Source: Apostichopus japonicus
Taxonomy: Eukaryota; Echinodermata; Holothuroidea; Aspidochirotida; Stichopodidae
Direction of reading: 5' to 3'
Assembly (NCBI RefSeq): GCF_037975245.1
Contig: NC_092567.1
Span: 1,055,214-1,119,213, forward strand
Length of the DNA stretch: 64,000 bases
The position numbers and the translations under genes were made by a program. The notes beneath the pieces were generated by a model that saw only the letters and a program-made list of their open reading frames with translations, did not search any database and had not been told where the DNA came from. Positions 1 through 64,000 of this stretch are shown here, one piece after another (the stretch's first letter is position 1; every line of letters starts with the position of its first letter).

Positions 1-1190
1 ATCTAATAGCCATTATGAAGTTTGTGCCATTCTGTCAACTGCTTGCTTGTAACATTTTGTTTTGTGTGTGCTGGATAATTACTTTCAGCAATCGCCAATC
101 TATATCATTGAAACACAAAGTATTAAATGTTCATCGCACTGATATATAGTTTGACCATTCCTAATATTTTATAAATAACCTGCTGAAAATTTGTCATATG
201 TTTTCCCCATTTTGAAATCATTCTAAGAAAATTGTTGCTACTATACATTAATGATTCACAACTGGAAAAAAGGCAATGTACCAGATCCATTGTACTATCG
301 TCGTGTTTCCATCATATCCCTTTTGTAAAGGCAGGATCGTATAGTTACTATATCCTTTACAGTGGAAAATTTAAAGTTCAGTGAGATCGGGAGATGGGAT
401 CAGCTGGGTATATAACCACTCAATTTACAGCTGTGTTGTCAATGAATTCCAGGGTATTACCACCTGGTGGTGACATACAAAGAATTTAAAGTGCTTTCTG
501 TTACAGTGGTGTTGCCAGACATTTGAATCTTGGTTGGTGATATGTCTATTTGTGAATTCCTTCTCGGGGGAGGGGTTCCCCAGGCCACCCATTGGCGACA
601 CCACTGATCTGTTCTCAGCTCACCTAATCCTTTCCAAAAAAATTAAAGAACATTTTAGATCCAGGCCCAATTCAAGCAGAAATTTGACAGATTAATATTG
701 AACTGAAAATATGTCACTGTTATGTAAAGTATCTTTATAATTTGAACGTTTGTTGCAAAGATAACATGTTTTGTTGAACATCCCTCAGAATATTGTAGTT
801 TTGATTTCTGTTTTTTTTTAATATATTAAAAATTATATAAGAATATATAAGTGGGTTAGTGGGAATAAAATTACTGTTCGGTGGATATTGAAAATTATAT
901 TTCTTGATGGAATACCATTTTTAATGTACTTTGTGTGTGACTGTCACAATGATTTTCTGGTCTTTATAGCCTAACATGATTGGATGTGAAGGTGAAGTCA
1001 CTCCATGAAGTAGCACCTTTCAGTAAATTCCCCTGCATTAACAGATCATTGAATGTTGTCTTGATGACCTTAACTGCATCTTTATTGAAGAATTCCAGCA
1101 CTTAGCCAACACGGAGGATCTATAGAAAAGCTTGTTCAATCCAGAATTTGCAATTTATAAAATTGACAGTATAGCTGTGATGTGTAATAA
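1..1190. other. AT-rich non-coding stretch
   Basis: No open frame of useful length, no repeat array and no recognisable element was seen here on either strand. Confidence 0.5.
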
Positions 1191-1194
1191 TTCA

Positions 1195-1475
1195 GTCTAA
1201 AGGACCGACTGTTCAGTCTGATATCAGTCTTATAGACTGAAAGTATTCAATCTTATTAAGACTGGTGCTGCAATAAATCAGTCTAAACTGCTGACTGTTC
1301 AGTCTAAAGTGGTTTGATTTTCAGTCTATTAGACTGAAGAGTATTTAGTCTAATTAAGACTGACCTTCAGTCTTTACATTTCAGACTGGAATTCAGTCTA
1401 AGTAGTCTGATCCCTTATCCCATCCATCATTAGACTGAAATTTCAGTCGATTAGACTGAAATTTCAGTCTCTCAT
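1195..1475. repeat. Cluster of CAGTCTAATAGACTG palindromes
   Basis: The words CAGTCT and AGACTG occur more than 15 times, often back to back as imperfect palindromes such as TTCAGTCTATTAGACTGAA. The cluster could fold into many alternative hairpins. No coding sequence or clear target-site duplication is visible. It may be a MITE terminus or a palindromic satellite. Confidence 0.75.
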
Positions 1476-2016
1476 TTTAAGAGAGTATATCCCAGGTAGA
1501 GAGAAAATGGTGTCTAGAATATTTTATTACAAACTGCCCGAATTAGCCCGAAATCGGTAATCTAGTAGTCATACATGTGTTAAATTGTGACTTAATATGT
1601 AAGGAAATTGTGTAAAAAGTACTTTTAAAATTGAGTGAATAAATGACGTTGAATATATGACTTAAAGAGGCCATGACACGAAAATCCAACTAATCGAGAG
1701 TAGCTTCCTTTGAATCTATGAGAAAATCTATGTTCCAAACTATCCTCATCACCTTGAAAACCTCAAGGACTAATTATTAATTAACGTTTTAATATTCGCA
1801 TCCGAAAATAGATATCTGAGAATGCGATTTCACAACAAGACAATGATGACGTCATGTTAGGAACAGTAGTGCCAAGCCCAGGCATGTACCGGATGCGCGA
1901 CGATCATACCGTTCCATATACACGCACATTTACACTACGAGAACAACCACTGTATTACGCTATATCGTTCGAAATTTCAAGTTTGTTTTACAACTGTTGT
2001 AAACTATCTGAGAGAA

Positions 2017-2228
2017 ATGCCGGTCCGATGTGTTGTTGGGGGCTGCATAAATATCATAACCCATGCAATTAGCCTTCATCCATGGCTGAAGGACGAAAAA
2101 ACACGGCGATTATGACCAAGTTAGTGCACAACACCAGCGCCGATTTCACTGGGCCTAGCCAGTATGCAGCTCCGTATGTAGTGAACACTTCACGGAAGCA
2201 TAATACGATCCCTCCTTTTTTTATGAAA
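2017..2228 (+). pseudogene. Broken THAP zinc-finger domain
   Basis: From the ATG at 2017 the reading is MPVRCVVGGCINIITHAISL, then HPWLKDEKTRRL. After a one-base loss at the expected Trp codon the frame changes to TKLVHNTSADFTGPSQYAA. After a second frame change it reads CSEHFTEA, a stop codon, and YDPSFFMK. These blocks supply the C2CH ligands of a THAP domain (CVVGGC, then CSEH), a mutated Trp site, and the usual spacing of about 70-80 residues. THAP domains are DNA-binding and common in P-element and Kolobok transposases. With two frameshifts and a stop this copy cannot encode a protein. Confidence 0.75.
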
Positions 2229-3555
2229 TAAAACAAATGGGCTTTAACGGTTCGACATAAAAGAGTCGTTCTTCTAAAACTACTCTGAAGACCAGATTGG
2301 GGAACAGAAAACCTCCAATGGGGCAAGTGGCGATCCATTGGAGGTAGCGCGGCCGAGCCCAGCAGTACTAGTATTAGCGTTACTACACTGAAGTCGCAAT
2401 GGACGAAGAGATTTTGCTGTTTCATCTAAATTAACACCCCTTCAATGCTCTATTGTTTACTAAAAAGCTATAAGGTTAGCTTCAGAAGTGATAGGTTACA
2501 TCTTCTTGTGAAAAAATCTCAGTGCCCCAATTTATTTCTGGAATATGCTGGATCAGTTAGTTATAGCAATAATTTCTTATTCCTATTCCAGGAAAACCAT
2601 TTTTATGTTGGGGAGGAAGTGGGGGTAATAGGGATGGGTCAAAATAGGTAGGTAAAATGATTTTATTCCAAAGGGTGTTTAAATCTCAAAGCGATTTATT
2701 TTAAAGTCACAGAGCCAAAAATTCACCCAACGTAGTTCAAGTCTTACATCATTGAACAAAGTTTATTCAATATCAGTTCTAGACAGTCATTCTGGACAAT
2801 CTGAACAAGCCTGTGACTAAACTAACATTAACAACAATCATTGTATTATATGACATAAAAGTAAAACTGTACTTTCCATAAACAGTCTCATTCTTAAATT
2901 ACACTAATGTAATTTGTGACATCAAAGGAGGTTTAAAGAAAAACAACTTACATGAAATTTTTTGCTTTAAGCCTACAAAGCAGTTGCATGTCCATCGCTA
3001 TCAATCGTTGTTGTGACAAATTAATTTGAATAATCCAGAAGCAAATACAATAAAGGGTAATTTAAACCAAGAAACACTGCACGACGCAACTCACATGCAA
3101 AAATGTTACCCACGCACGACTTCACGTACAACACTGACGGGCAACGTGAAACACAGCATCACACGCATTGAAACAATTCGAAGACCATTAACAGGGTGTA
3201 CGGCTGAGTTTCTGAAGAAAGATTGTAAACAAACCAACTGCTGCTGAAGAAATAAAGTCTAAACATTCGAGAGTTCTGCTGCCTCCATTGTTCTTTATTA
3301 TGACTTTTCTGTCAAATATCGTTGGTGATATGGATATTTTGGCTTCCAGATTAAAGGTACAAAGCAAACATGTCTGGAAGGTAAATGCTCCTAAAAAGGT
3401 CAATACCCGTTCCCTTATGCACATATTATATGGCATCAAGGTGACGCCAATACATGTGTCCAAATGCTTCAAAACATGCCTTTTCTTTCATTGTTGATGA
3501 TGGGTCTGGAAAATAACCTTTTCATCCTGAATTAAAAGTCTTGAATTTCAATATA

Positions 3556-3817
3556 TCAACACTGAGGGAACCCTGACGGATTGATAATCCAACACAATCG
3601 TAGAATAGAAAAGGTGTTTCTGGAGGAATTTCTCAACCAATGCTTCCTATACAATGAGTTTTCTCCTGGCAACTTGAATCTAGTGTAATGACCATTGGCT
3701 GGAAACTCACCTCTGATCCTTTGGACTGCACATGATGGTAGCACAACCCTGACGTGTCTTGCTAGGAATCCCCAGTACCATTGAACCTGTTGACCGTAGG
3801 CTTTGTATATGTACTGC
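3556..3817 (-). pseudogene. P2X7-ballast-like C-terminal exon fragment
   Basis: Preceded on the - strand by a consensus acceptor (T-run then CCCCAG), the exon reads QYIYKAYGQQVQWYWGFLAR, then VRVVLPSCAVQRIRGEFP and NGHYTRFK, with a stop after about 87 residues. This matches the end of the P2X7 ballast domain: YRxY, W..G.L, R.V.PSC.V..IR..FP and G.Y.GFK. The Cys-rich zinc-binding middle (the WCxCxxC and CCxE region) was not found between 3817 and 4191. The phases agree: the upstream fragment ends in phase 0 but this exon needs two preceding bases, so at least one exon is missing. Confidence 0.65.
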
Positions 3818-4190
3818 CTGGGGAAAAAAAATTATGAAAGTTCAAAATGTATTAATGTTGGCCCATAATGTCCACAATAACAAGCAGGCATACAATGTAC
3901 AGTTATGGTTACATTTGTTGTGATTTTACACCTTCCATGTATCATGAAACATTCTTTTGTTTCAGAAAATTGATTTGCAAAACTCCAGGCCAAAGTACTA
4001 GCCTAGTAATAATAATAATACTATTAAGTATATGTACATGTATGAATACATAGCAACATACTGTACATATGGGTTGTAAGTTACCGTAACACAACGCACA
4101 ATATGGTTTAGGGAGTTCCGCGAATTCCAACAACACATGCACAAAATGGACTGGATTTTGTTTTTAAATGCTCCGTTAATAAATTCTTAC

Positions 4191-4379
4191 CACGTTGTAT
4201 GTTCCTTGCAATGGTTTCGAACGGGTTTCTTCTTCGATATTTTGTGGAGCTTCAATTTCGGCTCGTTTAACAGGCTCGAACTGATACGGTTCTAACACCT
4301 CAGGTCCACTCTCAACGTTCGGTTCAATATTGGCATGATCATCGCCTTCACTCTCTGCTTCGAATATGAGAAAGGGCAC
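4191..4379 (-). pseudogene. P2X7-ballast-like N-terminal exon fragment
   Basis: On the - strand the reading is acidic (FEAESEGDDHANIEPNVESG) and then LEPYQFEPVKRAEIEAPQ, ending GTYNV directly before a GTAAGA donor. The PYxFEP motif after an acidic stretch is typical of the start of the intracellular ballast domain shared by P2X7 receptors and many invertebrate P2X7-like proteins. Open sequence in the same sense (beginning MADPEAIAATEVQIYSG, about 4465-4400) is separated from it by a stop codon. It lies inside the TTAA element, opposite in strand to the THAP relic. Assignment rests on a short motif plus its neighbour at 3556-3817. Confidence 0.5.
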
Positions 4380-4802
4380 TCTAATTATAGCCCAATTTCA
4401 CTGCCTGGTGAAGAACCACTATAAATTTGAACTTCGGTTGCCGCAATTGCTTCTGGATCCGCCATTTCACAGGAAATTTTGATTTGATATCGCACTTGTG
4501 ATCGGTGTTTTGTTTAGTAACTACTAGTGGTATGTGTACTTGTCTAACGTGTAAGTGAATGGTATGTTCGGAGGATCGTAAACAGCGACAACAAACGTGT
4601 TCATAACATGACGTCCTGCGAATCGGAAAATTTTGAAGTAAACAAAGTTTCAAACGCCGAAGAGGGTAAATTCATTTTCAATTTTCGACTTGAAAAATCA
4701 AGTTATAAACTGGCAGATTGGTTGATACATGTTCTAGAGAACATTCTGTGATGGATCCCAAAAATATAGGACTTTGAAATTTTCGTGTCATGGCCACTTT
4801 AA

Positions 4803-6110
4803 ATGATTATTAAAATACAACGATACTGGTAGTCACGGTAGTCGGTCAAGAAAACTCGTCGGTCGAAATTGATATACCCCCGGAAAACAAATGTTGTTTT
4901 TACACCTTTAAAGAAAAATTTGTGTTGTTGTTTAGAGCGGTAATATACATTACTCTATATTTGAGATCACTTCAATATTGCATCGGTGAACTCGGAATCC
5001 AGAAACGAATGCGAAAAATAACACTTTTGGCATGAGAGTATATGTATTTTTTGCATCTTGTATCATTCGCACCTCTCTACAGTAACAATTACTAATCCGA
5101 GACTGTATAATCACTTCCCTAACCAACAATCGACTGCAGCCGTCCATTTCTATCGATATTCGGAAAATGTTCATCCCGAAATCTCCAATTGACACTATAA
5201 TTGATAAACTGCCCTGGTAATAGTTGTTTAAATCTGGCATGAGATGGCTACGTGGCATCCGACAAAGTTCCATTCAACTTGAGCAATCACTGATATCAGA
5301 CGTTAATGTAACAATTTAAAACGTAGATGTCTTCTTATTGGGGACATGTTTAGTAAAAGAAAATTTGTATGTCTTCCTAACCAGCATTTGTATTCATGTG
5401 TGGAAAGGGATTCAAGTGTCGCCGCATTGGTAACGTTGGTCATTTGAAAAACGATCGACTGTGATTCTAACCTGACAGGATTATAAAACTGTTGTCATCA
5501 TATCAACGTATCATAATGCTTTCATTTGTTTATCTTCAATGTAGTTTATAGAACTGCTATTTTTTTGATAAGGCTCACTACGTAAAGTTGATTTGGTATT
5601 TTGTAGACGATTGTAATGAAAAGAAATAGTTCAATCAATAAGACCACAATTCAGCATGTTTTGTTATGTTTGATGTTGGTTTCTTGCTGGAGTACAGATT
5701 TTTGCATTACTTTGTGAATTATGCACGCGCCCCACGTGTCACCAGGGTCTCCACTGGGTGGAGGACTTTATATCAGAATAATGGTGGTGCGATTTCGAAA
5801 GCTAAACTTTTGGAGTTTTTCATTTTGAAAGTACCATCGAACTTAGATTCATGAGTGTATAAATGGCTTCTTTATTATAAATGAATACAACGATGTCATC
5901 ACTAAAGCGGCTGTTGTCACTAGATTGCATGCACAAACTAATATGCAGAGACTCCCAAACAACTTCATTACAAATTGAAACTAAATATGTCCTATAAATA
6001 TTCCTTTCAAACTTTGACGCCAACTTAATATAAAGAGAATGAGTAATGCAAAAACTTTGCAATATTTCGTTCAGGGAATTTGCTGCAAAATGAAATATGG
6101 TACGGTACCA
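4803..6110. other. Non-coding stretch
   Basis: No domain, splice-supported exon or repeat array was recognised. Short open frames at 4950-5273 (-) and 5666-5854 (+) have no recognisable content. Confidence 0.4.
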
Positions 6111-6111
6111 A

Positions 6112-6124
6112 CTATATATATATT

Positions 6125-6171
<47 letters not shown>

Positions 6172-6172
6172 T
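6112..6172. repeat. (TA)n microsatellite
   Basis: About 55 bases of alternating TA directly next to the presumed 3' end of the Penelope-like element. A second short TA run lies at 6950-6961 inside the element. Confidence 0.9.
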
Positions 6173-6312
6173 ATAGAGCAAAACTAGCTCTTCTTCAGTG
6201 CATGATCACCGAAGTGACAAGGAGTAGCAGGAATTGAAACTATTTTATACAGAAGATTGTCGGCATGGTTGTAAAGTCGAAGCGACTTACCGATTTCTGC
6301 TGAATTGAGCAG

Positions 6313-6881
6313 TCGTCGTCGTCCTATGAGTCATGACTGACCCTTTGTGACCCTATTGATGATGACGTTCCAACCACTTCTATCCTGGGCATATCGGTGA
6401 GCTGCGCAGATGTTCATGCCGGTGATCTCTTTTATCCCGTCAGCCCATCGAACTTTTGGCCTACCACGTTTTCGTTGACCCTCAACATGACCTTGGGTAA
6501 TGTTCCTCTCCAAGTTGTCACCTTCTCTCCTAGAAATGTGTCCAAAATACTGCAGCTTGTTCTTATCTATCTTCTGACATAAGGTAACCTTAGCTCCAAT
6601 TTGGTTCTTGACAAAATCATTTGACTTACGTTCCTTCCATGATATCCTCAGCATCCTCCTCCAACACCACATTTCAAAAGCATGGATTTTCTTTCTGTCT
6701 ACTGCTCCAAGACCCCACGTCTCAGACCCGTATGTAGCGATTGGAAAGACCAAAGCATTCATTATATGGATCTTGGTGTTCCTTGAGATCCCTCTGTCTT
6801 TCCAGATATCAGTGAGGTTTACAGCAGATGATCTAGCCATGGCGAGATCATCTGCATGACCTTGGGTAATGATCTTCTGAA
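6313..6881 (-). mobile_element. 5'-truncated non-LTR retrotransposon with 12-bp TSD
   Basis: The insert is flanked by the perfect 12-base duplication TGAATTGAGCAG at 6301-6312 and 6882-6893. On the - strand it carries the end of a reverse-transcriptase ORF (6331-6840). Its 3' end is a short GACGACGACGA simple repeat, as in RTE-like elements. It is 569 bp, a strong 5' truncation. It sits in the 3' flank of the Penelope-like copy and so inserted later. Confidence 0.88.
6331..6840 (-). pseudogene. Non-LTR retrotransposon reverse transcriptase, C-terminal fragment
   Basis: Blocks diagnostic of the C-terminus of endonuclease-reverse transcriptase polyproteins are present: PIATYGSETWGLGAVDRKKI, FEMWCWRRMLRISWKER, LQYFGHISRR and KRGRPKVRWADGIKEITG. 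The ATG at 6840 is an internal Met after truncation, not a true start. Only about 170 residues remain, and the catalytic FADD-type region is absent. Confidence 0.9.
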
Positions 6882-6968
6882 TGAATTGAGCAGAAGTTTT
6901 AGAAATTCGGATTAATTTAATCCGCGTCGGATTATTTAAAAAAAAAAATATATATATATATTTTTTTT

Positions 6969-7691
6969 TTAATTTTTAATTGCAAAGGAATTGTTTTGGT
7001 TTATCTGGGACGGCAAATCGTTTCTGATGTTTAAACCGAATGGTGCCGTGGTCTTTAGGTTTAGTTCCCAGAAATTTTCTTTTCCTTTCCTAGATTTATC
7101 TGTCCAAGAATCGTTCTGGTCAATGGCAATAACACGCAAATCCTCAATTGAATGATTTTGGAGATTGAAGTGATTTGCAACAGGTTGGTTGATCTTTTTG
7201 GTTTTGATCGCCGATCTATGTTGTGTCATTCTCATTCTAAGAGTGTTTTTTGACTCTCCAATGTATTGTAAGTTACAAATATTGCAGTAGATGAGGTAAA
7301 TGACAGTTTTGGATAGGCAGTTAATTTTGTGCAGAATTTGGAACGTGCGTTTGGTTTGGTTGCTCTGAAATGCCCCGGTCGAATCGACAAGTAAGCACGT
7401 TTTGCAATTTTGTGTACAAGGCGATGATCCTGTAGTTTCCGTTTTGCTTTCCCCTAATGGGGTGTCATCCCGAAAGGATGCCCGAACTAAAATATCCCGT
7501 AGGTTGCTGGGTCTTTTAAAAGCGATGACAGGTAATTCTGGGAAAACTGATTTCAGACGTTCGGTGCCTTGAAGTAGGTGAAAATTCTTCTGAATGATAT
7601 TAGCCAGTGGTGGGAGACCATAGCAACTTCCTGGTTGGATACCAACTCCGGCGAATTCCGTGACGATGTTCGTGTGGCATACATTTAACAT
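6969..7691 (-). pseudogene. Penelope-like element GIY-YIG endonuclease, C-terminal part
   Basis: This is the end of a Penelope-like ORF. In order it contains a linker typical of these elements (PELPVIAFKRPSNLRDILVR), a Cys-rich knuckle (CTQNCKTCLL), and the GIY-YIG core YLIYCNICNLQYIGES followed by LRMRMTQHRSAI (catalytic Arg region) and NHF. The stop codon is at 6969. The family couples a reverse transcriptase related to telomerase with this nuclease. About 240 residues remain of an ORF usually well over 600. The first residues (about 7640-7691) look unrelated and may be flanking sequence read through. Confidence 0.88.
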
Positions 7692-7699
7692 TGCTACCA

Positions 7700-8930
7700 G
7701 CGTGATGATTCAACCGGCGGCAGACGAAGCTAGCATATCGCCTGACCAAAAGGAAATCGGCATCTTCGGCCAGGAGCCCAAATACACTGACACAACAGCT
7801 ACCTAGGCTTCTGAACAGTCGTTTGATTTCCATGATATGTATATGTTATTAATTAACATCTGGTCCATGTATAAACTACAAAATACTTGAAACATCAACG
7901 AAAACTTGCGATTCGTAATGCATTACTGCACTGTTCATAACATGCATTGAAACATACACTATTAATGTCTTCAATTTTATCTTCCGTAGTTATTTGTTAG
8001 GAATCAAAGCACTAGAATATCCCTGTTTTATTGGCCAAACGAAACTGTTTTACTGTCTGGTCTGAACCATTGCCTGTTTTGTAATATATGCCTTTAACGT
8101 GTTTACCTTGCCTTTAAATTTGAATGCAACGTGATAACTTCTTCACCTTTTCTCCGGTGTTTCAAACTAGCGCCTTCCCAATGTACGCAAATATGCCTTT
8201 TAACCTATACGTGCTGGTAATTTGTACTCTTTTATCCCACGAAAACTCAATTATGCTCTCGAATTTTCTACTATTGATACTGATATTTAGACTTCATATT
8301 ATCGATGATTTATGTTAAAATTTCAAATATTCTTCTCAAATTTTCGATTTAACTTCGATATTTTCCAAGACTTTTTCATTATTTGGTCGAAAAATGTCGA
8401 CCATTTACTCAAAATTATTAAATTACAAAGTCTTTAATTTATGCTCGCATTTTTGTTTCATGTCAGAATTTTATGACAAAGTAGCCGTTATTTAGATAAT
8501 GTATCCCAAAACTCGTTGCCTGAACGTTTCGACTGGTTAATTTGAAAAAAAAATGGTGGCTCCTCATCTCCACATCATTACGACCATATTTCGTCGAATT
8601 TACGATTTTTTTATGTTGAAATTTCGACTTGTTCCTCAAATTTTAGACTTTTTTTATTAAAATTGCAAATTGTTATAATAATTATTTACAAATTTCCTGA
8701 AATATCAACATTTTTGTGAGTGTGCTCCACGAAATGTTTTCTAAAAAAAAAATTGAATTTAGAAAAGTCAACTCGAAATTTTACTTGAACTGTTAATCTT
8801 GACATTTTGTGGGTTATTAATGAAATGGTTCATTTATTAAGACTCTATACCCACATAAAGTTTTTAGTTCCAACGTTCATCAACATTTATCGAAACTTCA
8901 ACGGCACACGAATTATAAGAAAGGAATAAT
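7700..8930. other. AT-rich stretch, no gene seen
   Basis: The part 8330-8760 is rich in AAATTTCGA-like words. No protein or array was recognised. Confidence 0.4.
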
Positions 8931-9743
8931 TTATCACTTGATTACCTGACATTTTCTTCCCAATGATGCAAAAACCTTTCTCCTCCCGCCACTTTGATAA
9001 TTGGGGGAACGGTTAGGTGGGGGGGGGGGGGGGGGCAAGGGAGTGGGTATCAGCTTCACCTCTGGCCTAGATATGCCTCCTACTTGTTTCAATATATGCC
9101 TCTGATAAACTAGTAGAGCATACACACAGATCGACGGTCATTACATCAGAAGCAACATAACAGATATCATTTGGAATTCATTACAGAACGTTATGAGATC
9201 GCTTTGCAAATTGAACTGATTGAATTGATGCCGATACAAACTATAACGTAAACGTCGTTGGATACTCTAAATACCTTTAACGTGTACGTTTTATAGTTCT
9301 TTAATTTCTTTCACGGGCTTTCCAATACAATTTAAGGCGTTAATTATCTCGATATTTCGATATTTTGGCTCAAAGTTTTCTTCTTTTTCAATATTCGTAT
9401 AATAATTCGAAATTTCGAACGTCTATGAGAGTTATACTTGATGACTCTATTGCGTTATCAGTATCGATAACGCTTGAGCTACGAGTGTGGTTACTGGGAA
9501 AATTGAGACTTTTTAAATTGTGTCAGGCAAAAGTGCTAACTCCCCCAGTGGTAGAAATGTAGTGACGCCCTCTATTCCTCCTCTTCATACCCTCTGTAGA
9601 TGCGTGTTATTCGTCACTGTACGACTATGGCAAGCCATGTGGGACAAACATTGCATAATATATCCGCGTATTAATTGGAATTTATACGCGAATGAATTGG
9701 AATATATAGGCGTATATATTATTAGCCAATCATATTATCTGCA

Positions 9744-9974
9744 GTGGTCAGGTCAGCTGAAAAGATAATTGGCGTTGATCTCCCTTCCCTGGAGTCGCTC
9801 TACATAGACAGGTCTCTTCGTAGAACGCAGCTCAATTTGAACGATCCTGATCACCCTGCCAATGCATATTTCAATTTCTTACCATCGCACCGCAGACTCC
9901 GTACCTTTAGAGGGAACAGGCGTTTTACAGCCAGTTTCTTTCCATCTGCCGTCAAACTTTATAATAACCTGTAA
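9744..9974 (+). pseudogene. Non-LTR retrotransposon RT, extreme C-terminus
   Basis: The fragment reads AEKIIGVDLPSLESLYIDRS, then RRTQLNLNDPDHPANAYFNF, LPSHRRLRTFRGNRRF and FFPSAVKLYNNL, ending in a stop. This is the characteristic tail of a class of animal non-LTR reverse transcriptases (A.KIIG..LPSLE.LY..R, H....F..LPS.RR.R and FFP.A..L.N). The 3' UTR with AATAAAG and a TCTG/TCTA tail follows. It is heavily 5'-truncated, and the ATG is not a true start. Confidence 0.85.
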
Positions 9975-10082
9975 TTTATTATTTGCACTTATTATTCTAT
10001 TTTTCTATTTCTATTCTAAGGAGCTTGAGGAATGTTTTAATTTTCGATGTGTAATTTTATTGCTCATTGATTGAATAAAGAA

Positions 10083-10143
<61 letters not shown>

Positions 10144-10179
10144 ATGGCTTAAATATCTATCTATCTATCTATCTATCTT

Positions 10180-10218
<39 letters not shown>
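10083..10218 (+). repeat. (TCTG)n/(TCTA)n tail of the non-LTR fragment
   Basis: A tetranucleotide array directly follows the AATAAAGAA of the retrotransposon 3' end: about 12 TCTG units, then TCTA units with one interruption. Tetranucleotide tails are typical of several non-LTR families. Confidence 0.95.
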
Positions 10219-10219
<1 letters not shown>

Positions 10220-10635
10220 AACCAATATATGCACGGATTAATTAGAATATACACGAAAAAAGAAACATTTTCGCTCTTGCTGTGTACATATACCAACGAT
10301 AAATGTCTTGGCGGGCTGGCGAGATCGCTCCAAACAGCGAAACTTTACACATATAGGCTACAACACATGTATATTCGAATTAATACGCGTATATATTCGA
10401 ATTAATACGCGGATATATTATGCAGTGTTTGTCCCACATGGCTTGCCATACACGAGAGACATGTACGCTGCGCAGGGTCCATGCTCAGCCAGTTGGGACA
10501 ATTTCCTAACGCTAATACCTCTCCAAACTGTATTCCAATATTATGCTCTCAAAGCACTGGTATATTGTCAGTACAAACAGTCCCTAACCTTGATCTGATA
10601 GAAACATATGATATTCATACTGCCCAATCTGACAA

Positions 10636-11299
10636 CAGGGGCGTAGCGAGCGGGGGGTGTGGGGGGTGTCACACCCCCCCAATAATTTGGTCGCTGTCGG
10701 CAAATTTTGGGTCTGTCGGCAAAAGGAGAAAAGGTGAAGAGAGCGGAAGGGGAAGAAAGAAGGAAAGCTGAATAGAGAAAAGGAGAACGGGAGCTTCTGC
10801 ATCTAAGGACGTTTCAAAACTAAAAATTTTCCAAAGGGGAGGGGTAGACCCCCTACCCTTAGACCCCTCCCCCATTTCAGTCACCACTTCCAGATCCGTC
10901 GGCAAATCAAATTTGACTTAAAATATGCACCAGATTGCATCTAAGGACGTTTCAAAACTAAAAATTTTCCAAAGGGGAGGGGGAGACCCCCTCCTCTTAA
11001 ACCCCTCCCCCATTTCAGTCACCACTTCCAGATCCGTCGGCAAATCAAATTTGACTTAAAATATACACCAGATTGCATCTAAGGACGTTTCAAAACTAAA
11101 ACTTTTCCAAAGGGGAGGGGGACACCCCCGCCCCTTAGACCTCTCCCCCATTTCAGTCACCACTTCCAGATCCGTCGGCAAATCAAATTTGACTTAAAAT
11201 ATGCACCAGATTGCATCTAAGGACGTTTCAAAACTAAAAAATTGCCAAAGTCAAATTCTCCACACACCCCCCAACAAAAAACCCTTCGCTACGCCCCTG
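10636..11299. mobile_element. hAT-type MITE with 8-bp TSD and internal tandem repeats
   Basis: The ends are inverted: CAGGGGCGTAGCGAG on the left and the complement of CAGGGGCGTAGCGAAG on the right. The flanks carry the perfect 8-base duplication TCTGACAA (10628-10635 and 11300-11307). An 8-bp duplication plus CAGGGGCG termini is the hAT signature. The interior is three 138-bp tandem units beginning at 10799, 10937 and 11075, with a partial fourth from 11213. No transposase. The copy ends 320 bp upstream of the ANKS1-like start codon. Confidence 0.92.
10799..11250. repeat. 138-bp tandem repeat inside the hAT MITE
   Basis: Units start GCATCTAAGGACGTTTCAAA at 10799, 10937, 11075 and 11213, an exact period of 138 each time. 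Each full unit has a G-rich AAGGGGAGGGG segment followed by a C-rich segment, and the two can pair. Confidence 0.95.
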
Positions 11300-11307
11300 T
11301 CTGACAA

Positions 11308-11619
11308 TACGAATGCTCTGAAGCGGGACATAAAATTACAGTATAGGAAAAATTGTCCCAACTAGGTTCCGTGCTATATCTCTGCACATATTTGTGAACA
11401 GAATCATAAATAAGAGATTCTTCAAGAGCGCCGTCATCCCGCTTTCCTTGTTGGTTGGGAATTTTGTGGTATGCTTGAAGCAAGTCGAATCAGTCATTGG
11501 AATCACTTAGATACCGTACCGTACTAAGAAATTCCCAAGAACAGGCTGCTGGCAAAGAAGTAACCATCTCAAACTAATACTTTGAACGAAAATGATACCA
11601 GAGAACACTTTCAGTTGAA
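11308..11619 (+). promoter_or_regulatory. 5' flank / probable 5' UTR of the ANKS1-like gene
   Basis: This stretch lies between a hAT-type MITE ending at 11307 and the start codon. I see no clear TATA box or CpG-rich promoter. If the transcript starts upstream, it carries a short upstream reading frame, ATG at 11592 to TGA at 11616-11618 (eight codons, MIPENTFS), whose stop is one base before the main ATG. The transcription start cannot be placed from sequence alone. Confidence 0.4.
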
Positions 11620-11726
11620 ATGGGAAAAGATACAGATTTGCTGGAAGCAGCACGTGTTGGAAATGCTATTATCATTGAAAGATTGTTATCAACAAAGCAG
11701 AAAAATGTTTTATCACAGGCATTAAG
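11620..11726 (+). CDS. ANKS1: ANKS1-like ankyrin/SAM scaffold, coding exon 1 (N-terminus)
   Basis: This exon encodes residues 1-35 plus two bases of codon 36. It begins MGKDTDLLEAARVGNAIIIE, which closely matches the N-terminus of vertebrate ANKS1A/ANKS1B as I recall it (MGK, then LLEAAR.G and a partial ankyrin helix pair). The ATG has G at -3 and G at +4, a strong context. An in-frame TGA at 11593-11595 rules out a longer N-terminus on a contiguous transcript. The exon ends in a GTGAGT donor (phase 2). In vertebrates this family is a cytosolic or postsynaptic adaptor: ankyrin repeats, then two SAM domains and a PTB domain, acting downstream of Eph and EGF receptors. SAM and PTB exons lie beyond the window, so that part is inferred from the family. 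Intron 1 is 32.4 kb. The alternative, another ankyrin protein, is unlikely because the N-terminus and repeat order both match. Confidence 0.9.
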
Positions 11727-13500
11727 GTGAGTTGCGTAACTTGAATGCATGTTGATGTTATTGTGCTATTGAAGAGGCCTATATTAGTGAATGGCCTAGG
11801 CGTACAACACACCTTCCTTCACTAATTCAGCATTGCTGTTTAAATGATACTTGCTAGTCACACGCAGTACTAGTTATTAACGTGATTTACCCTACAGCTT
11901 GTCGTTTTCAACTGTTGTTAAGTTAGTGTGTCAAATTACTCGGCTTTCTAAAGTATCATCTTCGTGTTTCACAGTGTTGTCTTATTGACAACTAAATGGT
12001 TCAGTCTTGCTAATGTGGCAATACAATGATTGTTGCAGTTTGTTCATGTCATTGACTGATCGGTATTTCAGGCTAGCCTAGAGGAAAAAATAATAACCTT
12101 TACGGCTATAGCGAAATTTAGCCCAATAAGTTGGTTCAAGAGAAATGTAAAGCACATATTTAGGCAGATCGAACTTCACATTGAGGAAGGCCAGAGACTC
12201 AATGGCTCTACCTGGGTCAAGTCCTGGGCTTGTAGGAAATGCTAGTAAAATATATTCTCATAACCTACAGTAATATTAATGAAGGACATTAGGATATCAA
12301 TGATTTAGACATTGACCCCCACCCTTGACTCCCAACCCTCCCCCTCCCCCATTGATGTGCAGAGTTAGCCTGCCCAATGTGAGAAATTAGCGTATAATCC
12401 TTGAGCCAAGCTCAACCCTTAAATTTTAACAATCAAAACCTCTGCCTTGCAGTAAATTCAGGGCACAGTAAAGTGGATTCCTCTTAGTGATGGTCCTACG
12501 TTATTTATCTAGGGTCAGGCTTACCTTATGTCATGGTCAATGTTATGCAGACATGTTTCTTTGTCCAGATCAAAACAGATTCCTTTAGATGTATTGTAAC
12601 TACTGTATGTTGAAGATTCAATTGAATAAAATATAAATTGAAAAATTAGTACTTCCTTATGGAATCTGAACTATATATATTCAGAACTGCATATTGTGTA
12701 CATGTTTCAGTTCATCAGATGTATTTAGGTCTCTAAACCAATTACTAAATGTCAAGCCAGCTAGATTTATGTACACAATTGTATACTAATGTTAATGAAA
12801 CATCTTCAATAATTTACTGTTCAAATTTTGTGTAGAAGTTTCTTGTGTTGAAGTCTGAAAACATTGGTTGTCATGTATAAACAACCTGCTATTTATACAT
12901 CGTTGCACTTATATAGTAGTTTGCCCATGTTGCCCACCATTTTGCAGTGCGATAGTGGATAAATTCTTTCCTATATTAACGTGATATTTGGACCTGGTTA
13001 TCATTCACTTTGTTGAAGCTAAAATTTGCCATGGTACATGCGCAAGAACCAGCTCATGCACATGTCTTGTGTTACCTCCAACAGTTTGCATATAAAATAA
13101 TCCTCTGTACATACAGAATGTGCAATGAAGCATATACGTATCATGTTACATGTATGTACACAATACTTACATCAACTGAGTGGAGACACATGTTGACCTA
13201 CTGTAACTACTGTAAGTTTACATACTGTAGGCCTTGACTATAGTTCTTCATTTCAAAAAATGTAATTGTGTGATCTGGAAAAACTAAGAAAACAGCATTC
13301 AACCTAACAATTAGACGTGAAAGTTAGCATCATGGGTGAGACCTGGTTTGTATTTTGTGGGCAATTTATCAAAGCATTGTAATTTTGTGCATATAGACTT
13401 AACTTCAATACCAACCACAATGGCTTATAGGCACCATTTACATTCATACTGCTTGGCTTCGCAGTACTACACAATTTCTTTGTTTTTTTAACAATTTTAA

Positions 13501-14128
13501 AGCAGCATTTTGCGTTTGGTCTCCATTTTCTCCTTTTTTGACATGTCCATCAAGTTTTTTACATATATCAATCACAAAACAGCAAACTAAGATATTAGCC
13601 AAGTTTTCCACTGCCAACAACGTTAATTGGCGAGTAACTAAGGATAATTGCAGATAATGAGAAGAGTGTCCACGACAAATTCCACAGTTAAAATTAATCG
13701 CATACAGTTACCCAAACCCACTAGTTTGAATTCAACCAATCAGAGATGCAGGTTTAGTTATGAGCCGTTGCTAAAAATGGATTCAAAACTTTGCGTTGGT
13801 AACTTGGTACAACCAGGGAGATGTATGGACTCCCTTGTACAACTGCCATATAGACTGTACACAAATAAAGCATGCTGTTGTATTACATACCTAGGCCTAT
13901 TGGTCAATGAAGTTCGTAGTGTTTAAATATTCATATTATGGGCAAGGTTTATTGGGTTCTAACGGAAAATATCTTGGAGAAAAACAAAGTTCAAAGTTGC
14001 AAATTTCCGACTTTTATGCCACCATTTGAAGTAAGATTTAAATAGATAAGCTAGTTATGTATGTCGTTATGGCATAGTAGAGTCAGTGAGGTTGAGAAAA
14101 ATCATAGAAAAGGACGCAAAATGCTGCT
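13501..14128. mobile_element. TTAA-flanked MITE (628 bp), AGCAGCATTTTGCGT family
   Basis: The ends AGCAGCATTTTGCGT and ACGCAAAATGCTGCT are perfect inverted repeats, flanked by TTAA at 13497-13500 and 14129-14132. A related copy in opposite orientation lies at 28249-29057. Kolobok-type or piggyBac-type mobilisation is inferred from TTAA alone. The 92-codon open frame inside has no recognisable content. Confidence 0.9.
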
Positions 14129-15894
14129 TTAAGAACATTGATGTTTGATTGATTTTTGCAAACTTAATTTGCAATGTTAAAGCATTGGCAGCATAATTTT
14201 GTACATATGTTGCTATGTAATTTGACATGTACACATGTATGATAATATGTTTAATGAGCTACAGTAGTATGCTCAGACCTTTACTGTACAGTATTATTTG
14301 GACCAACTAGATACAAACTTAATTTACACTGTTACAGCAATGGCAGCATAATTTTGTACATGCATGTATGTTGAGCTATACATGTATGTATACACATGTA
14401 TACATTATAATATTTTGAATGAGCTACTGTAGTATGCTCAGACCTTACTGGCCTCTTCAGAGTAGCGTTTTTGTCCTTTTTCATTGCTGTAGCACAAGGT
14501 GTGGTTAATGTTGTAACATTTTCCTTAACTGTACAGTACTACCTGCATGAGTCATGCTAGACCGTAAAACCTTGGTTTCAACTTTGGATTTCATATATGA
14601 AGGTTACAGTACACTTAATTCATGATTAAATGTGTGGAAAGCAAAGCTAACTATTAATGTAGTTCATGAATGTGTTCGAGTGGAGGGAAATTATAATTAA
14701 TTGATAAAATATATTTTATATATTCAAGCAAACTGTTTAAAATTATAAGAAAATTTGCTGCATGAGTCACAGGAAATTAGGATTCACAAAATGAACAAAA
14801 TGTTGTTGATTGCTTTTTAGAAATGGATAAAATATTGTGTGACGAAAATGATCACACAAAATGATTCAAATGATGTGTTTAATAGTACTGTACTTGTTGC
14901 CAATTGATGTCAGTTTGTTTGTATGGATTGCTGGACCTGTTTATCCTCCTCTGTAGTCCGAGAGGTACATATCAGAGACTGCACAGTAACATATCAACAT
15001 AGAAACCTGTGCAATAAAGATGACATCGATTATATCCATGGAACAAACATGCAAATAACCTGTGTGATGTGGTAACAGTTCTTAGTCATTGTTATGCAGT
15101 ACTTTACATGGTACAGTTTGTTTTGTACACTGACTGTCCTCATGGACACACAGGTTTGTGCAAAGAACTGAGTCACAACTATATATCAATTCTGGAAAAC
15201 CAGGCAAGTATATTGCAAACTGCTATGCAAAAATGGTCAAATTGTTATGCAAATGGTTAAGATACAAAGCAGATTTTTTATTTTGTGAAGCATTAATTAA
15301 TTGCACATGAGACAAGCTTTCAAGCCTTCCCAAGATGCTACACAAAATTTAACAGTCAATTATATATTCCCTGAAAACTGATTGAAATTGTCTCAACACA
15401 CATGTATGGAACCGTTCTCAAAAAAAAAAAAAAAACCCAGATATAAAGCTAGATATTATCATAGGTGAACAAATATGAGGATATAATCGGAAGAATATCA
15501 CTGCACATCAATTACAGTACATCTGATTTGGCACTTTCTGAGCACGCTCCCCTGGGGCTACAGCTTTGAATGAGCCATTGAGATAATCTGCACACATATT
15601 CCATGTATTGTACAGGAATCCCATTATCATCAACAACAGTAAATCAGTTAAGAGGATTACTCTCAGGTTCTTTGTACCCTGGGGTCAGGCCAACTCTGAA
15701 TCTATAGACCTATTGTGTGTGTCTCAGTATAAGCTACCTGTATCTGTTGTGTACATAGATACATCTCTGAAGTAACTGTTAATGCTACAGTTTATAAGTT
15801 ACATTCCTACTACCATCAACTTCTGAGGCTTACTTTTAGGGCATCCTTTGTGAATCGGGTTCAAGAGGGTAGCATCTATAGTACAGTTTACAGG

Positions 15895-16081
15895 ATAGCT
15901 TCTCGGCCTTTTGGCTAAGATCATGTGTAGCATCTGTTCCCTTTTGAGGGGAATGGTGATGCACACCCGACGATCACACAGTCACAGTGCCGATGTGGGG
16001 ACTTGGATTGAGAGCGGATCAGTCGTTTGGTAGTGTGGTTATCATGCCCAGGTTCTTTCCTGGGCGACTTTCCTAAAAAAA
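15895..16081 (+). mobile_element. SINE with a U2 snRNA-derived 5' head
   Basis: The first 45 bases match U2 snRNA nucleotides 1-45 with three differences. They include CTTCTCGGCCTTTTGGCTAA and the branch-point recognition segment (GTAGCA for GTAGTA). After base 45 the sequence leaves U2. The 3' domain has a perfect 7-bp hairpin (16046-16052 with 16059-16065) extended by AGTC/GACT, and the element ends in eight A residues. It is flanked by the perfect 12-base duplication AGTTTACAGGAT (15885-15896 and 16082-16093). SINEs with snRNA-derived heads are known from other animals; membership in a named family cannot be checked here. It is not a functional U2 gene because the Sm site and 3' U2 stem-loops are absent. 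Confidence 0.85.
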
Positions 16082-17220
16082 AGTTTACAGGATGGTGTGT
16101 TCCTGTTGTAAACTTCAAAGTTAAATATAGTCTGGAATGGACTTGTCTTAACAGGAATGTGCCTGAAAAGTCCTAAATTCTGAAACCTCCAAGTTAACAA
16201 ATTTGACAGGTAAAGGACTCAGTGTGTGAACATATTTTGAGTCACTGTAGACTGGAAATAAAATGTTGTTAGACTATATTCAATGAGCATAACATTAATT
16301 GACTTAAATGTAGCACTTGTCATTTTCTGTTGGTTTTAACTTTTTACTCACATCTACTAAGTACAGTAGTTATATTGGTACTAATTTAGAATCCGTACCA
16401 TTTCTGTTAATCCGTACTATTTCTGTTAATCCATATATCCCGCTTACTATCTCTCTCCCACATTCATGTAATCACTCCCTATCTCCACCTCCCGTTCTTC
16501 TATCTCCTAATCCTAACCGGATTATACATACAGTTGTTATTCTGCCGATTAGAAGTAAGCCTTCCCATTCATATGGTATGGATTCTAAATCTATAGGCCG
16601 TTATATGTTATATATACATCTAGTTTTATGTAACGCTTTTCAATGTCACATATAACTTACTTCTTACGGTGCACTGTTTGTAGGTCTGAACATGCCATGT
16701 TTACAACATTGATTGTGCAAAATGTTGCTTGGATTCTTGAAAAGAATATTTACAAGACAGGCAACACAGACCATGTCAGTGGGTTCAGTTCCATGTACTG
16801 TATGTTGTGTTCACTTGTATTATACAGCGACCAGGCTGGTGAAATTTACTTGAACACGACAAAATACTCCTATGTTTATAATGTTAAGTGGCCTGACTGG
16901 TCTGTTTATCAGATCGAAGATCTCTAAATATTTTTTAGAACTTGCGTTTTGTTTCTTTGACCAGCTGATCGGCATAATTGAAAATTGGCTAATTATTAAT
17001 CGAAATTGAAACTTAGGCTAAAGAAATTGGCTTTTTTAGAACAGATTAATAATACATCGCAAGTTACAATAAGTGGCTTTGTTGTGCAACAAAAATAAGA
17101 AGTTCAATATTGGTTTGTTGTTATCGGCATTGAGGCTTAAGTTAACCAATGATACCAATATTCCGCTGATATTGCAAATATAGGTCAATAATGATATCAT
17201 TTATATACTATTGTCTTTTT

Positions 17221-17330
17221 AGCCTTTGAAGAAGATCCTGCTAGGATCGAAACGTCAGGCCAACTTACTTTTACACATTCTCCTACACAGGCTTTTAGTG
17301 GATTTATAAGCAGTTTGCTAACAGTTTTAA
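17221..17330 (+). mobile_element. Penelope-type terminal fragment (hammerhead-like)
   Basis: It contains TTGAAGA, a hairpin GATCC-TGCTA-GGATC, then GAAACGTC and AGGCCAACTTAC, followed by a shared segment ending GCAGTTTGCTAACAGTTTTA. The CUGANGA-stem-GAAA order resembles the hammerhead core reported for Penelope-like elements, with C to T at the first core position. The same segment recurs, partly inverted, at 18981-19107. Confidence 0.5.
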
Positions 17331-18499
17331 TTTTAATATTTTGATAAACTATTGTCAACGCAACACTATTTCAAAGTTTCAAGGTCAATGCCAGGTAGCC
17401 GTACTGGATATTAAACATTTTAAATTGAAAGTACAGTATTTATCTACAGTAGCTGATGTGTACATATGTATATGTACAGTACTAGGCAAAGGCTCTTCAT
17501 AATATTATACATGTAATGAATGAATGTCAATTAAATGCTACCAGCAAAAGTAACGTCAGAACATTTAGAATTGAAGGTACTGTATTTGATAAACAGACTT
17601 GAAAGTTCCATATATTTAGAACTTTATGCTCAGTAAACAAACTTGAATTACACACTGTGTAGAACTTTCAATTAGTGTCTAGGCTTTAAATGTCATAGAC
17701 TTACCTATCAGATTATTCCAATATAAACTGTACAGTGTGTTCATTCAGGAAATAATTGGTAGCCTTGCATGACTACACTTAATTTATAAAAGTGTAAACA
17801 ACACTCTTAATGAGGAGGCAATTCACATTTCAATGAAACAGCCTGGAATAATTCAGTACTGAAATTTTATGGATTTTGCGGTGCGATGCTCGATCCATTA
17901 TTCCCCGAAGTTGGATACTGTGTAAACTACTGCATAGATATTGAAAAAAAAATCATGAAACAGAAGAATCTCAAGTCAAACTGTTCATTGATTTGATCTG
18001 TTCATTTTATTCTGTGATTTGGATTCAATTGATGAAAACTACCCCTAACTTTTTTACCAGCAAAGCTCTACGTGAATGGTGTTATATTTTACGAAGTATT
18101 CTTATTCTTGTATCAGAGAGTTTAACTTTTCTAATTTCTACTGAACTTGATAATTTTTTATATCATTGCTTGTAATTTGTGGTACGACGCATTGAGATGT
18201 TTTTTTACATGTAACATTTGCGCCTTTAAGAATATTTTTACATTACATTACATTACGCCTTTGAGATGTGCAGAAAAAAACAATACTGCAGTATTAAATT
18301 TCTCAACAAAAGGTGAAGGAAGAACTGTATACAGTAGGTTCAGATATTTCCAACCAATCATGATATATTTATCAGATTAGGTCCCCTCTATAAAAAGAAC
18401 CAATATCTGCAGCAACATTTCTCTCAGAAAGAAGTCAATAAAGAGAAAGGCAAAATGGCCCATTTGCATAATCATTTGATTGTTTGAGGTTAAAGACCG

Positions 18500-20137
18500 T
18501 AGTGTTCGACCGATTGTATGACAATCGGTTTTACCGATTACCGATTATTTCCTGTGACAATCGGCCGATTGCCGATTACCGATTACCGATTATTTCAAAA
18601 TTTTCGCGGAACTGGCCTAATGTATGATTAGGTGTTATGCATGATTACCAATATCTAGGCCAATACAATCAAAGATGTAAATGAACGACTGAACTTTTCA
18701 CAGTTAAGATTAATGGAGCACGATTATAACGAGGAGTCGCAATATTGCAATCCCGCCACAACACAGTACTGTACAGACTACAGAAGGAGGAAAATAGTAG
18801 CAATTGGCTACGAAATGAAAAACAAAAAAGTTAGGGACAGGTTTTACAACTGCTATTAAAACAATTATCAGTGTTGCAACTCTAACGTAAATAAAGTAAA
18901 AAGTATATCGCACGTGTAAATAAAATATTCGTTATTTCGTTAGCTGATATCGAAATATATAATCTGATATGAAAAATAATGTGTAGGCCTAAGAGTAAGT
19001 TGGCCTGACGTTTCGATCCTATCAGGATCGAAATGTAACGCCACATTACTTATAACATATTCTTACACAGGCTCTTTAGTGGATAAGCAGTTTGCTAACA
19101 GTTTTATTTTATTATGAAAAATAAAACAATCTCGAACGTTTGCTTCAAGTTTTCAATGATTACCATCTGCACGGTAAAACTTCCGATCGATTGAACGTTG
19201 TTTCAAACGATCATACACAGTAAGTCAATGGAGAAGAGAAATTACACACTAAAGTGCCATTGACTTTGTCGCGGCGTGTCACTTGAAATCAGACTTGCTT
19301 TTAGTCGGTTGCGGTAAGGAGTTTAGTTACTGTTAGCAGGTATGGTACATGCGGCATAGGAAAAAAGTTCATCGGGTTTTTCGTAAAAATTTGCGTAAGA
19401 ATGTTTGCCTAATCACAAAATACTGTTATGCAGTAGAACTTCTGAGGAATGTCGCCAAACGTGTTTATGGATATTTAGGTGTATTAAGAGCCTTGATTTC
19501 ATCATTTTATGCCATTTGTAAAATCTTGGGCGCATTTTCAAACTTAACAGTTCTGAAGCTCAACTGTTCTTCAGCCAGACTAGCCTACGTAGTGTTCTCA
19601 CAATGAACAAAGCAGAATGTTATTGTTTTCACTTTCCAGTTTTCACCTATGGTGAAACGGCCAAAGTGGTTCAAAAGTATACTGATTTGGTGATTATATT
19701 TAGCATAGACAATTTTTCTTTCCCATCAATCGTTTAACATGATGACAGGTGGTTTTGCTAGATGCAACAAGCGAATTAAACAAATACGTCGTTCCCCTAA
19801 GCTTATCGGAGGTATACTGTGTGTTTTTAAGCAGACTACTGCTGCCAAAACTGGATAGTATATCGAACAGCATTTGTACCAACTCGCGCGAGGGACTTAC
19901 GATACCGTTACACGGTAGATAAGCCCACCTTCCCCGGCTATGGATAGCATTGAATCGAATGATAAAAATGTTTTCTCCCGTTGTGGTTGTGGTGTATCAA
20001 AAGCGCGGAAAATACAATCCTTTATGTGGAACGTAAAATCGGTTCCAACTAATCGGTAGCGTAATGGATTTTGCCGATGCCGATTATTTACCGATTGTCT
20101 GATAATCGGCCCGATGCCGATTGTCGGTCGAACACTA
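18500..20137. mobile_element. hAT-like MITE with CCGATTA subterminal repeats
   Basis: The ends TAGTGTTCGACCGA and TCGGTCGAACACTA are perfect inverted repeats. Next to each end are many AATCGG/CCGATT words in both orientations, like the subterminal repeats of hAT elements. No clean 8-bp duplication is visible (the flanks share only TTAAAG), so the class is tentative. A Penelope-type fragment sits inside (18981-19107). No transposase was seen. Confidence 0.7.
18981..19107. mobile_element. Inverted pair of Penelope-type terminal fragments
   Basis: The left half (GTGTAGGCCTAAGAGTAAGT, then TGGCCTGACGTTTCGATCC) is the reverse complement of the start of the 17221 fragment. The right half (AGGATCGAAATGTAACGCC to GCAGTTTGCTAACAGTTTTA) is a forward copy. 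They meet at the GATCC/GGATC hairpin. Head-to-head terminal pieces are typical of the complex ends of Penelope-like insertions. Confidence 0.5.
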
Positions 20138-20142
20138 GTTAA

Positions 20143-20155
20143 AGGTCAAAGGTCA
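20143..20155 (+). promoter_or_regulatory. Perfect DR1 nuclear-receptor-type motif
   Basis: AGGTCAAAGGTCA, two AGGTCA half-sites one base apart, just outside the hAT-like MITE. The motif is that bound by HNF4, COUP-TF and RXR/PPAR-type receptors. Function is unknown, and such words also occur in repeats. Confidence 0.3.
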
Positions 20156-21924
20156 AATTTGAGGTTAAAGGTCAATCATATTACCTCTCCATACCTATTG
20201 TGTAACATATATACTGTGTTTGGTGTTAATCCTGAACTTGCGGACATTTGTAAATTTTTGTACTGCAATTAATGGAAAGCTACTTGCAACTTGGCGAACC
20301 ATACACCACTATCCCGTTTACATTGTTCACTAAACATGGTTATTCCCTGATGTGAAACTCTTGTAGTGTAAGAGTCTTCAAACATTTATATGTAGAATGG
20401 TTAATTCCGAAGGAGGTAGGATGTATCTCGAGAGGATATAGAGGGTGCTATGCAACAATGGTGGAGTGAATAATGGCGGTGGCTTTCATGATTCAAGACA
20501 ACCATGTAGATTGCACTGGAAAACTTGCCGAACTTTTAGCATGTTAAAGTTTGGGCTTAGAATACCAATGACTTGTACACATGTACTGTATGGCTCTGCC
20601 AGAACTATCTACAGTAGGTGACAAATTAATGCTGGCAATGCTGTTGAACTTACATTACATACATTATGTACCCATGGAAGCATGTTGAAGCATTGTTTGT
20701 CAAATGCTGCAGCAACATTCCTGGCACTATGATGTGTTTTTTGAGTATGTATGTATCATTGCCACATGTTGTATTAATATGTGTTTTGTGTTAAGGATAC
20801 CTGTGGTTATAGTGGTTTTCTTATAAACTCTGTATTAACATTGCAAGCATGTGATCCTGTACTTAGAAATGCCAGAGCTGTAAATTGAATTGGAAACATG
20901 TGGCTAGCAATTTCCTCCCCAGTCAAAAATTAAACTTCCTAAGTGCATATTAAATAATCTTGACCTCAAACTCCTACTCACATTGTAAGAAAAGTCCAAG
21001 TCAATGGAATGTGTGCTGTACTTACACACAGTTCATACATTAAGTGTACTGTAGTACAGCATGCAGCTTGGTTAAATAGTAAACTTTACCTTGAACTGGG
21101 TAAGAGTTCAAAGTAAACAGTCAGTCAATGATAAACAGTGGAGAGGGGGTTTTCTCGGAATCATTAACATTCTTACTAACGAATGGTTATTGTTTATAAA
21201 CATTGAACTTCTAATTAATGATCTAGCTTGTGTCCTGATCTGTGATGACAGCAAACTGAATTGATTATATGGATAATGTACAATATTAATGGTAAAATGT
21301 TGACTGTCTGACATCATGATGAAATAAAGGTACATGACTTAGCATGCATGCTTTGTTGCATGCAGTTCCCTGTGGTATAATATGAGGATAAGGGTTGTTA
21401 GGATGGGTGTGAAGGTAACTTGGGTGGCATTTTGACCAAGGGCCTGCTCTGGCATAGTTCAGTTACTGTGGCAACAGTATGATAATGCACTCCACTGCAA
21501 TTTGAAACATGAAGTGCATTAAAACAGCACTTGGACTGAAATGAATCATTAAAGTCAAAACATGAACTGTTGTTTTAATCCACAATATTGGCAGCAGAAC
21601 TGTGATGATAGGGGAGGAAATTGAAGTAAGACAGTATGATAGACACAACATTAAATATGTATTGAACTAAGAGACCTACATAGTTATAGGGACAGCTAGA
21701 AAGCCTTGGTAACACATGTATGTGATGCTAGCTAGATTAAGAAACCCCATTCATTGGTTATCTGGATAATATATGTTGCAACCAAATGCACAATGATGCA
21801 AATAGATCTCTTAAAATACATACAATGAATATCAACATGACAATTTTTACCAATGACCTAAGAAGGTATTAACACAGACCACGGCAAAGTTTTAAGAATA
21901 TTTCCTGATTTACTTCACTCCTCT

Positions 21925-22176
21925 CTTACCTGTCTCCGGACTACAACACTAACGCGTTGGTCGTAAGTAGCAGAATTCCAGCAAGAAATCGTCAGTTTGG
22001 CATAATTGAAAACGGATTTCATAAAAACATGCGTTTTCCTTTGGAATGGTAAATTCGGAAGGAAGAGAGGGTGCGCGGTGACTTATGGGAGAGGTCCCCG
22101 GGGGCGCAGTGCTAAAATTATACCAGCGGCGTCTAGGTAGACTAGGAAATGTGCGTTAGTGTTGTAGGAGACAGGT
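21925..22176. repeat. Inverted-repeat element with TACCTGTCTCC arms
   Basis: The left arm TACCTGTCTCC-GGAC-TACAACACTAACGC (21928-21953) pairs with GCGTTAGTGTTGTAGGAGAC at 22152 onward, apart from a 4-base insertion. The spacer is about 200 bp. Similar pieces recur at 27233-27260, 44427-44475, 49970-50150 and 52750, so it is a dispersed family, probably a MITE. Confidence 0.6.
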
Positions 22177-22970
22177 ACAGTAAGTATCGCCGTTCGTAAA
22201 TACCCAAACCAGTGAGTTTTGGGGTGTTGTCGTTTGGACAACCAGGTCTCACATTTAGTTAAATATCCAGAAATGCTACAGTACCACAATAATGAAGAAA
22301 GTTCAATTTATAAATTTTCTGCATACTGTAGTGAGAGTTGTGAAGGTTTTGGCGCATAAAATACCAGCTTTATTCCAGCAAAGCTCTCCTAGTCTCCTTC
22401 TAGTAGAGCATAGGCCCTACCACTATTTTTGTTTTATTTTAGTATCTCCAGACTGGTGGAGGGTGTTTCCAATTTATCAATTTACCTGAAAAGGTATTTG
22501 GTGGCATTTGTCAAGTTACAATGCAAACTGAATTTGGTGTTAACAACTAGGCGTCCGCCAAAAGACCTCAAAAACTGATTTTGGTTGTCGGAACAGAAAT
22601 TTGTTCTTCTACGTAAACCGGACGTCGGAAGACCTTTAAAAAGTTTCTCTTAGCACTGATGATTTTCTAAAAGTTCTATTTTGGCACATGTGGCGTTTGA
22701 CTCTGGACAGCCAATACTTAACATTTTCAAAGCTGTACAGTACTGTAAGTACATATGACATAAATGTCATTTGAACCCGGACATCCTAAGTTGAAATACT
22801 TCCGCCTCATACAATTGCTCACCACTGGACTCCATTTTTGTACTGTTGAGATGTCACTGCAGTATGTCCATATCTGCTTTTTCTTGTTTTCTGTCATGAA
22901 TCAGACAGACAGACGGTACATTTTGCTTTTTCTGTCTCAATAAAGGAAGGGATTCGTGGTATATCAGGAA

Positions 22971-23942
22971 GTTTTGTGCTGTCAATTTCCTTCCAGGTTT
23001 TCTTTTTGTTTATATTGATTTGTGTATAGCTCTTGTCCAATCATTATGGTTTTAAAAGGCTTCACGGTTAACCGGTTTCATCACCAAAACCGTTTTGTGC
23101 TGTCAATTTCCTTCCAGGTTTTCTTTTTGTTTATATTGATTTGTGTATAGCTCTTGTCCAATCATTATGGTTTTAAAAGGCTTCACGGTTAACCGGTCTC
23201 ATCACTAAAACCGTTTTGTGCTGTCAATTTCCTTCCAGGTTTTCTTTTGTTTAGATTGATTTGTGTATTGCTCTTGTCCAATCATTATGGTTTTAAAAGG
23301 CTTCACGGTTAACCGGTCTCATCACTAAAACCGTTTTGTGCTGTCAATTTCCTTCCAGGTTTTCTTTTGTTTATATTGATTTGTGTATAGCTCTTGTCCA
23401 ATCATTATGGTTTTAAAAGGCTTCACGGTTAACCGGTTTCATCACCAAAACCGTTTTGTGCTGTCAATTTCCTTCCAGGTTTTCTTTTGTTTATATATTG
23501 ATTTGTGTATTGCTCTTGTCCAATCATTATGGTTATAAAAGGCTTCACGGTTAACCGGTTTCATCACCAAAACCGTTTTGTGCTGTCAATTTCCTTCCAG
23601 GTTTTCTTTTTGTTTATTTTGATTTGTGTAATTGCTCTTGTCCAATCATTATGGTTTTAAAAGGCTTCACGGTTAACCGGTTTCATCACCAAAACCGTTT
23701 TGTGCTGTCAATTTCCTTCCAGGTTTTCTTTTTGTTTATTTTGATTTGTGTAATTGCTCTTGTCCAATCATTATGGTTTTAAAAGGCTTCACGGTTAACC
23801 GGTTTCATCACCAAAACCGTTTTGTGCTCTCAATTTCCTTCCAAGTTTTCTTTTTGTTTATATTGATTTGTGTATCAATGCTCTTGTCCAATCATTATGG
23901 TTAAGGCTGTGCAGTGTTAACCGGTCTCATTACTAAAACCGA
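22971..23942. repeat. 121-bp satellite, eight copies
   Basis: Units start GTTTTGTGCTGTCAATTTCC at 22971, 23092, 23213, 23333, 23453, 23575, 23697 and 23819 (period 120-122). Each has CCAATCATTATGG and CACGGTTAACCGGTTTCATC. Copies are very similar apart from the degenerate last one, so the array is young or homogenised. Confidence 0.95.
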
Positions 23943-25937
23943 TTTTTTGAAACTGTTTCGTGGTACATCAGCAATCACACAAAAAATCAGAGAATGTGAA
24001 TCATGCAAAACTACAGTCTGTTAAATTATATGCATAAGACTGACTAAAGAAATGGTTACTGTGAATGCATAATTGGTACACAAGTACATTATATGTGCAT
24101 AAATAAAGAAGTTAATTGCATTACAGAATACTGTAGAAGCAATGTGCTAAATGTTGTACACAGGGCAGGAACAAAATAAGGCAATAGTACACAGAGATGC
24201 CAACCAGTACAATTTTATCGTATTTAGTACGATAAAAAATGTGAAATATGATAATACGATTCGCCTCTTGAAAATACAACTTTTCATCTTTCAAACAAAA
24301 AAAAAATTTAATTTTTTTTTTTCATAATTTTTTTTTTTAATAGTTGATCAATAATCTTGCTTCATGCTGCAATTCATATTTGATTATAATTTGAAATATC
24401 TGACACATTTTTTCTTTTAATTGGTTTATAATGTCAGTTAACAGGAATGTGGCTCATATTTCCATGAGTATAATGCTAGAGTCTATACAGTAATTTTTTT
24501 CCCACTTCTACTTCTGGCTTGAACCAAATTCTCATTGGCCTAAAATATGCAAGCAATTAAGCTGTATCATTATTCTCATTATGCATTTAAACACCCTTTT
24601 TGCATCATAAGCATTATTACAGATGCTTTGCAATTTTCTCATTCTAGATGTTATTGAAAAAGCAAACATTTTACTTGCCCGTTCTTACCAGTAAAACATT
24701 TTTCTGACATTTAACTGGCGGGGGGCCTACAGCCAGTGGTAGTGTTTTCTTGTGAAAATCTGATTTTTCTCTCAAAAATCAGATTTTTTAGGATTCAGTT
24801 TTGTTTTTTTGTGTCAAGAGGTTGGAATCTCTGAGTACATGTGTTGATCCTTTGAGGAAATAAGTTCAATCATCCTAGGCTACATTTTATTTCCACTTCG
24901 GCAGTCAAATTTCCCTTTGTGGTTGGTTGTCCAAAGGAAAAGTGCATTTTGTAAGATTCATACAATATAAAAAACAAATATATACTGCAATAATGTATCA
25001 TCCCTAGCCTAGGTCTACATGCATGAAAGGAATAAGTTGTTACGTCTTGAGTATTAATGTCAAGAAGAAGCATTAAAATCATATCAATCTTCAATTGCTT
25101 TGTCATTGAAACAATTTGAAGCAATTGACGGATGGGCTTGTTGCAAATGAAAGTTGATCATGTGACAAGAATACCATTGAAAGTTGAAACCAAATTTCTC
25201 TTTGGATAAACTTTAGAACCTGAAAGCCCTGTTTACTATACAGTAATTGTATTACAGTAATACAGTAGCGTTACATGTATACATGCTAAATTTATGTCGG
25301 TTAATCAAAATTTAAAAAGTAATAATTCATCTGAATATGAACATTTCAGTTGCTTATTCATTGAACATGTAACATTGTGGAAAGAGTTATCAACATCAAT
25401 TCAATATGTTGAGATTGCATGTTTTGCTATCTGATTGAGGGGCCTTATCATGTTACGATCTATTCTATTAGGACATCTATTGGGCTGATGTGAATAAAAT
25501 AGCCCAGTGCAACTTGATTCTGAACCGGAAGTAATTTTTATCTAGTGTGGTTCCTGGATGTTGGCATTAGTTTTCCAGTTTGTCATGTTGGGTCTGACCA
25601 GAATTTTTATTGTCGATTCCTGCTAAAAGCAAAAGGAATTGTTGCGGTCATGATGCTGTGTAAGCGTGTGTATATATGGGACACCTTGGATTGTTAACAC
25701 GATAACTCAATAACTGTTAAATGGACTTCAAACTTTGTTTGTAGATGTACCATATATAATATTGAGTTCTCGGCTACTATTGTTTTTGGCTGGGATCAAA
25801 GGTCATACTTGGTTGCCAGTGGTCAAACTGTGGAAGCATTGTTAACACGATATCTCAAGAAGAGAAGCTTCAATGAATCTCATGCTTGGCATGTTCATGT
25901 CCCATATTTAGTAGAGTAACCCTGCTGAAACTGGTGG

Positions 25938-25960
25938 AGGTCAAAGGTCATTTGAGGTCA
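25938..25960 (+). promoter_or_regulatory. DR1 plus third AGGTCA half-site
   Basis: AGGTCAAAGGTCA is followed four bases later by a third AGGTCA. It lies in a stretch with internally repeated phrases (TTAACACGATAACTCA and TTAACACGATATCTCA at about 25700 and 25840), probably an old dispersed repeat, so regulatory function is uncertain. Confidence 0.25.
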
Positions 25961-28248
25961 ACAGATGTCAAAGTCTGAAAACAGTTTCAACATGATAACT
26001 CCAAAATTGAAGCAACAATTAACCTGTGAATTCTCCAATGCTATGATTTTCTTTTGGTGAACATACAGTAGTTTGGTCAAATTCAGTTCAGTTTAGTTTT
26101 GTAAAGGGCTCTGTAGGTCTTCAACAGAACAAACAGTCCATCCAGGAAATGAAATCTGCTTCAGTCTGTTGATAATCTTTAATACTCTCATTTCAAAGTA
26201 ATCCACTCAGGAGGCCCTTATCAGTTTTCACTCTCTGAGCTTCAAGGGGTCAATATGTTATCTCAAGTGGTGGAAAATTGGCTTAAAGGGTTCAATAGGT
26301 TATATATTTCAAATGAACTTCAAATTATCCATTTTACTCTATGATTTATACTAGATTCCATTTATTTCAACGCTAGAGTTGTAAACATATTTCACAGTTA
26401 ATTAACAATGTCATGTAGATTTATCATTCATTAATAACAATTATTACAGGTATTGTTGCAAGGTGGCAGAGCTGATTGTATTAATACATACAGTAGATCT
26501 ATCATCATGTGTAGATATTTCACAAAGGAAGATTGTTCTTTCTGGATATTGAAACATTTGGAATAAAAATTCTATACTGTAAAATCCTTACCAGTGAATG
26601 AAATGGTCGATGCACACAAGGGAGTGCACTACAAATAAGAGCTGGAAATCTCTTGATGTTTTCTGGTTGTCACTTAATTCTTGGACAAAATTTAACTCAC
26701 TTGCTCAGATACATGATTTCAGATAGTTTTATTGGAATTATATGGCAAGGAATCACAAAGCCACATGGCTTTCTTGTTTAAATTGACTTAGTTTTTGTTC
26801 CCAAAATTGTTCACAGCTGAATATATTGGACATTACAGACTGTACTGAGTACTACTGTATGTACAATACAGTAGAATATAGTACTGAATTCAGTGCAGAA
26901 CTAAAAGCGATACTCACATTTGGTACAGAAATTTACTGAACAAAGTACAGTCAGTTCTGGGTATTGAAGACAGTGTTAGTCCTTTCACTGGATACAGGAC
27001 ATAATATTGACAGTACTACAGCAGTACTAAATAAAGGATGCAAATATCAGAATACTATATGAAATAAAGTAAGTATGGACTGGATTTCAGAGTAATATAT
27101 AATGGGTATCGTATGGGAGGAAAGTATCTCATTAATATTGTAATTTCTTGTGAGCGCAAATCAGGCCCACATGTGAATAGATACCTGTTAGTCCTTACTG
27201 CATAATTAGGCGATCGTTTTTGTAGGAATTTACTTCGCTCCTCTCTTACCTTTCCCTACTCCACAATTGCACTTTCCTATCTACCTAACTACACATTTGG
27301 AAACGTTTTAGCACCCTAGGCCACGCCCACTAATTCCTCCTTCTGGATCTACCACCCGGAAGTATACTACACATAATTTTCCGCGAAATTATCACTTGTG
27401 ATTTTACGACTATTTTTCCCGTTTTTGAAAACATCCTTGGATATACAGTATAATTCAGTTGCTGAGACCTTCTTTCGTCCCTGAACCAAGAAGAACTCAT
27501 AAGTATCCTTTTATTTGTTTGTAGGAATTCGTCTGAATTGTTCTTGTTGGATGACAAAAGCATCATAAGAGCCAATCAAAAGTCGTGCCCAAATGTAAGG
27601 ACTCTCATATTTCTGAGTACTTCCTATGTTCATCACTTGAAATCGCTACACAATGCCTAGATACTACCGACATACCTACAGTGTGTACGGTAAAGTCACA
27701 CATGGCATTAATTAGTTAATGCTGTCATTTATTAACATTCTTCTGAACAGAAACCATAATTGCTTCGGTTTGATGATATAAATGCACTGTCAAGGGACTT
27801 CAGATTAACCAATTAAAATAATTACGGAACAGGTTATAGGTCGTTACCTTCTTCTCTGAGCATGAACAGATTCTGCGGTAATGTAAGCATTGTGAATAAT
27901 GCCTGAGTGACTTGTTTTTAAAGACAACCAGATACAGTAGCTGAATACATAGAGATGTTCAGTATAATGCTTCAACCTGTGCATTAAGTGTCATCATGTA
28001 AAGGTCATGTAATGTTCAACACATAATTAGATACATGTACCCCTCATTTTAACACAGATTGATGTTGTTAGGATACCATTTTGGATGCACAAAGTTCTAC
28101 AGAAAGACAGTTCTATGAACATTTGAACTTAATTATTCGCTCTGAAGGTGGTCGTATCAGAAGGAAGTGTTTGTTGGTATTGTGTAGTATTTAAGCCTTA
28201 GAACCTTCCTTGTATTTAAAGTTCGAACCATAACCCAATATGTCTTAA

Positions 28249-29057
28249 AGCAGCATTTTGCATCCTCGACTATGATATTTCTCAACCTCACTGACTCCAC
28301 TATGCCATAACGACATACATAACTAGCTTATCTATTTATATTTTACTTCAAATGGTGGCTTAAAAGTCGAAAAAATTGCAACTTTCAACTTTGTTGTTCT
28401 CCAAGATATTTTCCGTTGGGAACCCAATAAACCTCGCCATAATATGAATATTTAAACACTACGAACGTCATTGACAGATACGTAATATAACACCACGCTT
28501 GATTTGTGTACAGTCTATATGGCAGTTGTACCAGGGAGTTGCATAACAACTCCCAACGCAAAGTCTTGAATCTATTTTTAGCAACGGCTCATAACTAAAC
28601 CTGCAACTCTGATTGGTTGAATTCAAACTAGTGGGTTTGGGAACTGAATGCGATTTAATTTTGTATGTGGAATACTCGCCAATTAACGTTTTTGGAAGGG
28701 AAAAACTTGGCTAATATCTTAATTTGCTGTTTTGTGATTTGATGTAGGCCTATGTAAAAAACTCGATGGACATGTCAAAAAAGTAGAAAACGGCGACCAA
28801 ACGCAAAATGCTCATGAATAAACATACTATTCACTGATTGGTGGAATTCAAACTAGTGGATTTGGAGATATGAAAACTTTGTCGAGGACACTTTTACTCG
28901 TTATCGATATAAATCGTTAATTACTCGCTAATTAACGCTCTTGGCAGGGTGAAACTTGGATGGTATCTTAGTTTGCTGATTTATGATTGATACATGTAAA
29001 AAAATCGATGCACATGTTAAAAAGGTGGAAAAAAGCGACCCAACGCAAAATGCTGCT
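28249..29057. mobile_element. TTAA-flanked MITE, same family as 13501, with duplicated end
   Basis: It is flanked by TTAA (28245-28248 and 29058-29061) and begins and ends with AGCAGCATTTTGC and GCAAAATGCTGCT. Relative to 13501-14128 it is inverted, and its right end (about 250 bp) is repeated, so an internal ACGCAAAATGCT end lies near 28800. The duplication could come from a nested or tandem insertion. Confidence 0.85.
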
Positions 29058-29065
29058 TTAAGATC

Positions 29066-29120
29066 AGAACAATAATAAATATTCATAATAATAATAATAA
29101 CAATAATAATAATAATAACA
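29066..29120. repeat. (AAT)n microsatellite
   Basis: AATAATAAT runs with two CAA and ATTC interruptions, directly next to the TTAA MITE. Confidence 0.85.
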
Positions 29121-31478
29121 TGAAACAACAAGAGAACAAAGTGATGGAATTATTGTAGTGGACACTCAACAGGTTTAATTTAACCATGCTGAAAAGGAAC
29201 CACCTTAGTGTGATTTAAGTGTGTTTTTAGCAAGGCTAGCCTTGACACATTACAGTACATTGGCTATGAAAGTGTCTAGATGAAAATTTAAGTTCATGCA
29301 ATGTTTTGCAAAGAGTTTGTTCAAATGAGCTAGGATATTTCTTCAAATTGAGTTGAGGGATCCTGTCATTGGCTGAACGTACAAGAAATGCTGTTACCCC
29401 GATGCCCCCCCTCCCACCCTCCCTTCCCCTCCCCAACTTCTTACATCCTCATTCCAATATGTCACCCAACTGGATGTCTAAAGGTGTAGTACTTACATGT
29501 ACATACCGTATGTATCAATCATTTACAGTCTGTTTGCATTATTGTAAAGCACATTATGGTTAAACAATGTTCATCTTTGTTTTGTAAAATGTGTTATTGT
29601 TTCCTCAGCTATAAGTGGTTTTTTGTTTGTTCAAAATGACTGTAGAATGTCTGCATGTTAGTAAGTCCTTCAACCTTCAAGTCTCTGTAGCTTTAGGACT
29701 GATTGACTTCAAGACTACTTGACTGTTGCCATGGATATCAAACTACAGTACAACCAACCTATGTACTTCACCAATGTGAAAACCCTTAATGATGTATGCA
29801 TTACCGGTATTAAGTTATTTGCTTTCCTCCATATTTGTTTTTTATCATGCTTATTTTGTCAATCAATTATAATCTTTTCCCATAGTTATTAAAACTCTGT
29901 CCAGAAGTGAAGTTTGTCGACTTTCAAAATGGCTTCGGCTGCTTCCTGTATCATTCTGCACAATGTATATATATATTACACTCAGTGCAGTATACAGTAT
30001 AGTAGCCTAACATGTTAATATTTGGATAGCATACGTATACGTGTTATGTATGTCAGCCATCTTTCCCTATCGATACAGACAGTATATCGCCACAGTTTCG
30101 AGATCAGAGAGCTAACAGTCCTCTCTGAAAGGATTTTATTCCAGTTGATTAACAATTTTCATTTCACTTTCCTTTCATGCTGCTAATTTACAATGCTGTC
30201 TTCTTTGTAAAACAAAAAAGACTTCGGTAAGTCTAAGATTTTCTTTTCTTGTAATACTTTTTGTCTGTGCTTTTGTCTAGGAACATCTGTACATATAACA
30301 GATGTTTCAATGTTGATGGATGGGTCTGTACATATTAAATGCACCCACTATTTATAGGGCACTGGTTGCATTGATTCAGTACTGGTCTGGTCATCGTCCA
30401 GATCGTGGGCGTTCTCTGCACTTTTACCAACCACTTTCACCAGTGATGGTCCACATCCCGCATTGACTATTTTCTTTTCTGTCAAATAATATCATATCTA
30501 TATTTAACATATATCTAGAATCATGCACTAACTTTGGTCAGATGACCAAGAAACAATAATCTTGTCAGTGACACACGTTTCTCATTTAAAACTTTTAGAA
30601 AGATCACACAAAGCATGATCAATTGATAAGTTGCTATTCCATTCTCCCATTAATTTGCTTTGAAATATTTTTATTTAAAAGATGCTGGGTATATAAGTAG
30701 CAGGGGAAACTTTTATTGTATGATTGTCTTTCATAGCACAAAAGATCACATAGACACACTGTAGTGTATTTGTAGACACAGTGAACTTCAAAAGGGAAAC
30801 TTATATGTCAGCTTAGGATAGAAAGTCGCCTGCTAAGCAATTCTGCAATTCTTGCTTATCAGCAAAATGTGTATAGACAAAAGGCTGTATTTACTGAAAT
30901 ATGATTGGTCGAGTTTAAGATTTATATGTCTTTCTATGAAAACGAAAGTTTCATTCAATGTTGTACATGTCAGGATTTTGTTTTGTTTAGGGAAATTCAT
31001 TTAATATCTAGGTTATAGTTGAAACCATTCTTAAAATGTTTTAACTGAGAAATATTATAAGTGATGATGATTGCAAAACATTAGTGCATGAGAAACAAAT
31101 TTAGTAAAATTAAGCAGTTTGCTGTCCAAAAATCACTACTCTGCAACTTTGATATCATAGGTTGCCCGCTATTCATGAAAATCTAAAGAATATGAAATAC
31201 GAAGTTTCATTTTCTACAGTAGTATGACATGCTCACATGGAAATATTGATAATGAAAGCTTGACTGACTGCAGGATACTGCAAACCCCTTAATATTCTAC
31301 TTTTGACAATTTGCCTTTTAAGTGGTTGTTCCATTTGTGCTGTTTAAGCACTTAGTCAACTCATCAAGTTCCATTTGAAATAACCAAAAGATATGATAGT
31401 CTTTTGAAAATTAGATCTGGTTAGCTCACTTTTGCTTTGGCTTTAAGGAAAATGTGGTGTGGTTCATCCAAAATATAT

Positions 31479-33100
31479 AGGAGTGGCTAGCTGCTGTCCG
31501 ATTCTAGCAAATACTGTAGTAGATAGAGGAGTGGCTAGCAGCTGTCCGGTTCTAGCAAATAGTAGATAGAGGAGTGGCTCTAGAGCAGCTGCCCGGTTCT
31601 AGCAAATAGTAGATAGAGGAGTGGCTAGCAGCTCTCCGATTCTACCAAATAGTAGATAGAGGAGTGGCTAGCTGCTGTCTGGTTCTACCAAATAGTAGAC
31701 AGAGGAGTGGCTAGCAGCTGTCCGATTCTAGCAAATAGTAGATAGAGGAGTGGCTAGCAGCTGTCCGGTTCTAGCAAATAGTAGATAGAGGAGTGGCTCT
31801 AGAGCAGCTGCCCGGTTCTAGCAAATAGTAGATAGAGGAGTGGCTAGCAGCTGTCCGATTCTACCAAATAGTAGATAGAGGAGTGGCTAGCTGCTGTCTG
31901 GTTCTACCAAATAGTAGAGAGAGGAGTGGCTAGCAGCTGTCCAATTCTAGCAAATAGTAGATAGAGGAGTGGCTAGCAGCTCTCCGATTCTACCAAATAG
32001 TAGATAGAGGAGTGGCTAGCAGCTCTTTGGTTCTAGTGAATAGTAGAGGAGTGGCTAGCAGCTGTCCGGTTCTAGCAAATAGTAGATAGAGGAGTGGCTA
32101 GCAGCTGTCCGGTTCTAGCAAATAGTTAGAGGAGTGGCTCTAGAGCAGCTGTCCGGTTCTAGCAAATAGTAGATAGAGGAGTGGCTAGCAGCTGCCCGGT
32201 TCTACCAAATAGTAGATAGAGGAGTGGCTAGCTGCTGTCTGGTTCTACCAAATAGTAGACAGAGGAGTGGCTAGCAGCTGTCCAATTCTAGCAAATAGTA
32301 GATAGAGGAGTGGCTAGCAGCTCTTTGGTTCTAGCGAATAGTAGAGGAGTGGCTAGCAGCTGTCCGGTTCTAGCAAACAGTAGATAGAGGAGTGGCTAGC
32401 AGCTGTCCAATTCTAGCAAATAGTACAGTAGATAGAGGAGTGCCTAGCAGCTGTCCGGTTCTACCAAATAGTAGATAGAGGAGTGGCTAGCAGCTCTTTG
32501 GTTCTAGCGAATAGTAGAGGAGTGGCTAGCAGCTGTCCGGTTCTAGCAAATAGTATATAGAGGAGTGGCTAGCAGCTGTCCAATTCTAGCAAATAGTAGA
32601 TAGAGGAGTGGCTAGCAGCTGTCCGGTTCTACCAAATAGTAGATAGAGGAGTGGCTAGCAGCTGTCCAATTCTAGCAAATAGTAGATAGAGGAGTGGCTA
32701 GCAGCTGTCCAATTCTAGCAAATAGTAGATAGAGGAGTGGCTAGCAGCTCTCCGATTCTAGCAAATAGTAGATAGAGGAGTGGCTAGCAGCTCTCCGATT
32801 CTACCAAATAGTAGATAGAGGAGTGGCTAGCAGCTCTTTGGTTCTAGCGAATAGTAGAGGAGTGGCTAGCAGCTGTCCAGTTCTAGCAAATGGTAGATAG
32901 AGGAGTGGCTAGCAGCTGTCCAATTCTACCAAATAGTAGATAGAGGAGTGGCTAGCAGCTGTCCGGTTCTACCAAATAGTAGATAGAGGAGTGGCTAGCA
33001 GCTGTCCAATTCTAGCAAATAGTAGATAGAGGAGTGGCTAGCAGCTCTTTGGTTCTAGCGAATAGTACAGTAGAGGAGTGGCTAGCAGCTGTCCGGTTCT
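31479..33100. repeat. 43-bp minisatellite, about 38 copies
   Basis: The unit is GAGTGGCTAGCAGCTGTCCG plus GTTCTAGCAAATAGTAGATAGAG. Variant classes recur in blocks: GTCCGG/GTCCAA/CTCCGA/CTTTGG after CAGCT, GCAAA or ACCAAA, and a version with GCTCTAGAGCAG. The blocks themselves repeat, so higher-order duplication has occurred. Each unit has a CAGCTG or a related palindrome (GCTAGC). No coding potential is evident. Confidence 0.97.
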
Positions 33101-36100
33101 TGCACTCAGCACAGTTTGATATGAAATAATGATGAATGCATATTGCTATTCAGTTAAAAAATGTACAGAAGTTAACTCTTGAAAGTGAAATTAGTTAATA
33201 AGGCTGTTTAGCAAGGCTGTTGCTATAGAGCTTGTTACATCTATTCTGTGACTTTCTGTTGTCTTTTTCCATGTTCAAAATTCTATCTTAAAACAGGGAA
33301 AACCAAAGAACATATTTCTTAACATTAAGCCATGTATTGCTGTGGTCATGTAGTCTGTTATTAACTAAAATTCTCTCAACTAAAAATTGAACAACATATT
33401 CTACCTGTATACAACAGTATTAAACTTGCACAAATCAACTAACGTACATTCCTCTGTTGTTCTGAACTATATTGCATGAAGGAGGTGATGAATATTCATG
33501 ACTTACCGCATTCTTTACTGACACCACTTTACACTTTATTTCTGTATATTCTGATGCACCTTTTTGCATAATTAATGTTGAATATGGTTGAAAAAAAATG
33601 ATCATCATACTGACCAGATGTATTACTTGTCATGACCAATAGAACAAATATTCATGAGGTATGAATATACATGTATAATTGAGCTATGAATATCCATTTT
33701 ATTTTGTTATTCATCCTTTTGTCCCACTGATCACCCAATTATTTATGTTACCATGTCCTGATTGTCAAGATGGGCAAGCTATCAATTATTCCCCAACTGA
33801 TGTTAGGAAATGTTTAATTAGTCCTCTCTTCCTAATAAACATAAAAATAATACTGATAAAGCTAATAAAACCCTTCACTTTTGCAAAGCTTTAAATTTAA
33901 ACTGGTTTGCTGAAAACATAATTTACACTGAGACTGTGTAATTTATCTGCACTACTCGGCCAATTCAACCATGTCACAATATACAATCTAGATCACTGCT
34001 CCTAAAGACTTTGATGATTAGTAACTAATTAATCCAGTGTTTAATGATAAGTTTGTGATTCAATACAAAATGTTAATTTTTAGTTAGTTTTCCTTTGTTT
34101 TCTAACTTCCCAATTCATATTGTACCTTTGATATCATAAATTATCTTGTTGCAAGTTAGTTGGACTTGGCATCACAAGTTATGTTTTCATGTGCTTCTAG
34201 ATCCTATCTGGCGCTGTAGAACTTGTAAATGCTGATCATTTGAAGGCCAATATAGCTTTAAGGCTAAGCTGTCTCCTTCTTACTGTAGATATTACTTATT
34301 TACGACATTGAGCAAAACATTTCATGAGCTCTTAAGAATCTCAATGCGATTAGATGTATTGACATGTTTCACCTGCAAGATATAAGTACACCTACTGTAC
34401 ATGTAGCGTTACAAGCACAACCATGACGATATGTGAGAGCTGTTGTTATAGAGAGTAGTTCTATTAGCCTCTATGTCAAAATTCATTTTGTTGACCCAAG
34501 TCCATCCTTTAGATAAATTTATATCAATCATTTCAGTCTAAATCATATATTTTTTTACAAACTTTTTGAAAAATTTACAGAAAATAAAATCCACTGCATA
34601 TTACCTCAGACTCACTAATTGCTGAAATCCTCACATAAATTTGTGATGAAAGCAAAACACTGTCAGCAATTTTCTGAGACTTACATGTGAAGTTATTATT
34701 ACCAGAACCACTCCTTGGCCAGGTGAGTGAATTTTGAAAGGTTCTACGGTACTTTGTAAGCAGGGGGAGTGTAATTGTTGAAGTCAATATGCCTCCCTGG
34801 TTAATGTCCCATTATGCCTTGCACTACTGTAGGCAAAGAGCTCACTGATTGAGACCTCACTGACTCTATCATTGTAGGGCAATGCATATAACTGTACTGT
34901 CATATTCCCTATGAACCAAACATTGCTCAGATGGATATCACTCCCACAGGGCTAATAAATGGTGTCCAAGTCCAGTGCTACCCTAGCAATTAGTATGAAT
35001 GCAGAGAGATTACCATTCTATTGTGTGGTTTATATCGTTAAAATGTCAGTTAATGACAGTTATTTCTTTAGAATGTAAAGTACAAAGAGACCTTTCTACT
35101 GCAGTGTTCTACAAAGAGGTGTAAAGGGATTTACTAACACAATAAACAGGACTGTATAAATTCCTTAAACACAGCATTTAGCATAGGGTGAGAACTTTAC
35201 ATCATACTGGGTTAAGTATGATCTGGTAAATTATACCCCTTAATGTCAGTACCAACGTCCACCAAAATTTACAGTTAACAGCTAAAAGTTGAGCACTAGA
35301 AGCTCTCAAAATAACTTAAAAGCAGAGTCCCTTATTGTCAAAATTATTCCCAGCCATTGAGGAGGAGGAGCAGTAAAATACCGGTGTACTGGGTAATTAC
35401 TCTGGCAATGGCAGTAAAATGATTGTTAAAATGTTTTTATCTTTGGTGACCATTTTTGACTTTCTAGCATATATGTTAGGACAATATTAACGCCCGTAAA
35501 ATCTCTGTATAGCAGTAGTTACAAGCAGTCCTCTACTTTGATAGTGTAGTCTATAGTTTAGAATTTACAAACAGCCTAGATAGTTGACATATAATACCAA
35601 CAACTAGCTCCCTGCTGTAAAGCCATATGGCCCTTCAACCTCATTATGCCCTTGAACTACTTCCCTGGCTGTGGTTTGCCAAACCAAGTCAATGTTAACT
35701 TTATAAAATGCCTGGTACAGTAAATACCATGTTGTAGAAACTTCATTGGAAAATGCAACCTACAAGGTGAAGGTTGTATACTAAACCTTCATAAAATGTT
35801 GAATTAGTAGTGTACTACATGAGGATCTAATGCATTAGAGGAATGATATTGAATTGGCCAGACATAATGTACAAAACATGTAGTAAATGCTTATTCTTAA
35901 GAGACAAATGTCCTAAGCTGTTAGTTGAATAATCCCATCTAAGTGTTTGACCCTAACTCATTAAATTTGGAGATTTAAATATGTAACAATGTTACGGCTA
36001 AACCCCCTCCCTCTTTCTAGGAAATAGTTACAGCCAGGTTATATCTGTGATGTCATGATGACAAATATTCTTCAAACTGTACAAACAATATAGTGTTCTT

Positions 36101-37069
36101 GTCAATTTCTCCTTGAAACGTGGTAAATTGAATGTGTGCTTAAATTCTTAGCAGTGAATGTTAGAATGCTGTATTGAGAATGTCTTTAAACTTTTAACAA
36201 CTGATTCATAGAAACATTATTTTCCTTCTACTGTATCAGGCATTTATGATATAGAAGTATTCCTAGTGGGTGATCTGTACACAACTGACTGTCAGGCATA
36301 TGATAATCTTCCAGTTGTTGATCTGTACTCTACCATATCAGGCATTTCATCTAAACTTGTATTACCAACTTAAAATCTGTTGGTTGATCAAGCTTGAATG
36401 TCTATTATAAGTCATCTAAAGGCTAAATTGACCCTCATGAAGTATTCAAAGGCCTGTGAATAATTAGTACCAGCAGGATAAATGATCAGGTTGTACTATT
36501 TTTGAGTGCAAAAACCTGAAAACTGCTCTAATATCAAGATTCCAGATGATTTACAGGGTGGCCTGTCACTTTTCCCTGCATTCCTCATTATATGTTGTCA
36601 ATGTTGCAGTTCGTTAAAGCATGAGTCTTTACATAATTTTAGTTTTGATATGTCATAGCTCGACCCCCCCCCCCCCCAAAAAAAAAAAAAAAAACAAAAC
36701 AGAAAATTAAAATTTCAGTAATTAGCAATGTACCAAATACTCCAGTTTTCAAGCTTTTCACCTTGGGTAGAGTTTGATTAAAAGTTATTGATAACTCCCA
36801 TCGCAAATTCTCAAGTTATGCAAATGATACATTTTACTTTCTCCCTGTCATGGGGTACCTTTACTGTATAGCTAATGTCTTGTTAACATGTTTGAGAATT
36901 ACACAAGGGGTGCCAGCTGATACCAAAATGGCGGTCAACTTTCACTCTTTGTAACTGTGAGAATGCTCTCGTACTCAGGATTAGACTGTTCAAACCGTAA
37001 TCATGATCTCCATTCAATGGGGAATGATCCTGACCAAGCACTGAAGGATGGTCAAGATTGTAGTTTGAT

Positions 37070-37150
37070 TGTTTGGTGGAGGGTGGGTGGAGGGTGGAGG
37101 TGGGGGGTGGGGTGTGGAGGGTGGAGGGTGGAAGGTGGAGGAGGTGGGGT
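37070..37150 (+). repeat. G-rich GGTGGAGGG minisatellite
   Basis: Degenerate GGTGG/GGAGGG repeats with many runs of three or more G on the + strand, able in principle to form a G-quadruplex in the nascent transcript. Confidence 0.8.
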
Positions 37151-38404
37151 GTTACGTGTGACATGAGATCTCTGGTTCCTTAAAATTTACACAGACTGTT
37201 GTGAATGTTAAGTAAAATTGCTAGCCTACTATTAATCGATCCATAACCGTCATTGTTAATCTCTGTGCAGTATAATCAATGTCTGTGAAGCAAGTCTACC
37301 TGCTGGGAGTGGGCAGCCCCCTGAGTAGTTTTCTTAAAGTACTGTATCATACAGACTTAAATTGTAAAATGTTTGTTATTAATGTCACGGATGAAATTCC
37401 AATGTTCACATTTAATAGTCTGTAAGGAATGTATACCGTGGTTGAAGCTAGCCTATTACCCTGTCAAAGTATTGTATTAGTGACTTTATTTATAATGCTT
37501 CACATATCTGCAATTTTAAGTTATCATAATGTCTGCCTACAGTGTAGATATATGTGGCGTAAACTCTTATTTGGAAATATTTATCTTTTTTTAGAGTACA
37601 CTATCACTATGTATGTAATACGCCTGGACTTTTGAGTTCTAAGTGTATTTTGAATGAAGGTTAATATTTTTGCCTGAATTACATTTGGTGCATTAACAGT
37701 CCACTATTACCGTGTACTTTGAATATGCAGTAGCTCAAGCTTCGCTATCCATATTTCACTTCAAATGAATTTAGGTTCAAGATAAGTTATGAAAATTTGC
37801 AATTCTGCATTTTAGAAGTGGTTTATAGACCACAGAAAGTATAAATGGGTATAATTAAGGCTATAATTAATTGATGAAATTTGTTAATCAGTCGTTATTT
37901 ACAGGTGAATTTCCAGTTACTTCAAACTTGGTGACCAACTGGGGAGGTGTCTAAAAGTTGATCATTTGCAAGATCAGTAGGTTTTTTAAAAGCTATCGAT
38001 AGTCTAACTTGCAAAATTTGCTATGAAGGTTACCAAAAACACGAAAGGAAATGAAAACAAGTACAAATTTATGACAAAAACGAAGGCTGCATTAATTAGC
38101 CCATTTGCAAACTTATGGTTTGGTAACTCTCAATGGAGTTCAACCACTCTCAACATAAACAAATAAGAAAGGAAAATAAAACTCTTTACCTTTAAAACAA
38201 ATGCTTTGTTGTATACAGGTATATATAGTTCTTCTGTATTGTTTGTGTGTGGTGACACCTTGTCAGTGTACAGTGAGGTACAGTAGGACTGCATGCTGAT
38301 CACTGGTCAAACCAGGTCATTATTGAGAAGTAGTGTTTACTTTAACAGATCAGTTGGTAGATGTTTGGATTAGTCACCAGTTGCAAACAATCACTGTCTG
38401 CTGC

Positions 38405-38950
38405 TATAATAGCATTAACTGGTATTTGTTAAACCTACAGTATTTTACTGTGTGGAAAAGCTGTTATAGACAAGTATTATGTTAAACCGTCTACAGTATT
38501 TTACTGTGCAATCTATAGCTACAATATTATACCCTCATATGACTGGTATTTGTTAAACCCACAGTATTTTACTGTGTTCAGTACGTAGTATAGCTGTTAT
38601 AGACTTAGTATATTGTTAAACCTACAGTATTTTACTGTGCAATCTATAGCTATTATACCCTCACATGACTGGTATTTGTTAAACCTACAGTATTTTACTG
38701 TATGTGTAGTAAAGCTGTTATAGACTAGTATATTGTTCAATCTACAGTATTTTACTGTGTCATCTATAGCTGTTATATCCTAACTTGAACTGTTATTTGT
38801 TAAACCTACTGTATTTTACTGTGTACTCCATAGCTATTATATCCTAACATGTTACTTGTTAAAGCTACTGTATTTTACTGTGTAATTTATATCCTAACAT
38901 GTTATTTGTTAAACCTACTGTATTTAACTGTGTCATTTATAGCTATTATA
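38405..38950. repeat. Degenerate tandem repeat with TACAGTATTTTACTGTG
   Basis: About eight spaced copies of TTGTTAAACCTACAGTATTT followed by TACTGTG, alternating with ATCTATAGCTGTTATA. The core CAGTATTTTACTG is a near-palindrome. Confidence 0.85.
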
Positions 38951-39754
38951 TCCTCTAACAATAGCCAGCCCTATCCTTTCATGAACTCAGTGGGTATAAT
39001 GTACTATAGCATACTGTGTGTAGAATCTGTTTGTTCTGAGACTGTGTATCTGACCTTTCTCTACCACTGCCCTGTGAGGAATGTAACTTTGGTTTTTGAA
39101 GTGATCATAACCACCCACCCCATGGAGGCCACTTTTACATAGATGTCAATGGTGTATGGCTTACTTAATGCCCAGCTGTCTTTACTGTACTACTGTAAGG
39201 TACAGTGGCAATGTTACAATCAGCTCTGGAATGCAAAGCTCTTGTCATTTACTACTACTACTAACACACATGTAGGTCATTACCTGTTTCACAAATGGTA
39301 AGGTCCATACAAACTGCAGGTTGCATTGGTTTACATATATCTCTTGGGTCTGGAATGTTTACATAGGGAGAATCCATCCATGTCAACCTCGTTAAGAACA
39401 GACCAGATGGTTGTATTGATCAGAGGCAAATTTTAAATTTATGTTCTGTTCCAAGGTAGGACTTGTGTGAATTCCAAAGAAAGAAAATGATAAGAAACTT
39501 GACCACCTTAAAGTAGAGAAGAAACTTGACCACCTTAAAGTGGATCAATGGATCAGTGGATCAGTAAAGTGGATCGGTGTAATACTAGTATGTCGATATC
39601 AGATTGGCCATATTTATATTAGATATTTAAGAAGAATGGCCACACATAGTCCAACAATTTGAAACAAGTTCTTTAGCACACTGTCTTCATGTAAAGTTTG
39701 TAACAGAATTCCTTCATTCAAAGGTCTGGCTTGATTTTCCTGCATTTTTGTAAT

Positions 39755-40225
39755 GTTTGTATATATGTTTGTATTGTTTGTACATGTTTATATAATTGTT
39801 TATACATGTTTATAACTTTATACATGTTTATACATGTTTCTAATGTTTGTACATGTTTGTAATGTTTGTTATGTTTGTACATGTTTGTAATTAATGTTTG
39901 TACATGTTTATGTTTGTATATGTTTGTAATGTGTGTACATGTTTGTAATGTTTAGTACATGTTTGTGCATGGTCGTACTTGTTTGTAATGTTTGTCCATG
40001 TTTGTTATGTTTTTACATGTTTGTACATGTTTGTAATTAATGTTTGTACATGTTTATGTTTGTATATGTTTGTAATGTGTACATGTTTGTAATGTTTGTA
40101 CATGTTTGTTATGTTTGTAGATGTTTGTAATGCCTTTACATGTTTGTACATGTTTGTTATGTTTGTACATGTATGTTTGTAAAGCTTGTACATGTTTTTA
40201 ATGTTTGTACATGTTTGTTCATTTT
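39755..40225. repeat. TACATGTTTGTAATGTTTG degenerate minisatellite
   Basis: Many TGTTTGTA and ACATGTTTGTAATG words with variable spacing. A longer block (ACATGTTTGTAATTAATGTT and on) occurs at about 39880 and 40020, showing segmental duplication. The 90-codon - strand frame is a repeat translation. Confidence 0.9.
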
Positions 40226-43016
40226 TTAATACATGTGCTATCACAAGCAGATAAGATACTTTCATAAATTTCAGCAAGCCAAAGTCACTTTGTTACAAGA
40301 GTTTCTGTTAATTTACATTGACCTTCACTAGTTACAGACCGATTATTAAATTCTGGCTGCAACTGTGATACATAACCTAAAAAGTATGTTCCAAGTTATG
40401 GTCAGATAATGATTAGGGCCGATACTACTAAAGGTATGAAAAGGAAAAGACTCATAATGATGTTACCAATATTACCCGGGCTGAGACATGTCTATGTTCC
40501 ATGGACCATTGCACAATATATCACGCCACATCCATCCCATATATCTTCCTATCTATATTCTCCTCAAATTAATGGCTTGGCAATCAATTGTTTTTCCTTT
40601 GTTATTTATTAAGAGACTTGCATTCAGGCACATTCAGAGTTAGTCACTTCTATGGATTGGTTGTTAACAGTGGAAATAACAGAATCACAGCATGAGCAAT
40701 GTGGAAGTTGAGAGTAGAGGTTTGACCCCAAAGGTCAAAAGTCAGATAATATTGTTCTAATATATATGACTGTGTGTTGTTTGGGATATCAGCAATGTTG
40801 AATGATAGATGATAAAAGTACAGTAATGTTGCCAATTACAGTCATTTCAGAGCAGTAAGATATTCAAATCTACTGACATTACTTAGTTTTGTGTTAAAAC
40901 TAAAAGTATTGCACAATCAGCTGTTTTGTCATATTGAATGCAATGTGTGTGTGCATGTGGGACGGGAAGGGGGAGGGGAGATGGAGGGGGGTGGAGGGAC
41001 ATTGTGCCAGAGAGATAAAACTTTTATCTCTATATTTTATATTTTTATCAACAATTTGGTATTATTCAATATGGCAGAGAGAACTGCAAGCTATGAAAAC
41101 CACAATTTGAGTTTAGTAGAAAACACCTGACTTTTACCTTCACGTTTACGTATATGATTAGAGAAGATCTCTAGAACTCAGCTTTAGTTGTACTGGGAAT
41201 TCACATTCTCTAGAATATATGTGCTCATTTTAACAATTTTGAGCCATATTTTGCATAAAAATGTATAATATGTCTTTGGTCACAAAGTCATCTAAATTCC
41301 CTGCTGGTCCTTACATGGACAAATGATTAGTTAAAAACTTTTTAGTGAATGCACTCTTCTGCATTAAATACCTCAACAGTTCGTGATAATTTTGTAGCAT
41401 TGATCTACAATTTTTTAAACTGCTATGTTCAGTGTTCACTCCTCGTAGAGTTTCTGTTCGATTCTAGCGATTTTTGCCTTCAGACATTTTCCTAATTACG
41501 TAAATAAGCACACGCCAAAAAAAGTAGATTGGAACTTTCTAAAGTTTGGAATTTGACTAGTTTAGTCTCATGTTCCTTTCTTGGCCATCAAATATTAAAT
41601 ATAAGAGATGGAATTAAGTTTGGCAATTGTTTTTAATTAATTTATGTTACAGGTAGTTTGTTAATTGAAACTATCAAGTTTTGAGAGATCTGTTTGTGGC
41701 TATTAATTCCATACTGTGCCAGTGTGTACATTTATGTACAGTACACACTTTCTCACACAACCTAATTGTCCCCCCCACACACACACAATATATTAGTTGA
41801 TGTAGTAAGTGGTGATACTTGATGTGTAATTCAATTTTTACATTTTTAGGATGTAAGTTGTTTATACAGTCATTAATCTGCAATGCTACAACAAATCACT
41901 TTCATTTAACAGAAGTCAAGCACATGGTGTATACTTCCTCTATAAACCATTAAGATTTACGGTTTTAATTTACCATGAATGTTATTGAAATGGTTCTGAG
42001 TGGACTGAGGGCAATATTGACCAATGGTCTAGATACTAATGGACTGCACCTCTGGCATGCAAGGCATGAGAAATGATAATAAACAAAACAAATGGAAAGA
42101 ATTTACCCTGAGTTAGACTATACTGCAGTATAGTATGTACAGTACTTCAATACAGAGCTGTACTGTATGTAATAATGCTGCATAGGTAATAATACTGTTG
42201 TACATTAATTGGTATAGTAATGCAGTGTGCAGTGATCTGTATGTGACATGTTATGAAATACCAGAGAGTATCTGACCTCAAACGATGTGTGTTAAAGCAT
42301 TGATTTGTTGTAACATTTGTAATACGTCCAGTAGTTTGTTGGTCACATCACAATGATCACTGCAGATCCTAGTACACTGTAGCTTGACCCACCCACAGGG
42401 AATTAGTTGGGGCAATTTTAAGCTTCAAATTATAACATAATTTAGAGTTCTAGAGAGACATTTTGAGTGATCTAGCATAATTTGCTGGGAGAACAGAATC
42501 CATAAACTGTAATGTAGCGTGTATAAGAATACAAATGAACAGGCTGCAAGCCCCCCCCCCCCCCCTCCTCCCAATACTGCAGTTGTTTCTAATCCAAGGA
42601 AAAGGTAAAGTCTATGCTCTGGGATAAAGTTTTCAATATTTATTGCATACATGTACAGGAATATTGTCAAACTGAACTTTGTCATAAATAACTTTACCCT
42701 AACACAGCTACAGTATAGGAGACCTAGTCTTTTGATTTACTTATGATATGTCAATACCTAGGCTGATTGACAACCAGGTTGTATAGGCTGCTTAACTGCA
42801 GTCATTACATACCGTATTGATCTTATTCAGATTCTGTCCATTTAGCTAGCTGTCTTTTTCATTGACAGTTAGCAATGACTGTACATTGATTTAGGAATGA
42901 ATGAAGCAAATGATTGGCTCAAATCTGGGGTAGGAAGTTATTAACTGTATCTTTAGCTTAGACTGGAGTATGAAAGGTACCAAGATTACTTGTATGCAAT
43001 CAATGATTTGTACATA

Positions 43017-43378
43017 CTGAACAGTTTACTGTACAAAACATTGTACTGTACAAAACATTGCAATCAGAGGATTGCACGTACAGAACATTGTACTGTACAA
43101 AACATTGTACTGTACAAAACATTGTACTGTACAAAACATTGTACTGGACAGCATTGTACTGTACTGTACAATAATGTACTGTACAATACATTGTACTGTA
43201 CAAAACATTGTTTTGTACATTGTAACAACATTGCACTGTCCTGTACTGCATAACGTTGTACTGTACAAAACATTGTACTGTACAAAACATTGTACTGTAC
43301 AAAACATTGTTCTGTACATTGTACTGTACAACATTGCACTGTACTGTTACAACATTGTACTGTACAAAACATGGCATG
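43017..43378. repeat. ACATTGTACTGTACAAA minisatellite (17-bp unit)
   Basis: About 17 units of TGTACTGTACAAAACAT with variants. The unit has the palindromes TGTACA and GTAC and stays open in several frames on both strands, giving overlapping open frames of 87-125 codons that are not genes. Confidence 0.95.
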
Positions 43379-43850
43379 TATTAAGTTGGAGACATAGTTC
43401 TAAAAAAAGAGTCATTTGTAGAGTGGAAATATAGACAGCAAAAAGACAATAGACTCAGTAATTGTGTCGGTAGGAATTCATGTAATTAATTTCTTGATGA
43501 ACATTTATTGAATTGTGGTTGGCAATGTTTTGCTCATTGACGGTATTACTGTACATGCCATGCAGATGTCATGATTATTCATTTATGGGATAGTAATAAT
43601 GTGTCTGTTACATTAGAAAAGGACCTGGTAAATTTAGCAAGCTGTCAATGTATACATACTTCCATGTTATCCAAACTTCCTGATTGTAGAGACTCAAAGT
43701 AAAGCTATAAATATGATCCAAGTTATTAATAGAACTGTCTGTACATTCCAGCTCGTCAGTGCATCTATCAAAATTATCTTTGCATAATTGGGTAATTTCT
43801 GGTTTGTAGATCACTAATTCCATTGGTACATTTTGTACATTTTACATCTT

Positions 43851-43952
43851 TTGTGTATCATTATTATGTGTCCTATTTATAAATTTTGTAATTTATACTG
43901 TAATAAAGAAATTGAAAAAAAATTGAAAAATTGAAATTGAAATTGAAAATTG
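43851..43952 (+). mobile_element. Retroposon 3' tail (ATTGAAA)n
   Basis: An AATAAAGAAATTGAAA signal is followed by repeated ATTGAAA units, the usual end of a non-LTR or SINE insertion on the + strand. The upstream body is not recognisable. Confidence 0.55.
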
Positions 43953-44170
43953 GTATTCAATGAGTCATCATCAAAATGGGCAAACAGTCTCATATTTCAA
44001 GAACTGCTTATAATTGTTAATAGATGACCAAGTGCTGTAAAAATATAACTTTCTACTATGACCTGCAGTACAGACCTACATAGCATACTGTAAGAAAAGA
44101 ACTACAGTGCATCTAGTTGTCGACAAATCTATTTATTTACTAACCAGATTTCTTTCTTGTCTTCCTGTAG

Positions 44171-44251
44171 CTTTCGGAGAAGTGTCAGCCCTAACTGTCA
44201 AGATGGGTCTGGATACACACCTCTACACCATGCTGTATTGAATGGACATCG
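44171..44251 (+). CDS. ANKS1: ANKS1-like, coding exon 2 (first half of ankyrin repeat 1)
   Basis: This exon covers residues 36-62 plus two bases of codon 63. It contains GSGYTPLHHAVLNGH, the canonical ankyrin TPLHHA signature, and corresponds to the vertebrate segment GYTPLHHAALNGH. A pyrimidine-rich tract ending CTTCCTGTAG precedes it, and a GTAGGT donor follows. Entry and exit are both phase 2, so it joins exon 1 to exon 3 without a frame break. Vertebrate ANKS1A has a long Gly/Ser-rich insert before this repeat; here only about ten residues (SFRRSVSPNC) fill the space, so that insert is absent. Confidence 0.92.
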
Positions 44252-46244
44252 GTAGGTATATTGTAAGGAATGTTGGGCCTGGGAGATCGGGTAGGTGGGG
44301 GCAGTGAGTCCTGATTTATCTAGTAAGGAAAATTGGCTTAATTCCTTGTCTTCCTTAGTGTAAGAGTTTTTCGCAGCGCAAGAATCTTGCTTTACCTAAG
44401 TTGTTATTCTAGGGTGCGTAAGTATGTAGCGACAGGTAAGTACCGTCATTGGTAAATATCTAAACCAGTACGTTTGGGCTCTTGACTTTGCTTTATTTAC
44501 TTAAAACCTCTCCACTCCTCACAACCTCTCAATGAACAATATTAATAAATGCTTTTCATCCTAATTTAGAAATCCATCTAGAGCTGTATGTTTTTATATT
44601 TATGATAAAAGTTTCCCATTGCACAAAGACACCGCCACAACCACTCTGTGAAATTGACTGAATTATTATATCAGTCTGAAGTTGGTGGTCATAACCTCAG
44701 AGAGCCTTAGAATGAATGGCAGACCTTTTAGATGAGTTGAATGTTATGAGTATTAATGTGTCATCACCAGATATGATCAAATCCCTCATTCACATACAGT
44801 GAGAGCACATACTTATAAATCGTCTGGATTATGAGATCACTAATAACAATTCAAATTATGAAGCCAGCTCACCAATATCATCATCATCATACTCATCAGT
44901 TTGCAATTTATGCCCACCAGAAATAGCTGCCAGGGTGAATAAGGGGATTCATATTACACACTCATGAATTAATTCATGTCAATAATGGTGGAAAACTTCA
45001 CACCACTGCACTTGAAGAGAAGTGAGTCATAAGTTGTCAGGTTGCTAAGGTCGGTGAAATTGCTAGAGTACAGTATTCTGTCGTCCTACATGTATACATA
45101 CATTCAATTCAGGTTGTTTTTGAAATTTAGGAGTTTAACCAAGCTACATTTTGTGATAAATATACAATGTATACATTTTGGCTTAAGTCTGGTTAAATAC
45201 TATATTTGATTGTTTGAAGATATTTGACAAGTATACATCAAACAGTATATCAATACAAACATATATAGTCTGTTACTTTTGGCAATGAAATCTGCACTTG
45301 GAATTCACATTGAAGTAGCAAGGCATATACAGACATTTTTTGGCAATTAACTGAAACAATGCTAGACATACAATGACATTATATTTTCTTTTACTTTTGC
45401 TTTCTGTACACACTGTAAATTGATATATAACTGAGCACTAAGTACAAAAACAGCAAAATATTGTACTAATGACTATAAACCTAAACTTAATAGCTCAGAG
45501 AGAGGATCCAGTCATGAATGAATATGCATGCATACTGACATGCCCAATGCAAATTTGCAGAGCTTCATATATTACTTTTGTACAGTATAACATATAAGGT
45601 TTGAGGACAAAGTAGAAAGCCAGCCTTTTCGCATGTAGGTGACATATGAAAGTAGTCAATGTACAGTAAATTAACTCACAGAAAAGAGAGGAAAATTTAG
45701 TCAATGTCCAGATTAATTTCAATCTTTTAATGTTGAAATGTCTTGAATAATCTCTCTCCTACTTATGGATCTTGAAAAAAAATATTCTTGGCAAATTGCT
45801 TTTAATATATTTGTTTGGTTGGAAATTGTATCAGATTTAATGATTGGTGTTATTTCTGTGAGACTGCCTGCCGGTTACCTGATTAGCCGGTTACCGGTTA
45901 ACAGACTAAACGGCCTGCTAAATGCTCCTGTACGTTGTAAAGTTTAACCATTTTTTGTAATGCCAATTATACTCAGTTGACGCGGCACGTCTTCAGATCA
46001 AATTGTTCTCAAAAATAGACCCCAACAGTAACTTGCTGGAATTCACGTAACAATGGCAAAAATTATCACGCATCCATACAAAAGGGTTTTAAGGTGGACG
46101 GTATGATTAAAGGGAATACCAAGCTGTTAGTGACCCGTGGTGCCCCCTTTGTTACCCGTTTGACGAACATCGCAAGCATGTACATATAATCCTTTTCCTT
46201 ATTACGTACAGGATCACAAAATTCAATACCCTCTGTTTGTAACA

Positions 46245-47095
46245 TATTGGTTGTTGTTAAGTACTGTATGAACATAATAAATAAATTGCCTACAGTATAC
46301 TGTACATGTATTGGTATTGTCACTGTTTATACCTACAACACTATGTATAGTATGACTGTACTAATTAGTAATAACGTCAGGTTTCCTTTGGAAGTAGCCC
46401 ACTGTATAAACATAATAAATAAATTGCCTAACATGGTAAGAGGTACTGTACTATAGAGTACATCAATGTGTGAGGTAGTTATAGGTACAGTACAGTATAT
46501 ATAGGTACAGTAATGTCACTGTTTATATACAATGCTATATAGTCCGATTGTACTAATTAGTAATAAATTCCGGTTTCCTTTGGAAGTAGCCTACTGTATA
46601 AACATAATCAATTAATTGCCTAACATGGTAAGAAGTCATATAGAGTATCAATGTGTGAGGTAGTTGTAGGTACAGTACAGTATATATAGGTAATGTCACT
46701 GTTTATAAACAATCCTATATATAGTCTGATTGTACTAATTAGTAATAAAGTCAGGTTTCCTTTGGACGTAGCCTAGACTGTATAAACATAATCAATTAAT
46801 TGCCTAACATGGTAAGAAGTCATATAGAGTATCAATGTGTGAGGTAGTTGTAGGTACAGTACAGTATATAGGTAATGTAACTGTTTATAAACAATCCTAT
46901 ATATAGTCCGATTGTACTAATTAGTAATAAAGTCAGGTTTCCTTTGGAAGTAGCCGTACTGTATAAACATAATGAATTGCCTAACAGTATATAGGTAATG
47001 TCACAGTTTAACCTACAACACTATATAGTCCGACTGTACTAATTAGTTAAAGGTTTCCTTTGGAAGTAGCCTACTGTATAAACATAGTAGCTAAT
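46245..47095. repeat. About 185-bp tandem repeat, 4-5 copies
   Basis: Copies share GTACTAATTAGTAATAA, then GGTTTCCTTTGGAAGTAGCC, ACTGTATAAACATAAT, TTGCCTAACATGGTAAGA and GTGTGAGGTAGT, recurring about every 185 bp, with a shortened last copy. Confidence 0.9.
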
Positions 47096-47219
47096 AAATA
47101 GACACAGGTAATATGTTAATGGGGGAAGTCATTATATAGTTGCTGATGGATAAATGTCTCCATGGTTGTTAGTTGTTTGAGATCACAATGTGTTTCCTAT
47201 GTAATGTACTTAATAAAAC

Positions 47220-47294
47220 AATGGTTTCACTTTCACTTAATCACTTGCATAAAGCGCTATATAAATATTTGCTTATTATTATTATTATTATTAA
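47220..47294 (+). mobile_element. Retroposon 3' end (GCGCTATATAAAT ... TTATTATT)
   Basis: CATAAAGCGCTATATAAATA followed by an ATT/TTA microsatellite is the conserved 3' end shared by many CR1/L2-type LINEs and their SINEs. The body is too decayed to assign. Confidence 0.6.
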
Positions 47295-48224
47295 TCAATT
47301 AAAAGTTGCATTTGGTGTTAACATATGCTAGGTTGATTGTACTATACATACAGTCTATACTCAATAATCAAAGAAATGGGGTGAATTTAGGGATCTGAAA
47401 TCTTATTGTAATCTGTGGTCTGTTAGTCTGCCAAAACAAGACATAAACAATGAAGTTGGACATATGGGCTTCAAAGGCTTGTAAAAACAGACAAAAAAAG
47501 AAAAGAAAAGAATAACAGAAATGAAACAGAAAGAAACCAAAGGGAAAAGCAACTTGAAATAAAAATAATTACATTTAAAGTTGTGGGACACAAAATGTTA
47601 CTCTTTTCCAAGAACTGCAACAATAATATCTGTATAACTATTAGTATGTGTAGGTGAAACCAACTGGATGTAAATTGTGTCATACAGTAGCTCTTAAATT
47701 TTGTCATACAGAACTAAAACTCTTAATAGCAAGGAATAATTTAGGATTCAAATTAATTTTTTCAGTATTGAAGACTATTATTTTTATGTCAAGATTGTTA
47801 AATGCTATGGTTCCATCTAAAACCTTAAATGTTTTGAAAAGAATGATTATATACCTTTTTTTTGTACTTAAGTTTATAGTATATAATCACACATTCACGA
47901 TGAGGTAATTATTACCCATTGTCAATTTTTACCACCCATCAGAACCAAAAACAATTGTAAACATTATGGATTGGTTGAACTTTGTGTTTATAATGGAATG
48001 CATTTAATGTGGCTTTTTAGTATGATTTAAATGAAGATAGCTTGCTGTACTGTATCTGCAGGGATGAACAGTGGAGTTCACAGAATGTAACAATATTACT
48101 GTACAGTATATGGGCTAACTATCTGTCCAGAGAAAGCTGTGTTAACTACATGGATGATGAGGATTGCGATGGTGATGTGCAACTAATATGCCATCTTCAC
48201 TTTTACATGTAACATAATTTGAAA

Positions 48225-48540
48225 GATGGACATGGGGGTACACAGTTATTGTATCTAGGGATAACTTCATAGTGTATCAGAGACTACTCGCCTATACTGA
48301 AATAACAGCTGAAAGTTGGACATGGTGGTACACATTCATTATGTATAGGGATAACTTGAAAGTTGGACATGGTGGTACACATTATGTATAGGGATAACTT
48401 CATAGTGTATAAGACAGTACTTGCCTATACTGAACTAAAAATTGAAAGTTGGACATGGTGCTATCATGTGTAGGGATAACTTCATAGTGTATCAGAGACT
48501 ACTGTACTTGCCTATAGATACTGAACTATCAAGCGGTCAT
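48225..48540. repeat. Degenerate repeat with GAAAGTTGGACATGGTG
   Basis: Four imperfect copies of GAAAGTTGGACATGG, TAGGGATAACTTCATAGTGT and AGAGACTACT, with variable deletions between them. Confidence 0.85.
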
Positions 48541-49032
48541 GGTTTATTATCTGTAGGGATGAGTGAACATGCTTGCTTTGATGATTCACACCAGGATATC
48601 AATTGGTCACTGTTTCCACTACTACTATTGTGGGAGTTTAATCCCTACTTGTCCTTTTCATTCATGGTCTCTCTTCTCCTAACTTCCAACCATAAAATCC
48701 TCATCCTAGTGCAGCTCAGGAGCTCCATGGGAGGTGTTGATGCACAGGATTGAGGGGGAGAGCAAACTTCTATAGACTTATTGCTTCTAATATATATCAG
48801 TTTCCTCCCTGAGGTTATTTATAATCTCAGTTATGATACATATCACAGCGGTGTCATATATCCCAGGGGTAGCAGTACAGTATTATTATATTCTTCTGCT
48901 TCACTGAGCCTGCATTACATAGATTGTGCTGAGGAGGCTGAGTGAAGTATTGCTCGCTATGTGCATTTAGCTAGAAGAAGGTTTGACACAGTTTAAGATG
49001 TACAGGACAGTATTTAAAGGTCACCAGTACCC

Positions 49033-49672
49033 CATCTTGGTGTGTGAAAAGTCCTCGTTATAGTACTCTTCTGCATCTTGGTGTGTGAAAAAGTCCTCCC
49101 TAGTACTCTCCTGCATCTCGATGTGTAAAAAAGTCCTCGCTAGTACTCTTCTGCATCTCGGTGTGTCAAAAAGTCCTCGCTAGTACTCTTCTGCATCTCG
49201 GTGTGAAAAAGTCCTCGCTAGTACTCTTCTGCATCTCGGTGTGTGAAAAAGTCCTCGCTAGTACTCTTCTGCATCTCGGTGTGTGAAAAAGTCCTCGTTA
49301 GAACTCTTCTGCATCTCGGTGTGTGAAGAAGTCCTCGCTAGTACTCTCCTGCATCTCGATGTGTGAAAAAGTCCTCGCTAGTACTCTTCTGCATCTCGGT
49401 GTGTCAAAAAGTCCTCGCTAGTACCCTTCTGCATCTCGGTGTGAAAAAGTCCTCGCTAGTACTCTTCTGCATCTCGGTGTGTGAAAAAGTCCTCGCTAGT
49501 ACTCTTCTGCATCTCGGTGTGTGAAAAAGTCCTCGCTAGTACTCTTCTGCATCTCGGTGTGTGAAGAAGTCCTCGCTAGTACTCTTCTGCATCTTGGTGT
49601 GTGAAAAAGTCCTCGCTAGTACTCTTCTGCATCTCGGTGTGTGAAGAAGTCCTCGCTAATTCTCTCCTGCAG
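49033..49672. repeat. 40-bp minisatellite, about 16 copies
   Basis: The unit is GTCCTCGCTAGTACTCTTCT plus GCATCTCGGTGTGTGAAAAA. Some copies lack TG in GTGTGTG or carry GAAG for AAAA. It includes repeated near-donor and CTCCTGCAG-like words but no coding evidence. Confidence 0.96.
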
Positions 49673-50854
49673 GATTCCAAACTCATTTTATTCCTGGCCG
49701 TCATATATAGAGCTTTTAATCTGACGATGAAACATCTCAGAAATTTGGAAAATGGTTTTGAGGTTTGCAGGCAAATACATACATGTCAAGTTTAAAAGAC
49801 CATTATTAGCATTAACAGTACCTAGCATAATAATTTTGTCATGAAAACCTTGGTCACATTCATTCAGACAGTTTCAAATTATGGCTTTTTTTTGTGTGGG
49901 TGGGTGGGTGGGTGTGTGTGTGTGTAGTGATCAGATATGCTAAATTTACTGTGCTCCTGGCTTACCTGTCTCCTCACAACCTTGGCACCTCATTCTACCG
50001 TGTCTAGTATGCCCTGGTAATCTTTTAACACTGTGCACCCTCAGCGACCTGCTCCTCCGGTCGTTGCCCTTCCTTCTCATTCTACCATCCAAAGTGTCTA
50101 CACATACGTTTTTGTAGTGGATAGAAAATCAAACCAGTAAGTTTTATGATACCTGTATGAAAGCAACTGAAAGATTCTTATGGGTAGCAAAGAAGACATT
50201 GTTTCTAGTTCAAAGGTTGTAACTATACAAAGTGTATCCTCAGCAAACTGTTTTGGTTTCATTAATTGATAGGCTGCTATATCTTAAATCCACTGCAGAG
50301 GGAAACTACTGTAGATTTCATTTACCAAAGTTGGTTAATTGTGTAGTCTTCCTTATTTTCTTTCAGACTCTCTTGTTTGAAGTTCAGATAATTAGACATA
50401 CTTCCAATGAAGTACTGTCCGTTTAAAGAGATACATTAGTACCCTTGATGCTTAATTATCCTTGTTGCATGTCATTAAAACACCAGTATTAAACTTTAAA
50501 AATTTGTTGCACCTTTAAACAAACTACATTTTAAAGGAAATGAAGGGGAAAAGAAATGAAGTTTCAAAGAATTGGTCAATTTTGTCTTTATTGGGGCGGA
50601 AAAATATAGCGTGCAGTTTGAAGTTTGAAATTGAGTCTATTCCAGTCCATTAATTATAATTCTCAGTGGGTATATTGAACCATAAAGAAAAAGAAAAACA
50701 CGCAGCATACTGTTTCACTTGTTATATTAACTGTTATTTGGTAAAAATTGGTTTCATATTTTTCATGTTTTTGGATTATAGACATTTTGGTTTTACAATG
50801 TACAAGATGAATTCAATAGTGTGATTGATATTGCCTCTCCTTTTGTTGTCGTAG

Positions 50855-51011
50855 TGATATCGTTGAACTGCTGTTGAAGTATGAGGCATCACCGATTGTT
50901 CCCGATAACCGTGGTAACACCCCGCTGCACCTTGCAGCCTGGACTGGAAACAGTGCCATGTTGAATGCCCTCCTGATGAAGGGCATCACAAGAGGGCAGG
51001 TCAACGAACAG
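50855..51011 (+). CDS. ANKS1: ANKS1-like, coding exon 3 (ankyrin repeats 1-2)
   Basis: This exon covers residues 63-115. It completes repeat 1 (DIVELLLKYEASPIV) and encodes repeat 2 (DNRGNTPLHLAAWTGNSAML), ending in VNEQ. The LHLAAW and VNEQ blocks match the same positions in vertebrate ANKS1A/B. The acceptor is TTGTTGTCGTAG; the chosen donor is GTCAGT at 51012, giving phase 0 into exon 4. That donor is non-consensus at +3 (C). A 26-bp tandem duplication starting at 51000 copies the last 12 coding bases and the donor, so a second GTCGGT donor lies at 51038. The first donor is preferred because only it keeps the frame. Confidence 0.92.
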
Positions 51012-51266
51012 GTCAGTAGTCTTTGGTCAACGAGCAGGTCGGTAATCTTTGAGGGCAGCAACTTTAAGCAGAAATCACTCTCATGTTACTCTTAACAGTG
51101 CATTACATACTGTAGCTAAATTCTTCCATATAAAGTCAATAGTTATATAGAGCTGTATAGTTTAACATACAAAACCATCATAAAGAGGTCACATTTGACT
51201 TCCTAAGGTTAAATGTATTTACGCTTTAAAGCTGCATGTCCTGTTGACAGTGTCACCAACTTGTGG

Positions 51267-51712
51267 TGAGTGTATGTTAGTGGGCCACTAAGTGTATCTT
51301 AGTGTGCCACTATTAGTGTATCTTAGTGTGCCACTAAGTGTATCTTAGTGTGCCACTATTGGTGTATCTTAGTGTGCCACTAAGTGTATCTTTGTGTGCC
51401 TATTAGTGTATCTTAGTGTGCCACTAAGTGTATCTTAGTGTGCCACTAAGTGTATCTTAGTGTGCCACTATTAGTATATCTTAGTGTGCCACTAAGTGCA
51501 TCTTAGTGTGCCACTAAGTGTATCTTAGTGTGCCACTAAGTGTATCTTAGTGTGCCACTAAGTGTATCTCACATGCCACTAAGTATGTATCTTAGTGTGC
51601 CACTATTAAAGTGTATCTTAGTGTGCCACTATTAAAGTGTATCTTAGTGTGCCACTATTGGTGTATCTTAGTGTGCCTATCAGTGTATCTTAGTGTGCCT
51701 ATCAGTGTTAAC
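51267..51712. repeat. 22-bp minisatellite near exon 3
   Basis: The unit is AGTGTATCTTAGTGTGCCAC plus TA, about 19-20 copies with small length variants (CACTATTAGTG, CACTATTAAAGTG). It begins about 255 bp after the exon 3 donor. Confidence 0.95.
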
Positions 51713-52286
51713 TGGAATGACGAGGTACATGAAAGCACAGTGGCTGACATTTTGTTATCAAAAAAATGTGTGAAATGGAATAAAGAGTAATTCTTTGAAG
51801 GTTTGCAAATGCAAAATAACGCATAATTGACTAACTTTGCTAGACACAGAATATGTTTAGATTTCATTCAATAGTTAATAAGTAGTTAACTAAGAATAGC
51901 AACATGGCTGTTACCACTTCCCATTTCTGGCTTTATTTGAGGGGAATTCAATTCTGTGTGAGTATTTCATGGTTTGGTGCAAAAGATGCAATGAAAACAT
52001 GATGCATGAAACAACACAATTCACAAAATACAGCTTTAAAGTGTTTGCTAAACGGTTGCAATATTTGTATTTGAACAATAGTAGCATTGTAAGAAGTACT
52101 GTAGGTAAACAAGAGCAAGTATTCTAGGAAGCTGATTGGTGGTAGGAACAAACAGATATGAGATCAGTGTGTAAATAAAGATTTTTATGAGATATGAAAG
52201 GAATGTGTTGTGGTAATAACAGGAAGTTCTAAGATAAGGAGAGAGGCTTCATCATTCACATCTTTGAAACATAATTACAGTTGTAT

Positions 52287-52656
52287 GGTTGACCCTGGGT
52301 GCAGAATCAGTGGTAGTATAGTATTTACTACACTATTTGCTTGCTTTCCTGTCTACTCAAAACAAGTGCTCTCTGATCTTACAATGTCTAGAGATTGAGA
52401 GCAGTTTGGTGATCTGTTAGCACTGCCTTGCTCAATGATTGGACCACTCTGGTCTACTTATAATAATCATGGTTAACCCTGGGTGCAGAATCAGTGGTAG
52501 TATAGTATTTACTACACTATTTGCTTGCTTTCCTGTCTACTCAAAACAAGTGCTCTCTGATCTTACAATGTCTAGAGATTGAGAGCAGTTTGGTGATCTG
52601 TTAGCACTGCCTTGCTCAATGATTGGACCATTCTGGTCTACTTATAATAATCATGG
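52287..52656. repeat. 184-bp direct tandem duplication
   Basis: Two adjacent copies with an exact offset of 184, from GGTTGACCCTGGGTGCAGAA to TAATAATCATGG. Only about two differences were noticed (GTTGACC/GTTAACC and CCACTC/CCATTC), so the duplication is recent. Confidence 0.97.
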
Positions 52657-53727
52657 CTGGTATACTGTAGCAGACACTTAGTGCTTGAGTTAATTAATGC
52701 GAGGGTGCGAGACATAGAGGAGAGCGGCATGGAAAGTGTGATATAAACTTACCTGTCCCCATCCAACATATGCACTACAATCTACTCAGCCTCCTAAAAT
52801 TTTGGTAACATATTAGTATGGGGTCGCTCACTGACCTACTTCATGCTAAACAACACCACGTCTTCATTCCCTGGTCTATGATAGTGCTTAATTAGTAGTA
52901 GGGTCGTCTCCAGTGGAAGGGTACAAAAACCAATGATAATTGGTAATAGTGCTTACAGAGCCTTTCACTCAATCACTTAACTGTGTGCATCTAATGAGAG
53001 TTAATGTCACTCGTTATGAATACTGGCTCTGTGTATACCAGCTGTCGTTAATGTGATGAGCATTCTACATACAAAGTATGAGTTGTTTGAAATGTAGGAC
53101 TTTTTTTCTCCTCTCATACTGTATATATTGCTTCTCTATTCCTGGATTTACAGACAGTGTTGAAGTACAGGATGAATCATTTGATTTTAATCAAGCTAGC
53201 TTCCTGATGCGTCCCTTGGGTGGAAGCCATAAGATTTCCTTAGAGAAGAGCAGGATTAATTAAATGGCTCATTAAGGAAGCGCTGAGCAATGTGGATTGT
53301 ATTAAGACAGGTTTAATCCTTTCTCTCGTTAGATATGACATTTTATTTATAGTTCCAAGATGATGCTGTACAAAGCATCCTCCAGAGAACTGGCCATTTT
53401 TGGTATCATTTTAGTTAAAAACTCAAAATACCTAAAGTACAATTGATCGTGACTTGAGGCATTGATCATGCACAGATTTACAGCTTGACAGAAATTCCCT
53501 TTTGAAGATCAATATAGTGCTATCACACCCCCTCCCCTTACCTTCCTCTACAAAAAAAAAAAAAAAAAAAATAGTTATATTCCTTATTATAAAGACTTAA
53601 TTAGTTTACACTTATCGATAAGACGTTAGGAACTTCAAATGAGTTTGTTAATTTTTTTTACCAATCTTGAAGTTCAAGAAGTTAAAGTTTAAAAATGAAA
53701 CGTTTGCTAAATTCTGCTTCTCACCAG

Positions 53728-53802
53728 AATAATGACGGTGACTCACACCTCCATTTTGCATCTCAGTATGGACACACAGAGGTTGTAGAGATCCTGTTAG
53801 AG
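53728..53802 (+). CDS. ANKS1: ANKS1-like, coding exon 4 (ankyrin repeat 3)
   Basis: This 75-bp exon encodes exactly 25 residues (116-140), beginning [20 protein letters not shown]. It aligns with vertebrate [26 protein letters not shown], including the exact QYGHTEVV block. The acceptor is TTCTCACCAG and the donor GTAAGA, phase 0 on both sides. Because it is symmetric, skipping it would keep the frame and delete most of repeat 3. An upstream ATG in the intron (53695) is in frame with the exon but has no support as a start. Confidence 0.92.
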
Positions 53803-54315
53803 GTAAGAGAGAGTAATAACCAATGTTTCATTAATATTGTCCATGTGCCCCTTGTCTGCAAATGTTTTGAACTAAAAGCTCTATATTACCTGTAAATTGT
53901 TGTTGTCTTTGCAGTGGAGTGCAAATTATCTTTGTAGTTGCAGGAGGTGGGTGGTTATAGGGGGTGGGGGAAGGGAAATGAAATTGCAACAATCTGTAGA
54001 TCTCTCACACAACTGTCAAAAGAAAACTTTAATTTTCTACTTTTGAAATCACACCTGAGGATTATGAAATTACACTTTAAAGGTTTTGTAATGGGAGCAT
54101 TATATAATTATTATAAATGTTAAAAATACAAATATTTTTTTTTTTACAAATTCGTTAAGTTTGAAGGGATTTGAATAGGCTTTTCTGTTTTCAATTTCCA
54201 CATATCTTAGCCGCCACAAATCTTCCAAAATGACTGACTATTTGTACATTTGTTATTCGGAAGTCGTCTAAAAACGATTTTGGGTCAACCTGTGAAGTTT
54301 TCCCGTATTTTATAG
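53803..54315 (+). other. Intron 4 of the ANKS1-like gene (513 bp)
   Basis: GTAAGA to TTTTATAG. It is the shortest intron here and contains no repeat array or recognisable element. Confidence 0.85.
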
Positions 54316-54537
54316 AAAGGTGCTAATCCCGATGTTCTTAACAAGAAGGACGAGAGTCCCTTGGACCTCGCTTCGCAATACGGCCGTCTCGACGTCGTGG
54401 AGGTCCTCCTCAGGAAGCAGCCCAGTCTTCTCGAGAAGATACCGGAGGGACGCTCGTTACTCCATCTCGCGGCTAGAAATGGGCATCATCTCATCATCAG
54501 GAAACTGTTGGAGTTTGGTTGTGACATCAATAAAAAG
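54316..54537 (+). CDS. ANKS1: ANKS1-like, coding exon 5 (ankyrin repeats 4-5)
   Basis: This exon encodes 74 codons (residues 141-214). Repeat 4 holds ESPLDLASQYGRLDVVEVLL (vertebrate ETPLDLAALYGRLEVVKMLL) and repeat 5 holds [20 protein letters not shown] (vertebrate [20 protein letters not shown]). The acceptor is CGTATTTTATAG and the donor GTGAGA, phase 0 on both sides. The exon is clearly more GC-rich, with C/G-ending codons, than its AT-rich surroundings. Intron 4 before it is only 513 bp, the shortest in the window. Confidence 0.93.
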
Positions 54538-54741
54538 GTGAGAGGAGTGCATGAAATAACAAAGATAAAAGAAAATCATAAACAGATACTATAGAAAGAA
54601 GACTGAAGTTAGCATGCAATGGGGTCATTCCATGCTAAATCAACAAGCAAAAATCGATTTTGACACCCACCATCTCAGATTTTCACCAAATTCGGTGTAG
54701 AGTTTCATAATATAAAGATAAGAATCCACACTGAATTTTAT

Positions 54742-55063
54742 GAGTACAAACCAGTACATATTCCCTGCATGTTGAAATGACCTTGTAAAGCAGAGAGAGT
54801 TAGTACCATGGTTTAATAATGAGTAGAAACCAGTACCTATCCCCTGCATGGTGAAATGGCTTTGTTAAGCAGAGAGACCATGGTTTGTTTATGAGTACAA
54901 ACCAGTACATATTCCCTGCATGTTGAAATGACCTTGTAAAGCAGAGAGAGTTAGTACCATGGTTTAATAATGAGTAGAAACCAGTACCTATCCCCTGCAT
55001 GGTGAAATGGCTTTGTTAAGCAGCGAGACCATGGTTTGTTTATGAGTACAAACCAGTACATGT
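54742..55063. repeat. 151-bp tandem duplication
   Basis: Units start GAGTACAAACCAGTACATAT at 54742 and 54893, with a partial third at 55044. Each unit holds two related half-repeats (AAACCAGTAC ... CCTGCATG.TGAAATG). Copies are almost identical. Starts about 205 bp after exon 5. Confidence 0.96.
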
Positions 55064-56277
55064 TTGGGACTTCTGTGTGTTCATTAAAAAGGATTTCTTT
55101 TTTTGTGACATTTATTCTCTTTACTATACAACTAATTGCACTAACCTCAACACACTTTTTGTAAATTATCTGGGTCAAGTGTTGCCACTTCTGTTAAACA
55201 TTTTATTGGTTAAAGTCGAGCAGTTTCATGGCTGGTTTCAATTTAATTCATTAATTCATTGTCATTTGATATTGTAAGAACAATGTCCTTTAACATATTA
55301 TAATATGCGTTGGTAGATTATGTTCTCCTGAGCAATTTACTTGCACATTAATGAGAACATTGCAAAAGTCAGTCACAAAACAGCTTCATGTACATACTGA
55401 ACATGTCTCCAATTCAAAAGAGGGTTAGAAATAGGGAAGTTTGCATAAAGGGTAGGTTAATGAAGAAATTTACGAAAGCAGGCACTGTTTGTTTTCGTTT
55501 CTCAGTCTTTAATGCTGTTGGATGTTGGAAAACAGTTGTGAAATCAGAATGACTTAGAAAGTATATATATAGTGTCATCCTACCCTCAGAGCAGTTGGTT
55601 TAAAGTAGGTCATTAGCTGGACTATACAAGTTTCATATCAAATCCTAAAGAAGAGTTCTCGAGAATATACCAAACTTGCCTTGTTTCGTGTTACGTTTCC
55701 TATTATGAAGACACTTACTCAGGTGATCAAATGTTGAGAATTGAATGGAACTTAAGTATTTTCCCCTGCTGACACTGACTAACAATCATCTCCGAAAAAT
55801 GTCTTTAATAGTTTGTCCAGTTGAAATCTTACTTCTAAACAATACTCATTCTGTTTGCTAACATCGCTGACCAAACGCCTTGAAATGACGAAACTCTGTC
55901 ATGAAACAGCGTGTCACTATACTACAAAGTTTCAATCCTGAATATTTGTATTAAACTTGATCAGTTTTGCCAGATATTGAACAAATCACCATTTTGATAC
56001 GAGCTGAAATTAGGGGGATACCCCTAATCTATCCCCTGATTCAGACATCTATTATACTGTGTCAATTCGGTGTTCTTTTGAAAGCTTTACCACCGCATGT
56101 GAAAGTAAATATTACAAAGCTAGCATCACCGCGAGTGAATCATGGTCGTCTATGTGTGGCATATATATAGTATTTTATCTTCTAAATTCAAGGTCGTCGT
56201 AGGACATATTTTTCAGCTGTTAGTTATGATTGCTTTGTCTGGTGTTGCTAGTGCGTACAGTAGCAAGTCTTGTTGGC

Positions 56278-56325
56278 TTCATTTTCATTTCATTTCTTTA
56301 TTCCCGTATACATTTACAGAGAAAT
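56278..56325 (-). mobile_element. Retroposon 3' tail on the - strand
   Basis: TTTCATTTTCATTTCATTTC followed by TTTATTCCCGTATAC is, on the - strand, an AATAAAG signal with an (ATGAA)n-like tail. The element body would lie to the right (to about 56640), where a GATCTAAGRAGC phrase is duplicated. Confidence 0.45.
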
Positions 56326-57163
56326 TTATAAATAGGATAAAAATATAACAATATACAGAACATCGAAAATACAGGTTAAGACATACAAAAGTTTATGAGA
56401 TTAAGATAATAATGAACAATAAAAAGCGTTACAAAAGTTATCAAAATTATCAAGAAGCTACAACAAAGGATCTAAGAAGCTGTCTTTACCAGTTTAAAAA
56501 AAGGGTTTGTTCTGTAAATAAAACGAGTTCTTAAAGAGCAACAATTCTAAAACATGATGAAAAAGCTACAATGAAAGATCTAAGGAGCCGTTTTGTACAA
56601 AAAGGGCTGCTCTGTAAATAAACGAGCTCTTAAAGAGTATAATTCTAAAAGATGGCGTGATATTTGGATTTCTCAAATTATAATTTGTGTTATTGCACAG
56701 AGAGTTGAGCTTGGAATGTAGAGGATGTTCGTTAGTAGTTTGAATATTTTTGACAAGTCTTAGCTCATTTCAAGAAACAGTAAGTTTGAAAGTACTTAAC
56801 AGAACAATATCATTGTCCATTTCCTGTATTAACCTTAAAGAAATAAAAACAAAACAATTGGTGCTGGATGACTCAGGGGTATTTTAGTTTGCAAGGTCAA
56901 TTAAAAATATATACATAATTGTTTGACTTATTAATGTAAGTAATGATTAATTTGGTTGTGAAGACGTCTTCAATGTTTTATCCTTATTAGTTATCAATGT
57001 CATGCCAACAGGATATTATTTAAACAAGAGAGAGAAGAAAAGAAACAGAAAACTATAAAACAAGGTGTTTTATGTTCAAATCAATTATTGACTGTTTGGG
57101 ACGTTTCGCCTTACATAAGCTCACTCTCGTTAATTCATAACTTCTTCGTTGAGTTTCGAAGCT

Positions 57164-58141
57164 AGCTAGGGTCTGAGGTGTAGCTTGGATACTCACATCA
57201 TTGGTGAGTCATCTGGTGTTGTATTCATATTGAAGTAGCGCCTACTCGGCTGTGGCTGTGTTTGGATTTAGTAGGTATCGTGTCAGAGAATCTCATAATG
57301 AGAGCTAGGGTCTGAGGTGTAGCTTGGATACTCACATCATTGGTGAGTCATCTGGTGTTGTATTCATATTGAAGTAGCGCCTACTCGGCTGTGGCTGTGT
57401 TTGGATGTAGTAGGTATCGTGTGGCAGAGAATCTCATAATGAGAGCTAGGATCTGAGGTGTAGCTTGGATACTCACATCATTGGTGAGTCATCTGGTGTT
57501 GTATTCATGTTGAAGTAGCGCCTACTCGGCTGTGGCTGTGTTTGGATGTAGTAGTTATCGTGTGGCAGAGAATCTCATAATGAGAGCTAGGGTCTGAGGT
57601 GTAGCTTGGATACTCATGTCATTGGTGAGTCATCTGGTGTTGTACTCATATTGAAGTAGCGCCTACTCGGCTGTAGCTGTGTTTTAATGTAGCAGGTATC
57701 GTGTGGCAGAGAATCTCATAATGAGAGCTAGGGTCTGAGGTGTAGCTTGGATAGTTCTGTCATTGGTGAGTCATCTGGTGTTGTATTTATATTGAAGTAG
57801 CGCCTACTCGGCTGTAGCTGTGTTTGAATGTAGTAGGTATCGGTGTTGTATTTATATTGAAGTAGCGCCTACTCGGCTGTAGCTGTGTTTTAATGTAGTA
57901 CAGTAGGTATCGTGTGGCAGAGAATCTCATAATGAGAGCTAGGGTCTGAGGTGTAGCTTGGATACTCATGTCATTGGTGAGTCATCTGGTGTTGTATTCA
58001 TATTGAAGTAGCGCCTACTCGGCTGTAGCTGTGTTTGGATGTAGTAGGTATCGGTGTTGTATTCATATTGAAGTAGCGCCTACTCGGCTGTAGCTGTGTT
58101 TGAATGTAGTAGGTATCGTGTGGCAGAGAATCTCATCATGA
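57164..58141. repeat. 141-bp tandem repeat, about six full copies plus partial ones
   Basis: Units start AGCTAGGGTCTGAGGTGTAG at 57164, 57303, 57444, 57585, 57726 and 57937. Two shortened units (GTGTTGTATTTATATTGAAG and GTGTTGTATTCATATTGAAG) interrupt the later copies. Period 139-141. Confidence 0.96.
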
Positions 58142-60584
58142 GATGGATTATATCCTGTCCGTTGCGGTCTCATCCTCTGAGAAAAAGCAGGACTCTATTT
58201 ACTGGATGAAAATGGAAATGTTTAATTAGTCCTGTAGGGGTAACTTCCGAGGTCTGTCTTGATGTTTAATTGTATGAAGGTCTATTGTGAGAAACACTGC
58301 GGAATGCTATTATGATACTGCCAAAATAGGTCTATGAATCCTCCCTGTGGCTTTATACTTTTGGTCTCCTTTATTGTAAGTTCTGTTACAAATATTTAAG
58401 ATAATCTTTTGGAGTATACATCGTTTTAGCCTCTAAGTTGGATAGTGTCAAATCCATGCCCTGTGTTGGTCAGTGTTTACAATCCATGCCCTGTGTTGGT
58501 CAGTGTGTACAATCCTTGCCCTATAATCGTTGTTGTGGAGGTGAATATGTTCCTTAAAACTTTTGATGAAGACACTCCTTTTTAAATTTGTTTTTATTTG
58601 GTTTGGTTGATAATTGTCATTACCACATGTTTTACCATAATTGAACTTAAAGCACACAGGTGTGATGTCATAGTTGCACATTGAGAGCAAAACTGGTTTA
58701 GGTTTGCATTCTATTTCACTTTATCGTTGTGACCCAGGAATAAGATTAGATCCAGCTTTACGTTACATTACTGTAGTCTGTTCATACCGAAATGCATGTC
58801 AATCTTGACTACGAAAGCTTGATGTTACTATAATAAAGATAGTTATCAAACATATTTGATCATTGTGCTTCTGTGACATCACACCCTGTTTGCTTCAAGT
58901 TCACCGTTGGTACAAAATGTGTCAACCAATTATATACGGTTTTTCGATGAAAAAGGACGCAGGGATTGAAAGCAAATTTCACCAGGTTGCTTAGAATGCA
59001 TTCCTCTGTCAATGAGGAAATTTTCATCTGAACAATTTTAAATAATAGGCAGCAGGACTTGAGTTAACAATGAGCTTCCTACAGGGTCCTTGGGGAGCCA
59101 TCTCTCTGTTGATCTCCTCCCTGTCTTAATTTAGACTTCAGCTGGTTGATCTTTGTGAACTGGTTCTTGACTTGTCCTGACATGTTTCACATATGACTTA
59201 AGAATGAGTTTATAAATCTTATTCTCCTTTTCAAACTATTCTTGTCGATATCTTGTTTATATTTGGCAATAGGGAACACCAACCAAATGTGGATGAGTTG
59301 TACATAATTATGAATAGAAAAATGACTGGGTATGTTCCCTTTACAAGCTAGGTTTGTGAGAGTAAAGAAACACTGCATGTCAACAGGTACTGCTCACCTG
59401 ACTGTATTCTAGGAGAATTAGATCTAAGCTTTATAATAGATTGTTGCTGGAGCCAGTAGTTCTGTAAATTTACCTAGTTGCCAGGTTGAAATCTTGTTAA
59501 GGCATGAGGTTTTCCGTGAATTTGCGAAATATCCGTGATTTCTTTACTACCTCCGAGATTTACATATCTCAATTACTAACAACAGTGTGTATCATTTGAT
59601 AAGTCGTTCGCATGTTTTTCATTACCAATGTATATCCAACCTCCAGGGGGACAAAAACTTTTATCCTAACACACTGTAGCATATATGCTAACTGGAGCCT
59701 ATACCGCAATTTTTGCAAAGTTCTGTGATACTTTTTTTACCCCAGGCTCATCCCTGCTTGTTGTAACCAATAAATGTATTCAAATTTTTTTAATTTCTTT
59801 TTAAATTTTCTAGTCACAAACTTAGAAGTATGCATAGCTGAGGTGATAAGAATATTACAGAATTTGTATTCTTGTAATCACTGGTTAGAGTTTTCATCCC
59901 CAGCTATTTTAATTTCTCAGCTAATTGTCTAACATTGTCCCTTTGTCAGCAGGAGGAATTAGATTATTCTACAGAGCGAACCAGAAGGACCAGAAGTTTA
60001 TTATTCTTCCTCTTTGAATTGACAATTCATTTTAATGATCGGCTATCCCGACCGTGCATTCGGTAGCTCCAGTTCATTGTTTTGTTAAGTGGGCTTAACT
60101 GACACAACAATTAAGATAGTCTGTGATTGAATCAATACTTTTAGCTGACCACAATTGGTAAACCTTGAGTAAAATATCAAGGCATACATACATATGTTGT
60201 CTAGACTAAATCACAGGAAAACAATTATGCAGACTAATAATATAGGCACTTAGTTGCCCAATCAGTTACAACAATAATTGCAGGAAGTCACTGTACGTCA
60301 GAAGGCAGAAAATCAACATGTTTGGCCTCTGTGGAAATTTAATTAACAGTCATAATGTCTCCTGTAGGATATAAAGGGACATATTTGGGTTTAATTTGTT
60401 GCATTTAATTACAATATTTTGCTTGTTTGAGAAACAAACAAGTCATGATACAAGTTAGAAACAGCATGAGATAAAGGTGTAGGTATCTCCTACTGACAGA
60501 GACCATGGAAATTTAACCTTAAAGATGGAACTCTAATGTCTAGGAAAAGAGTTGACTATTTTCAAAACATATTTGTCACTCAAG

Positions 60585-61100
60585 TATGGTATTGTATGTT
60601 ATGTAATGATGTGATGATATGTTATATTGTGTTATGAAATGTTTTGCTATACTGTAGGTGTTATGTAATGTTATGTTGTGTAGTGTTTCATAGTTCGGTA
60701 TGGTATCACATACATAGTTATGTTGTGTTATGAAATACTTTGCTATGGGTGTTACTGTATGTAATGTACTGTATGTAATGTTATGTTGTGCAGTGTTGTA
60801 CAGTATAGTGTTTCATAGTATGGTATGGCATGTAATAATGTGATGATCTGTTATGTTATGTCATGAAATGTTTTGCTATGGGTGTTATGTTGTGTCATGA
60901 AATACTTTGCTATGGGTGTTATGTAATGTTTTGTTATGTAGTGTTGTGTAGTGTTTCATAGTATGGTATGGTATGGTATGGCATGTAATAATGTGATGAT
61001 ATGTTATAAATGCTAGTCATGAAATCTTTTGCCATGGGTTTTATGTAATGTGATGTAGTGTTGTGTAGTATTTCGTGGTATGGTATGGCATTTTATGCAA
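60585..61100. repeat. Degenerate ATGTTATGTAATG repeat
   Basis: Several copies of GTTTCATAGTATGGTATGG, GTGATGATATGTTAT and TTTTGCTATGGGTGTTATGT recur about every 100-130 bp. Confidence 0.85.
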
Positions 61101-61479
61101 CAATGGTACCGGCACGGTGTAGTTTAAACAATTTTAAAACTCACGAAAATCATTAAATGAGTCTCACTGCAAACATCTACGTAACCTCTCATAAGAACTC
61201 ACATTGAATCATATAGTAGTATTTGTTACGCAGTTCGTTTGTACTCGATTGTCATAAAACAAATTATATCCACAAAATGTCGGTTTCCGAGAAGCAGGAA
61301 ACGATCGAGAAAAAGAAAGTAAAAAAGTAGTTTCCTGATTATGTTTGTTACTGTATGTTTGCTTTCAAGTTATTAGCCATTTTGCTTAAATTTTGAATGA
61401 GATTCTCACTGTCTGTTAGAAGTTCCAACATGTCTAAACTACAGATTTGGATAATTCATCTTACTTTCCTAGCAGATAC

Positions 61480-61808
61480 ATATTTTTATATTAATTTTCA
61501 AGCTGTGTCCATTTTATTTTTCGTATTCATATTTTTTAAGGGATTTTGTCATTTTGTTACTTTAATTTACTTAAAACTCCCTTTTTTCTTTTTAGGAATT
61601 TCACTGTAAATCTATATTATTTTAAAAATTATTCCTTCGTTTATTATATGTTGTTTATATTAATATTTAAGCTGTGTCAATTTTATTCTTCATGAATATT
61701 CATATTTTAAGGGCTTTGTCATTTTGTTGTCATTGTAAAGCACTCTTGAACATGCTTTTCAGCATGAAAAGAGCGCTATATAAATTTGGTAAAATAATAA
61801 TAATAATC
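61480..61808 (+). mobile_element. Retroposon 3' end with duplicated segment
   Basis: AAAAGAGCGCTATATAAATT followed by AATAATAATAAT (61770-61807) is a CR1/L2-SINE-type 3' end, with a small hairpin before it (CATGCTTTTCAGCATG). Upstream, AAGCTGTGTCCATTTTATTT to TTTTGTCATTTTGTTAC (61500-61560) recurs at 61668-61735. Confidence 0.55.
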
Positions 61809-62329
61809 TGAGAGACTAATGGTTATAGTTGATGTGTTTTCTTGCTGCAGTGGAGATAGGAGTTAACACATCATTGATCACAAAACAGACCATGTCTGGT
61901 ATATTAACCATCATGCCTGGTAGACAGGATTGTGGAGTTACAGATAATAGACAGCTATACTAGACCACACTTGTATAATGTCACTAATGGCATGTGGATA
62001 TTAGTTTGTGGTTTTGAGGTGAAAGCTATTTTGACATTTATAGCATGCTACTAGCCATGCTGGTTACTGTAGCTAGCTGCATGCTGGGAAGATATTTACT
62101 GACTGTTGTCATAGGGAACAATCTTCTGTTTGAAGTTCACTCACTTACAATCCTATTAATAAAATTAGACTTGATTAACAGCTGTTAACTATGACCAGTA
62201 ATGAGCTATTAATGGATTGTTAAATACTTAAGCTTTACAATGTAAACTTGTTAAGTTTGCAAATATAAAAGTTTTTGATTTGAAAGTGTAATACTTGTAC
62301 TTTTCATATAGTACTAGTATTACTATAGG

Positions 62330-62560
62330 ACTTCAGTAATACTAAAGTAATATATTATAGTACTACTATACTATACTATACTATACTATAGTACTGTACT
62401 ATAGTAGATACTATAGTAAGTACTATACTATAGTACTATACTATAGTACTATACTATAGTACTATACTATATTACTATACTATAGTACTATACTATAGTG
62501 CTATACTATATTACTTTCAGTGCTACTGTAGTACTAGTAGAGTACCTACTATAGTATCGC
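62330..62560. repeat. TAGTACTATACTATAG palindromic minisatellite
   Basis: More than ten repeats of ACTATAGTACTAT on both sides of symmetric centres. Each unit is a near-perfect palindrome, so single strands could fold into long stems. Confidence 0.92.
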
Positions 62561-63399
62561 TTTAAGAAGAAGAGAAAGCATTGTAAACAAAACATGTAAT
62601 GTTAAACTCTCATTAGAATGGAAGTGATGAGTTTGACGATATATTCCAGTACAATTTGGAATATTGATGAAATATTTAAAAAAAATTCTGAAAATTTCAT
62701 ATTTGCACAATTTTCCCATTTTTCAATTTTGAAATGTATGACCATGATGTGCAAACTCTGTGAGTGACAAATTGACTCAAATTTGAATGGAATGCAGTAA
62801 AGGAACCACATCGACATTCATTTGGTGATATCACATCGCACCCAGTTGAGACAATTTTTTCTACACTGTAGTGTGATGCTCAGCTTCTTCAGAGCACTTG
62901 TATTGTCAGTAAGAGCAGTATGAATATTATGTTTCTATCAGATCAATGATAGGAACTGTTCGTACTGTCAATAGCAGTGCTTTGAAGCATGATATTAGAG
63001 TACAGTTTTGAGAGGTATTAGTATTAGGAAATTGTCCCAACTGGCTGCACATCATATCAAATGTAGTTTAGTTCAATGATCAGTTGTAACCTTAATATGA
63101 GATTCACTTGGCAGGTTTGAAAAGTTGTTTAACAGAAATTGTGGCCCATATGCAAGATTGTGCAGTCATGTTCTATACTGCCTCGTGCCCATACTCATAC
63201 TATACTATACTACAAACAGGTTTGCAGTGTAACATTAACAGTCTTCTTTCTACACACAAGTAATTACTTTGTTGATCTGGCTGCCATGGTAACAGAAAAG
63301 ACAATAATTGAACTTTTGAAAGTTGAAAGTTTGATCCATGTTTCCATTGATTTAGTAGTCATTCAAGACATTCATTTAGCTGTTGACTAATTATTACTG

Positions 63400-63476
63400 T
63401 AAATACTGTTACTGTAAATAATGTTACTGTAAATACTGTTACTGTTTACTGTTACTGTTTACAATTTACTGTTTAC
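63400..63476. repeat. GTTACTGTAAATACT repeat just upstream of exon 6
   Basis: Six short units of TTACTGTAAATA/GTTACTGTTTAC end about 28 bases before the exon 6 acceptor, in the region expected to hold the branch point. Confidence 0.85.
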
Positions 63477-63503
63477 CTTTTTTCCTGTTGTTCTCCTCTC
63501 CAG

Positions 63504-63687
63504 CTTCCCACCGGCACTGCTCTACATGAGGCGGCACTCTTTGGTAAGGTCGAAGTTGTGAGGGCGCTGTTGGAGAGTTTGCCTCAGATAGACGTTTACG
63601 CCAAGGACGGTAAGGGCGAAACAGCTGTGCAGAAAGTGCAAGGACACTCTTCAAAGATGGCCAGGGACATCACAGCACTAATAAAAG
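63504..63687 (+). CDS. ANKS1: ANKS1-like, coding exon 6 (ankyrin repeat 6 and start of a seventh)
   Basis: This exon covers residues 215-275 plus one base. Repeat 6 contains [20 protein letters not shown], nearly the same as vertebrate [20 protein letters not shown]. It is followed by DGKGETAVQKVQGHSSKMAR and DITALIK, the counterpart of the vertebrate segment ending in QQIAALIEDH. The acceptor has a long pyrimidine tract (CTCCTCTCCAG) and the donor is GTATTA, leaving phase 1. The coding sequence therefore continues past the window; the linker, SAM and PTB exons are expected to the right. Confidence 0.92.
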
Positions 63688-64000
63688 GTATTATTGATAT
63701 GAAATATGGAATTGAGAACTTTCTAATGATGGGATGAATATATCCAAGATGTATCAAGGTTTGTCTTCATGACAGTGCAACAGGTTTTGTTATATAGCAG
63801 GGTATGCAAGATGCAATGAATGTAATTTAGTTAGCTCAAGAAGGTACAAATGGTTTCCACGATAGTCCCACCAGGAATCAAAAATTCTCTTTACCTTTTC
63901 AAAATTAGCATTTGGTATTGTTGTAGAGCAGTGCCTTTTGCATATTATTTAGTATGTCTTGTTTGTGAAATTCTCAAAGGGTTTTGAAACAAGTTAGTTT
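63688..64000 (+). other. Start of intron 6 of the ANKS1-like gene
   Basis: It begins GTATTA after exon 6 and continues to the window edge. No further coding sequence is visible. Confidence 0.7.

Follow-up and report, generated by a model that had tools for sequence, protein, structure and literature searches.

The window, that is, the whole 64-kb stretch of Apostichopus japonicus DNA analysed in this work, holds at 15895-16081 a SINE-like copy with a head derived from U2 snRNA, enclosed by 12-bp duplications. It is composed of the following parts, given in window coordinates:

15885..15896, no strand: 5' target-site duplication AGTTTACAGGAT, the last two bases of which overlap U2 nucleotides 1-2
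15895..15939, + strand: head, U2 snRNA nucleotides 1-45, with 2 mismatches to the host U2
15940..16045, + strand: body without recognised origin, lacking 3- and 2-base pieces of the family consensus
16046..16065, + strand: 3' hairpin GCCCAGG-TTCTTT-CCTGGGC, common to the family consensus
16066..16083, + strand: tail GACTTTCCTAAAAAAAAG; copies sitting in U2 genes end in ..CTTAAAAAG, with TATCTG behind it
16082..16093, no strand: 3' target-site duplication AGTTTACAGGAT, a perfect 12-bp repeat of the 5' one

The Rfam U2 model, with its gathering score of 46, matched the window at 15895-15971 with 49.9 bits, and this match is solid over U2 nucleotides 1-45. Together with the constant non-U2 body of the family, this match upholds the proposal of a first-pass annotation of this DNA that U2 nucleotides 1-45 were placed on an unrelated body, and the perfect duplications and the 3' hairpin that it described are present as well. 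The three head mismatches it had counted come down to two of 45 positions, nucleotides 3 and 37, when the copy is compared with the host's own U2, as the T at nucleotide 30 is the base of that U2. The A-tail, on the other hand, was a misreading, since the family does not end in a plain A-tail but in a nearly fixed sequence, ..CTTAAAAAG(TA) or ..CCTTAAAAAAAAG.

The surroundings of the copy are rich in tandem arrays with units of up to 238 bp (e.g., 22971-23902, 31475-33104 and 49033-49671). A fragment of a GIY-YIG domain on the minus strand (6972-7706) and an inverted repeat of the GATCCT..GAAACGTC type (17234-19029) possibly belong, as we assume, to Penelope-like elements.

A dispersed family with a U2 head

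A search of the host genome (671,581,487 bases in 35 contigs) with the window copy as query gave 49 matches, with the best 40 of 2380 candidates scored. On contig 35 of this genome, COX1 gives a sensible reading under the echinoderm code, with AAA at positions of conserved Asn. The consensus was sampled from 39 stretches that hold the other 48 matches beside the window copy, and these 48 copies differ from it by 4.0% on average (range 1.1-10.3), while the window copy differs by 7.5% and additionally by indels, and is thus a diverged member. A 43-nt pattern spanning the junction between U2 and the body, with up to 3 mismatches allowed, was found at 979 places (498 and 481 on the two strands), compared with none for the reversed control. 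This is the genome search for a shared junction that the annotation had called for, and it shows that the suspected U2-headed, SINE-like family is real and that the copy is no one-off chimera. A pattern with a shorter junction was found at 148 further places genome-wide; among the 100 of them listed, the forms were ..GTTCTTTTCGGG, ..TTTTAGGG, ..CCCTTCGGG and, in a few cases, ..TTTTCAGG, the last of which may be a point change. The 42-mer of the tail occurs at 1058 places and the 39-mer of the U2 head at 1118, U2 genes counted in.

All five copies tested passed the Rfam U2 threshold, and such copies therefore probably inflate snRNA counts. The accessible part of PMC10344927 gives 996 spliceosomal snRNAs for an assembly of Apostichopus japonicus, a number which, by our linking of the two observations, is probably swollen by SINE copies of this kind. 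The same Rfam label might also suggest U2 retropseudogenes, generated from processed U2 or from one aberrant U2 transcript and forming no family of their own. Against this, about three quarters of the element is non-U2 sequence, the 979 places share the same non-U2 junction, and the copies fall into subgroups and show serial insertions, new copies often sitting directly 3' of the ends of older ones. We consider such an origin scarcely credible, and in its plain form, with U2 sequence and a tail alone, it is refuted by the constant shared body. Rfam run at a permissive threshold on four loci recognised U2 alone and left the body unmatched.

As expected for a SINE, the element is about 193 bp long, non-coding, dispersed and present in high copy number, and it bears the hallmarks of target-primed reverse transcription (TPRT), namely target-site duplications and 5' truncation. 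Flanking repeats reached a score of at least 9 in 37 of 79 single-element loci, compared with 0.3% of shuffled flank pairs, and were absent at this score from the remaining 42. Truncation took place at many points, with starts from nucleotide 1 to 148 in 107 copies, 72 of which start at nucleotides 1-6; the sampling was non-random, consisting of best matches (L009-L047), the first 30 perfect junctions, on C1-C4 (L078-L107), and perfect tails without a perfect junction nearby (L108-L127). Two copies, read by eye, show irregular 5' ends: in L105 an inverted U2 piece lies between the target-site duplication and the element, resembling twin priming, and in L017 an extra sense U2 piece (approximately nucleotides 3-23) lies between the duplication and the head, resembling a template jump.

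Dispersed copies show a preference for particular target sites. In 85 distinct flanks following the final G of the tail, the most frequent letters were T75 A74 T44 C40 T48, corresponding to the TATCT of the U2 target, with binomial p values of 5e-5, 1.6e-9 and 1e-6 for positions 3, 4 and 5, the first two letters being possibly derived from the element. The exact match to the site is nevertheless short, as TATCTG follows in 3 and TATC in 16 of the 85 flanks. This preference for TATCT could reflect either the specificity of the endonuclease or an RNA that pairs with the primer through its U2 readthrough.

Several local arrangements of the copies deserve a separate description. Copies with the short junction occur in inverted pairs 1.8-3.4 kb apart (C2:13099703/13102874, C3:5845494/5847483, C3:25407312/25410319, C7:5899539/5902100, C16:10514680/10517721, C16:23429862/23433238, C19:10651943/10653770 and C19:27865154/27867375), as would be seen if a larger mobile element had taken up the SINE within its terminal inverted repeats. 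On C5, a recent tandem array at 11042100-11066280 (L128-L136) is built of 2.7-4.1 kb units in which young SINE copies are nested with degenerate ones; in the unit read, CCCTAA repeats take up about 700 bp. Its 8 copies, 2.7-4.1 kb apart, were considered as a dispersed, promoter-bearing master copy, but the array proved to be a recent local duplication, and inspection by eye revealed no U2 promoter in it.

SINE copies and LINEs inside the U2 genes

The U2 genes of the host reside mainly in a tandem array of 645-bp units on C16, which accounts for 42 of 46 scored matches (from 40968 candidates), the other four being located on C15. The host U2 begins with ATCGCTTCTCGGCCTTTTGGCTAAGATCATGTGTAGTATCTGTTC, and the head of the SINE consensus is identical to its nucleotides 1-45 at 45 of 45 positions. 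This includes the T at nucleotide 30, where the Rfam U2 consensus has A, and the head therefore looks as if it was taken from the U2 of the lineage itself. One SINE copy (L050 2883-3068, at about 6.48 Mb of C15) lies roughly 1.2 kb from a dispersed C15 U2 gene and outside of it.

Uneven spacing of the C16 array suggested inserts of approximately 145-153 bp, and a stretch chosen for its odd spacing, not for a junction (L137, C16:31131400-31135450), turned out to hold three interrupted U2 genes of the structure U2(1-45 or 1-53)+body+tail+U2(37-193). In two of these units, U2 nucleotides 1-45 lead directly into CCCTCGGGAATGG or CCTTAGGGAATGG and then into the full body, while in the third the body is truncated and follows nucleotides 1-53. 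Each of the three has its tail AAAAAG joined to TATCTGTTCTTTTCAGC, which is U2 from nucleotide 37 onward, the exact point of the joint being ambiguous as A35-G36 match the tail too. A pattern combining the tail with U2 was found at 7 places, 6 of them in the C16 array and one on C20, and at none in the control; since it demands this junction, it detects insertions at this point of U2 and is blind to those elsewhere in the gene. Further cases are a fourth full-length chimeric unit with one base changed in the U2 head (L138), a truncated copy that follows a LINE within one U2 gene and has at its boundaries a perfect 17-bp repeat of U2 nucleotides 37-53 (L147), a gene with two copies, of which the inner is nested in the U2 head of the outer (L148), and, on C20, a diverged U2 gene with an insert that has a double head (L149).

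The different 5' ends of these units, namely U2(1-53) with a truncated body and a 17-bp repeat of nucleotides 37-53, U2(1-45) with CCCTCGGG or CCTTAGGG, and the copies in L147 and the nested pair, indicate that several insertions took place. The 17-bp repeat is present in both truncated copies at a clean site (L137 and L147), while three full-length array copies, and the outer copy of L148 apart from its nested insert, have a single seamless head. The region upstream of the chimeric units is preserved as well: the 300 bp in front of the four in L137 and L138 are identical to the intact unit at 299-300 positions, and the corresponding region of L148 at 267 of 268, so that identity over 268-300 bp across the array units amounts to 99.6-100%. 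The sequence upstream of the C20 gene is not alike the intact unit.

Tandem arrays are hard to assemble, and chimeric U2 units might be suspected to be assembly errors. We find this very improbable, as the junctions differ from unit to unit, the 17-bp repeats are precise, LINE-SINE as well as SINE-SINE nesting is seen, and the separate case on C20 has its own flanks.

In a quick FastTree phylogeny, read without regard to support values, all array copies cluster together among the young copies and do not lie at the base of the tree. A dispersed copy (L118) groups with them, being 1.1% different from two, which fits an array source for this copy, though not necessarily for the older subgroups. 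Given their position as one young group, the array copies could be recent visitors belonging to a SINE born elsewhere, and older sources in the array must be assumed to have been lost.

The same site in U2 is occupied by LINEs. One LINE in L138 has open reading frames of 475 and 1153 codons (stop to stop), with a zinc knuckle and, in ORF2, an APE endonuclease (PF03372), a reverse transcriptase (PF00078) and a zf-RVT domain, and the best PDB match of its ORF2 is L1 ORF2p (E=9e-74). With this ORF2 as query, 20 of the best 40 scored matches (4647 candidates) are in or beside the U2 array, chiefly from four families that are approximately 100, 54, 51 and 37% identical to it. Families A (L051, L138, L146), B (L151, L152) and C (L141) rejoin U2 at nucleotide 37, as the SINE does, and family D (L139, L140, L142, L161) at nucleotide 39, the letters between the two points being ambiguous; LINE starts follow U2 nucleotides 1-25 in L138 and L151 and nucleotides 1-30 in L051 and L152. 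The U2 array at C16:30.99-31.17 Mb houses no fewer than four L1-like LINE families whose ORF2 is open, each with several near-identical copies, and is an unusually crowded niche for site-specific LINEs. More distant relatives, about 50% identical (L153, L155, L158 and L159, on C15, C11, C9 and C13), are followed by what appear by eye to be tandem tRNA-like repeats, which suggests members of the same clade that target tRNA arrays.

SINEs often have a 3' end in common with their partner LINE, but beyond a few terminal bases the tail of this SINE was absent from 14 stretches downstream of LINE ORF2, a sample of the LINEs in the genome. The pairing of SINE and LINE consequently rests on their common site and not on a common tail. 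A partner sought through the tail itself also turned out to be a false lead, because 21 tail places without a perfect junction nearby, in 20 stretches (among 100 listed of the 1058), were all SINE copies, either full or 5'-truncated.

Transcription and origin of the head

An internal Pol III promoter is regarded as a requirement for SINEs, while U2 is an RNA made by Pol II, with nucleotide 1 of U2 as its start. A motif scan of the consensus, which cannot reveal an unusual promoter, found no internal Pol III promoter: the best full matches to the A-box and the B-box had 3 mismatches each, both the A-box-like match, at 18-29 in the head, and the B-box-like matches, e.g., at 162, being weak. Runs of T are present at 15, 150 and 180, with TTTT at 15-18 and 150-153. 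These weak matches, together with the many dispersed copies, might suggest that the SINE is of the ordinary Pol III kind and hides an internal promoter in its head or body, its copies in U2 genes being chance or site-preference insertions without a role. Such an explanation is improbable, as neither box is better than 3 mismatches, the TTTT runs would be expected to end transcripts early, and the heads start exactly where Pol II starts U2.

The first-pass annotation had offered an external promoter or template switching as the source of such an element. The former is favoured by our results, in a form that was not foreseen, with copies inside U2 genes directly behind an intact promoter region. 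The latter would mean that the head was gained once, when reverse transcription of the body RNA by a LINE jumped to U2 snRNA at nucleotide 45 and copied it to its 5' end, the SINE entering U2 genes later. Jumps onto U2-like RNA at the 5' end seem to occur, judging by the extra piece in L017 and the double head in L149, and the accessible part of PMC13174262 describes chimeras of snRNA and LINE in mammals. However, the 3' ends of the head in the junction variants, at nucleotides 45, 49, 50 and perhaps 52, all fall inside the duplicated 17-bp stretch 37-53, which would seldom result from jumps to random points of the 193-nt RNA. Moreover, a single jump leaves the promoter of the amplifying copies unexplained, although promoter-bearing chimeric units exist. 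We therefore regard template switching as an occasional accident at the 5' end, as in the double head of L017, and as unlikely to be the main origin of the head. Retention of the branch-point-recognition segment, which had been singled out as notable, needs no role in splicing, because the head ends within U2 nucleotides 37-53, which are duplicated when truncated copies insert into U2.

Instead, the sequence data suggest that this short non-autonomous retrotransposon probably uses the machinery of U2-targeting LINEs and is transcribed from the U2 promoter when it resides in a U2 gene, its head being readthrough of the target gene. RNA polymerase II would start at U2 nucleotide 1 of a chimeric gene and read through U2(1-45), the body, the tail and U2 from nucleotide 37 on. 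The LINE protein would nick the target between GTA and TCT, and priming may be assisted by the U2 readthrough at the 3' end of the RNA. In a U2 gene, the cDNA could then pair through its U2 head with the 5' part of U2 in the target, and full-length insertions would become seamless and be placed again behind the promoter. At chance sites resembling TATCT, the same RNA would produce a dispersed copy with a visible U2 head and a target-site duplication and without a promoter. The head would thus keep the element alive at its home gene, being neither a Pol III promoter nor mainly the scar of a template switch.

With somewhat less assurance, we lean towards the broader view of a SINE with a spliceosomal RNA gene as its home, obtaining a Pol II snRNA promoter by U2-targeted insertion, with the promoter-proximal piece of its target as the head and with U2-U2 pairing that would rebuild a promoter-driven copy in each round.

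Comparison with known systems

The SIDEs derived from R2 and R1 are non-autonomous elements of multicopy rRNA genes, co-transcribed with them, and are deletion derivatives of a LINE. They resemble the element proposed here in living within a multicopy RNA gene, but the body of the latter has no recognised LINE origin and the 5' end of the target travels with it as the head. A close likeness exists with the crocodilian SINEU families, reportedly described by Kojima in 2015 as having heads from U1 or U2 snRNA genes that were added repeatedly, with a LINE of the Tx1 clade as the likely helper and with insertions that are said to favour a Mariner element. The sea cucumber family shares with them the SINE-like structure and a head from an snRNA gene, in this case U2, and is set apart from SINEU, as reportedly described, by its insertions in U2 genes and TATCT-like sites, its echinoderm host and the chimeric U2 units. 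Elements with snRNA heads are also cited in the accessible parts of PMC7245038 and PMC8010984. In the open-access literature searched, a scope outside of which Kojima 2015 falls, SINE insertions into U2 genes were not described. SINEs with U2 heads are already known from crocodilians, and the echinoderm family with insertions in U2 genes is a new variant.

Among autonomous elements, the accessible part of PMC4640811 describes Utopia in Phytophthora, after which U2 restarts at nucleotide 39, and Keno, with the same 3' flank. These LINEs occupy the same part of U2 as those in the array. The array LINEs are Keno-like by domains and site, as they combine an APE-type endonuclease, which is also present in Keno, a U2-specific LINE of the Tx1 clade, with an L1-like reverse transcriptase (seen in L138) and resume U2 near nucleotide 39 (37 in families A-C, 39 in D). 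The SINE differs from both, as it is about 193 bp long and codes for nothing. U6/LINE-1 and other snRNA-LINE chimeras, in which an snRNA is joined to a retroelement in sense orientation, are individual cases in the accessible part of PMC13174262, in contrast to the amplifying family with a constant junction found here.

Transcription of a Pol II-type head needs an explanation in any SINE headed by U1 or U2, and chimeric U2-SINE genes with the U2 upstream region make this matter directly testable. Readthrough of the target gene would represent a general route to new SINE heads, beside jumping between RNAs. If this is true, SINE heads can be relics of the gene in which a site-specific element has its home, and the repeated U1 and U2 heads of the crocodilian SINEU would also be accounted for.
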